Source of the DNA: Bifidobacterium sp. B4142
Lineage (GTDB): Bacteria > Actinomycetota > Actinomycetes > Actinomycetales > Bifidobacteriaceae
Assembly: GCF_026537325.1 (NCBI RefSeq)
Contig: NZ_JAFNMJ010000002.1
Coordinates: 186,001 to 250,000 of the forward strand
Direction: 5' to 3'
DNA: 64,000 bases
Shown here: one piece after another, positions 1 through 64,000 of the stretch
How the letters are laid out: every line of letters starts with the position of its first letter
How positions within the stretch are numbered: position 1 is the stretch's first letter
Notes under the pieces: generated by a model
What the model was told of the DNA's origin: nothing
The model's database searches: none
What the model saw: the letters and a program-made list of their open reading frames with translations, nothing else
Position numbers and translations under genes: made by a program

Positions 1-1
1 C

Positions 2-181
2 CTTTGGGCATACAACCTGTCGCTTAACGGAAGCCGGCACAACAATGCAGCTGCTCTGGCCATTCTTATGGGGCTAATCACAGAGGTGATCACCTATATC
101 ACCCAGGAGCGGGGATCGCGAAGCGGCGATGAGAAGCAATCCAAGGCATCCCGAGTCGCACAAAGGAGGGCTGATCGATGA
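2..181 (+). CDS. Sugar ABC transporter permease, C-terminal end (partial)
   Basis: The window opens inside this gene; 59 codons remain and end in TGA. The readable part (LWAYNLSLNGSRHNNAAA, then a hydrophobic helix around LAILMGLITEVI and a basic tail) looks like the last transmembrane helix and cytoplasmic tail of a MalF-type permease of the carbohydrate ABC family. Its stop overlaps the ATG of the next permease in an ATGA arrangement, typical of paired MalF/MalG genes. The visible part has no lesion, but the two downstream genes of the same set are broken, so this permease probably no longer works in its original system. Confidence 0.6.
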   Translation, partial: LWAYNLSLNGSRHNNAAALAILMGLITEVITYITQERGSRSGDEKQSKASRVAQRRADR

Positions 182-1074
182 GTATCGTCAAACGATTCGG
201 GTCAAACAGATCTACTGGCACCCACAGTCTGGTTCGACGCTCGCCGGCCATGCTCATTTTTATGATGCTCTTGGCGTCGTATTCCTTGGTTCCATTGTTG
301 TGGCTGCTTATCAATGCCGCTAAGACCCAGGCTGACGTTATGTCCACGTTCGGTCTGTGGTTCGGACACGGCTTCAACCTGATAAACAACGTCAAGGAGA
401 CCTTTGCTTATAAGGATGGGATTTTCGCCACATGGCTTCTCAATACTTTCTTATACGTACTGATCGGAGCCGGCGGCGCAGCTTTTTTGGCGACCATGGC
501 GGGATATGCGCTGGCTATCTTTGACTTTCCGGGCAAGAAAGGCATCCTCGCCACGGTAATCGGAGGCATAGCAATCCCGGGAACAGCGCTGGTCATTCCT
601 ACATTCCTGCTTTTTGCCAAGCTAGGCTTGACCAATACGCCGTGGGCTGTCATTCTTCCGTCACTGGTGAGCCCCTTCGGCCTTTATCTCGTCATGAGTT
701 ATTCGAGGACCGGCCTACCGGTCAGCGTCATTGAGTTGGCATGCATGGATGGTGCTGGGGAATTCCGAATCTTCGCGCATATTGTGGTGCCTTTTCTGTC
801 GCCCAGCATCATTACGCTGCTTTTGTTCGCTATCGTACAGACCTGGAATAACTATTTCCTGCCGTTGATCATGCTCAACGATCCCCGGTGATATCCGCTG
901 ACCGTAGGTCTTAATGAATGGAATGACCAAGCTACGGGTTCGTCGATGCCAGAGCCCATCTACAATCTGGTGATCACTGGTTCCTTGCTTACGGTCATAC
1001 CGATTATTGTCATTTTCCTAATGCTGCAATGTTACTGGGAATCCGGCCTGACGGCGGGAAGTGTCAAGCAGTAA
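178..1074 (+). pseudogene. Sugar ABC permease (MalG type) with in-frame TGA
   Basis: The reading frame runs for 298 codons to TAA at 1072-1074 but is cut by TGA at 889-891. Before the stop it reads ...FLPLIMLNDPR and afterwards YPLTVGLNEWND. MalG-type permeases normally have DPxWYPLTVGL here, so a Trp TGG has become TGA. The signature loop (ELACMDGAGEFRIF, around residue 185) and several membrane helices are intact before the stop. Truncation would remove about the last 60 residues, including the final helix. The start overlaps the preceding permease stop. A sequencing error is possible, but the neighbouring binding protein gene is also broken. Confidence 0.8.
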
Positions 1075-1191
1075 TACGTCGATGTGACTAGGAGGTCATA
1101 GAGAAAGTCCCTCGTCTTGGCGGTTGCAGAAGAGACAGGGTTCAATAGGCATCGTCGATTCGTCGGCATGCCACATCAAAGGAGATTGGTG

Positions 1192-2530
1192 ATGGAACAT
1201 AGCATAATGAAGAAATTCGTCACAGTTGCCACGGCGGCAGCTTTGCGACATCTTTGTTGAGCGTTTGTGGAGGTGGCTCTTCAACAAATCAAAGCGGCCA
1301 AGCCAATAACATAGAAAGGCGCTTGCGAAAGGAGGCGATCTGGTCTACTGGACTTGGACCACGTCCGCCGATACGCAGGTCAAGGCTTTCGAGAAGCATT
1401 GCCCGGGGTTGATGTCAAGGTCGTCAACCTTGGTAGCGGGGCAGCAGCATATACCAAGATGATGAATGCCATAAAGTCAGGGTCCAATGTACCCGACATC
1501 ATGCAGATCGAATATCAGGCCTTGTCGCAGTTCTACACGCCTGGCAACCTGTTGGATCTAGTGCCTTATGGCTTTGCCTCGCTCAAGAGTCAATACGCAG
1601 CATCGGCATGGAATTCAGTGAGCGTTGGAGGCAAGGTCTATGGGCTTCCTCAGGATACCGAACCGATGGTCCTCTATTACAACAAGAAAGTCTTTGACTC
1701 GTTCGGCATAAGCGAAGCGCCAAAGACCTGGGATGAATTCGTAACGGATGGCGAGATCATGCAGCAGCACGATCCAAGCGTCCATATCACGAGCGACTCG
1801 GGTCAGGGCAATTTGGTGGTCTCTCTGCACTGGCAGGCTGGCAGCCATGCCTTCAAGGTCTCTGGATCAAGTGTAACCATCAATTTGAGTGAAAAAGGCG
1901 CCCAGCGGTGGGCTGCCGTCTGGGACAAGCTGATCGGAGAGCACCTGAATACCACAGTGGCCAATCAGGGCACGGAATGGTATCAGGCTGCCGACAAGGG
2001 GAAGATGGCATCCATCATTTCAGCCTCGTGGCTTCGCAACACCCTGCAGACCTCGGTAAAGGAAAGTGCAGGGGACTGGAGAGTGGCTTCAATGCCTGCA
2101 TATGAAGGGAAACCGGCCTCGGCCAATTATGGTGGTTCATCGCAGGCTTGTATATGTCAAAACGAAGAATCCTGCGTTGGCTGCCGGTTTCGTCAAGTGG
2201 CTGAATAATTCCCGTGAATCCATTGGTCTGGCCAAGGTTTCAGGAGTCTTCCCTAGCACTGTTGAGGATTTAAACGCTCAGGACTTTTTAGAAGAAAAAG
2301 CCGACTACTTTGGCGGGCAACAGGTTAACAAGGTTTTTAACCAAAGTTCTAGAGATATTCGCTCAGGTTGGGAATTCTTGCCCTATCAAGGATATGCCAA
2401 TTCGATTGTGAATGATTCGATCGGCAAGGCCTATGAAGGCTCGGTCACTTTTGGAAACGCTTTGCAGACCTTCCAAAAGGATTTGGTTAAGTATGGTAAT
2501 GAGCAGGGTTACACAGTGAAGGGTCTATAA
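1192..2530 (+). pseudogene. Sugar ABC substrate-binding lipoprotein, frameshifted in several places
   Basis: The remnant begins with a signal-peptide-like start (MKKFVTVATAAA, first ATG at 1192) that shifts frame near 1250 to ATSLLSVCGGGSS, a lipobox-like stretch. It shifts again near 1310 to reach YWTWTTSADTQVKAFEKHC. It shifts a third time near 1405 into the long frame PGVDVKVVNLGSG..., and a fourth near 2145 into KTKNPALAAGFVKWLN...YTVKGL, ending TAA at 2528-2530. Joined together, the pieces give a typical binding protein of about 420 residues for sugar ABC systems (SBP family 1). The order permease-permease-binding protein suggests one ancestral operon. The shifts do not all lie in homopolymers, so real decay is more likely than read error. 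Confidence 0.85.
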
Positions 2531-2843
2531 GTAGATTCATGCGATAGATCTATTGCCCCCCCCCCCCTATCTTGAATACGGCATGTAATGACAGCGTGGT
2601 CCGGCACAAGGTACGTCCTAGCTTAAGCAGGAGGGGGGGCATTCTTGTCTTACTAAATAACGGTCGTAGCGTCGGGTTACACCGGTGGCCTGTTCGCTGG
2701 CGTGGTCTTGTGCCGTATTTGTTCTCTACGCTGTAGCGCGAAGGTTATTGCTCGTTTTGTTTTTTAGCTTGTCTAGCATCCTCTGACGACACGCTTATCG
2801 TGCGGGTTCTTAGCCTGGATTTGCGGGTTATATCTCGAGAATT
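2531..2843. other. Intergenic region with C12 and G7 tracts
   Basis: No gene is seen here. A run of 12 C lies at 2556-2567 and a run of 7 G at 2633-2639. The two could pair as a GC stem (GCCCCCCC with GGGGGGGC) about 65 bases apart. The rest is plain sequence leading to the promoter at 2844. The C tract is the longest homopolymer I noticed in the window. It could be a slippage-prone spacer, part of a transcription terminator for the dead operon, or an assembly artefact. Confidence 0.5.
2556..2567. repeat. C12 homopolymer tract
   Basis: Twelve consecutive C residues lie about 280 bases upstream of the glycan operon promoter. Tracts of this length slip during replication and are used for phase variation in some bacteria. 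Here it is outside any frame and far from the -35 box, so no switching role can be claimed. Confidence 0.7.
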
Positions 2844-2870
2844 TTGAGTTCTATGAGAATGCGCTATAAT
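2844..2870 (+). promoter_or_regulatory. Promoter of the glycan operon
   Basis: A perfect TATAAT -10 box lies at 2865-2870 and TTGAGT at 2844-2849, with a spacer of 15 bases (16 if TTTGAG is used as the -35). Transcription would start around 2877, inside the palindrome at 2873-2890, and reach the Shine-Dalgarno GAGGAGG at 2913-2919 and the ATG at 2928. It is the only strong promoter seen before the mannosidase genes. Confidence 0.65.
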
Positions 2871-2872
2871 AG

Positions 2873-2890
2873 AACTAAACCGCTTTAGTT
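2873..2890. promoter_or_regulatory. LacI-type operator
   Basis: AACTAAACCGCTTTAGTT is an 18-base palindrome with only the symmetric positions 8 and 11 mismatched and a CG at the centre, which is the hallmark of LacI-family operators. It lies just behind the -10 box and over the expected start of transcription, so a bound repressor would block initiation. The LacI-family gene at the end of this operon (16341-17435) is the natural candidate to bind it. Confidence 0.6.
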
Positions 2891-2927
2891 ATGGATGTCG
2901 GTTCGAATAGACGAGGAGGTTTGCGGG

Positions 2928-5900
2928 ATGCTGCTTAACGTGGAGCGCGAGCTTGACAGGTGTGATCGTGTCGTGCGGCAAAGGGTCCGTCCTTATGTCG
3001 ATCGTGCCGTCGGCCGTTGCTCGGCGAGGGCCTACCGGATACCCGGCGAGCCCGTCGCCTCCCGGGACTTCTTCGACCGCCTGGGCAGAGGGGCCGTGCC
3101 CTTCGAGCCCATCGCCCCGGGCGACGCCTGGGGGACCACCTGGGGGACCACTTGGCTGGAGATCACGGGCATCGTCGACCAGGAGCAACGCGGCGAGGCT
3201 CCGCTGGAGCTGATCGTAGACTTGGGCTGGCAGCCGGATTCGCCCGGCAGCCACTACGAGGCCCAGGCCCACCGTCCGGACGGATCCATTATCAAGGCCG
3301 TGAATCCCAGGAACCGGTGGATCCCGCTGGACGGCAAGGGCTGGGACGGGGCGGCTATCAACGATGAGCCTTCGTTGGTGCGACAGGACGGCACCTTCAC
3401 CCTTTATCTTGAGGCGGCCTGCAACCCGCTCATCCTGGGGGTGCCGGCGTTCGTCAAGACCGGCTTGGGGGAAGGCCCCACCGGTCGGGCCGACGAGCCC
3501 AGCCTGCTAAACCGGTTGGATGTCTGCCGCTTCGACTACAGGATGTGGAACTATGCCATGGACCTGGAAGCGGCCTATCAGATCATCAGGGAGTGTGACC
3601 CGAAGCAGCCGCGCTACTGGCGGCTGGGCAAGGCGCTGCAGGCTTCCTTAAACGAGTATCGGGAAGGGGATGCGGCCAGCCTTCCGCAGGCCCGCAGAGC
3701 CTTGGCCGAAGAGCTTGGGCGGCCTGCCGCGTCCAGCAGCCTGGACCATGCAGTGGTGGGCCATTCGCACATTGATTCGGCCTGGTTGTGGCCCAAGCGC
3801 GAGACGCGCCGCAAGGTGGCCCGCACGGTCTCCAACATGCTGGCTTTGATGGAGCGCGATCCTAATTTCATCTACGCGATGAGCTCGCCGCAGCAGTATG
3901 CTTGGCTCGAAGCCGACCACCCCGATCTGTTTGCGCGTCTCCTGCGCCGGGTCAGGGAGGGGCGCTTCATCCCCGTGGGCGGCATGTGGGTGGAAGCCGA
4001 CGGAATGCTGCCCTCAGGCGAGTCGCTGACTCGCCAGTTCAGTTACGGGAAACGCTACTACCGCGAGCACTTGGGGGCGGATACCGACGTGGTTTGGGAG
4101 CCCGACAGCTTTGGCTATACGGGCCAGTTCCCACAGATCGCCCGCCGCGCGGGGATGCGCTACTTCCTTTCCCAGAAGATTTCCTGGAACGACACCACCA
4201 AATTCCCCCACCATACTTTCGACTGGCAGGGCATCGATGGGACGTCCATCTTCACCCACTTCCCGCCGATGGACACCTACGCTTCGAGCATGACCGCCCG
4301 GGAGCTCAACCATTCCGAAGAGAACTACCGGGACAAGGACCTTTCCGACAGGGCCATGGTCCTGTGCGGCTACGGTGACGGAGGCGGCGGAGCCACCCGC
4401 GAGATGCTGGGCCGTTTCTACCGTCTGCGCGACGTGGAGGGGGTGGCGAGGGTGCGCTATGAAGCGCCGGACGATTTTTTTCGCGAGTCCTGCAGGCAGA
4501 TCCATAAGCGCGCCGGCCGGGAGATGCCGGTCTGGAGGGGCGAGCTTTACCTGGAGCTGCACCGCAAAACGCTGACCTCCCAGCAGGACATGAAGCGCGG
4601 CTGTCGGCAGGAGGAGGCCATGCTGCGCACGGTCGAATACCTGTGCGCCTACGCCGCCTTGGCCGACAAGGGCTATGCCTACCCCAAAGCGGAGCTGGAC
4701 GGGATCTGGAGGACCCTGCTGTTCAACCAGTTCCACGACATTCTGCCCGGCTCGGCCATATCCTGGGTGCATCGGCAGGCCCGCGAGGATTACCGCCGTG
4801 ACATCGGCCGCCTGCGCCTGATCGGCCAGGAGGCCGCCGATGTCGTAGCCGGGGCGCAGGACGGGGCCGGCCGCGTGCCTTCCGCCCTCATCAGCCCTAT
4901 GGATGCCGATGGCGGCAATGCCTGGCGGGCCGTGTCGCCATCAGCCAAGGCAGGCGGCCCGAAGGCCGGGGTCCAGGTTGTTGCCGACGGCCAGGGGTAC
5001 ACGCTGGACAACGGCCTCGTCAGGGCGAGGGTGGGCAACGACGGGACGGTCCGCTCCTTGCTGGATGCCGTCTCCGGCCGCGAGCTGATCCCGCGCGGCG
5101 CGGCCATGGGCGGCTACGAGCTGCTCAAGGACGAGCCGGCTATGTGGGATGCCTGGGATCTGGAACGCGATGCCCTGCTCGCCGCCGCCCCGGTGGATGA
5201 TCCGGTCCGGATCACTGCGAGGGAAAGCGGGGTGGACGTGGTCCGAACCCACGGCGCCACGCGGATCGTCACCGGTATCAGTCTGGCGCCTGGAGCCAGG
5301 AGGCTGGACTTCACCGCCTCAGTAGACTGGCATCAGGACGAGCAGCTGCTCAAAGTGGACCTCCCCTTGGCCATCCAGGCACGGTACGCCCAGTTCGAAT
5401 GCCAATACGGGTTCATTGACCGGCCGATCCAGAAGAACAACGCAGCTGAAGAGGCTCAGTTTGAAAGCTGCACCCACCGGTTCCTGCGGGTGAGGGACGA
5501 CGGCCTGGCCGTGGGCGTGGTCAACGCCTCGACCTACGGCGGCGACACCACGCCGATCCCGGCTGATCCGGCCCATGGCAAGGAGGCAGGCACCATGGTG
5601 CGGCTGACTCTGCTCGCCGCGCCCGTCTACCCCGATCCGGACACCGACCGAGGCCGCCACGAGTTCGCCTGGTCCATCGTCCCCGACGAGGACCAGAACG
5701 CTGTCTTGGCGCAGGCATACCGGCTCAATGCCCCGGTCTTCCCCGGGGGCCTGCCCGACGCAGAGCCTCTGGTGAGTCTGGAGGCGGACTCCGGAAGGTT
5801 GGTGATCGACTGGATGAAGATGGCTGACGACAACAGCGGCGACCTGATCGTCCGCGTATACGACCCCGACTCCTCCCCCGCACGCGGCCGGCTCCGCCCG

Positions 5901-6071
5901 GGGCGGCTCCTTAAAGGCGCCACCGTACGGGAGACCGATTCCCTGGAGGAGTCGCCGCTGCCAGACGATCTGCGGCACGGATTGGCAGCCGAAGGCGAAG
6001 TGGAAGCAGACGGCGCCCCCCTGGACTTCATGCCTTTCCAATTCACCACGCTCAGACTGCATCAATTATGA
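2928..6071 (+). CDS. GH38 alpha-mannosidase (first of two)
   Basis: This is a 1047-residue cytoplasmic glycoside hydrolase family 38 enzyme, expected to remove alpha-linked mannose. The zinc site is visible: GHSHIDSAWLWP around residue 278 (His and Asp ligands), the nucleophile Asp in WEPDSFGY around 391, and NQFHDILPGS around 600. A C-terminal beta-rich domain follows. ATG 2928 was preferred to the in-frame ATG 2895 because GAGGAGG lies 8 bases upstream and because the protein then starts like its paralogue (MLLNVERELDRC against MLLKVQREIDRC). No signal peptide is seen, so the substrate must be imported. The gene is much more GC-rich than its neighbour, although the proteins are clear paralogues. 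Confidence 0.92.
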   Translation: MLLNVERELDRCDRVVRQRVRPYVDRAVGRCSARAYRIPGEPVASRDFFDRLGRGAVPFEPIAPGDAWGTTWGTTWLEITGIVDQEQRGEAPLELIVDLGWQPDSPGSHYEAQAHRPDGSIIKAVNPRNRWIPLDGKGWDGAAINDEPSLVRQDGTFTLYLEAACNPLILGVPAFVKTGLGEGPTGRADEPSLLNRLDVCRFDYRMWNYAMDLEAAYQIIRECDPKQPRYWRLGKALQASLNEYREGDAASLPQARRALAEELGRPAASSSLDHAVVGHSHIDSAWLWPKRETRRKVARTVSNMLALMERDPNFIYAMSSPQQYAWLEADHPDLFARLLRRVREGRFIPVGGMWVEADGMLPSGESLTRQFSYGKRYYREHLGADTDVVWEPDSFGYTGQFPQIARRAGMRYFLSQKISWNDTTKFPHHTFDWQGIDGTSIFTHFPPMDTYASSMTARELNHSEENYRDKDLSDRAMVLCGYGDGGGGATREMLGRFYRLRDVEGVARVRYEAPDDFFRESCRQIHKRAGREMPVWRGELYLELHRKTLTSQQDMKRGCRQEEAMLRTVEYLCAYAALADKGYAYPKAELDGIWRTLLFNQFHDILPGSAISWVHRQAREDYRRDIGRLRLIGQEAADVVAGAQDGAGRVPSALISPMDADGGNAWRAVSPSAKAGGPKAGVQVVADGQGYTLDNGLVRARVGNDGTVRSLLDAVSGRELIPRGAAMGGYELLKDEPAMWDAWDLERDALLAAAPVDDPVRITARESGVDVVRTHGATRIVTGISLAPGARRLDFTASVDWHQDEQLLKVDLPLAIQARYAQFECQYGFIDRPIQKNNAAEEAQFESCTHRFLRVRDDGLAVGVVNASTYGGDTTPIPADPAHGKEAGTMVRLTLLAAPVYPDPDTDRGRHEFAWSIVPDEDQNAVLAQAYRLNAPVFPGGLPDAEPLVSLEADSGRLVIDWMKMADDNSGDLIVRVYDPDSSPARGRLRPGRLLKGATVRETDSLEESPLPDDLRHGLAAEGEVEADGAPLDFMPFQFTTLRLHQL

Positions 6072-6117
6072 AATCGCCCACGCATAACGTCAGAAGAACA
6101 ATGAAGGGTCATTGATT

Positions 6118-9100
6118 ATGCTGCTCAAAGTTCAACGTGAAATCGATCGCTGCAGGCGGGTCATGAATGAGCGAGTACGTCCTCACATCTACCATGTGTT
6201 GGCTCAGTGCGATGTAGAGGCTATTCGTTACACGGGAGAACCGGTGAATCCGCTGGAGTTCTTAAGTCAAGCTCGGCACGGTGATGTAATGTTCGTTCCC
6301 CTTGCCGTCGGTCAGCCTTGGGGCACCACGTGGGGGACGACGTGGATGAAAGTAACTGGTCAATTGCCTCGCTGCTCGAGAAATGGATTCCCGATTGAAT
6401 TGCTCTTCAATCTTGGTTGGCTGGATTGGCCAGTTGGTGGACACATCGAGGGTATGGCTTATCGACCTGATGGCTCGGTGATCAAGGCCATCCATCCTCG
6501 TAATTACTGGGTCCCATTGGTTGATGAACATGGCAGGCCAGATCGAGTCGTTGATCAAGACGGTGCCTTTACTGTCTATGTTGAAGCGGCATACAATCCT
6601 AATGTCCCATCTTTCACGGTCACGAGTCTCGGTGATGCCCCCACGGGTAAAGCGGACGAGCGTTACGTCTTTGAATCGGTACAGATCGCTGAATATGATT
6701 TTGCAGTTCATGAATACTGGATAGATCTTGACATCGTCAGCGGCGCCGTAGAACAGTTGGATGCTGGTTCGCCAAGGTATTGGAAGCTGGCTAAGGCTCT
6801 GCAGCGTTCCATGAACATCTTTGATGGAGCTGACGAAGAGACTACGAGAGCCACCCTGCCTGCTGCGCATGAAGCGCTGGAAGTAGTGATGAATAAACCT
6901 TCCGCACCTTCCGCTTTACAGCTATCCGCCATGGGGCATGCTCATATCGATTCAGCTTGGCTTTGGCCTGTACGTGAGACTAAGCGCAAGGTAGGACGAA
7001 CAATCGCCAACGTGTTGACCCTCATGGATAACGATCCAAAGTTTTGCTACGTCATGAGTTCTGCCCAACAGTATGCTTGGCTCGAAGAACGGCACCCGGA
7101 TTTGTTCGAACGTGTGCAGCGGTACGTAAAGGAGGGAAGGTTTGTTCCTGTAGGAGGCATGTGGGTTGAATCGGATGGGATGGTTCCCTCAGGTGAGTCG
7201 CTGATTCGTCAGCTGTCTTATGGACAACGGTATTTTAAGCAAAAGTTTGGTGTTGAAACCCATGGGGTTTGGCTGCCGGACAGTTTTGGATACTCCGGTG
7301 CATGGCCCCAAATCGCTCGCCGTTCGGGAGCCCGTTGGTTTCTGACGCAAAAACTCTGTTGGAACGATACGACACGGTTGCCGCACCATTCGTTTATGTG
7401 GGAAGGGATTGATGGTTCCAGAATCTTCACCCATTTCCCTCCGGCAGATAAGTATGATTCCGACATGTCCCCCAAGGACCTGCACTATGCGGAACAGAAT
7501 TTCAAGGATAAGGATCTGTCGGATCATGGGATTCTGCTGTTCGGCTATGGAGACGGCGGTGGAGGACCAACAAGAGAGATGACCATGAGGGCTACGCGTC
7601 TTCGTAGCTTCGAAGGCCTTCCTCGAGTGGAATATGATAATCCAGATCATTTCTTTGACATGGCCTATCACGATATGGCTGACCAAGCGGGCAGTGAGAT
7701 GCCTACTTGGAAAGGCGAGTTGTACCTCGAGCTCCATCGCAAGACATTGACCTCTCAGCAGGACATGAAACGTGGTTGCCGCAAAGAGGAATCATGGTTG
7801 CGCGTGACGGAATATTGCTGTGCGTATGCCGAATTGGTCAATGAGGAATATGCTTATCCCCGAGAAGAGCTTGACAGAATCTGGAAGACCTTGTTGCTCA
7901 ATCAGTTCCATGACATTTTGCCTGGATCCGGCATCGCATGGATATACCGGGTGGCTCACAAGGAGTATGCAGAAGATCTGGCCCGGCTACGTGAGTTGAC
8001 CGCCGATGCCTTGCGCGCTGTCGAAGCATCTACAAAGACCAGAATTTGGCCTGAAGCGCGGATCATGCAAGTCGGCCGAACTGGATCAGAACAAGTATCC
8101 TGGAGCCCGGTTAATGCGAGGGGATTGGTCCGGAATGCTTCAACCATCACGGTATCTCATGATGCAAACAGCGAGTTGATTCTGGACAACAGTTTTTTGC
8201 GCGTTGGCATTGCTCAATCAGGAGTGGTGACGTCCATATGCGACCTGCTTACCGGTAGGGAAATGGTGGCACCTGGCCAATCCTGTGGGCTGTATCAGGT
8301 ACTCAAAGATGAGCCGGGCGTTTTTGACGCTTGGGATGTGGAGCGTGACGCATTCTTGGCTGTCTCTGATTTGGATCAAGGTCAAATCGAAAATGTGAAG
8401 ACTGATGAGGACGGTACCGTTCACGTTCATGTGATCACCAAGTACCGTGCAAGCACTATTCGAACTAGCATAAGTTTGCGTCCCGGTTTGAGGCAGCTTG
8501 ATTTTCATACTGATGTTGATTGGCTTGTTCCGGAAAAGTTGCTCAAGGTAGTGCTTCCGCTTGCTGTCAGAACAGAACATGCTCAATATGAAACCCAATT
8601 CGGCCTTATTGAACGTCCTATTGTCAAGAACACCGAGGCCGATGAAGCATGCTTCGAGAGTTGTACGCATCGTTTCGTTCGAATAGCTAATGAAGAATTC
8701 GGTGTTGGCATCGTCAATGGATCGACCTATGGCTCCGACGTGTCCGCTATATATGGACCTGAGAATGGGCCGGAAGTTGGCACTCAGGTACGTCTGACCC
8801 TGGTAGGTGCTCCCAAGGCACCAGATCCACATGCAGATCTGGGCCACCATGAGTTTGATTGGGCTCTGGTGCCTGGTCCTGATCTGAGTTCGACTTTGGC
8901 TGCAGCTGCGGAAATCAACACTCCAATATTGAAGGATGTGCCCGATATGGCGCCCTTGGTCGGTTTACAAAAAGTGCAGGGCTTGCCTGTCATTGATTGG
9001 ATCAAGATGGCCGATGATGGCTCAGATGATTTGATAGTACGCATCTACGAGTCCAATGGCCAACCGGCATCTGCTTCTCTGACAGTGAATGGACCCATGG

Positions 9101-9264
9101 TGGGGGCACGTGTCTATGAGACCGATTTGCTGGAGCGGAACCGCCACTATCAGGGTGAGCCTGATGCTCTCAAAAAGCCGGGGCTTGCTGAGGGGGCTCG
9201 GCTTCATCTGGGACCTTTCCAAATTACTACTCTTCGGCTTTCTAAAGCCGGAATTCAAGGATGA
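6118..9264 (+). CDS. GH38 alpha-mannosidase (second of two)
   Basis: This 1048-residue GH38 alpha-mannosidase is similar end to end to the preceding gene. The zinc and catalytic motifs are complete: GHAHIDSAWLWP around residue 273, LPDSFGY around 386 and NQFHDILPGSG around 595. ATG 6118 has GAAGGG upstream; a TTG two codons earlier is less likely. The gap to the previous gene is only 46 bases, so the two are probably cotranscribed. Its codon use is clearly lower in GC than that of the first mannosidase and matches the transporter genes that follow. The two copies may split different linkages (for example alpha-1,2/1,3 versus alpha-1,6), but the sequence alone does not show this. Confidence 0.92.
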   Translation: MLLKVQREIDRCRRVMNERVRPHIYHVLAQCDVEAIRYTGEPVNPLEFLSQARHGDVMFVPLAVGQPWGTTWGTTWMKVTGQLPRCSRNGFPIELLFNLGWLDWPVGGHIEGMAYRPDGSVIKAIHPRNYWVPLVDEHGRPDRVVDQDGAFTVYVEAAYNPNVPSFTVTSLGDAPTGKADERYVFESVQIAEYDFAVHEYWIDLDIVSGAVEQLDAGSPRYWKLAKALQRSMNIFDGADEETTRATLPAAHEALEVVMNKPSAPSALQLSAMGHAHIDSAWLWPVRETKRKVGRTIANVLTLMDNDPKFCYVMSSAQQYAWLEERHPDLFERVQRYVKEGRFVPVGGMWVESDGMVPSGESLIRQLSYGQRYFKQKFGVETHGVWLPDSFGYSGAWPQIARRSGARWFLTQKLCWNDTTRLPHHSFMWEGIDGSRIFTHFPPADKYDSDMSPKDLHYAEQNFKDKDLSDHGILLFGYGDGGGGPTREMTMRATRLRSFEGLPRVEYDNPDHFFDMAYHDMADQAGSEMPTWKGELYLELHRKTLTSQQDMKRGCRKEESWLRVTEYCCAYAELVNEEYAYPREELDRIWKTLLLNQFHDILPGSGIAWIYRVAHKEYAEDLARLRELTADALRAVEASTKTRIWPEARIMQVGRTGSEQVSWSPVNARGLVRNASTITVSHDANSELILDNSFLRVGIAQSGVVTSICDLLTGREMVAPGQSCGLYQVLKDEPGVFDAWDVERDAFLAVSDLDQGQIENVKTDEDGTVHVHVITKYRASTIRTSISLRPGLRQLDFHTDVDWLVPEKLLKVVLPLAVRTEHAQYETQFGLIERPIVKNTEADEACFESCTHRFVRIANEEFGVGIVNGSTYGSDVSAIYGPENGPEVGTQVRLTLVGAPKAPDPHADLGHHEFDWALVPGPDLSSTLAAAAEINTPILKDVPDMAPLVGLQKVQGLPVIDWIKMADDGSDDLIVRIYESNGQPASASLTVNGPMVGARVYETDLLERNRHYQGEPDALKKPGLAEGARLHLGPFQITTLRLSKAGIQG

Positions 9265-9285
9265 ATTAGTAAAGGAGAAATCACA

Positions 9286-10560
9286 ATGAACAAAACCATA
9301 AAAACGGCGCTGTCGTTGCTGTGCTCAGCAGCGGCAGTAGTGAGCTTCGGAGGATGTGGGGGAAGCGCATCCTCCGGGTCTGGTACTACCGAACTGAAGT
9401 TTCAGACATGGAACCTCAAAAACGATAAGTTCACAGGATACTTCCAGGATTTGATCAAGCAGTTCGAAAAGGAGAACAAAGGCGTCCACATCAAGTGGGT
9501 TGATCAGCCGGCTGACAACTATGAGGACAAGCTCTCAACTGACGCTGCTGCAAATTCCTTGCCCGATGTAATTGATATGGGGCCTGAGGCTGCGTATACC
9601 CTGGCTGGTGCTGGGGCACTACTTAACATTGCCAAGGAGGAGCCGAAAGCCAAGGATCAATATCTTGATGCTGCATGGCAGTCTGCTACTTTCAAAGGCC
9701 CACATCTGGAGGAGGGCACCTATGGGTTGCCTTGGTACCTGAATACAGGCCCTACCTTGTATAACAAGGCCTTGCTCAATGAGTGCGGACTTGATTCAAA
9801 CAATGTGCCAAAGACACAGGATGAGATGTTTGCCAATGCTGAAATCTTTGGGCCAAAGTGTGGTGGTAAGTATGCTATGACCACTGGACTTCCCAGCATT
9901 CAAGATTTCGGCATGTACGGCGTTCCTCTGATGAATAAAGATCACACTAAGTTTACCTTTAATGATCCTAAGGGAGTGGCCTTTGTCCAGCATTATGTGG
10001 ACATGTATAAGGCCAAGGCCTTTACTGACGAGATGCTGAACACCTCCAATAGCGGCGAGTCAAAGAGTTTCAACTCAGGCTCGCAGGTTTTCCTCAATGG
10101 CAGCCTGTACAGCATTGACGATATGAAAAAGAATGCTCCCAAAGTTTATGAGCACATGGGCATTACCAGCATGGTCGCTAACACTCATCCGAACATGATG
10201 ATGGAGATGATTACTGTCAATGCCAATTCCAAGAATAAGGACATGGCGCTGAAACTGGCCAAATTCGTGACAAACTCTAAGAATCAGCTTGCCTTCGATA
10301 AGAAAGCCAATGTCTTCCCATCCTCTAAAGGCACTATTGATGATCCATTCTTCAATCCTTCTGGTGATGATATGAATGCTGTAGGTATGAGGATGGTCGC
10401 CAAGCAGGTGCGTGAAGGACGTATATGGGGTCCTCCGCAGTTTACTGCAGTAGACGGCACCAGACTTCAAGAGCAGATCGCCCAGGCCCTGCAAGGCAAG
10501 GTGACTCCCAAGCAAGCGCTGGACAATGTTGTCGAATACGCCAATGGCAGGTTGAAATAA
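9286..10560 (+). CDS. Sugar ABC transporter substrate-binding lipoprotein
   Basis: This 424-residue extracellular solute-binding protein (SBP family 1) has a type II signal peptide whose lipobox ends FGGC, with the lipidated Cys at residue 24. The mature part reads TELKFQTWNLKNDKFTGYFQDLIKQF, as in oligosaccharide-binding proteins. The Shine-Dalgarno AAAGGAGA lies just before ATG 9286. It follows the second mannosidase by 21 bases and its TAA shares a base with the next ATG, so it belongs to the same operon. By context it should capture the mannose-containing glycan that the cytoplasmic hydrolases degrade. No ATPase gene is nearby, so a shared MsmK/MalK-type ATPase is probably used. Confidence 0.9.
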   Translation: MNKTIKTALSLLCSAAAVVSFGGCGGSASSGSGTTELKFQTWNLKNDKFTGYFQDLIKQFEKENKGVHIKWVDQPADNYEDKLSTDAAANSLPDVIDMGPEAAYTLAGAGALLNIAKEEPKAKDQYLDAAWQSATFKGPHLEEGTYGLPWYLNTGPTLYNKALLNECGLDSNNVPKTQDEMFANAEIFGPKCGGKYAMTTGLPSIQDFGMYGVPLMNKDHTKFTFNDPKGVAFVQHYVDMYKAKAFTDEMLNTSNSGESKSFNSGSQVFLNGSLYSIDDMKKNAPKVYEHMGITSMVANTHPNMMMEMITVNANSKNKDMALKLAKFVTNSKNQLAFDKKANVFPSSKGTIDDPFFNPSGDDMNAVGMRMVAKQVREGRIWGPPQFTAVDGTRLQEQIAQALQGKVTPKQALDNVVEYANGRLK

Positions 10561-11534
10561 TGGCTCAGTTGTCCCATAGACAGCGGAAGGGCGCTGGTTC
10601 CGCCAGCGCCCGGCGCCTTAACCCTGACGGCACTTATGTGCATCCTTTGGGTGCCAATAGGAGCGGTGTCATTGCTCCATGGTTCTTCGTGACTATCCCG
10701 ATTTTGTGGATTCTGATCTTTTCCTTGTTGCCGTTCCTGAATACAATCCGCTTGTCCTTCACGGATTCGACCTTATTGCGTCCTGGAAAGTTTATCGGAT
10801 TCCAGAATTTTGTCGATATGTTCCATGATCCTCATTTCATAACGGCAATGACAAACTCATCTCTGTATGTCGTCTGTGTTGTGCCCTTCATGATTATCCT
10901 GCCGCTGATTCTTGCGGCGTTGGTGGCCGACAGAACCAGAATAATGGGATTCTTTCGAACATCGTTCTATATTCCGGTAATCATGTCCAGTGTGGTGGTC
11001 GGATTGATTTGGACCAACTTGCTGGATTCCAAGGGGCTAGTCAATGGAATGTTTCGTGCCTTGCACTGGATAACCAAGCCCATTCCATTTCTCACCGACC
11101 GTTGGCTGCTCCTGTTCAGCGCTATGACTATAACTATTTGGACCGGTCTGGGCTACTACATGATTATTTATTTGACTACCATCGCCAATATTGATCCTGT
11201 CTTGTACGAAGCTGCGCAAATTGATGGAGCAGGTGCAGTCCGTCAATTCATTCATGTCACCCTGCCTGGATGTACCTGGACTATGATTCTGATCTCCTTG
11301 CTGTCTTCGATGTCAGCATTCAGAGTTTTTGGTGAGATTTACATGTTGACTAACGGTAGCGGAGGAGTCGGCGGGGCCGACATTACCATGACAATGCTAA
11401 TCAAGAACGAAGGTACTGGCATCAATGCTCGAACCGGATATGCTGGGGCGTTGGGTCTGGTCATGTTCTTTGTGCTCGGTGCTTTGATTCTCTTCGAATG
11501 GTTCTTGGAATCGAGGTCCTCTGATGATGAGTAA
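10560..11534 (+). CDS. Sugar ABC permease, MalF type
   Basis: This 324-residue inner-membrane permease has about six transmembrane helices after a basic N-terminal stretch. The binding-protein-dependent transport signature is near YEAAQIDGAGAVRQFIHVTLPG (the EAA loop, which contacts the ATPase). The start is ATG 10560, overlapping the TAA of the binding protein gene by one base. Upstream in-frame starts inside the previous gene were rejected because the protein family begins around RSGVIAPWFF. It pairs with the next gene to form the channel. Confidence 0.9.
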   Translation: MAQLSHRQRKGAGSASARRLNPDGTYVHPLGANRSGVIAPWFFVTIPILWILIFSLLPFLNTIRLSFTDSTLLRPGKFIGFQNFVDMFHDPHFITAMTNSSLYVVCVVPFMIILPLILAALVADRTRIMGFFRTSFYIPVIMSSVVVGLIWTNLLDSKGLVNGMFRALHWITKPIPFLTDRWLLLFSAMTITIWTGLGYYMIIYLTTIANIDPVLYEAAQIDGAGAVRQFIHVTLPGCTWTMILISLLSSMSAFRVFGEIYMLTNGSGGVGGADITMTMLIKNEGTGINARTGYAGALGLVMFFVLGALILFEWFLESRSSDDE

Positions 11535-12357
11535 GCATATAACGGTGGGCAAAGTCACGAAGTATGTCGTCTTGATCCTGCTCTTTCTTTTCCTTGCCTG
11601 CCCGCTGCTTTGGCAGATATCATTGGCTTTCAAGGGTCCTAAGGATGATATGTATGCAGTTCCGCCATACTTCTGGCCTCGCGACCCTACTGTCGACAAC
11701 TTCAGCGGAGTCTTCAAGCGTCTGCCTATAGTTGGCTATGCACTAAACACACTGGTTGTGGCTGCCATCAATATCCTCGGTAATGTTGTCAGCGGCACTA
11801 CGGCCGGCTATGCCATTGCTTTGCTCAAGTTCAAAGGAAAACGGATCGTAATTGGAATCCTGTTTCTTTCCATGCTGATTCCTGGAGAAACAGTTATGAT
11901 TACGCAGTTCCTGATCATTCGTTCTCTGAATTTACAGAACAACTTGATAGGTGTCGCGTTGCCCGGTATTGTAAGCGCGATGAACATTCTGCTGTTCGTT
12001 AATGCATTTCGTGCGATACCTCGAGACCTGATTGAGGCCGCGGAAATGGATGGCGCTAGCGTTTGGCAAAGGTTCACCATGATTTGTGCACCGCAGGTCA
12101 AGGGAACTATGGCTCTAGTGGCTATCTTCTCATTCATGGGTTCATGGAATGACTTCCTCTGGCCTCTGATCGTTCTGACAGACGACAGTCACTACACGTT
12201 GACGTTAGGGATGTCTCGTCTGCAGGGAACATTTGTTTCGGATCCCAGATTGGTAGCTGCCGGGACTGTCATTGCTCTGGTGCCCATTCTCATCTTCTTC
12301 TTCGTCTTCCAACGCTATATTTTCCACGGACTGGAAGTTGGAGGAGTTAAGGAATAA
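11524..12357 (+). CDS. Sugar ABC permease, MalG type
   Basis: This 277-residue permease starts at ATG 11524 (or the adjacent ATG 11527), overlapping the end of the MalF-type gene by about ten bases. It has a first helix after the N-terminus (VVLILLFLFLACPLLW), an EAA loop at IEAAEMDGASVWQRF, and a C-terminal helix pair ending LEVGGVKE. Unlike the decayed MalG gene at 178-1074 it is complete, including the YTLTLGMSRLQG segment after the EAA loop. It forms the heterodimeric channel with the preceding gene. Confidence 0.9.
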   Translation: MMSKHITVGKVTKYVVLILLFLFLACPLLWQISLAFKGPKDDMYAVPPYFWPRDPTVDNFSGVFKRLPIVGYALNTLVVAAINILGNVVSGTTAGYAIALLKFKGKRIVIGILFLSMLIPGETVMITQFLIIRSLNLQNNLIGVALPGIVSAMNILLFVNAFRAIPRDLIEAAEMDGASVWQRFTMICAPQVKGTMALVAIFSFMGSWNDFLWPLIVLTDDSHYTLTLGMSRLQGTFVSDPRLVAAGTVIALVPILIFFFVFQRYIFHGLEVGGVKE

Positions 12358-12373
12358 CGGAAAACATATACTC

Positions 12374-13642
12374 ATGAAATACGGCGTTAATTACACACCA
12401 TCCGCCGGTTGGTTCTATACATGGCTGCATCCGGATTGGGGACGCATCAGAGAAGACCTGGAACAGATAGCCTCAACCAGGGTGGATCATGTAAGAATCT
12501 TCCCTCTATGGCCTATCCTGCAACCGAACAGAAACTATATCAACCCTCAAGCCTTAGATGACTTGCGGCATATGGGGGAACTGGCGGCCGGAGCAGGTTT
12601 GGACTGTTATGTTGATGTGCTGCAGGGGCACTTGTCCAGTTTTGATTTTCTTCCGTCTTGGTTGCGCTCTTGGCATTCTCGCAATATGTTTATTGATGCT
12701 CAAGCTATAAAGGCTCAGAGTCAGCTGGTTATGGCCATCTATGACGTTATGGCTGATGTTCAAGGCTTTGCTGGATTGACCCTAGGTAACGAATGCAACC
12801 AGTTCGCGAGTACGACCCATCCTTCGCCAATGCCACTGACAAAGGAGCAGGCCGACGTTTGGCTTCGCGCCTTACTTTTGCCTTTGCAGGAGCGCGCCCG
12901 CCACGATGGGAGAGTGCTTCTGCACAGTGAGAATGATGAGGTCTGGTATGCCGATGGTCATCCATTTACACCCCGCCTGGCAGCGAATCTAGGAGACGTT
13001 ACAGCTATTCATTCGTGGGTCTTCAACGGAACTGCTCAGTATTACGGTGCTCTGAGCGTCGAAAGTGTTAGCCATGCTGAGTACCTTGTCGAATTGTCCA
13101 AAGCTTTCGCGCGTCGTGATCATCGGCAAGTATGGGTCCAGGAGATTGGGGCTCCGAATAATGTGATAAATAGTAGTGAATCCGGAGTTTTCTGTAATCT
13201 CTCAATCCAGAGAATGCTGCGTTGCAAAGATCTCTATGGCATTACTTGGTGGTGTTCCCATGATGTCGATGAGCGTTTTGTTGACTTTCCGGAGTTGGAG
13301 CATCACCTGGGTCTCTTTAACCTTAAAGGGAATCTAACGGAGGTTGGCAAAGCCTTTTCGCAGATGGTGGCCGAGCCCTTGCCTGTTTCTGTCAATAGAC
13401 CGGTTGCTGTGGTAGTCGATGTGGACAAGCAAGGGTTGCCGCAGTCGCGAGGTTCCTTGGCTCCTGGAGGCTCTGTTTTCGAAGCTTGGATGCAGTTGTC
13501 ACGATCAGGAGAGCATCCAGCAGTGGTCACTTCTGCCTGCATGCATGACGAGCAGTGCCTAAATGCAAGGGGCATACATGAATGCTTACCAGTTGAGCTT
13601 CGTACTGGGAATGTATACAGCAATGTAGCCCGATCGGATTGA
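12374..13642 (+). CDS. GH5 (GH5_18-like) beta-mannosidase
   Basis: This 422-residue TIM-barrel hydrolase begins MKYGVNYTPSAGWFYTWL and continues with HVRIFPLWPILQPNR and VDVLQGHLSSFDFLPSW, the pattern I associate with GH5 subfamily 18. In bifidobacteria that subfamily cleaves the Man-beta-1,4-GlcNAc core of N-glycans. The likely acid/base is the Glu in LGNECNQF (around residue 140) and the nucleophile the Glu in VQEIGAP (around 257). ATG 12374 was chosen because the family starts there; earlier in-frame codons lie inside the permease gene. There is no signal peptide. Together with two alpha-mannosidases it would complete removal of the mannose part of an imported N-glycan. The subfamily is recognised from memory, not from a search. 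Confidence 0.75.
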   Translation: MKYGVNYTPSAGWFYTWLHPDWGRIREDLEQIASTRVDHVRIFPLWPILQPNRNYINPQALDDLRHMGELAAGAGLDCYVDVLQGHLSSFDFLPSWLRSWHSRNMFIDAQAIKAQSQLVMAIYDVMADVQGFAGLTLGNECNQFASTTHPSPMPLTKEQADVWLRALLLPLQERARHDGRVLLHSENDEVWYADGHPFTPRLAANLGDVTAIHSWVFNGTAQYYGALSVESVSHAEYLVELSKAFARRDHRQVWVQEIGAPNNVINSSESGVFCNLSIQRMLRCKDLYGITWWCSHDVDERFVDFPELEHHLGLFNLKGNLTEVGKAFSQMVAEPLPVSVNRPVAVVVDVDKQGLPQSRGSLAPGGSVFEAWMQLSRSGEHPAVVTSACMHDEQCLNARGIHECLPVELRTGNVYSNVARSD

Positions 13643-13727
13643 ACGTAACTTGGACCGTAACGGGGAGATCCTTCGAGGATGAGCGGAGTATCTCCACTGA
13701 AGCAAATAAAGAAAGGGAGATAAACGG

Positions 13728-16280
13728 ATGGTTGATTCTCGTTTGTTCTCATTGGAGAGCATGGGGGCGCATCCTCGGATGTGCGAAAAATCGGTCGTGC
13801 AGGGCGACCAGTGGAGAATAGGCATTCTTACGGATGCGCTAATACGTTTTGAGTGGTCAGATACTGGTGTGTTTGTCGATGATGCCACGACTATGGCTAT
13901 TAATCGGCGATTCGAGCCAGTTCCGAACTATACAGTCACGCGCAATGATGATGGTTCGTTGGAAATAGAGACTTCAGAGTTGCGAATATTCTACGACGGG
14001 CAACCCTTCAGACCTGAAGGACTGTACATCTATATGAAGCATTCTGGTGCTCAAGAGAGTACCTGGCATTATGGAGATGAACAGAAAGGCAATTTGGGAG
14101 GAACCACCAGGACCCTCGATCAAATCGAAGGTCCTACTGTACTTGATCCAGGTTTGATATCCAAACACGGCTGGGCAGTAATTGACGATAGTCATACAAG
14201 TCTGATACGCAAGGCGGATCAGGTAGGCGGCAAGCCCAATCCTTTCGGTACCTGGGTCTTCCCTAAGGAAGGGCCGAGCCAGGATTGGTATTTCTTTGGC
14301 TACAATCAGAGGATCACCGAGGCTGTAAAAGATTTTTACCATTTGAGCGGTCATACTCCGCTCTTGCCTAGATACGTCCTCGGTAACTGGTGGAGCCGTT
14401 ACCATCGGTATTCGCAGGACGAGTATGAACAGCTTATGGTACGGTTCAATCATGAAGGTATTCCATTCACCGTTGCCGTCATCGACATGGACTGGCATCT
14501 TGTTGACATTGATCCCAGCTTAGGCTCAGGTTGGACGGGCTATACTTGGAATAAGGAGCTATTCCCTAATCCAAACGACTTTCTGCATTGGTTGCACGAG
14601 CATGGCATGCGAATCACGCTCAGCCTGCATCCGCGTGATGGGGTTAGATCGTTTGAAGAACCATATGAGCGTGTAGCTAGAGCCGCCGGGATTGATCCCG
14701 CATCAAGAAAAACAGTCGAATTTGATGTGACTTCACCCGTGAGTATGAGCGCTTATTTCGATGCCCTTTTGCATCCAATGGAAGAACAAGGTGTTGATTT
14801 TTGGTGGATTGATTGGCAACAAGGATCCATTGCTAAGCAGAAGGATTTGGATCCATTGTGGTTGCTGAATCATCTGCACTATTTGGATTCGGCTCATATG
14901 CCAGGGCATCGGCCTCTGACTTTCTCCAGATATGCCGGTCCTGGCTCGCACCGTTATCCGGTAGGCTTCTCAGGTGATACCATTGTTAGTTGGAAATCGC
15001 TCAGATTCCAGCCATATTTCACTGCTATGGCCAGCAATATCGGTTACGGGTGGTGGAGTCATGACATCGGCGGTCATATGTTTGGTTACCGAGATGAAGA
15101 GTTGGAGGCCCGATGGTATCAGTTGGGGACCTTCAGCCCCATCAACCGATTGCACTCGAGTTCATCACCTTTTAATGGCAAAGAACCTTGGAACTTTCGC
15201 GTGGATATTGCTCAGAGTATGGTCGAAGCCCTCAGACTGCGACATGCGCTGATTCCATATTTGTATTCCATGAATAGACGTGCCGCATATGAGGATTTGC
15301 CATTGGTAGAACCGATGTATTGGCATTATTGCGGAGGCAATGTGCCCACTCAGTACATGTTCGGCACCGAGTTGATTGTTTCTCCTATTTTGGAACCAGC
15401 TGATAGCGCCTTGCAGAAAGCCAAAGCGCAAGTTTGGTTTCCGCATGGCCTATGGTTCGACTGGTTTGATGGCCGTCATTATGATGCAGAACAGAAGAAT
15501 GGCCGCAGCATGGAAGTCTGGCGTGGGCTGGATCGAATGCCGGTTTTTGCCAAGGCAGGAGGTATCGTTCCACTTCAGAGTCATGCTCACCATAGGGGAC
15601 AAGATGATGACGGTTATGATTATTCGCTGAACACAGTGGCAAATCCACAATGTCTAGACTTACGTATCTTCCCTGGTGATGACGGGCATTTCACTCTCTG
15701 GGAGGATGACGGGGCACCTCAGGGCAGGATTACATGGGTGCGGACGGATCTGGACTTGAATTGGCAAGAAGGAGAATTCACTATCAGCCCGGCTAAAGTA
15801 TTTCCGGAAGAAGGGGCAATAGGAGTGTCTAGTGACCCGGGGCTTGTGGTGCCAAAGCGCAGGGATTGGATACTGACGTTCCGCGGCCTCGCCCCAGTGG
15901 ATGCAGGAAGAATCACTGTACTGTCAGACGGTCATATCATCCCTTTTTCCTGCACTTACGATGAGGAACGACTCAGCTTGATCGTAACCTTACGAAGTCT
16001 GTTGTGTACCTCGCAAATTAATCTGGTGTTCAATGATCGACCACAAGTCGCGCATAACCCTATGAATCATGATGCTCTACAATTGTTGCGAGGTGCACAA
16101 ATGTTCTATTTCACTAAGGAACAAGCCTGGGATCAAGTCAGAAATCTTGGCGTCAAAGCATTGTCAGCCCTTCATACTCTCGAAATGCCTCCCGGGGATT
16201 ATGGTGAACCTTCCTGGTTCCAATCCCACATGCCGCAGGAAGTAATACGAGGTCTGGAGGAAATATTCCTTAGGGGTTAG
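13728..16280 (+). CDS. GH31 glycosidase
   Basis: This 850-residue GH31 enzyme starts at ATG 13728 behind AAAGGGAG. The barrel shows VIDMDWHLVDIDPSLGSGW, the nucleophile strand WWIDWQQG (Asp around residue 361) and FSRYAGPGSHRYPVGFSGDT, with the acid/base Asp around 416. Classical alpha-glucosidases have WxDMNE at the nucleophile, so WIDWQQG marks another GH31 branch and the substrate is open: alpha-glucose, alpha-xylose or another alpha-linked sugar. It has no signal peptide, so it acts inside the cell. In an N-glycan operon, removal of capping glucose is one plausible task. A gap of 85 bases separates it from the GH5 gene. Confidence 0.85.
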   Translation: MVDSRLFSLESMGAHPRMCEKSVVQGDQWRIGILTDALIRFEWSDTGVFVDDATTMAINRRFEPVPNYTVTRNDDGSLEIETSELRIFYDGQPFRPEGLYIYMKHSGAQESTWHYGDEQKGNLGGTTRTLDQIEGPTVLDPGLISKHGWAVIDDSHTSLIRKADQVGGKPNPFGTWVFPKEGPSQDWYFFGYNQRITEAVKDFYHLSGHTPLLPRYVLGNWWSRYHRYSQDEYEQLMVRFNHEGIPFTVAVIDMDWHLVDIDPSLGSGWTGYTWNKELFPNPNDFLHWLHEHGMRITLSLHPRDGVRSFEEPYERVARAAGIDPASRKTVEFDVTSPVSMSAYFDALLHPMEEQGVDFWWIDWQQGSIAKQKDLDPLWLLNHLHYLDSAHMPGHRPLTFSRYAGPGSHRYPVGFSGDTIVSWKSLRFQPYFTAMASNIGYGWWSHDIGGHMFGYRDEELEARWYQLGTFSPINRLHSSSSPFNGKEPWNFRVDIAQSMVEALRLRHALIPYLYSMNRRAAYEDLPLVEPMYWHYCGGNVPTQYMFGTELIVSPILEPADSALQKAKAQVWFPHGLWFDWFDGRHYDAEQKNGRSMEVWRGLDRMPVFAKAGGIVPLQSHAHHRGQDDDGYDYSLNTVANPQCLDLRIFPGDDGHFTLWEDDGAPQGRITWVRTDLDLNWQEGEFTISPAKVFPEEGAIGVSSDPGLVVPKRRDWILTFRGLAPVDAGRITVLSDGHIIPFSCTYDEERLSLIVTLRSLLCTSQINLVFNDRPQVAHNPMNHDALQLLRGAQMFYFTKEQAWDQVRNLGVKALSALHTLEMPPGDYGEPSWFQSHMPQEVIRGLEEIFLRG

Positions 16281-16340
16281 TGGGTTATCCGTACATTCAA
16301 GGTAAGGCGACAGTTACTGACAGTGGAGCAGGGGAAGGGT

Positions 16341-20787
<4,447 letters not shown>

Positions 20788-20795
20788 CCCAGGCT

Positions 20796-20817
20796 GGCGG
20801 GGCCTTTCATCCCCGCC
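20796..20817. terminator. Bidirectional hairpin between lacZ and xylB
   Basis: GGCGGGG at 20796-20802 pairs with CCCCGCC at 20811-20817 around an 8-base loop. It lies between the two convergent genes and covers the xylB stop codon. No strong T run follows on either strand, so it is a weak or factor-assisted terminator, or simply a stem between convergent genes. Confidence 0.5.
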
Positions 20818-22348
20818 AATGCAGGTACTGCTGGTAAACCTGCTCGCAGGGTGCGCCCGTCAGTGTGGTCTCGATGTCCACAGGCCAGGATGGAGGTTCC
20901 TCTTCTCCTGTCAGAGTCCAGGCTGCCTGGCGGGCCGCACCGATGGCCACGTACTCGTCCGGCCGGGGCAGCTGCACATCCATGCCTAGGATTCCCGGGG
21001 CATAGGCTCTGACCGCTGGGGACTTGGCACCGCCGCCGACCAAAAGGATCCTGGCGACCGTGGTGCCCAGCCGTTTCAGCAGCTCCAGGCAGTCACGCTG
21101 GGAGCAGAGCAGGCCCTCCACGAATGCTCTGGCCAGGTTGGTGCGGGTTGTGTTGGCCAGGGTCAGTCCCTCCAGCCTGGCGTGGGCATCAGGGCGGTTC
21201 GGGGTGCGTTCGCCGTCGAAGTAGGGGATCAGGGTGATGCCCTCGGCTCCCGGCGAGGACTTCTCCGCCAGCTCCGCCAGACCGTCATAATCAGTTCCCA
21301 AGGCGGCTGAGCCTGCATCCAGGATGCGTGATGCGTTGATGGTGCAGGCCAGGGGCAGCCAGTGGCCGGTGGCATCAGCGAATCCGGTTACCGAGGCGCT
21401 CATGTCGTAGGCGGGGACTGGGCTGACCGCAGCAGCGACCCCCGAGGTTCCCAGGGAGATGGATACGTCGCCCACCTGCATGGCCAGTCCCAGCGCAGTC
21501 ATGGCGTTGTCTCCGCCGCCTGGCGCGATGATGCAGCCTCCGGGCACATCCCTGCCGGCGATGCGGGGGTCGGCCTTGGCTCCGACCTGGTGGGGGCCAA
21601 GAACCTTAGGTAGGATCACATGCTCGGCCATGCCGTCGGGTAGGGCCATGGCCAGCAGGTCACGCCGGTAGCGGTCGGCAGCGGGGTCATAGTAGCCGGT
21701 GCCGGAAGCATCAGAGCGATCAGTGAAGAGGTCCTCCAGCCCGGGTTCAGTCTCGGGGTCGGCAGCAGGGCCGTGGCCGGCGATGGCCCAGCTCAGCCAG
21801 TCGTGGGGGAGGCAGATAGCCGAGATAGCCTTTGCATTATCCGGCTCCACCCGGTTGATCCAGGCTACTTTGGTGATGGTCAGCGAGGCTACGGGGGAGG
21901 AACCCACAGCCCGCACCCAGGCTTGTTTGCCCAGCATGACCAGGTCCTGGTCTGAATCCGGGTTCTTGCTTGGCCCATTGTTTTCCGCCCGAGCGCTTTC
22001 AGCCTCGCAGGTCTTGGACTTGGCTAGCCGGATGATGAGATCGTCGGCATCAGGAGCCGAACGCGTATCGTTCCAGAGCAGGGCATCCCTGATCACCTGC
22101 CCTTGGCGGTCCAGCAATACCATGCCGTGCTGCTGGCCGCCCACGCTAATGGCCGAGACATCGTTCAGACCTCCCGCCTGGGCCGAAGCCTCCTGAAAGG
22201 CCTTCCACCAGGCCATGGGATCGACGCTGGTGCCTGCCGGGTGTGGAGCCTTGCCGAAGCGGACCAGCCGACCGGTCCGGGCCTCGGTGACCCTCACCTT
22301 GCAGGACTGGGTCGATGTGTCCACTCCCGCCACCAGGATCTCATTCAT
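20807..22348 (-). CDS. xylB: Xylulokinase (FGGY family)
   Basis: This 513-residue FGGY-family kinase reads VAGVDTSTQSCKV at the N-terminal phosphate-binding site, then SVGGQQHGMVLLD and ALLWNDTRS, which fit D-xylulose kinase. The product, xylulose 5-phosphate, feeds the phosphoketolase pathway of bifidobacteria. ATG at 22348-22346 has GAGGAGG 6 bases upstream; the open frame further upstream has no family similarity. The ROK regulator gene is divergent, with an operator-like palindrome between them. The C-terminal ATP site shows LVGGGAKSPAVRAYAPGILG. Confidence 0.9.
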   Translation of the reverse strand: MNEILVAGVDTSTQSCKVRVTEARTGRLVRFGKAPHPAGTSVDPMAWWKAFQEASAQAGGLNDVSAISVGGQQHGMVLLDRQGQVIRDALLWNDTRSAPDADDLIIRLAKSKTCEAESARAENNGPSKNPDSDQDLVMLGKQAWVRAVGSSPVASLTITKVAWINRVEPDNAKAISAICLPHDWLSWAIAGHGPAADPETEPGLEDLFTDRSDASGTGYYDPAADRYRRDLLAMALPDGMAEHVILPKVLGPHQVGAKADPRIAGRDVPGGCIIAPGGGDNAMTALGLAMQVGDVSISLGTSGVAAAVSPVPAYDMSASVTGFADATGHWLPLACTINASRILDAGSAALGTDYDGLAELAEKSSPGAEGITLIPYFDGERTPNRPDAHARLEGLTLANTTRTNLARAFVEGLLCSQRDCLELLKRLGTTVARILLVGGGAKSPAVRAYAPGILGMDVQLPRPDEYVAIGAARQAAWTLTGEEEPPSWPVDIETTLTGAPCEQVYQQYLHWRG

Positions 22349-22408
22349 GTCAGCCTCCTCGCTTGTCACGCTCTGGTCATTGGAGTACTCCATAATGATA
22401 TCCCAATT

Positions 22409-22428
22409 ATTAAGTCGCTGAACTAAAT
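22409..22428. promoter_or_regulatory. ROK-type operator between xylB and its regulator
   Basis: ATTAAGT-CGCTG-AACTAAAT has near-perfect arms (one mismatch) around a short centre, resembling the TTnAGT...ACTnAA sites of actinobacterial ROK/XylR regulators. It sits in the 199-base divergent gap, close to AT-rich sequence usable as a -10 for xylB on the minus strand. The divergent ROK gene is the obvious binder. Confidence 0.5.
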
Positions 22429-22464
22429 GGGACGGTGACTCTGGATGACCTTTCAATTGCTGAC

Positions 22465-22494
22465 TTGCCGTCAAGCCGGAACGTAAAATATAGA
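22465..22494 (+). promoter_or_regulatory. Candidate promoter of the ROK gene
   Basis: TTGCCG at 22465-22470 and TATAGA at 22489-22494 are separated by 18 bases, pointing toward the ROK gene that starts about 54 bases further on. Both boxes deviate from consensus. Confidence 0.4.
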
Positions 22495-22547
22495 AGATAG
22501 CATGAGATCCTTCGGGTCTGTGTTTGTTCATGAAAGGTTGTTGAATC

Positions 22548-23783
22548 GTGACTGCCCTGCGCTCCATCAATCAGGATGATCTGAGGAACCACAACCTCTC
22601 GGTCATCATCGACACCATCCTGCGGTCGTCCACCTCGCTCAGCAGGGCGGATCTGGCCAAGTCCACGGGGCTGACCAAGGCCACTATGTCGCTCCTGGCC
22701 GGGCTTCTGCTCAGGAACCGGGTGGTGCGCGAGGAGGAGCCTGACTCTGCGCAGAGCAGCCATGGTCGGCCCAGCACTCCGTTGTCCATCGCCCATGGAC
22801 GCTGGGCGGGTCTGGGCCTGCAGATCAACACGGATGGCTATGGCTGTCTGGCCATGGATCTGGACGGGACCCTGATCGATTCAGCTTGGGTCAAGGACGA
22901 TATGCATGAGGCGGAGCCCGATCAGGTTTTTGCCAAACTGGAGAAGCTGACCAAGCCCATCGAGCGCAAGTTGTCTCGTCGGCGCTACCGCACTGTGGGT
23001 TCGGGCCTCGCATTGCCCGGCCTGGTCGGCGGCGGTGACACCCTGCTCATGGCCCGGAATCTTGGATGGGAGCGTCTGGATCTGAAGGAGTTTCCTTTGG
23101 TTCGTCGCCTGGCTCCAAAGGCGGGCAACGAGGCGCGTCTGGCTGCACTGGCGCAGATTCCCGGCTACGCAGCCCAGCGTCCTGCAGACGGGCACGACAG
23201 TCCGCTATCGCCCACAGACTCTTTCGTCTACATCTCCACTGACATCGGCATCGGTGGGGCTGTAGTCCGTCGCGGGACCGTGGAGACCGGTGACCACGGA
23301 TTCGCCGGCGAATTGGGACATGCCTCGGTGGATCTGAACGGCCCTACCTGCCGTTGCGGCCGCCGCGGATGTCTGGAGACCTACGCCGGGCGCAGGGCTC
23401 TGGTGGAGGCGGCTGGCATCGCCGCAGGAACCGAAGCAGACACGCCCAAGGCCATGGAGGAACTGTACCGACGCTGGCAGCGCGGAGATGCCAAGGCTGT
23501 GGATGCCATCGACCGGGGACTCGATGCCATGATCTCGGTCATCGCCACAGCCATCAACATCGTCGACGTGGACACGGTCATTCTGGGAGGGTTCTGGTCG
23601 CACTTCGGGGGGAACCTGGCGCAGCGTTTGCAGGACCGCCTCAATCAGCTGACCCTGGGCCGAGCAGCCGTGGACATCCGCGTGCTCATCCCGTCCCAGC
23701 CCGACTATCCGGCACTCAGGGGGGCAGCGCTGGTAGGATTGCGTTGCTTCATCGATGATCCTTTGGCTTTCTTCGAAGACTGA
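22548..23783 (+). CDS. ROK-family transcriptional regulator (XylR-like)
   Basis: This 411-residue ROK protein has an N-terminal winged helix (SRADLAKSTGLTKATMSLLAGLL) that marks it as a repressor rather than a sugar kinase. It is followed by an ASKHA-fold sugar-binding domain with the ROK signature DIGIGGAVVRRG and the zinc motif CRCGRRGCLE around residues 267-276. It is divergent from xylulokinase across the palindrome at 22409-22428, so it probably represses xylB and releases it on xylose or a derivative. The start is GTG 22548. A degraded piece of a second ROK gene lies just downstream. Confidence 0.88.
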   Translation: MTALRSINQDDLRNHNLSVIIDTILRSSTSLSRADLAKSTGLTKATMSLLAGLLLRNRVVREEEPDSAQSSHGRPSTPLSIAHGRWAGLGLQINTDGYGCLAMDLDGTLIDSAWVKDDMHEAEPDQVFAKLEKLTKPIERKLSRRRYRTVGSGLALPGLVGGGDTLLMARNLGWERLDLKEFPLVRRLAPKAGNEARLAALAQIPGYAAQRPADGHDSPLSPTDSFVYISTDIGIGGAVVRRGTVETGDHGFAGELGHASVDLNGPTCRCGRRGCLETYAGRRALVEAAGIAAGTEADTPKAMEELYRRWQRGDAKAVDAIDRGLDAMISVIATAINIVDVDTVILGGFWSHFGGNLAQRLQDRLNQLTLGRAAVDIRVLIPSQPDYPALRGAALVGLRCFIDDPLAFFED

Positions 23784-24083
23784 TCCGCCTACAGCATCAA
23801 GGTGACTTTTACAACGATTCACACGATGGTCCGCGAATGTATGAACCGGCCAGGTGGTTGGCTCAGCAGTGGTCCAATTGCCAGTTTGTGGTGCTTCCGA
23901 GTCAGCGGGCAGCTGTTTGCCGCCGACCCTGAAGTATGCGTGGGCATTGTCGGTATACAGGCGTTACGGACAGGTCCAGGCGCGCGGCATCCGTACCAGG
24001 CTCGTCTGGGTCGGCGGTCCCCTAGGGAAGTCCGAGACATCGAATGCCGCACCAAGCTGGCCCGTCATGCCTTCGTCAAGGGC
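23784..24083. other. Intergenic region, possible gene debris
   Basis: No intact gene is seen. Short open stretches occur in several frames, for instance a minus-strand reading with RLYTDNAHAYFRVGGKQL near 23890-23960 that looks protein-like but matches no family I can name. It leads into the ROK remnant at 24084, so this stretch is probably eroded coding sequence. Confidence 0.4.
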
Positions 24084-24180
24084 CCACGGTTGCTGGACAG
24101 GCGTGGGCCTGCAGATCAAGACCGAGGGGTGCGGTTGCCGGGCCATGAATCTGGGCGGTGCCCTGATCGACGCTGTCTAA
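24084..24180 (+). pseudogene. Remnant of a second ROK regulator gene
   Basis: The translation RAHGCWTGVGLQIKTEGCG followed by CRAMNLGGALIDAV matches the ROK gene upstream at its residues around 83-108 (IAHGRWAGLGLQINTDGYG, CLAMDLDGTLID), both at protein level and in much of the DNA. The match begins weakly a few codons earlier (PVMPSS against PSTPLS). It then stops at TAA 24178-24180, and nothing recognisable of ROK follows. It is a truncated duplicate, not a functional gene. Confidence 0.7.
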
Positions 24181-24289
24181 GTGCATGGTGAACGTGGACG
24201 AGAGGCCCAGCTCGCCCGGGTTCATTGACAATCCTCCCTGCTTCATTGAAGACTGAACCATGGTCTCCTGGGGTCACTGCGGAAACCGG

Positions 24290-25741
24290 TCATTCGCCGA
24301 TGGCCCGGGCGATGATTCGGGTCGACTGCTCGAAATGGGTACCGGCGGTTTGGAGGCCGGTGGCCAGGCAGCCCACCAATGCTGTGCAGAGGACGATGGC
24401 CGCCCACCAGGACCATTGGATGCCCATCCGTGCATGCCCCAGGTATACGAAGAGGTTGAAGGCTGTACCTCCTGTGCAGATCAGGGTGACGATGAAGGAG
24501 AGCAGGGTTGCGGTCACCATGGTGATGGCCCCATCAAGGCTGCCCAGGATTCGTAACTGCCCCACCTCGGCCCCGGAGACATAGGTCAGGGCCAGGTCCA
24601 GGCTCCGTCCCCTGGATGTGATCAGCAGTCCGGATATGACCCCGGCCAAGGTGATGACCAGAGCGGGTCCGAGCATAGCCGCCAGGGAGACCAGCATCTG
24701 TCCGTTCGAGCTGCTGTCGTCACTGGTGCCTGGGGGTGCGAACAAGGCCATGGAGTTCCTTAGGGTGAGGAGTATGCCGGAAAAGGACATGAGCAGGGAG
24801 AGACCTGCTGCCATGGGGATGATGGTGGCGCCCTGCCGTTGGATCCTGCCGACGGCCTGCTGACGGGCCAGCCTCCAGGTGGGCGAGCGGAGAGGGACCA
24901 GGTTGGTCCACCCTCGGGTCACGAGGGGCAGGATGTAGGGTGACCAGGCGGCCAGGGTGAAGATCAGCAGGAACAAGGCTCCCATGGACGTTCCTAAGAA
25001 CAGGTTCATTCTGCCCTGGATTGCCTTGCTGCCCATGAAGTTCGCCAGCTCGGTCCGGCTGGCCTGTCCGGAGGTCAGTCCAGGAATGGCCAGCAGGCAA
25101 AGAACTCCGGCGAGGAAGACACCCCCCAGGAAGGTTCGGAAGGTGCCTGCCTTCCTAGGGGGACTCTGAGACTGTCTGAGGGCTTCCATGGGTCGGATCC
25201 TGCCCAGGGAATGGACGGTCATGACGGTGCCGATGAGGGTGGCGGCCCCGCTGATGATGAGTCCGGTGCGCAGGGAGAAGGGGAGATTCACATTCCTGTA
25301 GGGAAGGGCCATGCCAAAGGAATTGGTTATCAGGGCACAGATGATCGGGGCGACCAGGGGTGTCAGGAAGCAGGAGACGACGGCGGCCATGACGAAGAGG
25401 ATCAGGATGGTCAGGATGTTCATGGCCAGAAGCTGCCAAGGCATGGCACCCTGAAGGACCAGGAGGGCCAGTTGATGCCTGCGCTGGTCCAGTGCGCTAC
25501 TGATGACCCAGAGCAGGACGAGGACTGCGGCCACGACGGTGAATACCATGGGAACGCTCGTGGCGCTGGAAGCCATATCGTCGGCATTGCGACCGTGGTA
25601 GTCCATGTCGATGACCGCGTGGACAGCGAATATGGAACAGAGCATGGTCTGTGCCGCAATCATGGACAGGCAGACGCCCACCCATACCAAGGGGGCGGCT
25701 TTGAGTTCCGATAGGCTTCTTCTCAATTCAGGCCACTGCAT
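24290..25741 (-). CDS. ABC transporter permease, FtsX/MacB-like
   Basis: This 483-residue membrane protein has roughly eight to ten hydrophobic segments in two groups, as in bifidobacterial FtsX-like permeases of export or peptide-resistance systems. Examples are LVWVGVCLSMIAAQTMLCSI at the N-terminus and LGPALVITLAGVISGLLI near residue 370. Its start overlaps the end of the ATPase gene by 14 bases, so the two are translationally coupled. The substrate cannot be read; such pairs export antimicrobial peptides, lipoproteins or lipids. It lacks the single large periplasmic domain of classical MacB. Confidence 0.75.
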   Translation of the reverse strand: MQWPELRRSLSELKAAPLVWVGVCLSMIAAQTMLCSIFAVHAVIDMDYHGRNADDMASSATSVPMVFTVVAAVLVLLWVISSALDQRRHQLALLVLQGAMPWQLLAMNILTILILFVMAAVVSCFLTPLVAPIICALITNSFGMALPYRNVNLPFSLRTGLIISGAATLIGTVMTVHSLGRIRPMEALRQSQSPPRKAGTFRTFLGGVFLAGVLCLLAIPGLTSGQASRTELANFMGSKAIQGRMNLFLGTSMGALFLLIFTLAAWSPYILPLVTRGWTNLVPLRSPTWRLARQQAVGRIQRQGATIIPMAAGLSLLMSFSGILLTLRNSMALFAPPGTSDDSSSNGQMLVSLAAMLGPALVITLAGVISGLLITSRGRSLDLALTYVSGAEVGQLRILGSLDGAITMVTATLLSFIVTLICTGGTAFNLFVYLGHARMGIQWSWWAAIVLCTALVGCLATGLQTAGTHFEQSTRIIARAIGE

Positions 25742-26534
25742 TCCCGGGATTGGGCTCCAGTCGCCCGTCCCTTACCTCGACTATGCGGTCGCAGTGGTCA
25801 GCCACCTCCGCACTGTGCGTCACCAGGATCACGGTCTTCCCGGACCGTCTGGCCAGGTCGGAAAGAATAGTGATGACCTTGGTGCCGGATTGCTGGTCCA
25901 AGGCCCCGGTCGGCTCATCGGCGAAGACGATGTCGGCGTCCGAAAGAAGGACCCGTGCCAAGGCCACCCGCTGCTGCTCTCCGCCTGAGAGGAGGGTGAC
26001 GCTTCTCTTCTTTTGCTCCGCTAGGCCGAAATAGCGCAGGAGGTCATCGGCCTTCTTCCTCGGCAGGAGGGATCCCCGCAGGGTGAAGGGCAGCGCAAGA
26101 TTCTCCTCCACGGTCATGCTGGTAATCAGGTTGTAGGACTGAAAGACGAAACCCAGATGCTTACGTCTGAACCGGGTCAGGGAGGCAACCCGTATGTGGG
26201 TGATCTCCTTTCCCAGAAGTGATACGCTCCCCTCAGTCACCTCCTCCAGACCCGCCAGGCAGTAGAGGAGGGAGGATTTCCCGCTTCCGGAGGGCCCGAC
26301 TATCCCCGTGACCTGGCCAGGCCAGGCCTGAAAATCAATGTGGTCGAGGATGGTCAGGGTGTCGCTTTTCCTGGGGGAGACCACTAGGGAAATCCCGTTG
26401 GCGACCACGGAAGGTCCGTTAGATTGGTCCGTCGACTTGTCGACTCCGGACTCATGGGCATGCATGAGGGTGCGTTCGTCTGGTTCCCGCTCCAGGATGC
26501 CCGTCTCTTTTTCAGATTGAATCGAATGGCTCAT
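25728..26534 (-). CDS. ABC transporter ATP-binding protein, MacB/LolD-like
   Basis: From the ATG at 26534 the protein has 268 residues, with Walker A GPSGSGKSS at 80-88, a Q-loop near FVFQSYN, signature LSGGEQQR at 182-189 and Walker B DIVFADEP at 201-208. This is the LolD/MacB-type subfamily. The first 45 residues are not part of the domain, and the start is uncertain: TTG 26546 and the Met at residue 24 are alternatives, and none has a good Shine-Dalgarno. A perfect inverted repeat (26531-26552) covers the start and three phased direct repeats lie upstream, which suggests regulated expression with the permease. Confidence 0.85.
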   Translation of the reverse strand: MSHSIQSEKETGILEREPDERTLMHAHESGVDKSTDQSNGPSVVANGISLVVSPRKSDTLTILDHIDFQAWPGQVTGIVGPSGSGKSSLLYCLAGLEEVTEGSVSLLGKEITHIRVASLTRFRRKHLGFVFQSYNLITSMTVEENLALPFTLRGSLLPRKKADDLLRYFGLAEQKKRSVTLLSGGEQQRVALARVLLSDADIVFADEPTGALDQQSGTKVITILSDLARRSGKTVILVTHSAEVADHCDRIVEVRDGRLEPNPGNAVA

Positions 26535-26552
26535 GCTTCCATGCAAGCATGA
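26531..26552. promoter_or_regulatory. Inverted repeat over the ABC ATPase start
   Basis: TCATGCTT at 26531-26538 and AAGCATGA at 26545-26552 are perfect 8-base arms around 6 bases. The element overlaps the proposed ATG, so it could be a repressor site or an RNA hairpin hiding the start. Confidence 0.45.
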
Positions 26553-26579
26553 AACCTGATCGGATGGTATCGGTGAAAC

Positions 26580-26606
26580 CCCTGATTCTCCCCTGAAAAT
26601 CCCTGA
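26580..26606. promoter_or_regulatory. Three helically phased CCCTGA direct repeats
   Basis: CCCTGA occurs at 26580, 26591 and 26601 (TCAGGG on the coding strand of the ABC operon), spaced 11 and 10 bases. This is one helical turn each, the pattern of response-regulator binding arrays. It lies 46-72 bases upstream of the ATPase ATG, where an activator would sit. No two-component genes are in the window. Confidence 0.45.
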
Positions 26607-26609
26607 TGG

Positions 26610-27164
26610 TCAGTCACTAAGCCTTGGGGGCTGTTCATACGATGGTTTTTCCTGACCACTAAAAACGAAGAGGGCGTGGGCATCGCCGGAGTGCAGACGC
26701 TCCTGATAGGAGCGGACCTTGGACAAGCGTTCTATGGTGCTTTGAGCCAGTGGGGAGGGGAGGCGATCCGGACTGAACCAGCCCACTGCGAGACTCTCCT
26801 CGTCGCCCACGAAAGGGTCGGCATTGCCGCTTGGGTCAGGCCTGCAGATGAAGAGATGGTCCATATACATAGTCTGGTCGCCGTTGGCGTAGGTAATGAT
26901 TTCCCGGGATGAGGTGACCGCCGCCAGGTCTGTGACGACCACGTCAACCCCGGTCTCCTCCCTGACTTCGCGGGCTGCGGTGTCGGCCGGGTCCTCGCCA
27001 GGCTCATTGATCCCGTAGACCAGGGCCCACTGGCCGGTGTCAGAGCGTTGGCCCAGCAGGATACGGCCCCGGTCATCGCTTACGAAGGCCGTCACGCCAT
27101 TCAGCCAGAGCAGGTCATGGCCAACAGACCGGCGCAGCCTGAGCACGAAATCAGGGGTAGTCAT
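26610..27164 (-). CDS. Nudix hydrolase
   Basis: This 184-residue protein has a complete Nudix box at residues 51-73 (G-x5-E-x7-REVREETGV), which binds the metal for hydrolysis of nucleoside diphosphate-linked substrates. N-terminal WLNGVTAFVSDDRGRILLGQRSDTGQWALVYG resembles MutT-like enzymes annotated as nucleotide or NADH pyrophosphatases; the substrate is not clear. ATG 27164 follows the Xaa-Pro aminopeptidase stop by 3 bases, so the two genes form an operon. Confidence 0.88.
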   Translation of the reverse strand: MTTPDFVLRLRRSVGHDLLWLNGVTAFVSDDRGRILLGQRSDTGQWALVYGINEPGEDPADTAAREVREETGVDVVVTDLAAVTSSREIITYANGDQTMYMDHLFICRPDPSGNADPFVGDEESLAVGWFSPDRLPSPLAQSTIERLSKVRSYQERLHSGDAHALFVFSGQEKPSYEQPPRLSD

Positions 27165-27167
27165 GCA

Positions 27168-28769
27168 TCAGTCCTGGTCCGGGTCGGCGTCGGCAGCCCG
27201 TTGGGCCATCCAGGCCTCCACGTCCTCCACGGTCTTGGGGATGCCAGCAGACAGCCACTGGGGTCCCTGCTCGGTCATGAGCACGTCGTCCTCCACGCGC
27301 ACACCGATACCGCGGAACTCCGGAGGCACCAGCAGGTCGTTCTCCTTGAAGTAGAGCCCGGGCTCGATGGTGAAAATCATCCCGGGGGTGATGGGCGCGC
27401 CCTGGTAGGACTCGTACCTGGCCTCCGCGCAGTCGTGCACGTCCAGACCCAGGTGGTGGGCGCATCCGCAGGCGTGCCAGCGGCGGTGCTGCTGGCCCTG
27501 GGGGGAGAGGGACTCTTCCACACTGACCTTGAGGATGCCCCACTCGTGCAAAGTTTCAGCCAGCACACGCATGACGGCATGGTGGATGTCGGAGTAGGTG
27601 GCGCCGGGCTTGGCGGCTTCGAAGCCGGCCTGCTGGGCCTTGAGCACGGTCTGGTAGATCCGCTTCTGCAGTGGACTGAAGGTGCCACCTACCGGGAAGG
27701 TGCGGGTGATGTCGGCCGTGTAGAGGCTGTTGACCTCCACACCGGCGTCGATCAGGAGCAGGTCGCCCTTCTGAACGGTTCCGTCATTGCGCATCCAGTG
27801 CAGGATGGGAGCGTGCTTGCCCGAGGCGATGATGGAACCGTAGCCCACGTCGTTGCCCTTCTCGCGGGCGTTGGCGTTGAAAACGCCCTCCAACATCCGC
27901 TCGGAGCGGGGCTTGCCTACCACCTGGGGCAGGTGGGTCAGAATCCGGTCGAACCCCTCCTTGGTGGCGGCGATGGCCTTGCGCATCTCGCCCACCTCAT
28001 AGTCGTCCTTGATCATCCGGGCCTCGGAGGTGAACTCTTCAAGCTTGTCATCGGCTTCCTCATTGCGGTCCGGACCGCCGATGCCGTTGGCTTTGCGGGC
28101 GGCCTCCACCTGGTTCAAGACCTCTTGGTCAGCGGTGCGGATCACACGCAGCTTGACCGCACCCTGGTCCGGCCCCAGATCCTTGGCGATGGCATCGGAG
28201 AAGGAAGCGATGTCCTTGGTGGGGATGCCAGTCATGATGGTCAGCTCCCGCAGCCCGGCCCGGGGACCCACCCAATACTCCCCGTACTGGGCGGACCGGT
28301 AGTAGTCGCGGGTGGACTGATCGGCCCGGGGATGGACGAAGAGCTCAGGGGTATGGGTCACGCCCTTGGCGGCCTCCGGACTGTCGGGGTCCACTGGGTC
28401 CAGGACCAGGATGGCGCCGGGTTCGTAGTCTTCGCCCAGGCCCGTGTAGTAGGCGAAGGTGGTGTCTGGACGGAAGGCGTAGTCGTTGTCGTTGTTTCGG
28501 GTCTTGTATGATCCGGCGGGGATGACCAGACGTTCGCCGGGGAAGCGCCGACCCAGCTCGCGAAGGCGGCGCTTGGTGTATTTGCTGGACTCCAGCGGCT
28601 CGATCTGCGGCTCCTGGGCCTGCCAGCCGGTGGTCATGAACTTTTGGAAAGAGGGGGAATTGGGGCGCAGGGTGCGGTTGTTCACCCGGTCGTCCATGTT
28701 CTGCTCATCCACATCCACGTTCTTTGGATCGGTGTCTCCTTGCAGATGCTCCTGTGCGGATGCAGTCAC
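27168..28769 (-). CDS. pepP: Xaa-Pro aminopeptidase (M24B)
   Basis: This 533-residue metallopeptidase removes N-terminal residues before proline. The pita-bread fold ligands are visible: two Asp in LIDAGVEVNSLYTADITR (around residues 340 and 351), His in HHLGLDVHD (around 440), Glu in IEPGLYF (468) and Glu in VRVEDDVL (493). The N-terminal aminopeptidase P domain contains FAYYTGLGEDYEPGAILVLDP. The start is GTG at 28769-28767 with GGAGG 6 bases upstream; the frame stays open further upstream, but without family similarity. It is cotranscribed with the Nudix gene. Confidence 0.92.
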   Translation of the reverse strand: MTASAQEHLQGDTDPKNVDVDEQNMDDRVNNRTLRPNSPSFQKFMTTGWQAQEPQIEPLESSKYTKRRLRELGRRFPGERLVIPAGSYKTRNNDNDYAFRPDTTFAYYTGLGEDYEPGAILVLDPVDPDSPEAAKGVTHTPELFVHPRADQSTRDYYRSAQYGEYWVGPRAGLRELTIMTGIPTKDIASFSDAIAKDLGPDQGAVKLRVIRTADQEVLNQVEAARKANGIGGPDRNEEADDKLEEFTSEARMIKDDYEVGEMRKAIAATKEGFDRILTHLPQVVGKPRSERMLEGVFNANAREKGNDVGYGSIIASGKHAPILHWMRNDGTVQKGDLLLIDAGVEVNSLYTADITRTFPVGGTFSPLQKRIYQTVLKAQQAGFEAAKPGATYSDIHHAVMRVLAETLHEWGILKVSVEESLSPQGQQHRRWHACGCAHHLGLDVHDCAEARYESYQGAPITPGMIFTIEPGLYFKENDLLVPPEFRGIGVRVEDDVLMTEQGPQWLSAGIPKTVEDVEAWMAQRAADADPDQD

Positions 28770-28924
28770 GTCCAGCCTCCTTGAAATTCCGGTTCTGCCT
28801 ATGTTGCTTCCATGGTAGTGCGTTCGGCCGATGTGGCAGTCGGCTGTTTCGGCCTTCAATCGGGGTCGGTCGCGCATAGAATAGGCGGGAAGCATCTACA
28901 GCCAGCAGGAGGCGCAGGCAGAAT

Positions 28925-30346
28925 ATGTCATTCGAACACCCCAACAGCAAGGGTCAGAATATTCGCGATGTCGAGCGGGCCATCATGGCGCGTCCCGCCG
29001 AGCATGACAGCCCCAATCTGGACCTGGACAGGATGGGGATGATGCTGGACCTGCTGGGTCACCCCGAGCACAGCTTCAGGGTCATTCACGTTACCGGTAC
29101 CAACGGCAAGGGGTCCACGGCGCGGATGGCCGAGGCTCTGGTGCGGGCCTACGGTCTGCGCACCGGGCTCTATACCTCGCCCCACCTGGAGCGGATCAAC
29201 GAGCGGATCGCCATCGACGGCAAGGAGCTCTCAGACGAGGACTTCGTAGACCTCTACCAGCAGATCGAGGATTTCATCGCCATGGTGGATGACCGCTTCG
29301 CCCAGCAGGGCAGGGCTCCCATGAGCTTCTTCGAGGTCCTGACCGCCATGGCTGTCTGGGCCTTCGCCGACGCCCCGGTGGACGTGGCCATCGTCGAGGT
29401 GGGGATGGGCGGCCGTTGGGATGCCACCAACGTCCTCGATGGCGATGCCGCCATCATCGGACCGGTGGACATGGACCATATGCAGTGGCTGGGGGATACG
29501 GTCGAGCAGATTGCAGGGGAGAAGGCCGGGATCATCAAGCCCAAGTCCACGGTCATCGTCGGCGCCCAGCCGCATGAGGAGGCTGTCATGCCCATCATCG
29601 GGCAGGCCGTGCGCGAGCAGGGCTCCCCCACCTTGCTGAGGGACGGCAACGAGCTGGAGGTCGTTTCCCGTATGCCTGCGGTGGGCGGCCAGGTGGCTAC
29701 GCTGCGCACGCCTCAGGGACTCTACAAGGATGTGCCCATCGATAAGTTCGGAGAGCACCAGGCCCACAATGCCCTGGCAGCCCTGGCCGCGGCTGAGACG
29801 GTCATCCCTGTCAACGGGGCCCTGGACCAGGATCTGGTGGCCGAAGCCTTGAGTCAGGTGCGCATCCCCGGACGGATCGAGCAGGTGCGTACCTCGCCCA
29901 CCATCATCATCGATGGCGGGCACAACCTGAACGCGGCCCAGTCTCTGCGCTCGGCCATCGAGGAGAACTACGACTTCAAGCAGCTGGTGGGTGTGATTTC
30001 CATGATGGCCGACAAGCAGGTGGAGGACTATCTGGGCCTGTTGGAACCCGTGCTGGACAGCGTTGTGGTCACCGAAAACTCCTGGAAGGGTCGGGTCATG
30101 CCCGCCGAAGATCTGGAACGGGTCGCCGTGCGGGTCTTCGGGCCCGACAGGGTGGTCCGTCGCGACCGGATGCCCGATGCCATCCAGACGGCCGTCGACA
30201 TGGTCGACAGCGAGGACCAGACCGGCGTGGGCTATGGTCGGGGAGTGCTGATCTGCGGCAGCTTCGTCACCGCCGGCGACGCCCGTACCCTGCTGGCCGA
30301 GCATCCCAATCCCGATCTGGCCAAACCTAAGGCGGAGCGCGCCTGA
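28925..30346 (+). CDS. folC: Folylpolyglutamate synthase / dihydrofolate synthase
   Basis: This 473-residue Mur-ligase-family enzyme adds glutamates to folates. The P-loop VTGTNGKGSTARM is at about residues 56-67, followed by YTSPHLERINERI (the folate loop) and VEVGMGGRWDATN. ATG 28925 has AGGAGG about 12 bases upstream. The final TGA shares one base with the smc ATG (TGATG), so the two genes are coupled. Confidence 0.93.
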   Translation: MSFEHPNSKGQNIRDVERAIMARPAEHDSPNLDLDRMGMMLDLLGHPEHSFRVIHVTGTNGKGSTARMAEALVRAYGLRTGLYTSPHLERINERIAIDGKELSDEDFVDLYQQIEDFIAMVDDRFAQQGRAPMSFFEVLTAMAVWAFADAPVDVAIVEVGMGGRWDATNVLDGDAAIIGPVDMDHMQWLGDTVEQIAGEKAGIIKPKSTVIVGAQPHEEAVMPIIGQAVREQGSPTLLRDGNELEVVSRMPAVGGQVATLRTPQGLYKDVPIDKFGEHQAHNALAALAAAETVIPVNGALDQDLVAEALSQVRIPGRIEQVRTSPTIIIDGGHNLNAAQSLRSAIEENYDFKQLVGVISMMADKQVEDYLGLLEPVLDSVVVTENSWKGRVMPAEDLERVAVRVFGPDRVVRRDRMPDAIQTAVDMVDSEDQTGVGYGRGVLICGSFVTAGDARTLLAEHPNPDLAKPKAERA

Positions 30347-33300
30347 TGTATCTCAAGGAGCTGACCCTCAAGGGCTTCAAGTCCTTCGCCTCGGCCACCA
30401 CCCTGCGCTTCGAGCCGGGCATCACCGCTGTGGTGGGCCCCAACGGATCAGGCAAATCCAACATCGTCGACGCCCTGGCGTGGGTCATGGGCGAGCAGGG
30501 GGCCAAGAGTTTGCGCGGCGGATCCATGGAGGACGTGATTTTCGCCGGCACCTCCTCCAGGCCGCCGCTGGGCCGGGCTCAGGTCACCCTGACCATCGAC
30601 AACACTGATCGGACCTTGGACATCGACTACACCGAGGTGACCATCAGCCGGACCATCTACCGCAACGGCGGGTCCGAATACGCCATCAACGGGTCCGACT
30701 GCCGTCTGCTGGACATCCAGGAGCTGCTCAGCGACACCGGGCTGGGCCAGCAGATGCACGTGATCGTCGGCCAGGGTCGGCTGGATGCCATCCTGCGGGC
30801 TGATCCGGCCGGCCATCGCGCCTTCATCGAGGAGGCGGCCGGCATCCTCAAGCACCGCAAGCGCAAGGAACGGGCCCTGCACAAGCTGGCCAACACCGAG
30901 GCCAACCTGTCCCGTCTGGATGACCTGATCGGCGAGATTCATCGGCAGCTGGGGCCTCTGGGTCGCCAGGCCAAGGTCTCCCGCCGAGCCGACATGATCC
31001 AGGTCAGCCTGCGGGATGCCCAGGCCCGCATCCATGCCGACGATGCTCTGACCTCGCAGAGGAAGCTAGAGAACCTGCGCTCGCAGATGGCAGAGACTCG
31101 GGGGCAGCTGGCTCGCGGGCAGGAGGATCTAACCAGGGTCAAGCTGCGCATCGAGCAGCTGGAGGGGCTGGACCGACAGTCCAGCCCGGCTCTGGAGGCT
31201 GTCAACCAGCAGTGGAACGACCTGACCAAGCTGGGTGAGCGAGCCGGTTCCTTGGCATCATTGGCCAGGGAGCGCAGCCGTTCGTTGGAGGCCGGCATGG
31301 TGGCCGACCAGGGGCAGGACCCCGAGGTGCTCAGACGGCGGGCCGACGAGCTCAAGGGTCAGGCCGACCAGGAAGAGGCCCAGGTTGGAGCCGATCGGAT
31401 CGCCCTGGATGGCCGCGTTCAAGCCCGTGCGGATCTGAAGCGACGGCTGGCTGCTCACCGGCAGACCATGACTGAGCTGCGGCAGGCGGCCAGAAAGCGG
31501 CAGGCTCGGTTGGGCGATCTGGCCCAGTTGGTGGCCAAGGAGGAATCGGCCCTGGAACTTTCCAGGCAGCGCGAGCGTGACCTGTCCCGCCAGCAGGATC
31601 AGCTTAGGGAAGGCCTGGAGCGTGCCAGGAACCGGGTGCGGGACCTGGACAGCCAGGAGGAAGGTTCTGACCAGGATGGCAGACAGGCCCTGGATCAGGC
31701 AGGTCAGGTCAGGGATCAGGCCCGAAGCAGGCTCAACGACCTCCAGGAGCGCGAACGCCGTATTCAATCCGATGCCATATCGGCCCAGGCCAAGGCCGAT
31801 GCCCTGGCGGACACGCTGGACCATCGTGGCGCCGGCGAGGCCCTGTCCCAGGCGGGGGATCCTGCCCTGCTGGGTGTACTGACCGACTTCGTCCGAGTGG
31901 AGGATGGCTGGGAGGAGCCCCTGGCCCATGCCTTGCACGACTATGCCTCGGCCCTGGTGGCCAAGAATGACCGGGCGGTCGACCAGACCCTGGATCGGGC
32001 CCGCCAAGATCGTCTGGGACGCGCCGCGTTGATTTCGGCATCAGGCCCGCTCAAGGGGGCAGACATACGACCCGGCGATGGCCCCTGGCGGTCGGCCGCC
32101 GACCTGGTGGATCTGCGGGAGCATCCTGCCGATCCTGACCAGGCCCAGGGGGTGCTGACGGCTGTCCGCAGTCTGCTGGCCTTTACAGCTGCCGTCGATG
32201 ACGCCGATCAGGCCCGGCTTGCTCTGGAGGACGGGTGGCAGCAGGCGTTGACCTGCCAAGGCGACCTCTACGACCGCGTTGGTGCTGTAGGCGGATCCGC
32301 TCCGGCCACCAGTGACCTGGCGTTGACTGCACGCAGGGATAAGGCCCTGGCGCAGGTGGAGGCCCTCCAGGATGAATCCCGGACGCTGCAGCCGCAGATG
32401 GATGCGGCCCGTGCCGCCCTTGAGCAGGCTGAGCAGCAGCTGCAGGAGGCGCGTAACCAGTGCACCGAGGCCCGGATCAAGGCCGAGCAGGCAGCCCGGG
32501 AGCTGGCAGCGGCCCGCAAGGAATCGGATCGGGCCCAGGCCGGGGTCAAGGATCTGGACGACCGGCTGGCCCAGGTGCGCGACCAGGTACGCACCCACGA
32601 ACTCAAACTGGAAGATCTGAAAGCCGGCCTGGCCCGTGCCCAGGAGGATGGGGATTCTGACTCGGATGATCCGGAGGGCATGGAAGACCGGCAGCATGAA
32701 TTGGAGACGGCCCTGGACCAGGCCCGCACCGCCGAGATGGAGGCCAAGCTGACCTGGACGGAGGGCGACCGGCGGCATGCCTCCCTGCTGCGGCAGATTG
32801 ATCTGCTGCGGGATCAGGCCGACCAGGCCGAACGCCATCGTCAGCGGATAGGTGAGGAAAACCGTCGTCGCAAGGCCGGCATGGCCTCCCTGGGGCTGAT
32901 CGCGCTCAAGGCCGACCTGCTGGCCCAGCTGATCAAGGGGAGGATGGAGCATGCGGCCCGCCGCCGGGACCAACTCAGGGCCAAGGCTTCGGCCCACGAC
33001 AAGGAGCTGACCGATCTGCGGGCCAGCAGGGACAATCTGGAGCCCAAGGTGGCCGGTCTGCGCCAGGATGAGCATGGTCTGGATCTGGAGCGTGAGCGCC
33101 TGGCCGGCGAAGATGGTCGCCTACGTCAGCGCATCCAGGATGACCTGGGCATGGAGCCTGAGGAGCTGATCCGCGAATACGGCCCCGATCGTCCGGTGCC
33201 CGTCCTGGATGACGAGGGCAATCCGGTGCCCATGGACCAGGAGGCGACGGAGGAAGACGGCGATTCGTCAACCTTCAAAACGGTGCCCTACCAGCGCAGT

Positions 33301-33984
33301 GAGCAGGAGAAGCGGCTGGCCAAGGCCAAGCGGGATCTGGCTGCCCTGGGTAAGGTCAACCCGCTGGCCACCGAGGAATACGAGGCCCTGGAGTCCCGTA
33401 ACCGCTACCTGCACGAGCAGCGTCAGGATGTGATAGGCTCCCGGGATGATCTGATGGCCCTGGTCAAGGATCTGGATTCGACCATGGTCACGGTCTTCAA
33501 GGAGGCCTTCGACGACACTGCCAAGGCCTTTGAACGCATCTTCGCCACCCTCTTTCCAGGCGGGCGCGGGCGGTTGCGGCTGGAGGATCCGGATGACCTG
33601 CTGACCACAGGCGTTCTGGTCGAGGCCAGCCCGGCCGGCAAGAAGGTCCGTCGGCTCTCTCTGCTTTCGGGCGGGGAGCGGTCGCTGACAGCCTTGGCCC
33701 TGCTCCTGGCCATCTTCACAGCCCGGCCAAGCCCCTTCTATGTCATGGACGAGGTCGAGGCCGCCCTGGATGACGTGAACCTGACCAGGTTGCTCAAGGC
33801 CTTCGAACAGTTGCGTGAGCATGCCCAGCTGATCATCATCACCCACCAGCAGCGGACCATGGGCATCGCCGATGCCCTCTACGGGGTCACCATGCGGGGG
33901 GACGGGGTGACGGCCGTCATCTCCCAGCGGCTGAAGGATCCGAATCGTTCCGGTCGTGAAGAGTCCGAGCCCGATAAAGGGTGA
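30346..33984 (+). CDS. smc: Chromosome segregation ATPase SMC
   Basis: This 1212-residue SMC protein forms the condensin ring that organises the chromosome. Walker A GPNGSGKSN is at residues 31-39. Two very long coiled-coil arms, rich in Q, R, E and A, flank a hinge around residues 490-640. The signature LLSGGERSLTALAL is near 1105 and Walker B YVMDEVEAALDD near 1132. It overlaps folC by one base. Its 3' end overlaps the convergent racemase gene by 68 bases, so the last residues are unconserved and the two transcripts run into each other. The partner genes scpA and scpB are not in view but may follow parA beyond the right edge. Confidence 0.95.
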   Translation: MYLKELTLKGFKSFASATTLRFEPGITAVVGPNGSGKSNIVDALAWVMGEQGAKSLRGGSMEDVIFAGTSSRPPLGRAQVTLTIDNTDRTLDIDYTEVTISRTIYRNGGSEYAINGSDCRLLDIQELLSDTGLGQQMHVIVGQGRLDAILRADPAGHRAFIEEAAGILKHRKRKERALHKLANTEANLSRLDDLIGEIHRQLGPLGRQAKVSRRADMIQVSLRDAQARIHADDALTSQRKLENLRSQMAETRGQLARGQEDLTRVKLRIEQLEGLDRQSSPALEAVNQQWNDLTKLGERAGSLASLARERSRSLEAGMVADQGQDPEVLRRRADELKGQADQEEAQVGADRIALDGRVQARADLKRRLAAHRQTMTELRQAARKRQARLGDLAQLVAKEESALELSRQRERDLSRQQDQLREGLERARNRVRDLDSQEEGSDQDGRQALDQAGQVRDQARSRLNDLQERERRIQSDAISAQAKADALADTLDHRGAGEALSQAGDPALLGVLTDFVRVEDGWEEPLAHALHDYASALVAKNDRAVDQTLDRARQDRLGRAALISASGPLKGADIRPGDGPWRSAADLVDLREHPADPDQAQGVLTAVRSLLAFTAAVDDADQARLALEDGWQQALTCQGDLYDRVGAVGGSAPATSDLALTARRDKALAQVEALQDESRTLQPQMDAARAALEQAEQQLQEARNQCTEARIKAEQAARELAAARKESDRAQAGVKDLDDRLAQVRDQVRTHELKLEDLKAGLARAQEDGDSDSDDPEGMEDRQHELETALDQARTAEMEAKLTWTEGDRRHASLLRQIDLLRDQADQAERHRQRIGEENRRRKAGMASLGLIALKADLLAQLIKGRMEHAARRRDQLRAKASAHDKELTDLRASRDNLEPKVAGLRQDEHGLDLERERLAGEDGRLRQRIQDDLGMEPEELIREYGPDRPVPVLDDEGNPVPMDQEATEEDGDSSTFKTVPYQRSEQEKRLAKAKRDLAALGKVNPLATEEYEALESRNRYLHEQRQDVIGSRDDLMALVKDLDSTMVTVFKEAFDDTAKAFERIFATLFPGGRGRLRLEDPDDLLTTGVLVEASPAGKKVRRLSLLSGGERSLTALALLLAIFTARPSPFYVMDEVEAALDDVNLTRLLKAFEQLREHAQLIIITHQQRTMGIADALYGVTMRGDGVTAVISQRLKDPNRSGREESEPDKG

Positions 33985-34660
33985 CCTGCGCCAAAACTGC
34001 CTGGGAGTCCACGATGGGCAGCTGCGGCATGGGGTAGGCCTCGTTGAGCACCGAGAGCTCGGTGCAGCCCAGCAGAACCGTGTCGCAGTGGTAGTCGTTC
34101 AGGAAGGTATCGAGGACGCCCAGATAGCGGTCCCGGTCCAGACGGCCTTCCTTGACGTCGTTGTAGATAAGCGCGCTCACCCGGTTCTGCAGGGCCTGGT
34201 CCGGGTCCACCAGCTTGTAGCCAGCGCTGTCGGCCGGGCCCTGGTAGATGGCGGCATGGCGGGACCCCTCGGTGCCCATGTACCCCATGCGAGGATGAGA
34301 TTTCGCGGGATAGTGCCGATCAGTCCAGTCGATGGTGGCCTGGGGCATGCTCAAAATGGGCACCGGGGTCAGAGCCTGGAGCCGGGGCAGAATCTGATGG
34401 GCGGTGTTGCAGGCCATGACCATGAAGGAGGCGCCCATGGCTGTGGCCTGGCGCACGTCCTCGGCCAGATAGGGGAAGGGATCATCCTTGCTGCGGCCCA
34501 GGATGAACTCGGTGCGGTCGGGCACGGTGGCGTGGTTGAAGACCACGTAGTCCAGAAAATCCTGGTCCCGGTGCGCACCGGTCATCCGGTCCAGCACCCG
34601 TACGAAGCTCTCGGTGGCCAGCGTGCCCATGCCGCCTAGGACGACGAAGAAGTTCCTCAT
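33917..34660 (-). CDS. Aspartate/glutamate racemase family protein
   Basis: This 247-residue cofactor-independent racemase has both catalytic Cys in place: C84 in MACNTAHQ and C199 in LLGCTELS. The N-terminus FVVLGGMGTLATE is typical of aspartate racemases. Its start overlaps the stop of the ATP-grasp ligase by four bases (ATGA), and the MurE-like gene lies upstream in the same direction. That context suggests it supplies D-aspartate for the peptidoglycan cross-bridge. It is convergent with smc and overlaps its 3' end by 68 bases. Confidence 0.85.
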   Translation of the reverse strand: MRNFFVVLGGMGTLATESFVRVLDRMTGAHRDQDFLDYVVFNHATVPDRTEFILGRSKDDPFPYLAEDVRQATAMGASFMVMACNTAHQILPRLQALTPVPILSMPQATIDWTDRHYPAKSHPRMGYMGTEGSRHAAIYQGPADSAGYKLVDPDQALQNRVSALIYNDVKEGRLDRDRYLGVLDTFLNDYHCDTVLLGCTELSVLNEAYPMPQLPIVDSQAVLAQVTLYRARTLHDRNDSDPSAAGR

Positions 34661-35901
34661 GCCAGTGTCCTCTTGTCACGGAAGTAGCGCCGGTAACGAC
34701 GCCGATAGATGGAAAACATGTGTCGAATCAGCAGCCAGCGTTTGAAATTGCGGTCTTTGCTGTACTCCAAGGTGGTGCCCCAATTCCCGCGGCGAATCAT
34801 GGTCATGGCCTGTCGCTTGTCCTCAGAATCGGTGCAGTATTTGCGGAAGATGTCCTTGGGGATCTCCATCCAGAGGCGATGCCCCCGGCCAAAGACGGTG
34901 CGACCGTCGAATGGGGTGTCCAGAACCAGGTCGTCCACAAAGTAGCGGGCCAGGTTGAATCCGTTCAGGGTGACCACGTAGCTGCTGCGGCCTTGGCGCA
35001 GATTGATCTCGAAGAGCTTGTAGACGCCGTCGCGCGGGTCGTACTTCATGTCGAAGTTGGCCACCCCGCTGTACTTGATGTCCTCAAGGAAGGCCTTGAT
35101 ACGGTCGAAGATGTCCTGATTGTAGTCGGGGATGATGGCCGCGTAGTTGCCTATGGCCTCAGGCGCGGGATCCTCTAGCAGGGGATGGCCCAGGAACATC
35201 ATGCGCACTCGGTGGTGGCGGTCCACGTAGGCATTAAGCACCCTCATGTTGTCATCGCCCCCGGGCACGAAGTCTTGGATGACCATCTGCGAGGTGTACC
35301 CGGCCTGGTAGGACCTGCGGATCATGGTGTCCAGCTCCTCAGGGTTGCTGAAGATGAAGGCCTTCTTCCTGCCGGGGAAGTCGATTCCCAGCCACTCGTC
35401 GCTGTCCGCAGGCTTCATGGCCACCGGGTAGTCGAAGGGCAGGTTGCGGTGGCGGCCGGCTTTCACATCATCGGCATCCACAGAAACAGTCTTCGGGTGG
35501 GGCAGGTCGTAGCGGTCGCAGAGTTGGTAGAAGGAGGATTTGAGCGAGAGGGACCGGTTCAGTTCCTGGTCGATGGCGTTGAAGACGAACTGTCCGCGCA
35601 GGGGATCGCCGAACTTGTCCAGCAGGTTGGCGTAGGAGTCCCCGCAGGGCAGCAAAAGCAAGGTGGCACTTGGGTGGTCCCGGTGATAAGCGTAGGCCCA
35701 CTCGTTCAGGGTGGACACGAAGACCTCGGGATTGGTGAAGTCGTCTACCAGGTGCAGGTCCAGGATCTTGCTGTACTTGGTGGGGGAGAGCTGGTAGTGG
35801 CCGAATGCGGTGGAGACCAGGCCGTATGCCTCGTGGAAGGCTCGCGCCATCCCGTAGGAGTTGATGTCGGTGCCCAGTATGACCGGTTGGAATTCTTTCA
35901 T
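34657..35901 (-). CDS. ATP-grasp ligase, probable D-aspartate ligase
   Basis: This 414-residue ATP-grasp protein begins FQPVILGTDINSYGMARAFHEAYG and continues YQLSPTKYSKILDLHLV. I recognise this pattern from the D-aspartate ligase of Enterococcus faecium (Asl), which attaches D-Asp to the side-chain amine of the third stem residue. The metal and nucleotide end of the site shows FEINLRQGRSSYV. The ATG at 35901 (MKEFQ) has GGTGG 9 bases upstream and was preferred to ATG 35922, which has none. It is coupled to the racemase gene. An alternative is another carboxylate-amine ligase of the same fold. Confidence 0.78.
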   Translation of the reverse strand: MKEFQPVILGTDINSYGMARAFHEAYGLVSTAFGHYQLSPTKYSKILDLHLVDDFTNPEVFVSTLNEWAYAYHRDHPSATLLLLPCGDSYANLLDKFGDPLRGQFVFNAIDQELNRSLSLKSSFYQLCDRYDLPHPKTVSVDADDVKAGRHRNLPFDYPVAMKPADSDEWLGIDFPGRKKAFIFSNPEELDTMIRRSYQAGYTSQMVIQDFVPGGDDNMRVLNAYVDRHHRVRMMFLGHPLLEDPAPEAIGNYAAIIPDYNQDIFDRIKAFLEDIKYSGVANFDMKYDPRDGVYKLFEINLRQGRSSYVVTLNGFNLARYFVDDLVLDTPFDGRTVFGRGHRLWMEIPKDIFRKYCTDSEDKRQAMTMIRRGNWGTTLEYSKDRNFKRWLLIRHMFSIYRRRYRRYFRDKRTLA

Positions 35902-35987
35902 GTGTCCGAAACCACCTACCATGTGCTCGTGCGCCCCACCCTGCCGTGGAGCATTCAGCTTTCCATCTTAGAAACCTGTCGGGATCG

Positions 35988-37556
35988 TCAGACCGTGGCT
36001 GCGCCGGTGGCTCCCAGGTCATAGCTTTTTGTGCCCAGAAGGCGCGCCACTACGTGGTCATCGCCCTCATAAGGCACGTGGCCGCCGTCTTTCTTGAACC
36101 AACGTTCCTCACCCTTGCCGATGACCAGAGTGACCCGCAGACGGTCACCTGGCAGGCCCGGATCTCCCAAGGCCTGTTTGATGGCCTGGACCCTGTCCGG
36201 TTCGATGCTGGCATCCAGGTTTGGATTGGTCACGAAGCCCAGCATCTGTCGGTCCACTTGGTCCGAGCTCTCCCCAACCTCGTCGTCGGCGGTCAGGATC
36301 AGCCGGTCGACGCGGTCCTGGGCGGCGCTGACTATGCCCTCCCTGCGGTCGATGGCCTTGCCGCCAGCGGAACCGGAGACCAGGGTGATGAGGGGCTTGC
36401 ACTCGCCGTAGCGCTCGTCCACAAAATCCAGCAGGGCTGTGACCGAGGCCTTGTTGTGGGCGTAGTCGACGTAGACTACGCGGTTGTCGGCCTTGAAGCG
36501 TTCCATCCTGCCAGCGATCCTGACGTTCTCCATGGCCCGGAGGGCGCAGGCATCAGGCTCTAGACCCAGACTGGTTAGCATGGCCAGGGCAGCGGTCGCG
36601 TTCAGAGCGTTGAAATCCCCGTCCATGGACAGGCTGACCGGCCTCATGGCTCCGCCGGAGGGTCCTATCAGGTAGTCGCCTACCTTCCCGGGAGCCTTGC
36701 GAGCCAGGAAGTCGGCCTGCCGGGTTCCATCGCCGAATGTCGTCACCGGAACGCTGGCGGCGCGGGCATCTTGAAAGATCAGGTCGGCTCCGCGAGCATC
36801 GGCTCCCAGAACCAGCTGCCGGCTGTTGTAGGTTATGCGGCGCTTGCAGTAGAAGTAATCCTCGAAGCTGGGGTGCTCGATGGGGCTGATATGGTCGGGG
36901 GAGATGTTCAGGAATGCCCCCAAGTCGAATGTCAGCCCGTAGACTCGGTCCACCTTGTAGGCCTGGGAGGAGACCTCCATGACCAGGTAGCGCATGCCGG
37001 CGTCTGCCGCCTGGCGCATCATCCGAAAGAGGTCCAGCGACTCGGGAGTGGTCAGCTCGGATTCCTGATAGTGCCGACCGTCCAGGCAGTTGTCCACCGA
37101 GGAAAGCAGGGCGGCGCGACCTTCGGAGAGCCTGGACAACATGGCCTGCAGGAAGTAAGCGGTGGTGGTCTTGCCCTTGGTTCCGGTGATTCCCACCAGT
37201 GTCAACTGTTCCTGGGGATACTCATAAAAGGCAGCGGCCAGCAGGCTCATGGATTTGCGCACGTCGTTGACGATGATCCCCGGGGCCTTGGTGCGGGCGG
37301 ACAGGTCCTGCTGGGCCACATAGGCCTTCGGCCCCTCGGGATCGCAAGCATCCAGATATTCGGGTAGGAAGCGGCCCTTGCAGAAGAGCAGACTGCCTGG
37401 TCCAGCCTGGCGGGTGTCGTAGGTGATGTCGGTGAAGGGCTTGGACGACTGGGTGTCTTCTGGAGCATTCAAGGTCCACTGGTCACCCCGAATCACCTCG
37501 CGCAGTTGACTATGTTCGCGCAGCAGCTCCAAAGTTGAAGCCATCGTCAGTCCCAT
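35988..37556 (-). CDS. murE: MurE-type UDP-MurNAc-dipeptide ligase, non-DAP type
   Basis: This 522-residue Mur ligase has P-loop VGITGTKGKTTT at residues 121-132, VMEVSSQAYKVDRV for the tripeptide-synthase site, and a C-terminal ligase domain with YVDYAHNKASVTALL. The segment where DAP-adding MurE has DNPR reads ILTADDEVGESSDQ instead, so lysine or ornithine is the more likely third residue. It precedes a D-Asp-ligase-like gene and an aspartate racemase on the same strand, consistent with stem-peptide and cross-bridge synthesis. ATG 37556 has GGGGGAA upstream; ATG 37544 is an alternative. Confidence 0.85.
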   Translation of the reverse strand: MGLTMASTLELLREHSQLREVIRGDQWTLNAPEDTQSSKPFTDITYDTRQAGPGSLLFCKGRFLPEYLDACDPEGPKAYVAQQDLSARTKAPGIIVNDVRKSMSLLAAAFYEYPQEQLTLVGITGTKGKTTTAYFLQAMLSRLSEGRAALLSSVDNCLDGRHYQESELTTPESLDLFRMMRQAADAGMRYLVMEVSSQAYKVDRVYGLTFDLGAFLNISPDHISPIEHPSFEDYFYCKRRITYNSRQLVLGADARGADLIFQDARAASVPVTTFGDGTRQADFLARKAPGKVGDYLIGPSGGAMRPVSLSMDGDFNALNATAALAMLTSLGLEPDACALRAMENVRIAGRMERFKADNRVVYVDYAHNKASVTALLDFVDERYGECKPLITLVSGSAGGKAIDRREGIVSAAQDRVDRLILTADDEVGESSDQVDRQMLGFVTNPNLDASIEPDRVQAIKQALGDPGLPGDRLRVTLVIGKGEERWFKKDGGHVPYEGDDHVVARLLGTKSYDLGATGAATV

Positions 37557-37729
37557 GCCGGCTTCCCCCTGTCTGTATGTGTGTCACTGCAGCTGGTTCC
37601 GCCCCGATTGGTGATCCCGATCGAGACCGGATACAAGTCTAAACCGCCGCAAGGCCAAGGCAGGAGGATCCGACGACTCCTTGACTGAATGGACAAAAGC
37701 AGGGAGCGCATCGGTCTTGGAGCTGAGCC
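37557..37729. other. Short intergenic region upstream of murE-like gene
   Basis: This 173-base gap lies between the murE-like start and the exonuclease stop, both on the minus strand. It probably holds the promoter of the wall-synthesis set, but no box pair with good spacing was found. Confidence 0.3.
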
Positions 37730-38488
37730 TCAGAGCCAGGAGTCGGTGACCGGGCGGCGGCCCTGGGAGATCAGGTGCTGGTTGAAGCGGTCCCGCCACT
37801 TGGCCTGCGCCTGTCGCTGCCAGTCCATAAGGGAGTCCATGGTGATTCGGGCCACCTGGGGGAAGAGGGTGGTCATGGGCTTGATCAGGTCCACGGCCGC
37901 AACCGTATCCGCCGTGGCATTGTGGAAGTTCCCATGCGGGATGACGCCGTAGTACTCGCTGGTCAGCCCCAGAGTGCGGCGGCCCGACCGATGGGAGATC
38001 TCCCTGTCCAGGACCAGAGGGTCCACCACCAGCAGATCGCCCTTGCTTAGGGGCTTGGCCGAACCCGCGCACCAGCGGGCGATGTCCCCGTCCAGCATCT
38101 GCACGTCGAAGGGGGCGTTGTAGGCCAGCAGGGGGATGCGCTTATCCTGGGCGCGGGCAATGAATCCGGCCATCTGCTCGGTGGCCAGCTCAGGCTCCAT
38201 GCCCTCGGCGGCCAGCTGCTGATCAGTGAACCCGTTGACCCGACTCGCCCCCTTGCTGATATGCCGGTGCGGATTGACTATCCAGGTGGCTATTGCATCC
38301 CCTGAGTAGCCCTTGGCCGGGTCGCGCAGAACCAGGCTGGCCGAAACAATGCCATCCTTGCCCGGTCTGGTGCCCGTGGTCTCGGTGTCGAACCCCAGAA
38401 GCCAGGAGTCCCCCAGGCGAGTCGACCCCTCTTGCTGCGGGGCGGACTGAAGCGCCTGCTCCATGCTTGGATACTCGGTGTTTTCCAT
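37730..38488 (-). CDS. DnaQ-like 3'-5' exonuclease
   Basis: This 252-residue DEDDh exonuclease has motif I GFDTETTGT (D34, E36), motif II YNAPFDVQML and motif III HNATADTVAA. It lacks a polymerase domain, so it is a stand-alone proofreading, repair or RNA-processing exonuclease of the epsilon-subunit type. About 25 non-conserved residues precede motif I. It is divergent from the SigH-type sigma gene across an 89-base gap. Confidence 0.88.
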   Translation of the reverse strand: MENTEYPSMEQALQSAPQQEGSTRLGDSWLLGFDTETTGTRPGKDGIVSASLVLRDPAKGYSGDAIATWIVNPHRHISKGASRVNGFTDQQLAAEGMEPELATEQMAGFIARAQDKRIPLLAYNAPFDVQMLDGDIARWCAGSAKPLSKGDLLVVDPLVLDREISHRSGRRTLGLTSEYYGVIPHGNFHNATADTVAAVDLIKPMTTLFPQVARITMDSLMDWQRQAQAKWRDRFNQHLISQGRRPVTDSWL

Positions 38489-38564
38489 AAGCGTGATTTC
38501 TCCTCAGTCATTATGGTAACCGAGGACCGACCGGGTCGGAACAGCAACGGGCGAGGGGGGATGG

Positions 38565-38570
38565 CACAAT
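38565..38570 (+). promoter_or_regulatory. Possible -10 box of a leaderless sigma mRNA
   Basis: CACAAT ends 7 bases before the GTG start of the sigma gene, so transcription starting there would put the start codon at or near the 5' end. GGAAC at 38538-38542 resembles the -35 of SigH/SigR promoters, but the matching GTT -10 is absent. Confidence 0.35.
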
Positions 38571-38577
38571 AGGGGGT

Positions 38578-39252
38578 GTGGCAGATACCAGCGAGCTCGA
38601 AAGCAGAAAACGTCAATTCGAGGCCCTGGCCATGCCTGCGGTGGATGTGCTTTACCGACAGGCCATGCGCCTGACCAACAACCCCGACGACGCCCAGGAT
38701 CTGGTCCAGGACACTTTCGAGCGCGGCTTCAAGGCCTTCGACCGCTTCCAGCCCGGCAGCAACTTCGAAGCCTGGATGACCACCATCGAGCGCAACGCCT
38801 ATTTCAACCAGTACCACAAGGCCAAGCGGCGCCCCCAGAGGGCCAACGACTCTACCGGCGAGTACAACGACTGGGACATCTATTCAGCCTCGGAGCATGG
38901 GTCCGAGGGGCTCAAATCCGCCGAGCAGGAATACATGGAGACCTTCGCTCCTGAGGAGATCATGGCCGCCTTGGACCGGCTCAGTCCGGAACGCCGGCGG
39001 GTCTTCATCGACGCCGCCATCGACGGCAAGAGCTACCAGCAGGTGGCCGACGAGGAGGGCATCAAGATCGGCACGGTCATGAGCCGGCTGAACCGGGCGC
39101 GCTCGCAGCTGCGTCAGGAGCTGGAGCGGTATGCCCAGGAGCGTGGCTACCAGCAGGGGCGTGGGGCTGCGGGCAAGCCCTCAGCGGAACAACATGGCGC
39201 TGGTGCTGCCAGGCCTAGTATAAAAAAAGAGATCAGCAGCAAGGGGCACTGA
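38578..39252 (+). CDS. sigH: ECF sigma factor, SigH/SigR type
   Basis: This 224-residue extracytoplasmic-function sigma factor has region 2 (YRQAMRLTNNPDDAQDLVQDTFERGFKAF) and region 4 (LDRLSPERRRVFIDAAIDGKSYQQVADEEGIKIGTVMSRLNRAR). The sequence fits the actinobacterial SigH/SigR group for thiol-oxidative and heat stress. A poorly conserved tail of about 40 residues follows. The likely anti-sigma gene begins 39 bases downstream. The start is GTG 38578. Confidence 0.88.
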   Translation: MADTSELESRKRQFEALAMPAVDVLYRQAMRLTNNPDDAQDLVQDTFERGFKAFDRFQPGSNFEAWMTTIERNAYFNQYHKAKRRPQRANDSTGEYNDWDIYSASEHGSEGLKSAEQEYMETFAPEEIMAALDRLSPERRRVFIDAAIDGKSYQQVADEEGIKIGTVMSRLNRARSQLRQELERYAQERGYQQGRGAAGKPSAEQHGAGAARPSIKKEISSKGH

Positions 39253-39291
39253 GGGCCTCCGAAGATCGGATACCAGGAAGCGGGCAGGAGC

Positions 39292-39579
39292 ATGGACGGA
39301 CGCGTGGAGATGAGTCACTACGCCTACGATGACGGCGTCACCGTCAGAGTGTCCCACGCCAGCCTGCGCATCTATCAGGATGCCTCCTGCGTGGATCCCA
39401 GCGACAGCTTCGACCCGGAATCATGCTGCGACGATCGGGAGCGCATGGTCATCGAGGAGCTGCGCCGGTATCTGCGCCCCGAATGCGCACCGGACTGTCT
39501 GCTGGATCGGCTCAAGCACATGTTCGATCAAATGGATGAACTGGAGCAGGGGACACCGAATCGCAATACAGACAAGTAG
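39292..39579 (+). CDS. Anti-sigma factor, RsrA/RshA-like
   Basis: This 95-residue protein directly follows the sigma gene, in the position of the zinc-containing redox anti-sigma RsrA/RshA. It has Cys residues at SCCDDRE and at PECAPDCLLDRL, but the spacing C-x3-C differs from the usual H-x3-C-x2-C zinc motif. Either the motif is variant or the zinc site is built differently. An internal ATG at 39310 is an alternative start; neither start has a clear Shine-Dalgarno. Assignment rests mainly on position, size and the Cys pattern. Confidence 0.65.
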   Translation: MDGRVEMSHYAYDDGVTVRVSHASLRIYQDASCVDPSDSFDPESCCDDRERMVIEELRRYLRPECAPDCLLDRLKHMFDQMDELEQGTPNRNTDK

Positions 39580-39688
39580 ATCCAGCCGGTTTCTTGCCAG
39601 AGCAGAGGTTCTGTCCACCCACCCAGGCTCTTGCAGAAATCATGGTCATGCGTATGCAGCCATGGTTTTTTACGTATATATGCAAAAA
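39580..39688. other. Short gap downstream of anti-sigma gene
   Basis: No gene is seen between the anti-sigma stop and the bL37 terminator. It is a convergent junction, and the terminator at 39689-39711 may serve both sides. Confidence 0.4.
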
Positions 39689-39711
39689 CCCCGGCACCGT
39701 TGGTGCCGGGG
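39689..39711 (-). terminator. Rho-independent terminator of the bL37 gene
   Basis: CCCCGGCACC at 39689-39698 and GGTGCCGGGG at 39702-39711 form a perfect 10-base stem with a 3-base loop. On the minus strand it is followed at once by TTTTTGC, the T tract of an intrinsic terminator. It lies 7 bases beyond the bL37 stop. Confidence 0.9.
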
Positions 39712-39718
39712 CAGACGA

Positions 39719-39793
39719 TCAGGTGTTCGGCCTCTTGCCGTGGTTGGCGGCCTTCTTGCGGCGATCCCTGCGCTTGCGTCCGCGCATGCCCAT
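39719..39793 (-). CDS. Ribosomal protein bL37, 24 residues
   Basis: A tiny ORF reads MGMRGRKRRDRRKKAANHGK followed by RPNT and TGA. This is the actinobacterial large-subunit protein bL37, often missed or annotated as an AURKAIP1/COX24-domain protein because of its length and extreme basic charge (12 Arg/Lys in 24). AAAGGAG lies 7 bases before the ATG and a perfect intrinsic terminator lies just after the stop, so the transcription unit appears to be monocistronic. In mycobacterial ribosome structures the protein sits near the 50S peptidyl-transferase region. Confidence 0.85.
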   Translation of the reverse strand: MGMRGRKRRDRRKKAANHGKRPNT

Positions 39794-39878
39794 GATTGGA
39801 CTCCTTTGCTACTGATGAACCTATAAACCTTGCCGATTATCGCACACCGGGCTGACCTTTGTCGACGGGCCAGACAGC

Positions 39879-40847
39879 TCAGACCTCTTGTGCCCGGTAT
39901 CCCACCTGGGTGGTGTAGACGGCGGCAGGCTGAAGAATCACCAGATTCCGGCCTGTCCGAAAAGCGTTGGCGTAGGCGGTCATGGGCTCCACGGCAACGC
40001 CGGCCGGACGCATGCCAGCGTCGAAGCCGGTCCCGGTGCATACCTGCCATGAAGTGATGGTCTCATCGCCCCAGAGCTGAATGCGGATGCCGTCCGGCCG
40101 GGTGAACCAGGCCGAGCAGGTGCCGTCATCGTCCCGCTCCACATCGGTCCAGGCATCGTCGAAGTCCGCATCCTCGCCCAGCACAGAACCCTGGCGCAGA
40201 TCGGTTCGTCCCTGGACGGGTTCGGTGCCGGTGGGCAGCAGCCTGTCCGGATCGACCACCACGTGAGTGCGGCAGGGGATGGACAGGGTGCAGGGGGCGT
40301 TGTCCTTCTGGACCTGGTCCCCGACGCCCCGCTTGCCATTGGCCAGCCAGGGGTGGATGCCGAAGGCCCAGGGTGCAGCCTCGTCGCCTAGGTTCAGGGC
40401 CCGGGTGGTCATGGTCAGCCCCTGGTCGTCCAGGGCGTAGGTGACGCTGACCACCACGTCGAAGGGGTATCCGGCCATGTCGGGCACCCGCCAGGAGAGG
40501 CTGACGGAGTCCTCGGACAGAACCTGCAGGTGCCAGTAGGCCCGGTAGCCGTATCCGTGAATAGCGGTGTTCCGGTCATGCTCGTCAATGGGCAAGGTGT
40601 AGGTGTGGCCTTGGAATTCGTAGGTGCCGTCCTCAATCCGGTTAGGGAAGGGGACCAGCACGTTCCCGTTGCTGCAGGGTACGGTTCCATCCGAGTCAAA
40701 GGAGGCCAGCAGGTCCTTTCCCCGGTATTTCAGAACCCGCAGTATGGCACCCAGCTCCGTCACCACCGCTTCGTAGTCCCCGTGACGGATGCTGTACTGC
40801 TGTCCTGTCCGGGGCAGGGCCCCGCCCATCATTTCGTTCGTATGCAT
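39879..40847 (-). CDS. galM: Aldose 1-epimerase (GalM-like)
   Basis: This 322-residue beta-sandwich mutarotase interconverts alpha and beta anomers of aldohexoses. Recognisable parts are NVLVPFPNRIEDGTYEFQG, the His of NTAIHGYGYR, the His of FGIHPWL and the catalytic Glu in GVAVEPMTAY near the C-terminus. The start at 40847 (MHTNEMMGG) has GGAAG and GGGAG upstream; the frame is open further upstream without similarity. It would support galactose or glucose metabolism after disaccharide cleavage. Confidence 0.85.
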   Translation of the reverse strand: MHTNEMMGGALPRTGQQYSIRHGDYEAVVTELGAILRVLKYRGKDLLASFDSDGTVPCSNGNVLVPFPNRIEDGTYEFQGHTYTLPIDEHDRNTAIHGYGYRAYWHLQVLSEDSVSLSWRVPDMAGYPFDVVVSVTYALDDQGLTMTTRALNLGDEAAPWAFGIHPWLANGKRGVGDQVQKDNAPCTLSIPCRTHVVVDPDRLLPTGTEPVQGRTDLRQGSVLGEDADFDDAWTDVERDDDGTCSAWFTRPDGIRIQLWGDETITSWQVCTGTGFDAGMRPAGVAVEPMTAYANAFRTGRNLVILQPAAVYTTQVGYRAQEV

Positions 40848-41019
40848 GCTCCCACTTCCATAGTGCCGTTGATGCTTGGTACGCCACCATCCTAGCGCCT
40901 CAGTGGTCTTGGCTTCTTGGTGAAAGAGTGGCGTATGGACTACCGGGGGCTGTCCAGGCTTTCTACCATGGACCTGCAGCGTCCGGAACCGTCCGGATTG
41001 ACATCGATAAGGAGCGGCA

Positions 41020-42105
41020 GTGGCAGGATTTCGGACCACCGTGTGCGGACAGCCGACCCTGCAGGGGCATGGGCGGGTCATCCTTGCTAATCCGCGCGGA
41101 TTCTGCGCGGGGGTGGACCGAGCCATCCAGACTGTGCAGACCATCCTGGATGCAGACAACCCTCGCCAGGATCAGGGTTTGCCTCCGGTATACGTGCGCC
41201 GGCAGATAGTCCATAACCGGCATGTGGTTGAAGACCTGTCACGGCGGGGGGCCGTGTTCGTGGATGAGCTGGACCAGATTCCCGACCAGGCCGTTCGTGC
41301 CGGAGTGCCCGTGGTCTTCTCGGCCCATGGAATCGCCCCCTCGGTCGTCAAGGAGGCCCGGCGGCGGGGGATGCGCGTGGTCGATGCCTCATGCCCTCTG
41401 GTCAGCAAGGTCCACCGGGAGGTCCAGCGCTTCGTTCGCGACGGCTACTCGATCATCTACATAGGCCACCGTGGGCACGACGAGGCTGTGGGAGTCATGG
41501 GGGAGGCCCCGGACCGGGTTCACCTGGTCGAGCATGAGGCTGATATTAAGGCCTTGGATTTTGGGCCCGACACCCCGCTGGTCATGCTGACCCAGACCAC
41601 CCTGAGCCTTGATGAGACCGCCGACCTGGGTGCAGCCCTGCGTCGACGCTTCCCCTGGATGGAGGAGCCGCCGGGTTCCGACATCTGCTATGCCACTCAG
41701 AACAGGCAGCAGGCTGTCAAGCTGGTGGCCGGCCAGGCGGACTGCATGGTTGTGGTGGGCTCGGCCAATTCCTCCAATTCGGTGCGTCTGGTCGAGGTGG
41801 CCCGTCAGGCTCTGGAGACGCGGTTTCCTGGTCAAGGCGGGCAGAGGGCCCACCGGGTCGACGATGCCGGCGAACTGGACCCGACTTGGCTGCAGGACAT
41901 GGATTCGGTCGGGCTCACTTCGGGTGCTTCGGTTCCCGAAGACCTGGTTCAGGGGGTGCTGGAGACTCTGGCTTCCCGAGGGTTTTCCCAGGTGACCCGA
42001 GCCCGGGCGGTCGACGAGCATATGCGCTTCGTCCTGCCTGCCGCCTTGCGCTCCGCCCGGGCAACCAGGAAAGTTCCACAGCCGCAGGGCCAGGCCCAGC
42101 GCTAA
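41020..42105 (+). CDS. ispH: 4-hydroxy-3-methylbut-2-enyl diphosphate reductase
   Basis: This 361-residue enzyme catalyses the last step of the MEP isoprenoid pathway, producing IPP and DMAPP. The three Cys that hold the iron-sulfur cluster are visible: C29 in NPRGFCAGV, the Cys of DASCPLVSKVH (about 125) and that of DICYATQNRQ (about 222). SANSSNS contributes to substrate binding. The start is GTG 41020 with AAGGAG upstream. It is divergent from galM-like and convergent with ybaK, only 6 bases apart. Confidence 0.95.
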   Translation: MAGFRTTVCGQPTLQGHGRVILANPRGFCAGVDRAIQTVQTILDADNPRQDQGLPPVYVRRQIVHNRHVVEDLSRRGAVFVDELDQIPDQAVRAGVPVVFSAHGIAPSVVKEARRRGMRVVDASCPLVSKVHREVQRFVRDGYSIIYIGHRGHDEAVGVMGEAPDRVHLVEHEADIKALDFGPDTPLVMLTQTTLSLDETADLGAALRRRFPWMEEPPGSDICYATQNRQQAVKLVAGQADCMVVVGSANSSNSVRLVEVARQALETRFPGQGGQRAHRVDDAGELDPTWLQDMDSVGLTSGASVPEDLVQGVLETLASRGFSQVTRARAVDEHMRFVLPAALRSARATRKVPQPQGQAQR

Positions 42106-42111
42106 AAACTC

Positions 42112-42618
42112 TCAGTCGGCGGCTAGAGGTGCGGTTTTGGCTTTGAGGACACGTATCAGATCCCTCGGGTCCAGCCCCAGGCTGATGCCGCGCTTGCCGC
42201 CGGAGACCATGATGGTGTCAAACTCTAGAGCGCCCTGGTCCAGCACTGTCAGGTGCTGGGTGCGTTGCCCGAAGGGCGAAATGCCGCCCAGGACGTATCC
42301 GCTCTCTCGCTCGGCCTGGGCTTTGTCGGCCATGCGGGCCTTCTTGGCGCCCACGGCTGCTGCCAGGTGTTTGAGGTTCAGATGGCCAGTAACTGGAACA
42401 ATGCCGATAACCCGTTCCTTGCCCGTGTCGGCCATCAGGGTCTTGTAAACTGTGCGCGGGTCCAGGCCCAGCTTTTTGGCGGCCTCGATGCCGTACCCCT
42501 GGTCCATGTGGTCGGCGCTGTGATGGTACTCATGGATGGTGAAGGGGACTCCCAGACGCTCCAGCTGGGCCATGGCCGGGGTCGCGGCATCCGAGTCCGG
42601 CCGCTTCTTCTTGCTCAT
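42112..42618 (-). CDS. ybaK: Cys-tRNA(Pro)/Cys-tRNA(Cys) deacylase YbaK
   Basis: This 168-residue trans-editing domain protein hydrolyses mischarged Cys-tRNA(Pro). Motifs are YHHSADHMDQGYGIEAAKKLG, TVYKTLMAD, IVPVTGHLNLKHLAAAVGAKKARM and GYVLGGISPFG, all typical of YbaK/EbsC. It is slightly longer than usual at the N-terminus (a short lysine-rich lead). It is convergent with ispH. Confidence 0.92.
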   Translation of the reverse strand: MSKKKRPDSDAATPAMAQLERLGVPFTIHEYHHSADHMDQGYGIEAAKKLGLDPRTVYKTLMADTGKERVIGIVPVTGHLNLKHLAAAVGAKKARMADKAQAERESGYVLGGISPFGQRTQHLTVLDQGALEFDTIMVSGGKRGISLGLDPRDLIRVLKAKTAPLAAD

Positions 42619-42695
42619 GACTCCATGTTAAGGTACTGACCGTTTAGGTAGGCTGAGGGGGTGTTTTTGGCGCCCTTGCGTGGAAAGGATCGTCC

Positions 42696-43292
42696 ATGAC
42701 CGCTGTCAATGCCTGGCTGCTTGATGCGGTGACTGGTGGCTGGGGGCTGGCTGTGCTGTTCCTGGCCGCCTTCCTGGATGCGCTGATCATTCCCATACCC
42801 ACGGAACTCATGGTTCTGGCTACGGCTTCAGCCTTTCGAGCCTCGGGACGACCCCTGCCCGTCCTGGTCTTTCTGGTATGCGCCCTGGCCTTTGCGGGCG
42901 GCGATGCTTGCGCTTATGAGCTGGGGCGGCTGGTCCCGCTGAACCGTCTGGCCGTCTTCCGCGGTGCCGCAGGCAAGGCTGTGGCTTCATGGGCACACCG
43001 GGCCCTGCTCCAGGGAGGAGGCTTCTTCACTCTGGCCTCGCGGTTCGTGCCCTCGGGCAGGACCGTGGTCAATCTGACTGCCGGGGTGGCGCGATATCCG
43101 CTCAGCCGTTACCTGCCTCTGGCTGCTCTAGCCGGTCTGCTCTGGTCCGTCTACATGTGGACCTTGGGGTATCTGGCATCCTCCTGGCTGAAGAACAACC
43201 CTTTGGCCGTCATGGCCATCGGTTTTCTGGTGGGCATGGTCATCGGCCTGGTCTGCGACTTGGCCATGCGGGCGCTTACCCGGAGGCGCTGA
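42696..43292 (+). CDS. DedA-family membrane protein
   Basis: This 198-residue integral membrane protein of the DedA/SNARE-associated family contains LAAFLDALIIPIPTELMV near the N-terminus and FFTLASRFVPSGRTVVNLTAG, the conserved Arg-containing re-entrant segment. DedA proteins act as lipid (undecaprenyl-phosphate or phospholipid) transporters and influence membrane homeostasis. ATG 42696 was taken, with GAAAGGA upstream. A G/C-rich hairpin follows. Confidence 0.85.
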   Translation: MTAVNAWLLDAVTGGWGLAVLFLAAFLDALIIPIPTELMVLATASAFRASGRPLPVLVFLVCALAFAGGDACAYELGRLVPLNRLAVFRGAAGKAVASWAHRALLQGGGFFTLASRFVPSGRTVVNLTAGVARYPLSRYLPLAALAGLLWSVYMWTLGYLASSWLKNNPLAVMAIGFLVGMVIGLVCDLAMRALTRRR

Positions 43293-43302
43293 CTACGACA
43301 AG

Positions 43303-43330
43303 GGGCCCGTCCCCGCATGGGAACGGACCC
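43303..43330. terminator. Hairpin between dedA-like gene and gap
   Basis: GGGCCCGTCCCC at 43303-43314 pairs with GGGAACGGACCC at 43319-43330 (10 of 12 positions, plus wobble). It sits between convergent genes. The lack of a T run makes it an uncertain bidirectional terminator. Confidence 0.45.
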
Positions 43331-43364
43331 GAAATCGCTATGGCCGGAGAAACCGGTCTGATGC

Positions 43365-44420
43365 TCATTCGCCCAGTTCGGCGAAGTAGAGCAGGGTGCG
43401 GATCATGTTGCTGGTGAACCCGTACTCGTTGTCGTAGAAGGCGACGGTGCGGACCAATTGATCATCGCCGTGGGTGTTGACGTCAGTCTGGGTGGCGTCA
43501 AAGACACCGCCGTGAGTGTCGCCGATCACATCCGAGGAGACGATGCCCTCGTCGTTGTAGCCGTAATAATCGGTGCCCTCGAAGGCCTTCTTGGCCGCAG
43601 CGTTGATCTCGTCGACGGTGACCTTCTTGTCCAGGACGGTGGTCAGCTCGGTGACGGAGCCGGAGGGGACAGCCACACGCTGGGCATGTCCCTGCAGCTT
43701 GCCGTCCACAGAGGGGACGACCTTGCCGATGGCCTTGGCGGCGCCGGTGGAATGCTCAATGGTATTGATCGCTGCAGCGCGTGTGTTGCGGGGCTTGTTG
43801 CCCTTGGGGCCGTCCAGCAGCATCTGTGAGCCGGTATAGGCATGGATGGTGGTCATGTAGCCGATGCGGATGCCGAAATTGTCATCCAGCATCTTGACCA
43901 TGGCGGCCATGGAGCCTGTCGTGCAGGAGCCTGCCGAGATGATCTTGTCAGAGGCCTTCAGGGTCTCCTGGTTGACTCCGTATACGACGGTAGGGGTGGT
44001 ATCGTCCTTGGCAGGGGCGGAGATCAGAACCTTCTTGGCGCCTGCGTTCAGATGGGCCTGGGACTTCTCGGCCGAGGTGTAGAAGCCGGTGCACTCCAGC
44101 ACGTAGTCCACGCCGTCGTTCTTGACCCAGGGGATGTTGTTGGCATCCTTCTCGGCGTAGACCGGGTACGCCTTGCCGTCCACCACAATGGCGGTGTCGG
44201 TGGAGGTGACCGAAACCGGTGTGCCGTCGTCGTGGCGGAAGTTGCCCTGGGTGCTGTCATACTTGAGCAAATAGGCCAGAATGGCCGGGGTGGTCAGATC
44301 GTTGATGGCGGCCACCTCGATGTTGGAGGCGTCGCCGCCGCGGGCCTGGAGCTCAAAGATGCGCCGGAAGGCCAGACGACCGATACGTCCGAATCCGTTG
44401 ATGCCAATCTTTACTGTCAT
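43365..44420 (-). CDS. gap: Glyceraldehyde-3-phosphate dehydrogenase
   Basis: This 351-residue enzyme oxidises glyceraldehyde 3-phosphate in glycolysis and the bifid shunt. The NAD-binding start is [15 protein letters not shown], the catalytic Cys (about residue 165) lies in [13 protein letters not shown], the activating His in [10 protein letters not shown], and [11 protein letters not shown] is conserved. The usual SCTTNC after the nucleophile is SCTTGS here, so the Asn and second Cys are replaced. The nucleophile itself is kept. ATG 44420 has GGGAG upstream. The leader contains an inverted repeat. It appears to be the only gap gene in the window. Confidence 0.95.
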
Positions 44421-44440
44421 TCAATTCTCCCTTGGAGATT

Positions 44441-44480
44441 GGCCGTATACAGCACAAAAAATACCGGACCGTATATGGCC
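44441..44480 (-). promoter_or_regulatory. Inverted repeat in the gap leader
   Basis: GGCCGTATAC at 44441-44450 and GTATATGGCC at 44471-44480 are inverted with one mismatch, 21 bases upstream of the gap ATG. It may be an operator or an mRNA stem. Confidence 0.4.
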
Positions 44481-44488
44481 GATTACTG

Positions 44489-44520
44489 ATAACATCTCAT
44501 AGTTTATAGAACCCTGTGTA
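44489..44520 (-). promoter_or_regulatory. Candidate gap promoter
   Basis: On the minus strand TTGCTA is followed after 16 bases by TATAAA in an AT-rich region about 85 bases from the gap ATG; TATAAG lies slightly upstream as an alternative -10. The 190-base AT-rich gap to the ArsC/Spx-like gene holds nothing else recognisable apart from A/C-rich runs. Confidence 0.4.
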
Positions 44521-44609
44521 CTTATAGCAAGCGATTACACTGGTTATGCAAAGGAAAAAACGAACAAACAAAATGGTAGGTTTTGTTGTTTGTTTGCACA
44601 ACAAAACGA

Positions 44610-45035
44610 TCAGGAATTGTGAGGATTTTCGTTCGTATCAGCCAGCCAATCCTCCCACTGCTGCTGACGGAATCCAACCAAAACATGCCGGCCATCCAGC
44701 AGGATGGGACGCTTGACCAGCATGCCGTCGGTCGACAGCAGCTGCAGAGTCTGCTCCGTGTCCATCTGCGGCAGGCGTTTGCTCAGTCCCTGGCTGCGAT
44801 AAGCCTGGCCTGAGGTGTTGAAGAATCGCCGGACGGGCAGGCCGCTCATGTCCAGCCAGGTGGTGAGTTCCTCCTGGGTGGGGCGGTCCTCCTTGATGTC
44901 TCTCTCGGTGAAGTCCACATTGTGGTCACGCAGCCAGGTGCGGGCCTTGGCGCAGGTGGAGCAGCGGCTGTAGCAGATGAAGAGCGGGTGCCGGGCTGTC
45001 GGGGTCGCTGACTGCGTGGTTGAAGCAGCTGTCAT
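44610..45035 (-). CDS. ArsC/Spx-family thioredoxin-fold protein
   Basis: This 141-residue protein has CSTCAKARTWL with C25 and C28 as a CxxC pair near the N-terminus, and RRFFNTSGQAYRSQGL and MLVKRPILL, which place it in the ArsC/Spx/YffB family. CxxC is as in Spx (redox-sensing RNA polymerase partner) and unlike single-Cys arsenate reductases, but it lacks proof of either function. The ATG at 45035 has GGAAAGGAAA upstream; an ATG 33 bases earlier is less likely. It lies upstream of gap on the same strand. Confidence 0.8.
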   Translation of the reverse strand: MTAASTTQSATPTARHPLFICYSRCSTCAKARTWLRDHNVDFTERDIKEDRPTQEELTTWLDMSGLPVRRFFNTSGQAYRSQGLSKRLPQMDTEQTLQLLSTDGMLVKRPILLDGRHVLVGFRQQQWEDWLADTNENPHNS

Positions 45036-45075
45036 GTATTTTCCTTTCCAAATGGAGTTCCAGGTCAAGAGAGGC

Positions 45076-45879
45076 TCAGGCCAGTCGCCGGGAGGGCCGG
45101 GTCTCCAGGGAGCCCAGGTCAGCCTTGGCTTCCAGGCTGGTGATCCAGACCGGCTCGGGCGCCGAGATGGGGTAGGTGACGAACACGGTTCCCTGCTTCA
45201 GGGCTATGTGGGCCGGTCTGCCGGGCAGGAACTCGTTACTGACGCCGGTTACCTGCTGGTTGGTCATGGTCATGCCATCCGTCTGGTATTTGAGGCCCTG
45301 CTCGACCACGTCCAGAGCCTGGTCGCCGGCAGCCAGGACGGAGACCATGGACCTGGGCGGGCAGTTCCAGGAGGGGAAGTCCAGGCTTCCAGGCCCAAGG
45401 GCAGTGACCAGCATTCCCTGGCCCCAGAGTTCGGCCCGGCCCCCGCTTGCGGCAATCAGATGGATCAGGTTCAGGTTGGCCAGCGTGTGGTCCATGCGTC
45501 CGCCCAGGCCGCCATATATAAGGAATCGTCGGCAGCCCCGCCGCCAGCCCACCTTGACCGCAGCCAGCAGGTCCGTGTCGTCCTTTTCGGCAGGCAGGAC
45601 CCGGCGGGGGATGTCTGTACGCAGCTTTCGGCTACCGGCGGGCAGGGAGTCGAAGTCGCCCACGACCAGTTCGGGCTCGTCCCCGTGCTCCAGGGCCGGC
45701 TCCAGTCCGCCGTCCGCCGCGATGACCAGGGCCTGTCCGCCGCGCGCCATCTCTTGTCCGAAGTACTGTCCGGCACCCCAGATACGGCAGAGCGGCGCCT
45801 GGACAGTCTCGCCCGACTGACCGTCATCCTGCATGAGAGTCTTCTTTCTGCGCTTGTCCCTTGGAGGCGCCTCCATCAT
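45076..45879 (-). CDS. Thiamine pyrophosphokinase
   Basis: This protein of about 267 residues makes thiamine diphosphate, the cofactor of phosphoketolase and transketolase. Family motifs are IAADGGLEPAL, LVVGDFDSLP, EKDDTDLLAAV and YGGLGGRMDHTLANLNL, followed by the C-terminal thiamine-binding part with GLKYQTDG. The start at 45879 overlaps the AzlD stop as ATGA; the Met at 45834 is an alternative with a weak AAAGAAG upstream. The adjacent azlCD genes may be cotranscribed without functional link. Confidence 0.85.
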   Translation of the reverse strand: MMEAPPRDKRRKKTLMQDDGQSGETVQAPLCRIWGAGQYFGQEMARGGQALVIAADGGLEPALEHGDEPELVVGDFDSLPAGSRKLRTDIPRRVLPAEKDDTDLLAAVKVGWRRGCRRFLIYGGLGGRMDHTLANLNLIHLIAASGGRAELWGQGMLVTALGPGSLDFPSWNCPPRSMVSVLAAGDQALDVVEQGLKYQTDGMTMTNQQVTGVSNEFLPGRPAHIALKQGTVFVTYPISAPEPVWITSLEAKADLGSLETRPSRRLA

Positions 45880-46232
45880 CCCAGACCAGCCAGACCGACC
45901 AGGAAGGTCAGCCACCCCTGTACCAAGGCCATGTAGGTCAGGGTCCCGCAGGCGATGCTGACCATCATGTTCCGCCAGCGCAGGTGGACCAGGGTCGTGA
46001 CCAGCAGAGCCAGGGCTTCATAGATCCCGTGGTCGCCTCCGACCAGGTGGGTGTGCCGGAGCGAATAGACCACCAGCAGTCCCATGACGGCGGCGGGCAA
46101 CAGTCGCCCCAGTCTGGTCACCAGGGCCGGCGGCCGACGCCCCTCCGGCCAGATGATGAAGGGCAGGAATCTGGTGGCCATGGTTCCCAGGACCACAATG
46201 CCTATGGTGATCAGTTGCTGCGTGGTGGTCAT
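45876..46232 (-). CDS. azlD: Branched-chain amino acid exporter subunit AzlD
   Basis: This 118-residue protein has four hydrophobic helices, starting MTTTQQLITIGIVVLGTMAT with the motif RFLPFIIW. It is the small partner of AzlC in a branched-chain amino acid exporter. GAGGGAGG lies just before the ATG at 46232, which overlaps the azlC stop by four bases. Upstream in-frame codons are inside azlC and were rejected. Confidence 0.88.
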   Translation of the reverse strand: MTTTQQLITIGIVVLGTMATRFLPFIIWPEGRRPPALVTRLGRLLPAAVMGLLVVYSLRHTHLVGGDHGIYEALALLVTTLVHLRWRNMMVSIACGTLTYMALVQGWLTFLVGLAGLG

Positions 46233-46966
46233 GAGGCCTCCCTCTGGCTGTGGAAGTCCAAGAGGATGAAGATGGCCAGGATGACCACCATGGACGGGAT
46301 GATGAACCGGTCGGGCCCGAAGACCAGCAGGCAGGCCAGTGAGGCTAGCAGACCAATTATGGCGGGCAGGCGGGCCTCGGCCTGCCGCCACTGCTCCAGA
46401 AAGAGGACCAGGAACATGGCGGTCAGGACGAAATCCAGCCCCTTGGTGTCGAAGTTGGCCAGGTTGCCCAGCACAGCGCCCAGGGTGGCGCCCCCCACCC
46501 AGTAGATCTGGTTGAGCAGGGTGACGAAGAAGAGGTACCAGCCCTTGTCGGTCCCATCCGGGTGAGGATCGGCGGATTCCAGGGCGAAGGTCTCATCGCA
46601 CATGCCGAAAATCAGATAGGGCTTCTTCCGGCCCGTCCCTCGAAAGACCGGCAGCATGGCCAGGCCGTAGAAGAGGTGCCGTGCATTGACCATCAGGGTC
46701 AGCATCAGTGCGCCCCAGGGATTGAAGGTGGACATGAGCAGGTCCACGGTCACGAACTCCATGGATCCGGCGTAGATCAAGGCGCTCATGGCCAGCGGAT
46801 AGATCACAGGGAATCCACGGCTGGTCATCAAAAAACCGTAGGAGATCCCCAGCACCAGGAAACCGGCCATGATGGGCAGAGTCCGTGGGAAGGCCGCGGC
46901 TAGGGAGCCCAGGATGGTCCCGGAAGGCTTCGCGACTTCGCCTGCCTCTTCCTGCGTCGTCTGCAT
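46229..46966 (-). CDS. azlC: Branched-chain amino acid exporter subunit AzlC
   Basis: This 245-residue membrane protein contains LPIMAGFLVLGISYGFLM, SALIYAGSMEFVTVDLL, VNARHLFYGLAML and CDETFAL, all characteristic of AzlC. It should export branched-chain amino acids together with AzlD. The start has AGGAGGAAGG upstream. It is divergent from msrAB across 174 bases. Confidence 0.9.
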   Translation of the reverse strand: MQTTQEEAGEVAKPSGTILGSLAAAFPRTLPIMAGFLVLGISYGFLMTSRGFPVIYPLAMSALIYAGSMEFVTVDLLMSTFNPWGALMLTLMVNARHLFYGLAMLPVFRGTGRKKPYLIFGMCDETFALESADPHPDGTDKGWYLFFVTLLNQIYWVGGATLGAVLGNLANFDTKGLDFVLTAMFLVLFLEQWRQAEARLPAIIGLLASLACLLVFGPDRFIIPSMVVILAIFILLDFHSQREAS

Positions 46967-47140
46967 GACCTTCCTCCTGACGTCGTTTCGAAGATGGTCA
47001 GCAATGATAATCGCCCTTTGCTCCGCAGATGCAGGCTGGTCGACAATGTGAAAAGGCTGTCAAGAGGCGAGAGAGGCGGAATAGGCGCTCTCCCGCTCCT
47101 GTTGAATGCGGAGACATGCACCGGCATGTGAGGAGGAATC

Positions 47141-48118
47141 ATGGACAAGAACAAGATTTCGACCAACAACCCGGCCACGGTCGTCCTGGCGGGGGGATGC
47201 TTCTGGGGTATTGAGCGGTTCTTCCAGGAGGTGGACGGGATTATCGACACCCAGGTGGGATACGCCCAGTCCACAGTGCCCAACCCCAGCTATGAGCAGG
47301 TCTGCAGCGGTGTCACCGACGCCGTGGAGAGCGTGCGACTGACCTATGATCCTCAGACGGTCAGTCTGCGAACCCTGACCCTGCTTCTGCTGGATCTGAT
47401 CGACCCCTTCTCGGTGGATCGGCAGGGCAACGACCGGGGCAGGCAGTATCGCAGCGGCCTTTACTGGGATCCCGAGCATCGCGAGCAGGAGGAGCCCGTC
47501 TTCCGGCGCGCCCTGGAGGAGCTGGAGCACAGGACCGGCCGTCATCCCGCTGTGCAGGTGGAGGCCCTGATCAATTTCTACCCGGCTGAGGAGTCCCACC
47601 AGCACTACCTGCTCAAGAACCCCGGCGGATACTGCCACATCCCTCTGGAGGCCATCGCTAACGCCGCCTCCCGCCAGCGCTACATCGAGCGCATATGGTC
47701 CCTGGACCCTGAAAGCTACGAGGTCACCCAGCACTCGGCCACCGAACGGCCCTTCACCAACGCCTACGACGGGGAATTCCGTCCGGGCATCTATGTGGAC
47801 GTGGTCAGCGGGCAGCCGCTCTTCTCCTCGGCGGATAAGTACGACTCGGGCTGCGGCTGGCCGGCATTCACCAAGCCCATCGATCCCGACCTGCTGGTCA
47901 ACCGCAAGGACTACAAGCTGCTGGGCCGGCCCCGGATCGAGGTACGGACGGCACAGACCGGCATCCATCTGGGACATGTTTTCGACGACGGTCCGACTGA
48001 CCGTGGCGGGCAGCGCTACTGCATGAACTCTGCCGCCCTGCGGTTCGTGCCGCGGGACCGGATGGAACAGGAGGGCTACGGAGACTACCTGCCCCTGGTA
48101 GACCGAGCCGGTCGTTGA
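47141..48118 (+). CDS. msrAB: Fused methionine sulfoxide reductase MsrA-MsrB
   Basis: This 325-residue fusion has an N-terminal MsrA domain with [10 protein letters not shown] (catalytic Cys about residue 20) and a C-terminal MsrB domain with [18 protein letters not shown] and [11 protein letters not shown] (catalytic Cys about 293). The two domains repair the S and R forms of oxidised methionine. There is no signal peptide, so it is cytoplasmic. ATG 47141 has GAGGAGGA upstream. The MsrB zinc CxxC pairs seen in some homologues are not evident. Confidence 0.93.
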
Positions 48119-48258
48119 CCGTTCTGCCTCCAGTGACGCGCCGGAGCTTCTCACCCATGGGGTTCCGGCGTAGTCCACATATAAGTGAGGCCCGTCTGTT
48201 TCCTGTTGCCCTTTTGGGCTATTGTGGACTGCTGGTGGATCGATAAGGAGTCATGCCA

Positions 48259-50148
48259 ATGTGCGGAATTGCTGGGTTCGTCAACGACACCTCTGCCGAG
48301 GAAAAAACGGCCGTGCTCAAGCGGATGACGGACATCATTGCCCACCGAGGCCCCGACAATGAGGGGCATTTCGTTGATGGGCGGGTGGCTCTGGGTTTTC
48401 GGCGCCTGAGCATCATCGACCTGCAGGGCGGCGACCAGCCCATCTTCAACGAGGACTCCTCCCTGGCCATCACCATGAACGGGGAGATCTACAACTACCG
48501 TGAACTGCGCCGCCAGCTGATCGACCTGGGACATACCTTCTCCACCGAGTCCGACACCGAGGTCATCCTGCATGGCTACGAGCAGTGGGGTCACGAGGTG
48601 GTCAACCGCCTGCGCGGCATGTTTGCCTTCGTCATCTGGGACCGGGGACGCGGCGAGCTGTTCGGGGCCCGGGACCACTTCGGCATCAAGCCCTTCTATT
48701 ACGCCCGGATGGGCGGCACCTTCATGTACGCTTCGGAGATCAAGAGCCTCCTGCAGCATCCGGACTTCCACAAGGAGCTCAACACCCAGGCCCTGCGTCC
48801 CTACATGACCTTCCAGTATCCGGCGCTTCCCGAGACCTTCTTCAAGGGCGTATTCAAGCTTCCCGAGGGCCATTGGTTCACCTTCCGGGACGGGAAGATG
48901 GACATCCACCAGTATTACGACCCGGCCTTTGGCGAGAGCAAGCAGGATCTGAAGGACCTGGTCGACTCCATCGACCAGACCGTCCAGGATTCGGTCAAGG
49001 CCCACCAGGTGGCCGATGTGGAGGTGGGCTCCTTCCTCTCCTCCGGGGTGGACTCCAGCTATGTCGCAGCCCTGGCACGCCCCCGGCACACCTATTCAAT
49101 CGGCTTCGGCAAGGGGACCTACAACGAGTCCGACCAGGCCGGCGAGCTGGCCTCCATACTCAAGCTCAACAACACCACCGAGTCCCTGGACGGCGACCAG
49201 GCCTTCAGCTACTTCCCGCAGATTCAGTGGTACATGGACGAACCTGACTCCAACCCCTCCTGTGTGCCGCTCTTCTTCCTTTCCGAGCTGGCCAGCCGGG
49301 ACCTGCGCGTGGTCCTGAGCGGGGAGGGCGCCGACGAGCTCTTCGCGGGCTACGTAGACTACGGCGTGCATACGCGCTCGCGCATCATCAAGGATGTCAC
49401 CCGCCTCCTGGGGCGGCTGCCACGCAAGGCCCGGTATGCCATCGGACGCTGGGCCAAGGGCAAGCACTTCCACGGGGCCTGGCACCTGTATGCCAATCTG
49501 GCCCCCGCCGAGGAGAGCTTCATCGGCCAGGCCAAGGTCTTCGACGAGGACGAGGCCGGCAGGCTGCTCAAGCCGGCCTACCGCAAGGCCCCCCGTGTCT
49601 CTGAGATCACTGGACGAATCTATGCCCGGCTCAAGGGGCGCAGCCTGTCCGAGCTCAAGAAGAAGCAGTACCTGGACATGCATCAGTGGATGCCCGGGGA
49701 CATCCTGCTCAAGGCCGACAAGATGACCATGGCCCACTCCCTGGAGCTGCGGGTGCCACTCCTGGACTGCAAGCTGATGGATGTGGCCGAGAAAGTGCCC
49801 ACCAAATATCTGATCACTGATCAGAACACCAAGTTCGCCTTCCGCAAGGCTGCCGACCGCCATATTCCCCGGGAATGGTCCGCCAGGGAGAAGCTGGGCT
49901 TCCCTGTGCCCATCCGGGACTGGCTGCATCAGGAGCGTTACTACCGGCTGGTCCGTAGCATGTTCGAGCAGGACTGGGTGTCCGAGTTCTTCGACCAGGA
50001 GGCCCTGCTGCGCATGCTGGACGACAACTACGCCAAGCGCAACGACGCCCGTCGCAAGATCTGGACCGTCTACTCCTTCCTGACCTGGTATGACGTCTAT
50101 TTCATCCACGACGGGACCAAACCAGAGCTTCAAGATCTCGGAAAATAA
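48259..50148 (+). CDS. asnB: Asparagine synthase (glutamine-hydrolysing)
   Basis: This 629-residue protein has an N-terminal class II glutaminase beginning MCGIAGF, in which Cys2 becomes the N-terminal nucleophile after Met removal. The C-terminal synthetase has the ATP-pyrophosphatase loop SSGVDSSYVAAL (about residue 260) and SGEGADELFAGY. ATG 48259 lies 8 bases after AAGGAG, whereas the upstream ATG 48253 is only 2 bases from it and would leave the Cys at position 4. It makes asparagine from aspartate with glutamine as the nitrogen donor. Confidence 0.93.
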   Translation: MCGIAGFVNDTSAEEKTAVLKRMTDIIAHRGPDNEGHFVDGRVALGFRRLSIIDLQGGDQPIFNEDSSLAITMNGEIYNYRELRRQLIDLGHTFSTESDTEVILHGYEQWGHEVVNRLRGMFAFVIWDRGRGELFGARDHFGIKPFYYARMGGTFMYASEIKSLLQHPDFHKELNTQALRPYMTFQYPALPETFFKGVFKLPEGHWFTFRDGKMDIHQYYDPAFGESKQDLKDLVDSIDQTVQDSVKAHQVADVEVGSFLSSGVDSSYVAALARPRHTYSIGFGKGTYNESDQAGELASILKLNNTTESLDGDQAFSYFPQIQWYMDEPDSNPSCVPLFFLSELASRDLRVVLSGEGADELFAGYVDYGVHTRSRIIKDVTRLLGRLPRKARYAIGRWAKGKHFHGAWHLYANLAPAEESFIGQAKVFDEDEAGRLLKPAYRKAPRVSEITGRIYARLKGRSLSELKKKQYLDMHQWMPGDILLKADKMTMAHSLELRVPLLDCKLMDVAEKVPTKYLITDQNTKFAFRKAADRHIPREWSAREKLGFPVPIRDWLHQERYYRLVRSMFEQDWVSEFFDQEALLRMLDDNYAKRNDARRKIWTVYSFLTWYDVYFIHDGTKPELQDLGK

Positions 50149-50231
50149 GGCGATACCCCTGAAACAGCTTCAAAGAGCTGGGTAGAAGGTATCATTTAAT
50201 CGTTTTACACCCTGATGTTGCCAGAAGCAGG

Positions 50232-51090
50232 ATGGCGGATGCCGCTGAACTCTATTGGGTGCACGGCATGAAAGTTGCAGCCGTGGCAAGAGAGCTGGAT
50301 GTGTCCACGTCAACTGTCTCGCGTCTGCTGTCTGAGGCGAAACGTCGCCACATCATCGAGTTCACCGTTAATCGGCAGGAGGGCTCAGCGCTCGATCCGA
50401 GGCATCACCTTGAAGAGATGTTCATATCCACGCAGTTGTTGTGGGTCCTGTTGAGATATCGGATGCTATCAGGCGAAGGGTTGCCGTAGGGGATGCCACT
50501 CAATAGCAGATTTGGAAGATGGTGCATTCCCATATGGTCATCGGGGTTGCGTGGGGTCGTACGACAGAATCTCTTTCCTTCAGCTGATACTGAAGCATCT
50601 ATCGGGTGTTGAGATTCTGCAGCCTCATGGTTTCGGGAATATGCTTTCCTTTGGGGGAAATTATTTTACTCAAATTCTCACTCCCTTTGGCACCGCATAT
50701 GACGCTCAAGTTCATTTGTTCCCTGCCCTTGCCATCTTCGATTACAGTGAAACTCGTGAGTTGATGTGGAAAGAGACCAGCATTCGTCAGATGCTGGAAT
50801 TGCGCCGTTCCTTGGATCTGATCATAACCTTTGCCGGCACTCCGTATGAGGCCACGCCCAGTCCTTTGTTTAGTTCGGGAGTGCTGTCCCGTCATGATCG
50901 CGAAGAGCTCAACCGTGAGCATGTAGTGGGGGGACGCGACCCACCTTCTACTGCAGCGACGGCAGCACATCTGTTCCGGCAGTAGGCGGGATTGCTCCAC
51001 ACACAAATACAGGCGTGCATTGTGGCATGGTCTGAATCGTGGTGGATTTTATGGGCTGATTGACCTGCTCGATGCGAACCATATCCAAAT
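50232..51090 (+). pseudogene. SorC-family regulator, frameshifted
   Basis: The N-terminal piece has the SorC helix-turn-helix (AAELYWVHGMKVAAVARELDVSTSTVSRLLSEAKRRHIIEF). The frame then breaks near 50440 and again near 50510-50570. A sugar-binding-domain piece continues as LILKHLSGVEILQPHGFGN and ITFAGTPYEATPSPLFSSGVLSRHDREEL, then shifts near 50930 and fades out around NRGGFYGLIDLLDAN at 51090. Intact family members have about 310-330 residues. It probably once controlled the kinase, permease and isomerase genes downstream. Confidence 0.78.
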
Positions 51091-51112
51091 GCCTGGCTGT
51101 TCATACAGCATG

Positions 51113-51157
51113 TTTTTCATTTATTCATATACCAATGAATACCTAATAAATGAAAAA
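51113..51157. repeat. AT-rich 45-base nested palindrome
   Basis: Perfect 13-base arms TTTTTCATTTATT (51113-51125) and AATAAATGAAAAA (51145-51157) enclose a second pair, ATTCAT (51123-51128) and ATGAAT (51135-51140). Another TTTTTCAT follows near 51175. It lies between the regulator and kinase remnants, where a SorC operator and operon promoter would be expected. It may equally be a hairpin of unknown use. Confidence 0.6.
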
Positions 51158-51365
51158 ATACCCACAATATTTGGTTTTTCATACTGGATATCGCTATTAA
51201 TGCATAAATTGTTCGCTTCTGACGGGTGTTTTGCTATTGCTGAAAGTGCCATAGGGGATGGCGATGTCCTGAAGCGGATCTGAAAAACAGAAGAGCTTAG
51301 TGTCATGCTCCTGGGCTCGCTACCTTTCCGGGTGAAGAGCTCGGGGACAGAGAGGACTGCGCACG

Positions 51366-53100
51366 ATGACGTGTCAGAATGACGATGTCGGTGAATTTGC
51401 AGCCGAATCGATCAGAGGATTCGTCCAGGCCAATTCCGGGTACGTCAAAGCATGCCCGGGTGGCGTGATCTGTTCTGCACGTTCCAGGAATAATCAGTTT
51501 GCGCTGGTAATCGTAGGAGGCATGGGACACTATCCGGCATTCGCGGGACTCGTAGGGCCGGGCATGGCTCAGCCGACCTTACTAGGCAATATATTCGCAT
51601 CTCCGTCCACCAGGCAGGTTGTTGACGTTTGCCGTAGAGCCGATCAAGGGTGAGGCATAATTCGCATCTTCGGTGACCGCGAGGGAGATCGACTGAATTT
51701 CAACCAAGCTGCACGTATGCTTCATGCTGAAGGCCATGATGTACGAGTTCTGCCGGTTAACGATGACCTGTATTCCTCCCTTCTAGATCGAATCCAGGAT
51801 CACCGAGGCATAGCGGGTGATATGGCGGCTTTCAAAATCGCTGGAGCCGTTTGTGCGGCGGGAATGGACCTGGATCCTGTGGAAGCCTTGGCCATACGTG
51901 CCAATGCTTGCACACGAAGCTTGGGTGTTGCATTTTGCGTGTGCAAACTGTCCGGGTCTGACAAATTAGTGTTCAGAGTCCCTGAGGGCCGTATGTCGCT
52001 AGGGCTCGGAATTCAAGGAGAGCCTGGAAACAGTCAAACAGATCGGCCAACTATCGGCGGTTTGGCGGATATGCTGGTCCGATGTCTTATGGATGAAAGA
52101 ACCGAGGACCGCAGATGCATGGGACGCATGTGGCTCCCATCTTTAACGGCTTGGGCGCTCTTAAGTCTGATGACCTTTTGCGGTATACGATGCTGTCCAG
52201 CGACGTTTGCCACAGCTGGGTGTGCGACTGATCCAGCCTCTGATGGGGGAGTTTTTTGCACCAGTTTTGATACGAGCGGATTGACGCTGTCCTTGTGCTG
52301 GCTGGATAAGGACTTGGAGCCTTTTTGGTGTGCTTCCGCTGAGACACCGGCTTTGCCTCTGGGCGATCGTACAGATGCAAATCAGACGGATATAGATGCT
52401 GAAGTGTCTGTACAGGAGGATGGTCCGACTGAGAGAGAACAGCAGGCCGCTCCGGAGTCAAAACAGGCTGCTCAAAGCATGGCCAGAATCATGCTGACTG
52501 TGATGCAATGCGTTGTCGACACTGTGGATTATTTAGGACGAATAGATACGGTGACGGGTGACGGGGATCATGGACTCGGCATGCAGCGCGGCGCTGGAGC
52601 AGAGTCAAAAGCTGCAAATGAAGCAATTGCAACTGGGCCCGGTTACCGAACTGTATTGAAGGAAGCGGCTGAAGCTTGGGCTCATAAGGCAGACGGCATA
52701 TAAGGAGCGCTCTGAGGCGAATTGCTGACATCCCTGGCAGGTCATCCTCCGATTCATCGAGACCCAGCAATGCGGAGGTTGAAGAGGGCTGGCGCGACGC
52801 TGATAAGCAGCTTATCGAGTTTGGCGGGGCAAAACCGGGAGACAAGACCATGATCAATGCCATGCATCCTTTTGTGAAAGCTTTTACGTGCTGCGAAGAA
52901 TCGCTAACAAATACTTGGAGTCATGCTGCAGAAGGTGCTCGCCAGTGGGCTCTGAGGAGACAGCCGATATGCTTCCAAGAAGGGTCGTGCGAAAGCCCAT
53001 GGCGGCAAGGATCTGGATACTCCAGACCCAGAAGCGGTCTCATTCGCTATGATTGTCCAGCCGTAAGTCCCGTACTGAACGATTCGGCCAGCGAAGAACA
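51366..53100 (+). pseudogene. DhaK-DhaL type ketose kinase, multiply frameshifted
   Basis: Pieces in different frames give, in order: the DhaK N-terminus (EFAAESIRGFVQANSGYVKA, VGGMGHYPAFAGLVGPGM, GNIFASPSTRQVVDVCR); the middle (RGIAGDMAAFKIAGAVCAAG, RANACTRSLGVAF, VPEGRMSLGLGIQGEPG); then QLGVRLIQPLMGE; then the DhaL part (LGRIDTVTGDGDHGLGMQRG, GGAKPGDKTMINAMHPF, RAKAHGGKDLDTPDPEAVSF). At least four frame changes occur (near 51655, 52115, 52255 and 52700-52960). The intact protein would be about 570 residues, a DAK-type kinase of dihydroxyacetone or tetruloses. With RpiB-like and TIM-like genes nearby, an erythrulose kinase (DerK/LerK-like) is the best guess. Confidence 0.82.
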
Positions 53101-53478
53101 GTGCAATGCCGACAAGGTAGTGCTTTCAGGAGCGTAGCCATGAGATCAATAAGCCAGTGATCGCCGTTTGCTTGAATAGGGAGCCTCTGCAAGGAGCGGA
53201 CGGTAGATCCATAACCAAGGTCGACCCAAGCGATTGGATCAAGGTTTTCACAGCGATAGCAGGTGCCTGTTCCCATCACGCCGAACTGTCGGTTGCTTTC
53301 TACATTGCCTGCGCCATGGGATCAAGCAGGGTCAATCCCTGGTCGTCAAAAGCTTACCGACGGTCAGGTGAAAAGGATCGACAACGGATGTCATCTGCTT
53401 CCCTGACTGTTCGACGTGCCCCGGCATCCTCACGGTTCCGAGGCCGTCTTTTGGTCATACATTCAAGGAAAGAGTGTC
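53101..53478. other. Unrecognised, probably decayed coding sequence
   Basis: Open pieces such as KPVIAVCLNREPLQGADGRS (from about 53145) and CFPDCSTCPGILTVPRPSFG (around 53395-53455, another frame) look like protein fragments but match no family I can name. They lie between the kinase remnant and the gntP start, so another gene of the same operon may have stood here. Confidence 0.4.
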
Positions 53479-53640
53479 ATGCTTCCAGTTCTCGGCGGCA
53501 TTGTCGCCATTGTTGTTTTAATAGTTTTGATTGTACACTGCAAATTGCATTCCTTTGTGGCGCTCATCAACTCATCTTTGGGCCTTGGTTTGATCAATGG
53601 CCTGGGCACGGAGAAGCCCGTCAAATCCTTCGTTGCCTCA
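53479..53640 (+). pseudogene. GntP-family permease, 5' fragment
   Basis: About 54 codons starting MLPVLGGIVAIVVLIVLIV and continuing KLHSFVALINSSLGLGLING, TEKPVKSFVAS form the first helix and loop of a GntP-type gluconate/sugar-acid:H+ symporter. Similarity then ends at about 53640, where the 3' end of a minus-strand adhesin gene begins. The rest of the gene continues from about 56790, with roughly 140 codons of the middle missing. Confidence 0.78.
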
Positions 53641-54568
53641 CGTCGGAGGTGACCCTGTCGGTCACTGTCTGTCCGTGCTTTAGTTCCTTGGAGGACTCCT
53701 GCGTGGTCACCGTAGGCTGGAAGTCCCTGCGCACCTGAAATTCTATATTGGATGTTTGTGTATCCGGATCTTTGCCGGCAAATATTTTGCTCTGGAGAGT
53801 TATTTATCGCACCCAGGGGGACCTTCCACCAAATTTGTACATTAGTAATACCGTTTCCTATGGCAGCCCAAGCAATGTGCTCCTCCTGCCCATTGGTAAC
53901 GCCAGAAATAGTATTCGTACCAGTCTCACCGAATCGAATCTTATTGTTCAAATCGGTAAACGTATATTGTACCTCGGCGATCCACTGCCCATAGCCGTTC
54001 TTCAATCCAGAATTAACGGTCCCACGCCTTTTTCCTTGCGTGTACTTGTATGACATCTGGGCGTTCGCGGGCATGTTCTTCGCCGCTTCGTCCCACAGCT
54101 GCGCGGCCCGGGCGCCCACGGCGTTCTTATCAGCACCGTCCAAGGACCCATTGGCTTTCCAATAATTCCAGAAATCTGTAGAATTATTGATATTCAAATT
54201 GAGATGATCATGAATGGCCCAGGCAACTGCTGCCTGGTGAAATCACTCATGTCGCTCTTATTCCGATCAACAAGATTTGCTGCAATCCGCTGATCTGGCG
54301 AAGTCGCATCCTGCCATTCTCCAAAACCGGCAAGGGGTTCCCCGAACTGAATGCAATAAACGGGGTTGCCCCCATCCATGGCGGCTATGCCTACGGCAGC
54401 GCCTCGCGAGTTTATAAAGTGCGGTCCCATGGAGATAGGGGACACGTAATACCTGTGCACCAGCCCCGGTCCAGAATCCGCATGGGCAGTAACCGCTCCT
54501 GTGAGGAGCGTTGCCGCTGCTACTACAATCGCACTGAGCAATCGCAGTATCTTGCGCAACCCTTTCAT
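53640..54568 (-). pseudogene. Thioester-domain surface adhesin, truncated and frameshifted
   Basis: The gene starts with a clear signal peptide (MKGLRKILRLLSAIVVAAAT...AHA, cleavage before DSG; GGAAAG before the ATG). It reads VYCIQFGEPLAG, the Cys segment of a thioester domain. Near 54226 the frame shifts, after which DFTRQQ continues as VAWAIHDHLNLNINNS, the Gln-containing partner segment. Then follow GQEEHIAWAAIGNGIT and, after a further shift near 53730, RRDFQPTVTTQESSKELKHG. The sequence stops at VTDRVTSDV against the gntP fragment, so the C-terminus and any sortase signal are lost. Thioester domains form a covalent bond with host molecules. Confidence 0.75.
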
Positions 54569-54604
54569 TTCTTTCCTTTCAGTTAGTTCATAACAGTTTC
54601 TTCA

Positions 54605-55774
54605 TCAGCAAGGAACAGGATCATGACCAAGGACTCCGCAATAGTGAAGTCCCGAACCTCCGCCATTAGATCCCTGACCTGGTGCGGGAGCAGGAGCCGG
54701 TGCGGGAGCAGGAGCCGGTGCAGGTCTGCTGGCTCCACCACCCGTGTAACCGCCACCTGTGCCACCTGTGTGACCGCCGGTGTTCTGGTATCCGCCGCCG
54801 TTGCCGTTCGCGCGGCCGCCGCTCTTGTAGCCGGTTCCGGCGCCTCCCGTGGCGGGGGCTGCGGGTGCGGCTGCCTGCGCGGCTGCTGCCGCGTCGGCGG
54901 CCTGCTTCTGGCTGATGGAGTCGTTGACGGCCTTGACGGCGTCATCCAGGCTCCTTTTCACATCCGCATAGGTCTTCGGATCCGTCACATCCTTCCTGCC
55001 GCTGGCCTGCCTGGCGGCGTCGATGGCCTTGGCCAGGGCGTCCCTGGCGGCGTTGTCCGCCACCTTTCCGTCCGAGCCGCCCAGCAGGGAGGCAGCCGAG
55101 CCGATGGCATCCTCCAGCCCCTTCTTCCCGTCGGCCAGGCTCTTGGCCTTGACGGAGGCCCGTACCTTGGCGGCAGCGGCCCTGTACCGGCCGACGAGCC
55201 CCTTGTTGATGCTGGCGGCCTTGGCCAGCCCGTCCCTGTTCCGGTCCAGCCGTCCGGTGTCCTGGCTGGCCGTGCAGACGGCGGCGGTATGGCCGGCCGG
55301 CTCCCGCACGGCCTGCTCCAGCGTCTTGCGGACGGCGGGGTCGGCCACCTTCTGCTCGGGCGTGGCCTGGAGCATCTTCCTGGCCTCCTCCTGCTCATGC
55401 CGCTGCTTGGCGGCGCTGGCCGTGTACGCCTGGTAGGCGCGGCCGCAGCCTTCAAGCGCATCGGCATGGCGCTGCCTGAACACCCAGACCCCCGCGACCA
55501 CAGCTACGACGATCACAATGACGGCCACGATGGCTGCGACCATGATGGCGCGCCGCCCGAGCCCCCCGCCATTCTTCGGCCCGGCACCGGCCTTGCCGGC
55601 CGGATCCTGCGCGGATCCCCCTTCAGCGAGCTCTCCCACAGAGGGCTGCTCCTCAGCAGCATGCTCCTCGCCGGGCTCCTCCTCGATGGGCTGCGCCTGG
55701 GCCTGGCCGGATTCACCCGGTTCCCTCCCGACTGGTTCGATCCTTGTGGTCTTTGCCGGACCATGCTCGTCCAT
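54605..55774 (-). CDS. Membrane-anchored surface protein with Gly/Pro-Ala tail
   Basis: This 389-residue protein starts at ATG 55774 behind GAGGAGGGGGAG. An acidic Pro/Glu-rich cytoplasmic stretch (1-75) is followed by one transmembrane helix (about 77-99). Next comes a long Ala/Lys-rich helical outer region (100-310) with a Cys pair, and then a Gly-rich segment and a PAPAPA repeat leading to GLHYCGVLGHDPVPC. I recognise no catalytic family. The outer region resembles helical FIVAR-like or colicin-type repeats. It is intact although both neighbours are broken. The flanking genes are fragments of surface proteins, so a surface role is likely. It is very GC-rich compared with the surrounding region. 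Confidence 0.6.
   Translation of the reverse strand: MDEHGPAKTTRIEPVGREPGESGQAQAQPIEEEPGEEHAAEEQPSVGELAEGGSAQDPAGKAGAGPKNGGGLGRRAIMVAAIVAVIVIVVAVVAGVWVFRQRHADALEGCGRAYQAYTASAAKQRHEQEEARKMLQATPEQKVADPAVRKTLEQAVREPAGHTAAVCTASQDTGRLDRNRDGLAKAASINKGLVGRYRAAAAKVRASVKAKSLADGKKGLEDAIGSAASLLGGSDGKVADNAARDALAKAIDAARQASGRKDVTDPKTYADVKRSLDDAVKAVNDSISQKQAADAAAAAQAAAPAAPATGGAGTGYKSGGRANGNGGGYQNTGGHTGGTGGGYTGGGASRPAPAPAPAPAPAPAPGQGSNGGGSGLHYCGVLGHDPVPC
54681..54724. repeat. 18-base tandem repeat coding for Pro-Ala
   Basis: Two exact copies of GGTGCGGGAGCAGGAGCC (54681-54698 and 54699-54716) and a partial third encode the PAPAPA stretch of the surface protein on the minus strand. Copy number could vary by slippage and change the stalk length. 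Confidence 0.7.
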
Positions 55775-55790
55775 GATAAGCTCCCCCTCC

Positions 55791-56790
55791 TCACATGACA
55801 CTTTGCCACCAGCTCCATTCTCCAACATTTGTCGGATTGCCGGGGAGGCCGGACCGCCACGGGCGGTTTTCGACATTTTGGGGTGCATCCCCTTGCCGGG
55901 GTGTATGCATCATGACGGTGACGGGCTTGTCGCCACCGGGTCCTGCGCCAGCGGGGGAGCAGGATCGAAAGAATGGAACAAATGACGAGCAGAATGCACG
56001 TGACGATGATCGGGGTGATGCTGCTTTCGACTTGGGCCAGTATCCCGGTGATGCCGTTTTCTGCTCGCGGATGTCCGGCGGCGGCGACGTGGACGTGTAG
56101 TTCCTGGTCACGAGGCCATCGGCGCTGGTGGTGGTGATTGATGCGTCGGCACCGTTCTTATGGGTGTGCACGCTCATGCCGGATCGTTCGTCGTATTGCG
56201 GGACGATGGTCCATTGGTCGGTCCTGGGCACCTCGACCGTGTATTGGCGGGTGTCCGGGTTGAAGTGCTGTATATCGTGGCCATTCACCTTGATGCCGGT
56301 CAGACGGCCACCTGGGTGGCTGGGGGGAGGGGTGATGTAGATGATCGTGATTACATGCTGGACGAAGTTTCTGAGATCCCCCGGGGCAACGATGTTGACG
56401 GTGTACCGGTAGGTCATGCCCTTGGTCTTCGACGTGGTGACGACGGCCACCTGTCCTGTTTTGGCCTGGTAGGAGAATACGCCGCCATTCGGGATGGTGT
56501 ATTGTCCTTGTCCACTGTCACGTACTTGCCATCGGCATCGACATATCCGTGCGCTTGCAGGTCGGCGTCGTGTTCGTACTCCGTCTGCGTGCCTCCCTGA
56601 CGGATCGGCTGTTTCGGCGTGGATGTCCCTACTGCAGGGTTCGGTTCTCAGCTGTCTACTACCGGTATCGTGATAGGTTCGGGAGCTGTCATCGGTGTAG
56701 GTGCAATCGGCGTGGATCTCGGGTTGATTTCCATAATCGACATCGTAATCTGCATTCCTGAGTTCGCTGCCGGTGTCTGACTGTTCTCCC
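55791..56790 (-). pseudogene. C-terminal fragment of a surface protein, frameshifted
   Basis: Read on the minus strand from 56790, the pieces give GYVDADGKYVTVDKDNT, then after a shift YTIPNGGVFSYQAKTGQ, VTTSKTKGMTYRYTVNIVAP, LTGIKVNGHDIQHFNPDTRQ and VTRNYT. A further shift near 56095 gives HVAAAGHPRAENGITG and a membrane helix (IIVTCILLVICSILSILL) with a basic tail. This is the beta-sandwich and membrane-anchor end of a surface protein. The upstream part is missing, cut off at the junction with gntP. It lies just upstream of the intact membrane-anchored gene. Confidence 0.65.
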
Positions 56791-57548
56791 AAGCTTATAC
56801 AACGGTATTACCCTCGCTATCAGGTAAGCGACGGCTCTGAGTATGCCATCAAGGACGACGCCCTGGCACAGGTTTCCAGCATGCTCAAATCACTATCTTC
56901 GGTTTTGCTGGCCCCAATATTGCTGATCATCGGCACCATCGACAAGGCGTTCTTCTCCCAGAGCTCCGTCGATTATGTGATTACGCGATTTTTTGGGAAT
57001 ACTGTGATCGTCTTGCTGCTGTCGGCCCTGTACGCGCTGATCTTCTTGGGGCTCGGTTCGGGCATGACCGCCAAGAGAACATTGAGTCAGAGCAAGACCA
57101 GCTTAAAAGATATGGTCAATGTTCTGCTGATCATTGGCGAAGGCGGTGGCCTTAAGGAAATGATGCAGAGCACTGGTCTGAGCGCTCAAATAGCGACAAC
57201 CACATCCAAGTGGGCCATTCCCACCGTTCTGTCGGCTTGGCTGATCGCTACGCTCTTCCGAGCCGCTCTTTGGTCTGGCACGGTCGCTGTGGCGGCTGCA
57301 GCGGGCATTGCGGCTCCGATGGTCGCACAAACTGGTGATTTGCAAAAGGCGCTGGCTGTTCTAGCCATCGCCGTAGGCGCGATGATCTTTCTCATGCAAA
57401 TGATGGTGCCTTCTGGCCCTTCCAGGAGCATCTGGACATGACAGTTCTTCAGGAGTTGAAAACATGGAGCTTTCTGGTGACTGTCCAATCGGTGGTAGGT
57501 CCGATTGCTCTGCTGCTGGTGGATGCCGTCCTAGGCATTGTGGTATAG
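56790..57548 (+). pseudogene. GntP-family permease, 3' fragment with frameshift
   Basis: The translation resumes at KLIQRYYPRYQVSDGSEYAI and continues with the typical GntP membrane segments MLKSLSSVLLAPILLIIGT, VNVLLIIGEGGGLKEMM and SAWLIATLFRAALWSGTVA. At about 57390 one T appears lost after ATGATC: the open frame runs into an unrelated end, while the shifted frame gives SHANDGAFWPFQEHLDMTV and ends GIVV at TAG 57546-57548, as expected for GntP. It carries two lesions, the missing middle and this frameshift. Confidence 0.8.
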
Positions 57549-57599
57549 GCCGCTAGCCCGCTACGTCGATATTCGAGATTCAAGGAAAGGTGAAAGATA

Positions 57600-58040
57600 A
57601 TGAGACTGGCGTTTGGAGCCGATCCTAATGCTGCAGGGTTGAAGAATGTGCTCATGGAGGAGGCAAGACGTCTAGGTCACGAGGTGATCGATTTCCCTAC
57701 TGATGATCCGATCTACGCCAACGTGGCCATCGCCCTTGCGCAGTCCGTGGTTAGGGGCGAAGCGGATCGAGGCGTCCTGCTGTGCGGGACGGGTCTAGGC
57801 GTTTCGATCTCGGCCAATAAGGTGCCGGGAGCCTATTGCGCTTGCGTATCGGACATATACCAAGCCGAGCGTGCCCGCCGCAGCAATGATGCGAACATCA
57901 TCGCCATGGGTGCTCAGGTTCTGGGGCCCGAAACAGCCAAATCCCTGTTAAGGGCCTATCTGGACAGTGAGTTCGATCCTGATTCCAGAAGTGGCCCGAA
58001 GGTGGCGCGCATCCGCGAATTTGAGCTTCATCAGCAATGA
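57600..58040 (+). CDS. rpiB: RpiB/LacAB-family sugar phosphate isomerase
   Basis: This 146-residue isomerase has the active-site Cys in LLCGTGLGVSISANK (about residue 62), SNDANIIAMGAQVLG and the C-terminal VARIREFE. It interconverts aldose and ketose phosphates. A position next to a TIM-like isomerase and a DAK-type kinase remnant suggests an EryI/DerI-like role on erythrulose 4-phosphate rather than ribose 5-phosphate. Allose or ribose phosphate remain possible. ATG 57600 follows GGAAAGGTGAAAG. It is intact, unlike the upstream genes of the presumed operon. Confidence 0.85.
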   Translation: MRLAFGADPNAAGLKNVLMEEARRLGHEVIDFPTDDPIYANVAIALAQSVVRGEADRGVLLCGTGLGVSISANKVPGAYCACVSDIYQAERARRSNDANIIAMGAQVLGPETAKSLLRAYLDSEFDPDSRSGPKVARIREFELHQQ

Positions 58041-58090
58041 TGAATCCGTGGGCAGCAGATAGTCAATTTTAATAGCGCAGAGTGGGGAAG

Positions 58091-58867
58091 ATGAACAAGC
58101 CGATTGTAGCTATAAGCCTGAAAATGTATTTTACAAGAAAACAGACACTGGCATATTGTCGACGATTAGCCGATCTTCTCAATGCCGCAGCCCTTCCACT
58201 GGACAAGGTGACCATGGCGGTTTTGCCGGATTACCTTACGGTGGAGCAGGCTGGGCAGGCCCTGCTGTCCACGGATGTTCATCTTGGTATTCAGGATGTA
58301 TGCGATCAAGATCGTGGCCCGTTTACTGGAGAGGTCTCGCCCCGGGATGCTTTTGATCTGGGTGTGACCGTGGCCGAAGTGGGTCATGAGGAACGCCGTC
58401 GCCTGTATGGGGAAGATGATGAACTCATCGGGCGGAAGGTTCTTGCATGCTGGCGCAATGGATTGACACCCCTGCTGTGTGTGGGTGAGCTGAGCAACCA
58501 CGGTCCTGAGGCAGCCGCTGATTATTGCTTAAAGCAGATCGAAATGGGGCTGGGTGAGAAGCCTGACCTTCCAGCCTGGATTGCATATGAACCCGTCTGG
58601 GCCGTCGGAGCTTCCCGCCCCGCTCCAGTTGAATACGTCCAAGAGGTATGTTCGATTATCAAAAACAAGCTTGGCCCCCAATGCCACAATTTGTCGCTCA
58701 TATATGGAGGGGCCGCTGCTCCGGGATTGTTGACTGAGCTATGGCCAACTGTCGATGGGGTCTTTCTAGGTCGTTTCGCGCATGATCCCGCTGCTTTCCT
58801 GGAAGTCGTGAAAGAGGCCTGGCGCCTGATCAGCCAGGACTCGGAGGTCCAGAACGGTCAGAGTTGA
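58091..58867 (+). CDS. Triose-phosphate-isomerase-like protein (EryH/LerI-like)
   Basis: This 258-residue TIM-barrel protein keeps the catalytic Lys (SLKMYF, K11), His (VGHEERRRLYGE, about 98) and Glu (AYEPVWAVG, about 166). It differs from glycolytic TpiA by SLKMY in place of NWKM and by VGHEERR in place of VGHSERR. Such paralogues next to RpiB-like and DAK-type kinase genes act on erythrulose 1-phosphate in tetritol pathways. That is an inference; a second triose phosphate isomerase is the alternative. ATG 58091 was preferred to GTG 58082. It is the last gene of the 50-59 kb accessory region. Confidence 0.82.
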   Translation: MNKPIVAISLKMYFTRKQTLAYCRRLADLLNAAALPLDKVTMAVLPDYLTVEQAGQALLSTDVHLGIQDVCDQDRGPFTGEVSPRDAFDLGVTVAEVGHEERRRLYGEDDELIGRKVLACWRNGLTPLLCVGELSNHGPEAAADYCLKQIEMGLGEKPDLPAWIAYEPVWAVGASRPAPVEYVQEVCSIIKNKLGPQCHNLSLIYGGAAAPGLLTELWPTVDGVFLGRFAHDPAAFLEVVKEAWRLISQDSEVQNGQS

Positions 58868-58892
58868 CCGCTTATCGGCATTGTGCTAATAT
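58864..58892 (+). promoter_or_regulatory. Promoter of the infC-rpmI-rplT operon
   Basis: TTGACC at 58864-58869 and TAATAT at 58887-58892 are separated by 17 bases. This is the best-spaced sigma-70-type promoter I found in the window, and it overlaps the end of the preceding gene. It is followed by a leader of about 200 bases. Confidence 0.75.
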
Positions 58893-59100
58893 ATCCAACG
58901 GCTTGAGCAATCAAGAAAGCGGGTGACCCACCTGGAAGTCTCTTATGACTTCGGGTTCGAGGAGTGGCGATATTCTGTTGTATTCTACAGAATCGCTCAT
59001 GAACGCGGAAGCGCGTCGTTTACAGCGATGGTCTTTTCGTCTGGACTCATGTGGATCGGCTGCAGGCAGTGGATGTTGTGGTATTTGAGAAGGAGTCATC
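58893..59100 (+). other. Structured 5' leader of infC
   Basis: The 200-base leader has a hairpin at 58967-58996 (ATTCTGT with ACAGAAT, extended by GCG/CGC) and a second at 59003-59016 (ACGCG, GAAG, CGCGT). It ends with AAGGAG at 59090-59095. A short open frame here (58923-59105) has no family similarity and I do not call it a gene. The leader may serve feedback control by IF3 or by L20. Confidence 0.45.
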
Positions 59101-59769
59101 ATTAGCGACGAACCAAGGATTAACGACGATATACGAGTGTCTCAGGTACGCCTGATCGGGCCCAACGGCGAACAGGTGGGAATCATTGCGACCTCCGTCG
59201 CCCTCAACCTGGCCAAGGAGGCCAACCTTGACCTGGTCGAGGTTGCGCCCAAGGCCAAGCCTCCGGTCGCCAAGCTCATTGATTACGGCAAGTTCAAATA
59301 CAACGAGAAGATCAAGGCTCGTGAGGCGCGCCGCAATCAGAGCATGTCGGAGATCAAAGAGATCCGCTTCAGATTGAAGATCGACGACCACGACTTCGAG
59401 GTCAAGGAGGGGCACGTGCGCCGCTTCCTGTCCGCCGGAGACAAGGTCAAGGTCACTATCATGTTGCGTGGGCGCGAGCAGTCCCGGCCCATCGGCGGCG
59501 TGGAGCTCCTGCGTAAGCTGGCTGACGACGTCGCGGATCTGGGCTCCATCGAGTTTGCCCCCAAGCAGGAGGGGCGCAACATCATCATGACCCTGTCGCC
59601 CAAGGGCAAGAAGGTCCACACCCAGTCCGAGCAGCGTCGGCGGGGCGGTCAGGCCCGTGCCGAGCGCAAGGCCCGTCAGGCGGCCCATCTGGCTGCCAAG
59701 GCCGACAACAATACTTCTCCCAAGCAGATGAAATCCAAGGAGGGCAGCAATGCCGAAGATGAAAAGTAA
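59101..59769 (+). CDS. infC: Translation initiation factor IF-3 (AUU start)
   Basis: This 222-residue IF-3 binds the 30S subunit and checks the start codon. The family start [13 protein letters not shown] is encoded from ATT at 59101, 5 bases after AAGGAG; a GTG at 59137 would cut off 12 conserved residues. A rare AUU start of infC is known from E. coli, where IF-3 represses its own non-AUG start. The N-domain [12 protein letters not shown] and C-domain [14 protein letters not shown] and [13 protein letters not shown] are complete. It overlaps rpmI by 20 bases. Confidence 0.93.
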
Positions 59770-59944
59770 CTCCGCCGCATCCAAGCGCGTCCGGGCCACG
59801 GGTTCGGGCAAGCTCATGCACGCCGGGACCGGTATGCGCCACAATCTGGAGCACAAGTCGGCCAAGAAGCGTCGTCACCTGTCCACTGACGAGGTGCTCG
59901 CTCCGACCCAGTCCAAGAACATGAAGAGGATGCTGGCCCGCTGA
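59750..59944 (+). CDS. rpmI: Ribosomal protein bL35
   Basis: This 64-residue basic protein begins [20 protein letters not shown] and contains [14 protein letters not shown], the bL35 pattern. The start lies within the infC 3' end, with GGGCAGC before the ATG. It is the second gene of the infC-rpmI-rplT operon. Confidence 0.96.
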
Positions 59945-59992
59945 GCGGGTGCTGTCGCGTCGAGTGAGATTTTAGAAAGCTGAGGAATATCT

Positions 59993-60376
59993 ATGGCACG
60001 AGTCAAGCGGGCAGTCAACGCGCATAAGAAGCGTCGGGTCGTCCTGGAGCGGGCGTCAGGCTACCGTGGCCAGCGCTCCCGTCTCTACCGCAAGGCCAAG
60101 GAGCAGCTGCTTCATTCATATACATACAACTTCCGGGACCGCAAGGCCCGCAAGGGCGACTTCCGCAAGCTGTGGATCCAGCGCATCAACGCCGGATGCC
60201 GCGCCCAGGGAATCACCTACAACCGCTTCATCCAAGGGCTGCGCTTGGCCGGCATCGAGCTGGACCGTCGCGCCCTGGCCGACCTGGTTGTCAACGACAT
60301 CGACACCTTCAACGCCATCGTGGCTGAGGCCAAGAAGGCCCTGCCTGCCGATGTGAACGCTCCGGTCGCTGCCTGA
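59993..60376 (+). CDS. rplT: Ribosomal protein bL20
   Basis: This 127-residue 23S rRNA-binding protein is needed early in 50S assembly: [39 protein letters not shown] and [21 protein letters not shown]. It is the last gene of the operon and is followed by an intrinsic terminator. Confidence 0.96.
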
Positions 60377-60403
60377 TCAGCGGACCCGAACACCGCATTT
60401 CAA

Positions 60404-60429
60404 GAACCTCGCCTTTCGCGGGGTTCTTT
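60404..60429 (+). terminator. Terminator of the infC operon
   Basis: GAACCTCGC (60404-60412) pairs with GCGGGGTTC (60418-60426) around a 5-base loop, followed by TTT. It lies 28 bases after the rplT stop. Confidence 0.75.
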
Positions 60430-60493
60430 GCATATTTGACCATTCCTCAGCGGGACGGTAAGTTGATTGACGACAATGATGCCGGGAGCAGCC

Positions 60494-62263
60494 ATGAACG
60501 ATGATCACAGCGCAAACGTGTCGGCTGTATCGGCAGCATCGGCCGGTCAGTCCAGTCCATCACCGAGTAGCGGCAGATCCAAGCCGGCCAGGATCAATCA
60601 GTCGCGCCCCATCCTTCAGTCGCGGATCTTTCTCTATGTGACTGAGTTCTTCTCGGGGATGGCCGTCATGGCCGCTGAGCTGGGAGCATCCCGCCTGCTG
60701 GCTCCTTACTTCTCGTCCTCCCAGATCGTATGGACCATCATCATCGGGACCATCATGATCGCTCTAGCCTTGGGCGCCGTCGTCGGCGGCCGTTGGGCCG
60801 ACCGGAACCCTGACCCGGACAGGCTCTACCTGTGCATTATGGCCGCTGCGGTCTGGATTGCCCTGATCCCACTGGTCGGCAAGTATCTGATCATCCTGAT
60901 CTCGGGGCTGCTGATCGTGGCCGTATCCACCAACTTCCTGGTCCTGGCAGCTTTCATCTCCTGCCTGATCATCTTTGTTCCGCCCCTCTTCCTCCTGGGC
61001 ACCATCACCCCCGGACTGGTCAAGAGCGCCACCGACTCCCTGGACGACAACGCTTCGGTGGTCGGCCGGCTCAGCGCCTGCAACACGGTAGGTTCCATCC
61101 TGGGCACCTTCCTGCCCACCTTTGTGACCATCCCGGCAGTGGGGACCTTCGTCACCTTTCTGATCTTCTCGGGGATACTGCTTCTGGTGGCCTTGGTCTA
61201 CTTTCTTTCATCCCAAGCGCATCGCCAGGCCTGCCTGATCGCCACGGTGGCCTTTGTGGTCTCGGCCGCCCTGTCTCCGATGACGGGGTTCGCCTTCTGG
61301 GAGAAGGGCCTGACCTACGAGGGCGAGTCCATCTACAACTACCTGCAGGTCAAAACCCTGGCGGACAGAACCATCCTTTCCACGAACGTCCTCTTCGGCG
61401 TTCAGTCGGTGACCATGAAGCATCCCGGGATGACCGGCATGTACTACGACACGGCCCTGGCGGCACCGCTCATGGCTGATCAGGCCCGCTCGGCTCTGAT
61501 CCTGGGCATGGGGACCGGGACCTACGCCCGGCAGCTGAGGCGGTACTATCCTCGGATGGCCATCCAGGGGGTGGAGATTGACCGGACCATCAGTGACCTG
61601 GCCACCAAGTATTTTGATCAGCCCGCCGATATTCCGGTTTCCACCTACGACGGGCGAGCCTGGCTGGCAGCCAGTGGCCAGCGCTTCGACCTGATCGTGG
61701 TTGATGCCTATCAGGACATCACCATCCCCTTCCAGATGAGCTCCACCGAGTTCTTCACCCTGGTCAGGAATCACCTGAATCCGGGCGGGGTCATGGTGGT
61801 CAACATGAACATGATCGACGACGGTCAGGGGTCCATCAATGCGGCCCTGACCAATACCATCACCAGGGTCTTCGGATCCGATGCCATCCTGACGGCCGAC
61901 GTGCCCCAGACCACCAACCGCGAGCTCTTTGCGCGCCGCCCCGCTTCCGAGGATTGCTCGGGATCAGAAGGGGATAACCAGGGCAAGAAGGCGGCCATGA
62001 GAGACTATCCGCATTCCGACCTGCTGGCGGAGGCTGCCTTCAGGGTCAGCCCTGATCCGGACCTATCCGCGATGATGGAGCAGGTCAGCACCCGTCTGAG
62101 CACGGTTGGGAATGCAGAGGGAAGAGTATTGACCGATGACAATGCGCCGGTGGAACTGCTGGGCATGCATGCCATCGACAGGATCATCAGCAGGGAGGCC
62201 GGACCCTACCGACGGATTCTTCAGCAAGAGGGGATTCAAGGGCTGGTCCGGGAGCTCTCTTGA
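60494..62263 (+). CDS. Membrane spermidine-synthase-like protein
   Basis: This protein of about 589 residues has a Ser-rich N-terminus and at least six hydrophobic helices (about residues 50-280, e.g. IVWTIIIGTIMIALALGAVVGG, LLLVALVYFL). A cytoplasmic Rossmann methyltransferase/spermidine synthase fold follows, with LILGMGTGTYARQL (about 336), VEIDRTISDLA and FDLIVVDAYQ. Such fusions are common in actinobacteria and their reaction is not settled. Polyamine synthesis is not shown, because acceptor-site residues cannot be confirmed. ATG 60494 has GGGAG upstream; TTG 60467 and ATG 60476 are alternatives. Confidence 0.75.
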   Translation: MNDDHSANVSAVSAASAGQSSPSPSSGRSKPARINQSRPILQSRIFLYVTEFFSGMAVMAAELGASRLLAPYFSSSQIVWTIIIGTIMIALALGAVVGGRWADRNPDPDRLYLCIMAAAVWIALIPLVGKYLIILISGLLIVAVSTNFLVLAAFISCLIIFVPPLFLLGTITPGLVKSATDSLDDNASVVGRLSACNTVGSILGTFLPTFVTIPAVGTFVTFLIFSGILLLVALVYFLSSQAHRQACLIATVAFVVSAALSPMTGFAFWEKGLTYEGESIYNYLQVKTLADRTILSTNVLFGVQSVTMKHPGMTGMYYDTALAAPLMADQARSALILGMGTGTYARQLRRYYPRMAIQGVEIDRTISDLATKYFDQPADIPVSTYDGRAWLAASGQRFDLIVVDAYQDITIPFQMSSTEFFTLVRNHLNPGGVMVVNMNMIDDGQGSINAALTNTITRVFGSDAILTADVPQTTNRELFARRPASEDCSGSEGDNQGKKAAMRDYPHSDLLAEAAFRVSPDPDLSAMMEQVSTRLSTVGNAEGRVLTDDNAPVELLGMHAIDRIISREAGPYRRILQQEGIQGLVRELS

Positions 62264-62373
62264 GCGGTCGCGGCAATACCGAGCGCGTCGGAAGCATGGA
62301 AACAGGGGGAGTGGAGCGTTAGAATGTGGCCTACAGACCAGCACTGATGAAGAGAACCGGAGGTTAAGCGGTA

Positions 62374-63303
62374 GTGGACGGTGATCATCAGGAGGGGCTG
62401 ACCGCCCTGCTGGATCAGTTCCTGGCCTATACCGGGCTGGAGCGGGGTCTAGCCCCTGCCACGGTCAAGGCCTACAAGTCCGATCTGACCATGTACATCA
62501 ATTGGCTATCCGCTCGAGGCATCACCAACCTGGAACAGATCAAGACCGCCGATGTGGAGGGTTTCCTGGCCCATCTGGCCGATGAAAGTCCAGCCAGCCG
62601 CTCCCGAAGGATGGCCGCCGTCCATGAGTGGCACCGGTTCGCCCTCAAGCAGGGGGTGACCGACCAGGATGTCTCCCGTACCGTCAAGGCTCCCAAGGGC
62701 ACCTCGGTCCTGCCCGATGTGTTGGACGTGGACCAGGTGGCCCGGCTGCTGGATGTGGCTGCCATGGGCGGGTCCAAGGATCCGGTGGTCCTGCGGGACA
62801 AGGCCCTGCTGGAGTTTATGTACGCCACCGGCTGCCGGGTCTCGGAGGCCGTCGGCACCGACTTGGAGGACATGGACCTTAACGAGCGGGTGGTCCGTCT
62901 GACCGGCAAGGGCGACAAGCAACGTCTGGTGCCCATGGGCTTCTACGCCTGCCAGGCCATGCAGGCCTACCTGAATCTGGGACGGTCCAGCCTGTGCGAT
63001 CGGGCCACCAAGGGCAGGGAGCTGCGTGCCGTCTTCCTCAACAAGCGGGGCAAGCGGCTGACCAGGCAGACCGTCTGGCAGGTGGTCAGGGATGCCGGAC
63101 GCCGGGCGGGCCTGAACAGACCACTGCACCCCCACACCCTGCGGCACTCCTTCGCCACTCATCTGCTGGAGGGAGGCGCCGATGTGCGTTCGGTTCAGGA
63201 GCTGCTGGGCCACGCCTCGGTGACCACAACCCAGATTTACACACACGTCAGCCCCCAGGCCCTGATGGAGACCTACCAGACGGCCCATCCTCGCGCTCGC
63301 TGA
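62374..63303 (+). CDS. xerD: Tyrosine recombinase XerD
   Basis: This 309-residue recombinase resolves chromosome dimers at dif. The N-terminal SAM-like domain contains TVKAYKSDLTMYINWL. The catalytic Arg is in TGCRVSEAVG (about 153), Lys in GKGDKQRLVP, HTLRHSFATHLLEGG holds His and Arg (about 254-257), GHASVTTTQ has the second His, and the Tyr is in QIYTHVS (about 288). The start is GTG 62374 with GGAGG about 10 bases upstream. The gene precedes parA, an order common in actinobacteria. Confidence 0.93.
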   Translation: MDGDHQEGLTALLDQFLAYTGLERGLAPATVKAYKSDLTMYINWLSARGITNLEQIKTADVEGFLAHLADESPASRSRRMAAVHEWHRFALKQGVTDQDVSRTVKAPKGTSVLPDVLDVDQVARLLDVAAMGGSKDPVVLRDKALLEFMYATGCRVSEAVGTDLEDMDLNERVVRLTGKGDKQRLVPMGFYACQAMQAYLNLGRSSLCDRATKGRELRAVFLNKRGKRLTRQTVWQVVRDAGRRAGLNRPLHPHTLRHSFATHLLEGGADVRSVQELLGHASVTTTQIYTHVSPQALMETYQTAHPRAR

Positions 63304-63348
63304 CCCGCCAACCCGCGAATGCGGTCGGAAACTTGATAGGGTAGAAGC

Positions 63349-64000
63349 ATGCCTACGGATTTGTTAGGGCGCGAGTATGAGACGTTCGCTGCCCCGGAGC
63401 CTTTGAAACAGCACGGCCCGGCCCGTGTTCTCGCCATGTGCAACCAAAAGGGCGGCGTGGGCAAGACCACCTCATCCATCAATATCGCCGGGTCCCTGTG
63501 CCAGTACGGGCGACGGGTGCTGATCGTGGACTTCGACCCCCAGGGCGCGGCCACCGTGGGTCTGGGCATCAATGCCAACAGCGTGGATAACACCATTTAC
63601 ACCGCCATGTTCGACACCTCTCTGGATGTCCATGAGGTGGTCCGGCACACCCGTTTCGACGGCCTGGACATCATCCCGGCCAACATCGATCTGTCGGCCG
63701 CCGAGATTCAGCTGGTCACCGAGGTCGGCAGGGAACAGGCCCTGGCGGCCACCATCCGGCCCCTGCGGCAGGAGTATGACGCCATCATCATCGACTGCCA
63801 GCCCTCGCTCGGCCTGCTGACCGTCAACGCGCTGACTGCTGCGGATGGGGTCATCATTCCCGTGGCGGCCGAGTTCTTCGCTCTGCGCGGCGTGGCCCTG
63901 CTCATGCAATCCATAGAGAAGGTCCGCAGCCGCATCAACCCTGATCTGCAGATCTACGGGGTGCTGGTCACCATGTACACCAAGACCCTGCATTCGGACG
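63349..64000 (+). CDS. ParA/Soj-type partition ATPase (partial)
   Basis: The gene runs off the right edge after 217 codons. It has the deviant Walker A KGGVGKTT at residues 34-41, VLIVDFDPQGAATVGLG, and IIIDCQPSLGLLTVNAL for Walker B. It belongs to the ParA/MinD superfamily. In this neighbourhood (xerD before, scpA/scpB often after), ParA-like ATPases act with SMC in chromosome segregation. ATG 63349 gives a short non-conserved N-terminal lead. Confidence 0.9.
   Translation, partial: MPTDLLGREYETFAAPEPLKQHGPARVLAMCNQKGGVGKTTSSINIAGSLCQYGRRVLIVDFDPQGAATVGLGINANSVDNTIYTAMFDTSLDVHEVVRHTRFDGLDIIPANIDLSAAEIQLVTEVGREQALAATIRPLRQEYDAIIIDCQPSLGLLTVNALTAADGVIIPVAAEFFALRGVALLMQSIEKVRSRINPDLQIYGVLVTMYTKTLHSD

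Follow-up and report, generated by a model that had tools for sequence, protein, structure and literature searches.

A decayed bifidobacterial operon with intact sister copies, and a candidate route from a sugar acid to erythrose-4-phosphate

An operon remnant lies between asnB and infC in the window, the 64,000-nucleotide stretch of Bifidobacterium sp. B4142 analyzed here, and an intact operon occupies the same site in three sister genomes (G019, G021, and G011). We give an even chance to the reading that the intact operon starts from a sugar acid without a phosphate group, probably one of the pentonates, and takes it through a tetrulose to erythrose-4-phosphate. The gene content, decay, synteny, and subfamily signatures were read directly from the sequences; the substrate, the reactions, and their sequence are all inferred. 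In the window the genes for import, oxidation, and phosphorylation are broken or deleted, and the route therefore no longer works there.

A first-pass annotation had described this segment as a decaying operon with a broken SorC regulator, DhaK-DhaL kinase, and GntP permease beside two whole isomerases, and our comparison of the window with the intact G019 operon (locus L033), using Pfam, open reading frames, and alignment, bears this out (Table 1). Pfam, applied piece by piece, identified Sugar-bind in the SorC remnant (2.6e-9), Dak1 (1.4e-18 and 1.9e-33) and Dak2 (1.4e-4, under the curated Dak2 cut-off) in the kinase pieces, GntP_permease in the permease pieces (9.6e-8 and 6.3e-36), and LacAB_rpiB (1.7e-39) and TIM (4.6e-50) in the intact pair. 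When aligned to L033, the window SorC is spread over three frames, the kinase over two (its match crossing five TGA and three TAA codons), and the permease is in five pieces. Altogether absent, at window positions 53294-53296, are 1,784 bp of L033 (7541-9324) that hold most of Iso, a xylose-isomerase-like AP_endonuc_2 protein, and nearly all of the PdxA-like gene; two smaller deletions have taken 159 bp from the 3' end of SorC and 263 bp from inside GntP. Both isomerase genes are open reading frames, with identities to G019 of 100% (RpiB-like) and 98% (TIM-like). No transposase was found among the three minus-strand ORFs of the GntP insert scanned by family, the junctions of which were also read, and its 427-aa minus-strand ORF has relatives in 24 of the 27 genus genomes.

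Table 1. Features of the operon remnant and its flanks, in window coordinates.
Feature	Position	Strand	State and basis
Asparagine synthase (asnB), left flank, not part of operon	48253..50148	+	Named from translation
SorC regulator remnant	50199..50967	+	Split over three frames, 159 bp lost at 3' end; Pfam and G019 alignment
DhaK-DhaL fusion kinase remnant	51366..53131	+	8 in-frame stops, frameshift near 3' end
Iso 5' remnant (AP_endonuc_2, xylose-isomerase-like)	53104..53296	+	Alignment to intact operon
PdxA-like 3' remnant, ~16 last codons	53294..53342	+	Alignment to intact operon
GntP permease 5' piece	53416..53630	+	Pfam and alignment
Insert inside GntP, 2,999 bp, G+C 0.607	53631..56629	-	Minus-strand ORFs
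GntP permease 3' pieces, with 263-bp deletion	56630..57548	+	Pfam and alignment
RpiB-like isomerase, intact	57600..58040	+	Ser in place of ring-opening His
TIM-like isomerase, intact, EryH-like	58082..58867	+	Pfam, alignment, profile comparison
infC, right flank, not part of operon	59137..59769	+	Named from translation

Substitutions found only in the window number 266 in 3,787 compared positions of the broken parts, where they fall evenly over the codon positions (92/96/78), vs. 4 in 1,227 positions of RpiB and TIM, which rules out decay of the whole operon including the isomerases. By bin, divergence from G019 drops from 12% (57388) to 5% (57488, the end of GntP) and 0% (57588, the start of RpiB) and is 0-5% thereafter, and the non-coding DNA to the right of TIM is also just 0-2% diverged. 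The two isomerases are either still under selection or have been refreshed by recombination. The locus offers a natural example of one lineage losing an operon kept by its sisters; for the window itself its value is modest, as the route is dead there.

The first-pass annotation had proposed a search for an intact version in related strains, and the three sisters carry one with seven genes in the order SorC, DhaKL, Iso, PdxA-like, GntP, RpiB-like, and TIM-like. The G011 TIM gene has a TAG at codon 255 of 261, and its classification as a broken gene was rejected. The intact GntP passes the TIGR00791 gluconate:H+ symporter model, and DhaKL passes the broad NCBIfam dihydroxyacetone kinase family model and aligns along almost all of its length with Dak-family models and with dihydroxyacetone kinases. 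Family scans of the seven genes identified no polyol kinase or polyol dehydrogenase; a DUF1537 acid-sugar kinase is also absent from the operon, the kinase of which is Dak1/Dak2. The combination of GntP, PdxA-like, and AP_endonuc_2 proteins in one operon points to a sugar acid.

The isomerases were compared with the PDB as profiles. For 14 TIM-like proteins the best match was the L-erythrulose-1-phosphate isomerase 11ef (282.6 bits, the next 224.8), which ranks sixth when the window TIM is searched alone. Ser replaces the Asn before the catalytic Lys in all 14, and likewise in 6/6 operon TIMs of the genus, vs. Asn at each of the 24 housekeeping TIM loci read. A housekeeping TIM is present besides the operon TIM, and the possibility that the latter is an ordinary TpiA was rejected on the profile match to 11ef and the Ser/Asn split; these comparisons support its assignment as a putative EryH-type enzyme distinct from the housekeeping TIM. 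In the RpiB-like proteins the ring-opening His is Ser (14/14), and their profile best matched the RpiB of C. immitis (233 bits, the next other protein 157), for which the authors suspect shorter-chain substrates (PMC3212906). The window RpiB-like protein passes the ribose-5-phosphate isomerase B model PRK05571 (141.1, cut-off 135) and TIGR00689 and falls under the cut-off of the DerI model (142.9 vs. 240). The same kind of isomerase pair adjoins a DUF1537 kinase and a GHTE-type PdxA in G003 and G008, and as those two enzymes lead to dihydroxyacetone phosphate in known tetronate pathways, the pair is no proof of a C4 product. The outcome that the first-pass annotation had set against its own reading, ordinary dihydroxyacetone kinase, RpiB, and TpiA homologs with no cluster shared among relatives, holds only in part: general family models do recognize both the kinase and the RpiB-like protein, but the cluster is shared and the TIM is not ordinary.

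All seven PdxA-like proteins encoded beside DhaKL or Iso have lost GHTE and Arg292 and kept the Zn His and Lys274, with DELR and Ile at the GHTE and Arg292 positions in the bifidobacterial proteins. We take GHTE and Arg292 to be the residues that hold the substrate phosphate in PdxA; our literature search found no paper confirming this role. In a wider sample, the five best of the 30 loci read have this DE-type form (GHTE and Arg292 lost) and the other 25 do not. One DE-type PdxA, in G408, occurs with a DUF1537-type kinase and has no DhaKL or Iso within ~10 kb, which counts against the pathway favored below. Our genome searches for Iso clusters covered Actinomycetes, where 18 genomes with Iso were found, 11 with a 3-hydroxyacyl-CoA-dehydrogenase-type (3HCDH-type) enzyme, four with a PdxA-like protein, and none with both. 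The 3HCDH-type enzyme stands in for the PdxA-like one in the 11 genomes. Of the 18 genomes, 14 retain RpiB and 13 retain TIM (missing in four and five, respectively), and acid-type carrier genes occur in 13. The remaining three Iso loci have neither dehydrogenase; these loci, and those missing RpiB or TIM, run against the pathway we favor.

In that pathway, GntP would import a small sugar acid, and the PdxA-like enzyme would oxidize this acid, still unphosphorylated, at its C3 hydroxyl to give a 3-oxo acid, the loss of CO2 from which would yield a tetrulose (erythrulose from a pentonate). The tetrulose is probably L-erythrulose, because the TIM-like step is retained. It would be phosphorylated by DhaKL, and the TIM-like and RpiB-like enzymes would then convert L-erythrulose-1-phosphate via D-erythrulose-4-phosphate to D-erythrose-4-phosphate, which could enter the bifid shunt as one of its intermediates. 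For Iso, the candidate roles are isomerase, epimerase, or decarboxylase. No published description of this route was found in our literature search. More tentatively, and with somewhat less than even confidence, we suggest that it belongs to a modular, undescribed pathway of Actinomycetes and rhizobia for the use of pentonates, which may be L-pentonates formed when plant ascorbate breaks down. Either of two interchangeable enzymes, a new PdxA subfamily or a 3HCDH-type dehydrogenase, would oxidize C3 of the not yet phosphorylated acid; decarboxylation would yield erythrulose, which a Dak kinase and EryH/EryI-like isomerases would turn into erythrose-4-phosphate. On this view a bifidobacterial clade carries the cassette at the asnB-infC site, and the window lineage is in the course of losing it. 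If true, this would give a function to a PdxA subfamily annotated as a vitamin B6 enzyme, connect that subfamily with Dak kinases and with isomerases of tetrulose phosphates, and predict a bifidobacterial carbon source for which the literature search found no description.

The best-placed alternative, which we consider unlikely, is that a C4 tetronate is converted by the PdxA-like enzyme to dihydroxyacetone and by DhaKL to dihydroxyacetone phosphate, with the TIM-like and RpiB-like enzymes accessory. The pass of DhaKL in the dihydroxyacetone kinase family model is consistent with this, as are the rhizobial clusters, which share the front end and were read with no RpiB or TIM nearby (an observation that also sits poorly with our favored pathway). 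In L059, genes of the DUF1537 and 6PGDH types, such as tetronate pathways have, adjoin the cluster, and both of these ORF groups occur again in L065. Accessory isomerases are, however, difficult to reconcile with the frequent retention of RpiB and TIM in Iso genomes, with the resemblance of both to tetrulose-phosphate enzymes, and with the housekeeping TIM already there. It is improbable, in our estimation, that phosphorylation comes first, the kinase acting on the 3-oxo acid in the manner of 3-oxo-tetronate kinases and CO2 being lost later. The DUF1537-type kinase adjoining the G408 PdxA would fit this order, and decarboxylation by 3HCDH-type dehydrogenases alone is not expected, so that the 3-oxo acid may persist where they occur; against it, the near full-length match of DhaKL is to a family that binds ketoses, and no separate decarboxylase gene was met among the part of the cluster genes scanned by family. 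Catabolism of erythritol, threitol, or free erythrulose, as proposed in the first-pass annotation, has a similarly slim chance, for while the Dak kinase and EryH/EryI-like isomerases agree with it, and PMC5992420 cites a dihydroxyacetone-kinase L-erythrulose route with homologs of these isomerases, the seven genes include no polyol enzyme and GntP and the PdxA-like protein would have no role. What endures of that proposal is the tetrulose-phosphate core (TIM profile, RpiB-like Ser, and Dak-family kinase), and what does not is the polyol, in place of which the operon has GntP, PdxA-like, and AP_endonuc_2 proteins.

Among known systems, a DerK/LerK pathway was reportedly described in M. smegmatis by Huang in 2015. 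Huang 2015 is cited in PMC12780249, and PMC5992420 covers the EryH/EryI (TpiA2/RpiB) erythritol isomerases and a Dak-kinase L-erythrulose route (Brucella, Yarrowia). The operon resembles the EryH/EryI and Dak-erythrulose systems in joining a Dak-family kinase to TIM-like and RpiB-like isomerases that would lead to erythrose-4-phosphate, and differs from them in lacking a polyol enzyme and having a GntP permease, PdxA-like dehydrogenase, and Iso. As to dihydroxyacetone (dha) operons with ordinary TpiA and RpiB, the operon TIMs differ from the housekeeping type (24/24 housekeeping loci read). With the DUF1537/PdxA2 tetronate pathways (PdxA2 is a D-threonate 4-phosphate dehydrogenase, PDB 6e85) it shares a PdxA-family dehydrogenase in a sugar-acid context, and the G003/G008 cluster links such pathways to the same kind of isomerase pair; the operon, however, has a Dak kinase and a PdxA-like protein without GHTE and Arg292. 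A rhizobial cluster on Shinella and Sinorhizobium plasmids (GntR, PdxA, TctCBA, Iso, DhaKL), annotated only by family, likewise brings together Iso, a DE-type PdxA, and DhaKL, but with a tripartite transporter and no RpiB or TIM in the ~9 kb read on each side. The Actinomycetes clusters L059-L074 have Iso, DhaKL, mostly RpiB and TIM, and an acid-type carrier in common with the operon, with a 3HCDH-type enzyme instead of the PdxA-like one and a GntR-type regulator instead of SorC.

The operon, which lies in the window between asnB and infC, is intact in three sister genomes (G019, G021, and G011), in the order SorC, DhaK-DhaL fusion kinase (DhaKL), Iso (AP_endonuc_2, xylose-isomerase-like), PdxA-like dehydrogenase, GntP, RpiB-like, and TIM-like, with the same flanking genes as in the window; in G011, codon 255 of the 261 in TIM is TAG. 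All domains named in the first-pass annotation, which had proposed a decaying erythritol/threitol-type tetrulose operon, were borne out by family-model matches. However, no polyol enzyme is among the seven genes of the intact operon, and a 1,784-bp deletion in the window left little of Iso and almost nothing of the PdxA-like gene, so that the two genes with the greatest bearing on the interpretation could not be seen from the window alone.

Relative to G019, reading frames are shifted in the SorC, kinase, and permease genes of the window (the kinase match crosses five TGA and three TAA codons), GntP contains an insert (table), and stretches of 159, 1,784, and 263 bp have been deleted. The deletions are flanked in the intact sequence by direct repeats of 11, 6, and 9 bp, respectively, of which the 6-bp pair could be due to chance. 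The insert has a higher G+C (0.607) than the broken operon (0.49-0.53); 24 of 27 genus genomes encode relatives of its 427-aa protein, whereas its 124-aa ORF has no second copy in the 2.22-Mb genome to which the window belongs.

Insertion in the window copy of the operon
Feature	Position	Length	Strand	Basis
Insert within GntP	53631-56629	2,999 bp	minus-strand ORFs	comparison with G019

Substitutions found only in the window number 266 in 3,787 compared positions of the broken parts, spread evenly over codon positions (92/96/78, chi-square p 0.37), as against 4 in 1,227 for RpiB and TIM together and 10 in 1,896 for asnB. RpiB has 9 synonymous differences from G019 and 11 from G021, with no non-synonymous difference from either, and TIM dS is 0.04 and 0.02, respectively. 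Divergence falls at the GntP end/RpiB start and at the asnB stop. Divergence is low even in the non-coding DNA to the right of TIM; selection and recent recombination at this end are therefore equally possible.

Of the named relatives found, Bifidobacterium mizhiense is the nearest; its TIM (locus L032) is 98% identical to that of the window. The kinase was matched in only four of 27 genus genomes, namely the three intact copies and the broken one, and the 27 infC loci have upstream the operon TIM (4), asnB directly with no operon gene between (6), an msr gene (16), or none of the tested genes (1). The operon is thus a cassette of one clade, either gained there or lost elsewhere. Among the G019, G021, and G011 loci (L033, L034, and L035), third-position changes confined to G011 number 36 in 1,762 compared bases of the kinase but 125 in 1,896 of asnB, a hint of exchange of the intact operon between species.

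Of 394 Actinomycetes genomes, 18 gave an Iso match, and all 18 were examined (17 loci plus G063). Sixteen of these have DhaKL (the L075 copy is ~9 kb off, at the edge of the locus), 14 have RpiB, and 13 have TIM. The dehydrogenase is of 3-hydroxyacyl-CoA-dehydrogenase type (3HCDH) in 11 and PdxA-like in four (counting that of G063, on a different short contig), never both, and of neither type in three (L064, L068, and L075). The 3HCDH family includes L-gulonate 3-dehydrogenase, and PdxA oxidizes a C3 hydroxyl with decarboxylation; that two unrelated families oxidizing the same position are interchangeable in one cluster points to a 3-oxo acid intermediate. Acid-type carrier genes accompany 13 of the 18 (MFS 6, tripartite 5, GntP 2; transporters of L069, L072, and L075 were not classified), as recognized by tblastn to reference carriers, with MFS identity only 23-27%; for the one cluster MFS scanned, the best NCBIfam model was a D-galactonate transporter, below its cut-off. 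ABC permease genes occur at L068 and L070. At L068 (6118-7323 and 9427-10320), where no dehydrogenase was found, Iso, DhaKL, and RpiB lie beside adenosine deaminase and the permease gene, perhaps a nucleoside-fed variant. Iso also matched 93 plasmid records; the two read each carry PdxA, tripartite carrier, Iso, and DhaKL, and in one of these two, a Sinorhizobium record, the DhaKL match is split in two and no gene is annotated for it.

All seven PdxA-likes with DhaKL or Iso as a neighbor have D-E-x-[RA] in place of GHTE (E. coli 135-138) and I, L, or V in place of Arg292, while retaining the three zinc histidines and Lys274. From the E. coli PdxA structure, we take GHTE and Arg292 to hold the substrate phosphate; our literature search found no paper confirming this role. 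PdxA-likes were matched in 52 of the 394 genomes (62 rows), and residues were read in 30 rows, no E value among the other 32 being stronger than 2.0e-44. Among the 30, the new form is confined to the five best (E 3.7e-86 or better), the other 25 having GHTE and Arg; Iso is present in four of the five genomes with the new form (Fisher 1.5e-5, taking both searches as covering the same 394 genomes).

Two further genus members, G003 and G008, have relatives of SorC (54%), RpiB-like (69%), and TIM-like (55-56%) behind a different front end of MFS, DUF1537 kinase, and GHTE-type PdxA (residues read in G003). With these, RpiB-like matches (E 1e-10) total six of 27 genomes, the others being the three intact copies and the window. 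What stays constant is the isomerase pair, combined with either of two front ends. The comparison can be read either way, as the G003 gene set resembles tetronate pathways yielding dihydroxyacetone phosphate. In G408 (L106 9663-11965), the new PdxA form is followed directly by a DUF1537-type kinase, and neither DhaKL nor Iso lies within about 10 kb. This may be a third front-end variant, and it counts against a strict link of the new form to Iso/DhaKL. In another genus member, G001 (L038 6739-6936), a TIM C-terminal fragment (36 aa, 72% to that of G003) abuts a SorC C-terminal fragment on the opposite strand (32 aa, 66%), the last relic of an almost wholly deleted G003-type cluster.

When a profile built from 14 TIMs of operons or clusters was searched against PDB chains, L-erythrulose-1-phosphate isomerase 11ef ranked first (282.6 bits), followed by the putative TIM 3s6d (224.8) and ordinary TIMs (from 224.4), although with the window TIM alone 3s6d was best and 11ef sixth. 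Two residues ahead of the catalytic Lys, all 14 have Ser in place of Asn, as do 6/6 genus operon TIMs, whereas Asn is kept in 24/24 housekeeping TIM loci read (three further housekeeping matches and one fragment lacked loci). In the 14 RpiB-likes the ring-opening His column is always Ser, and the position following Asp8 never holds His but is Asn in three, a common alternative according to PMC3212906. The same paper describes the His-to-Ser change in C. immitis RpiB (3QD5, 3SDW, and 3SGW), for which shorter-chain substrates are suspected, and the RpiB profile has its best PDB matches in these entries (233 vs. 157 bits). EryH (TpiA2) and EryI (RpiB) are described as erythritol isomerases in PMC5992420, which also cites a dihydroxyacetone-kinase route for L-erythrulose. 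Taken together, these likenesses support a putative tetrulose-phosphate core. Evidence to the contrary is that the RpiB-like of the window is accepted by two RpiB subfamily models, PRK05571 and TIGR00689, and falls below the DerI cut-off (142.9 vs. 240).

No description of this cluster or of a bifidobacterial tetrulose pathway was found in searches of open PMC full text, which leaves out most subscription papers, and this silence is therefore weak evidence of novelty. A pentonate oxidized at C3 and decarboxylated would yield erythrulose, and a tetronate treated likewise would yield dihydroxyacetone. The RpiB/TIM pair favors the pentonate route, and the TIM-like step would favor L-erythrulose as the tetrulose.
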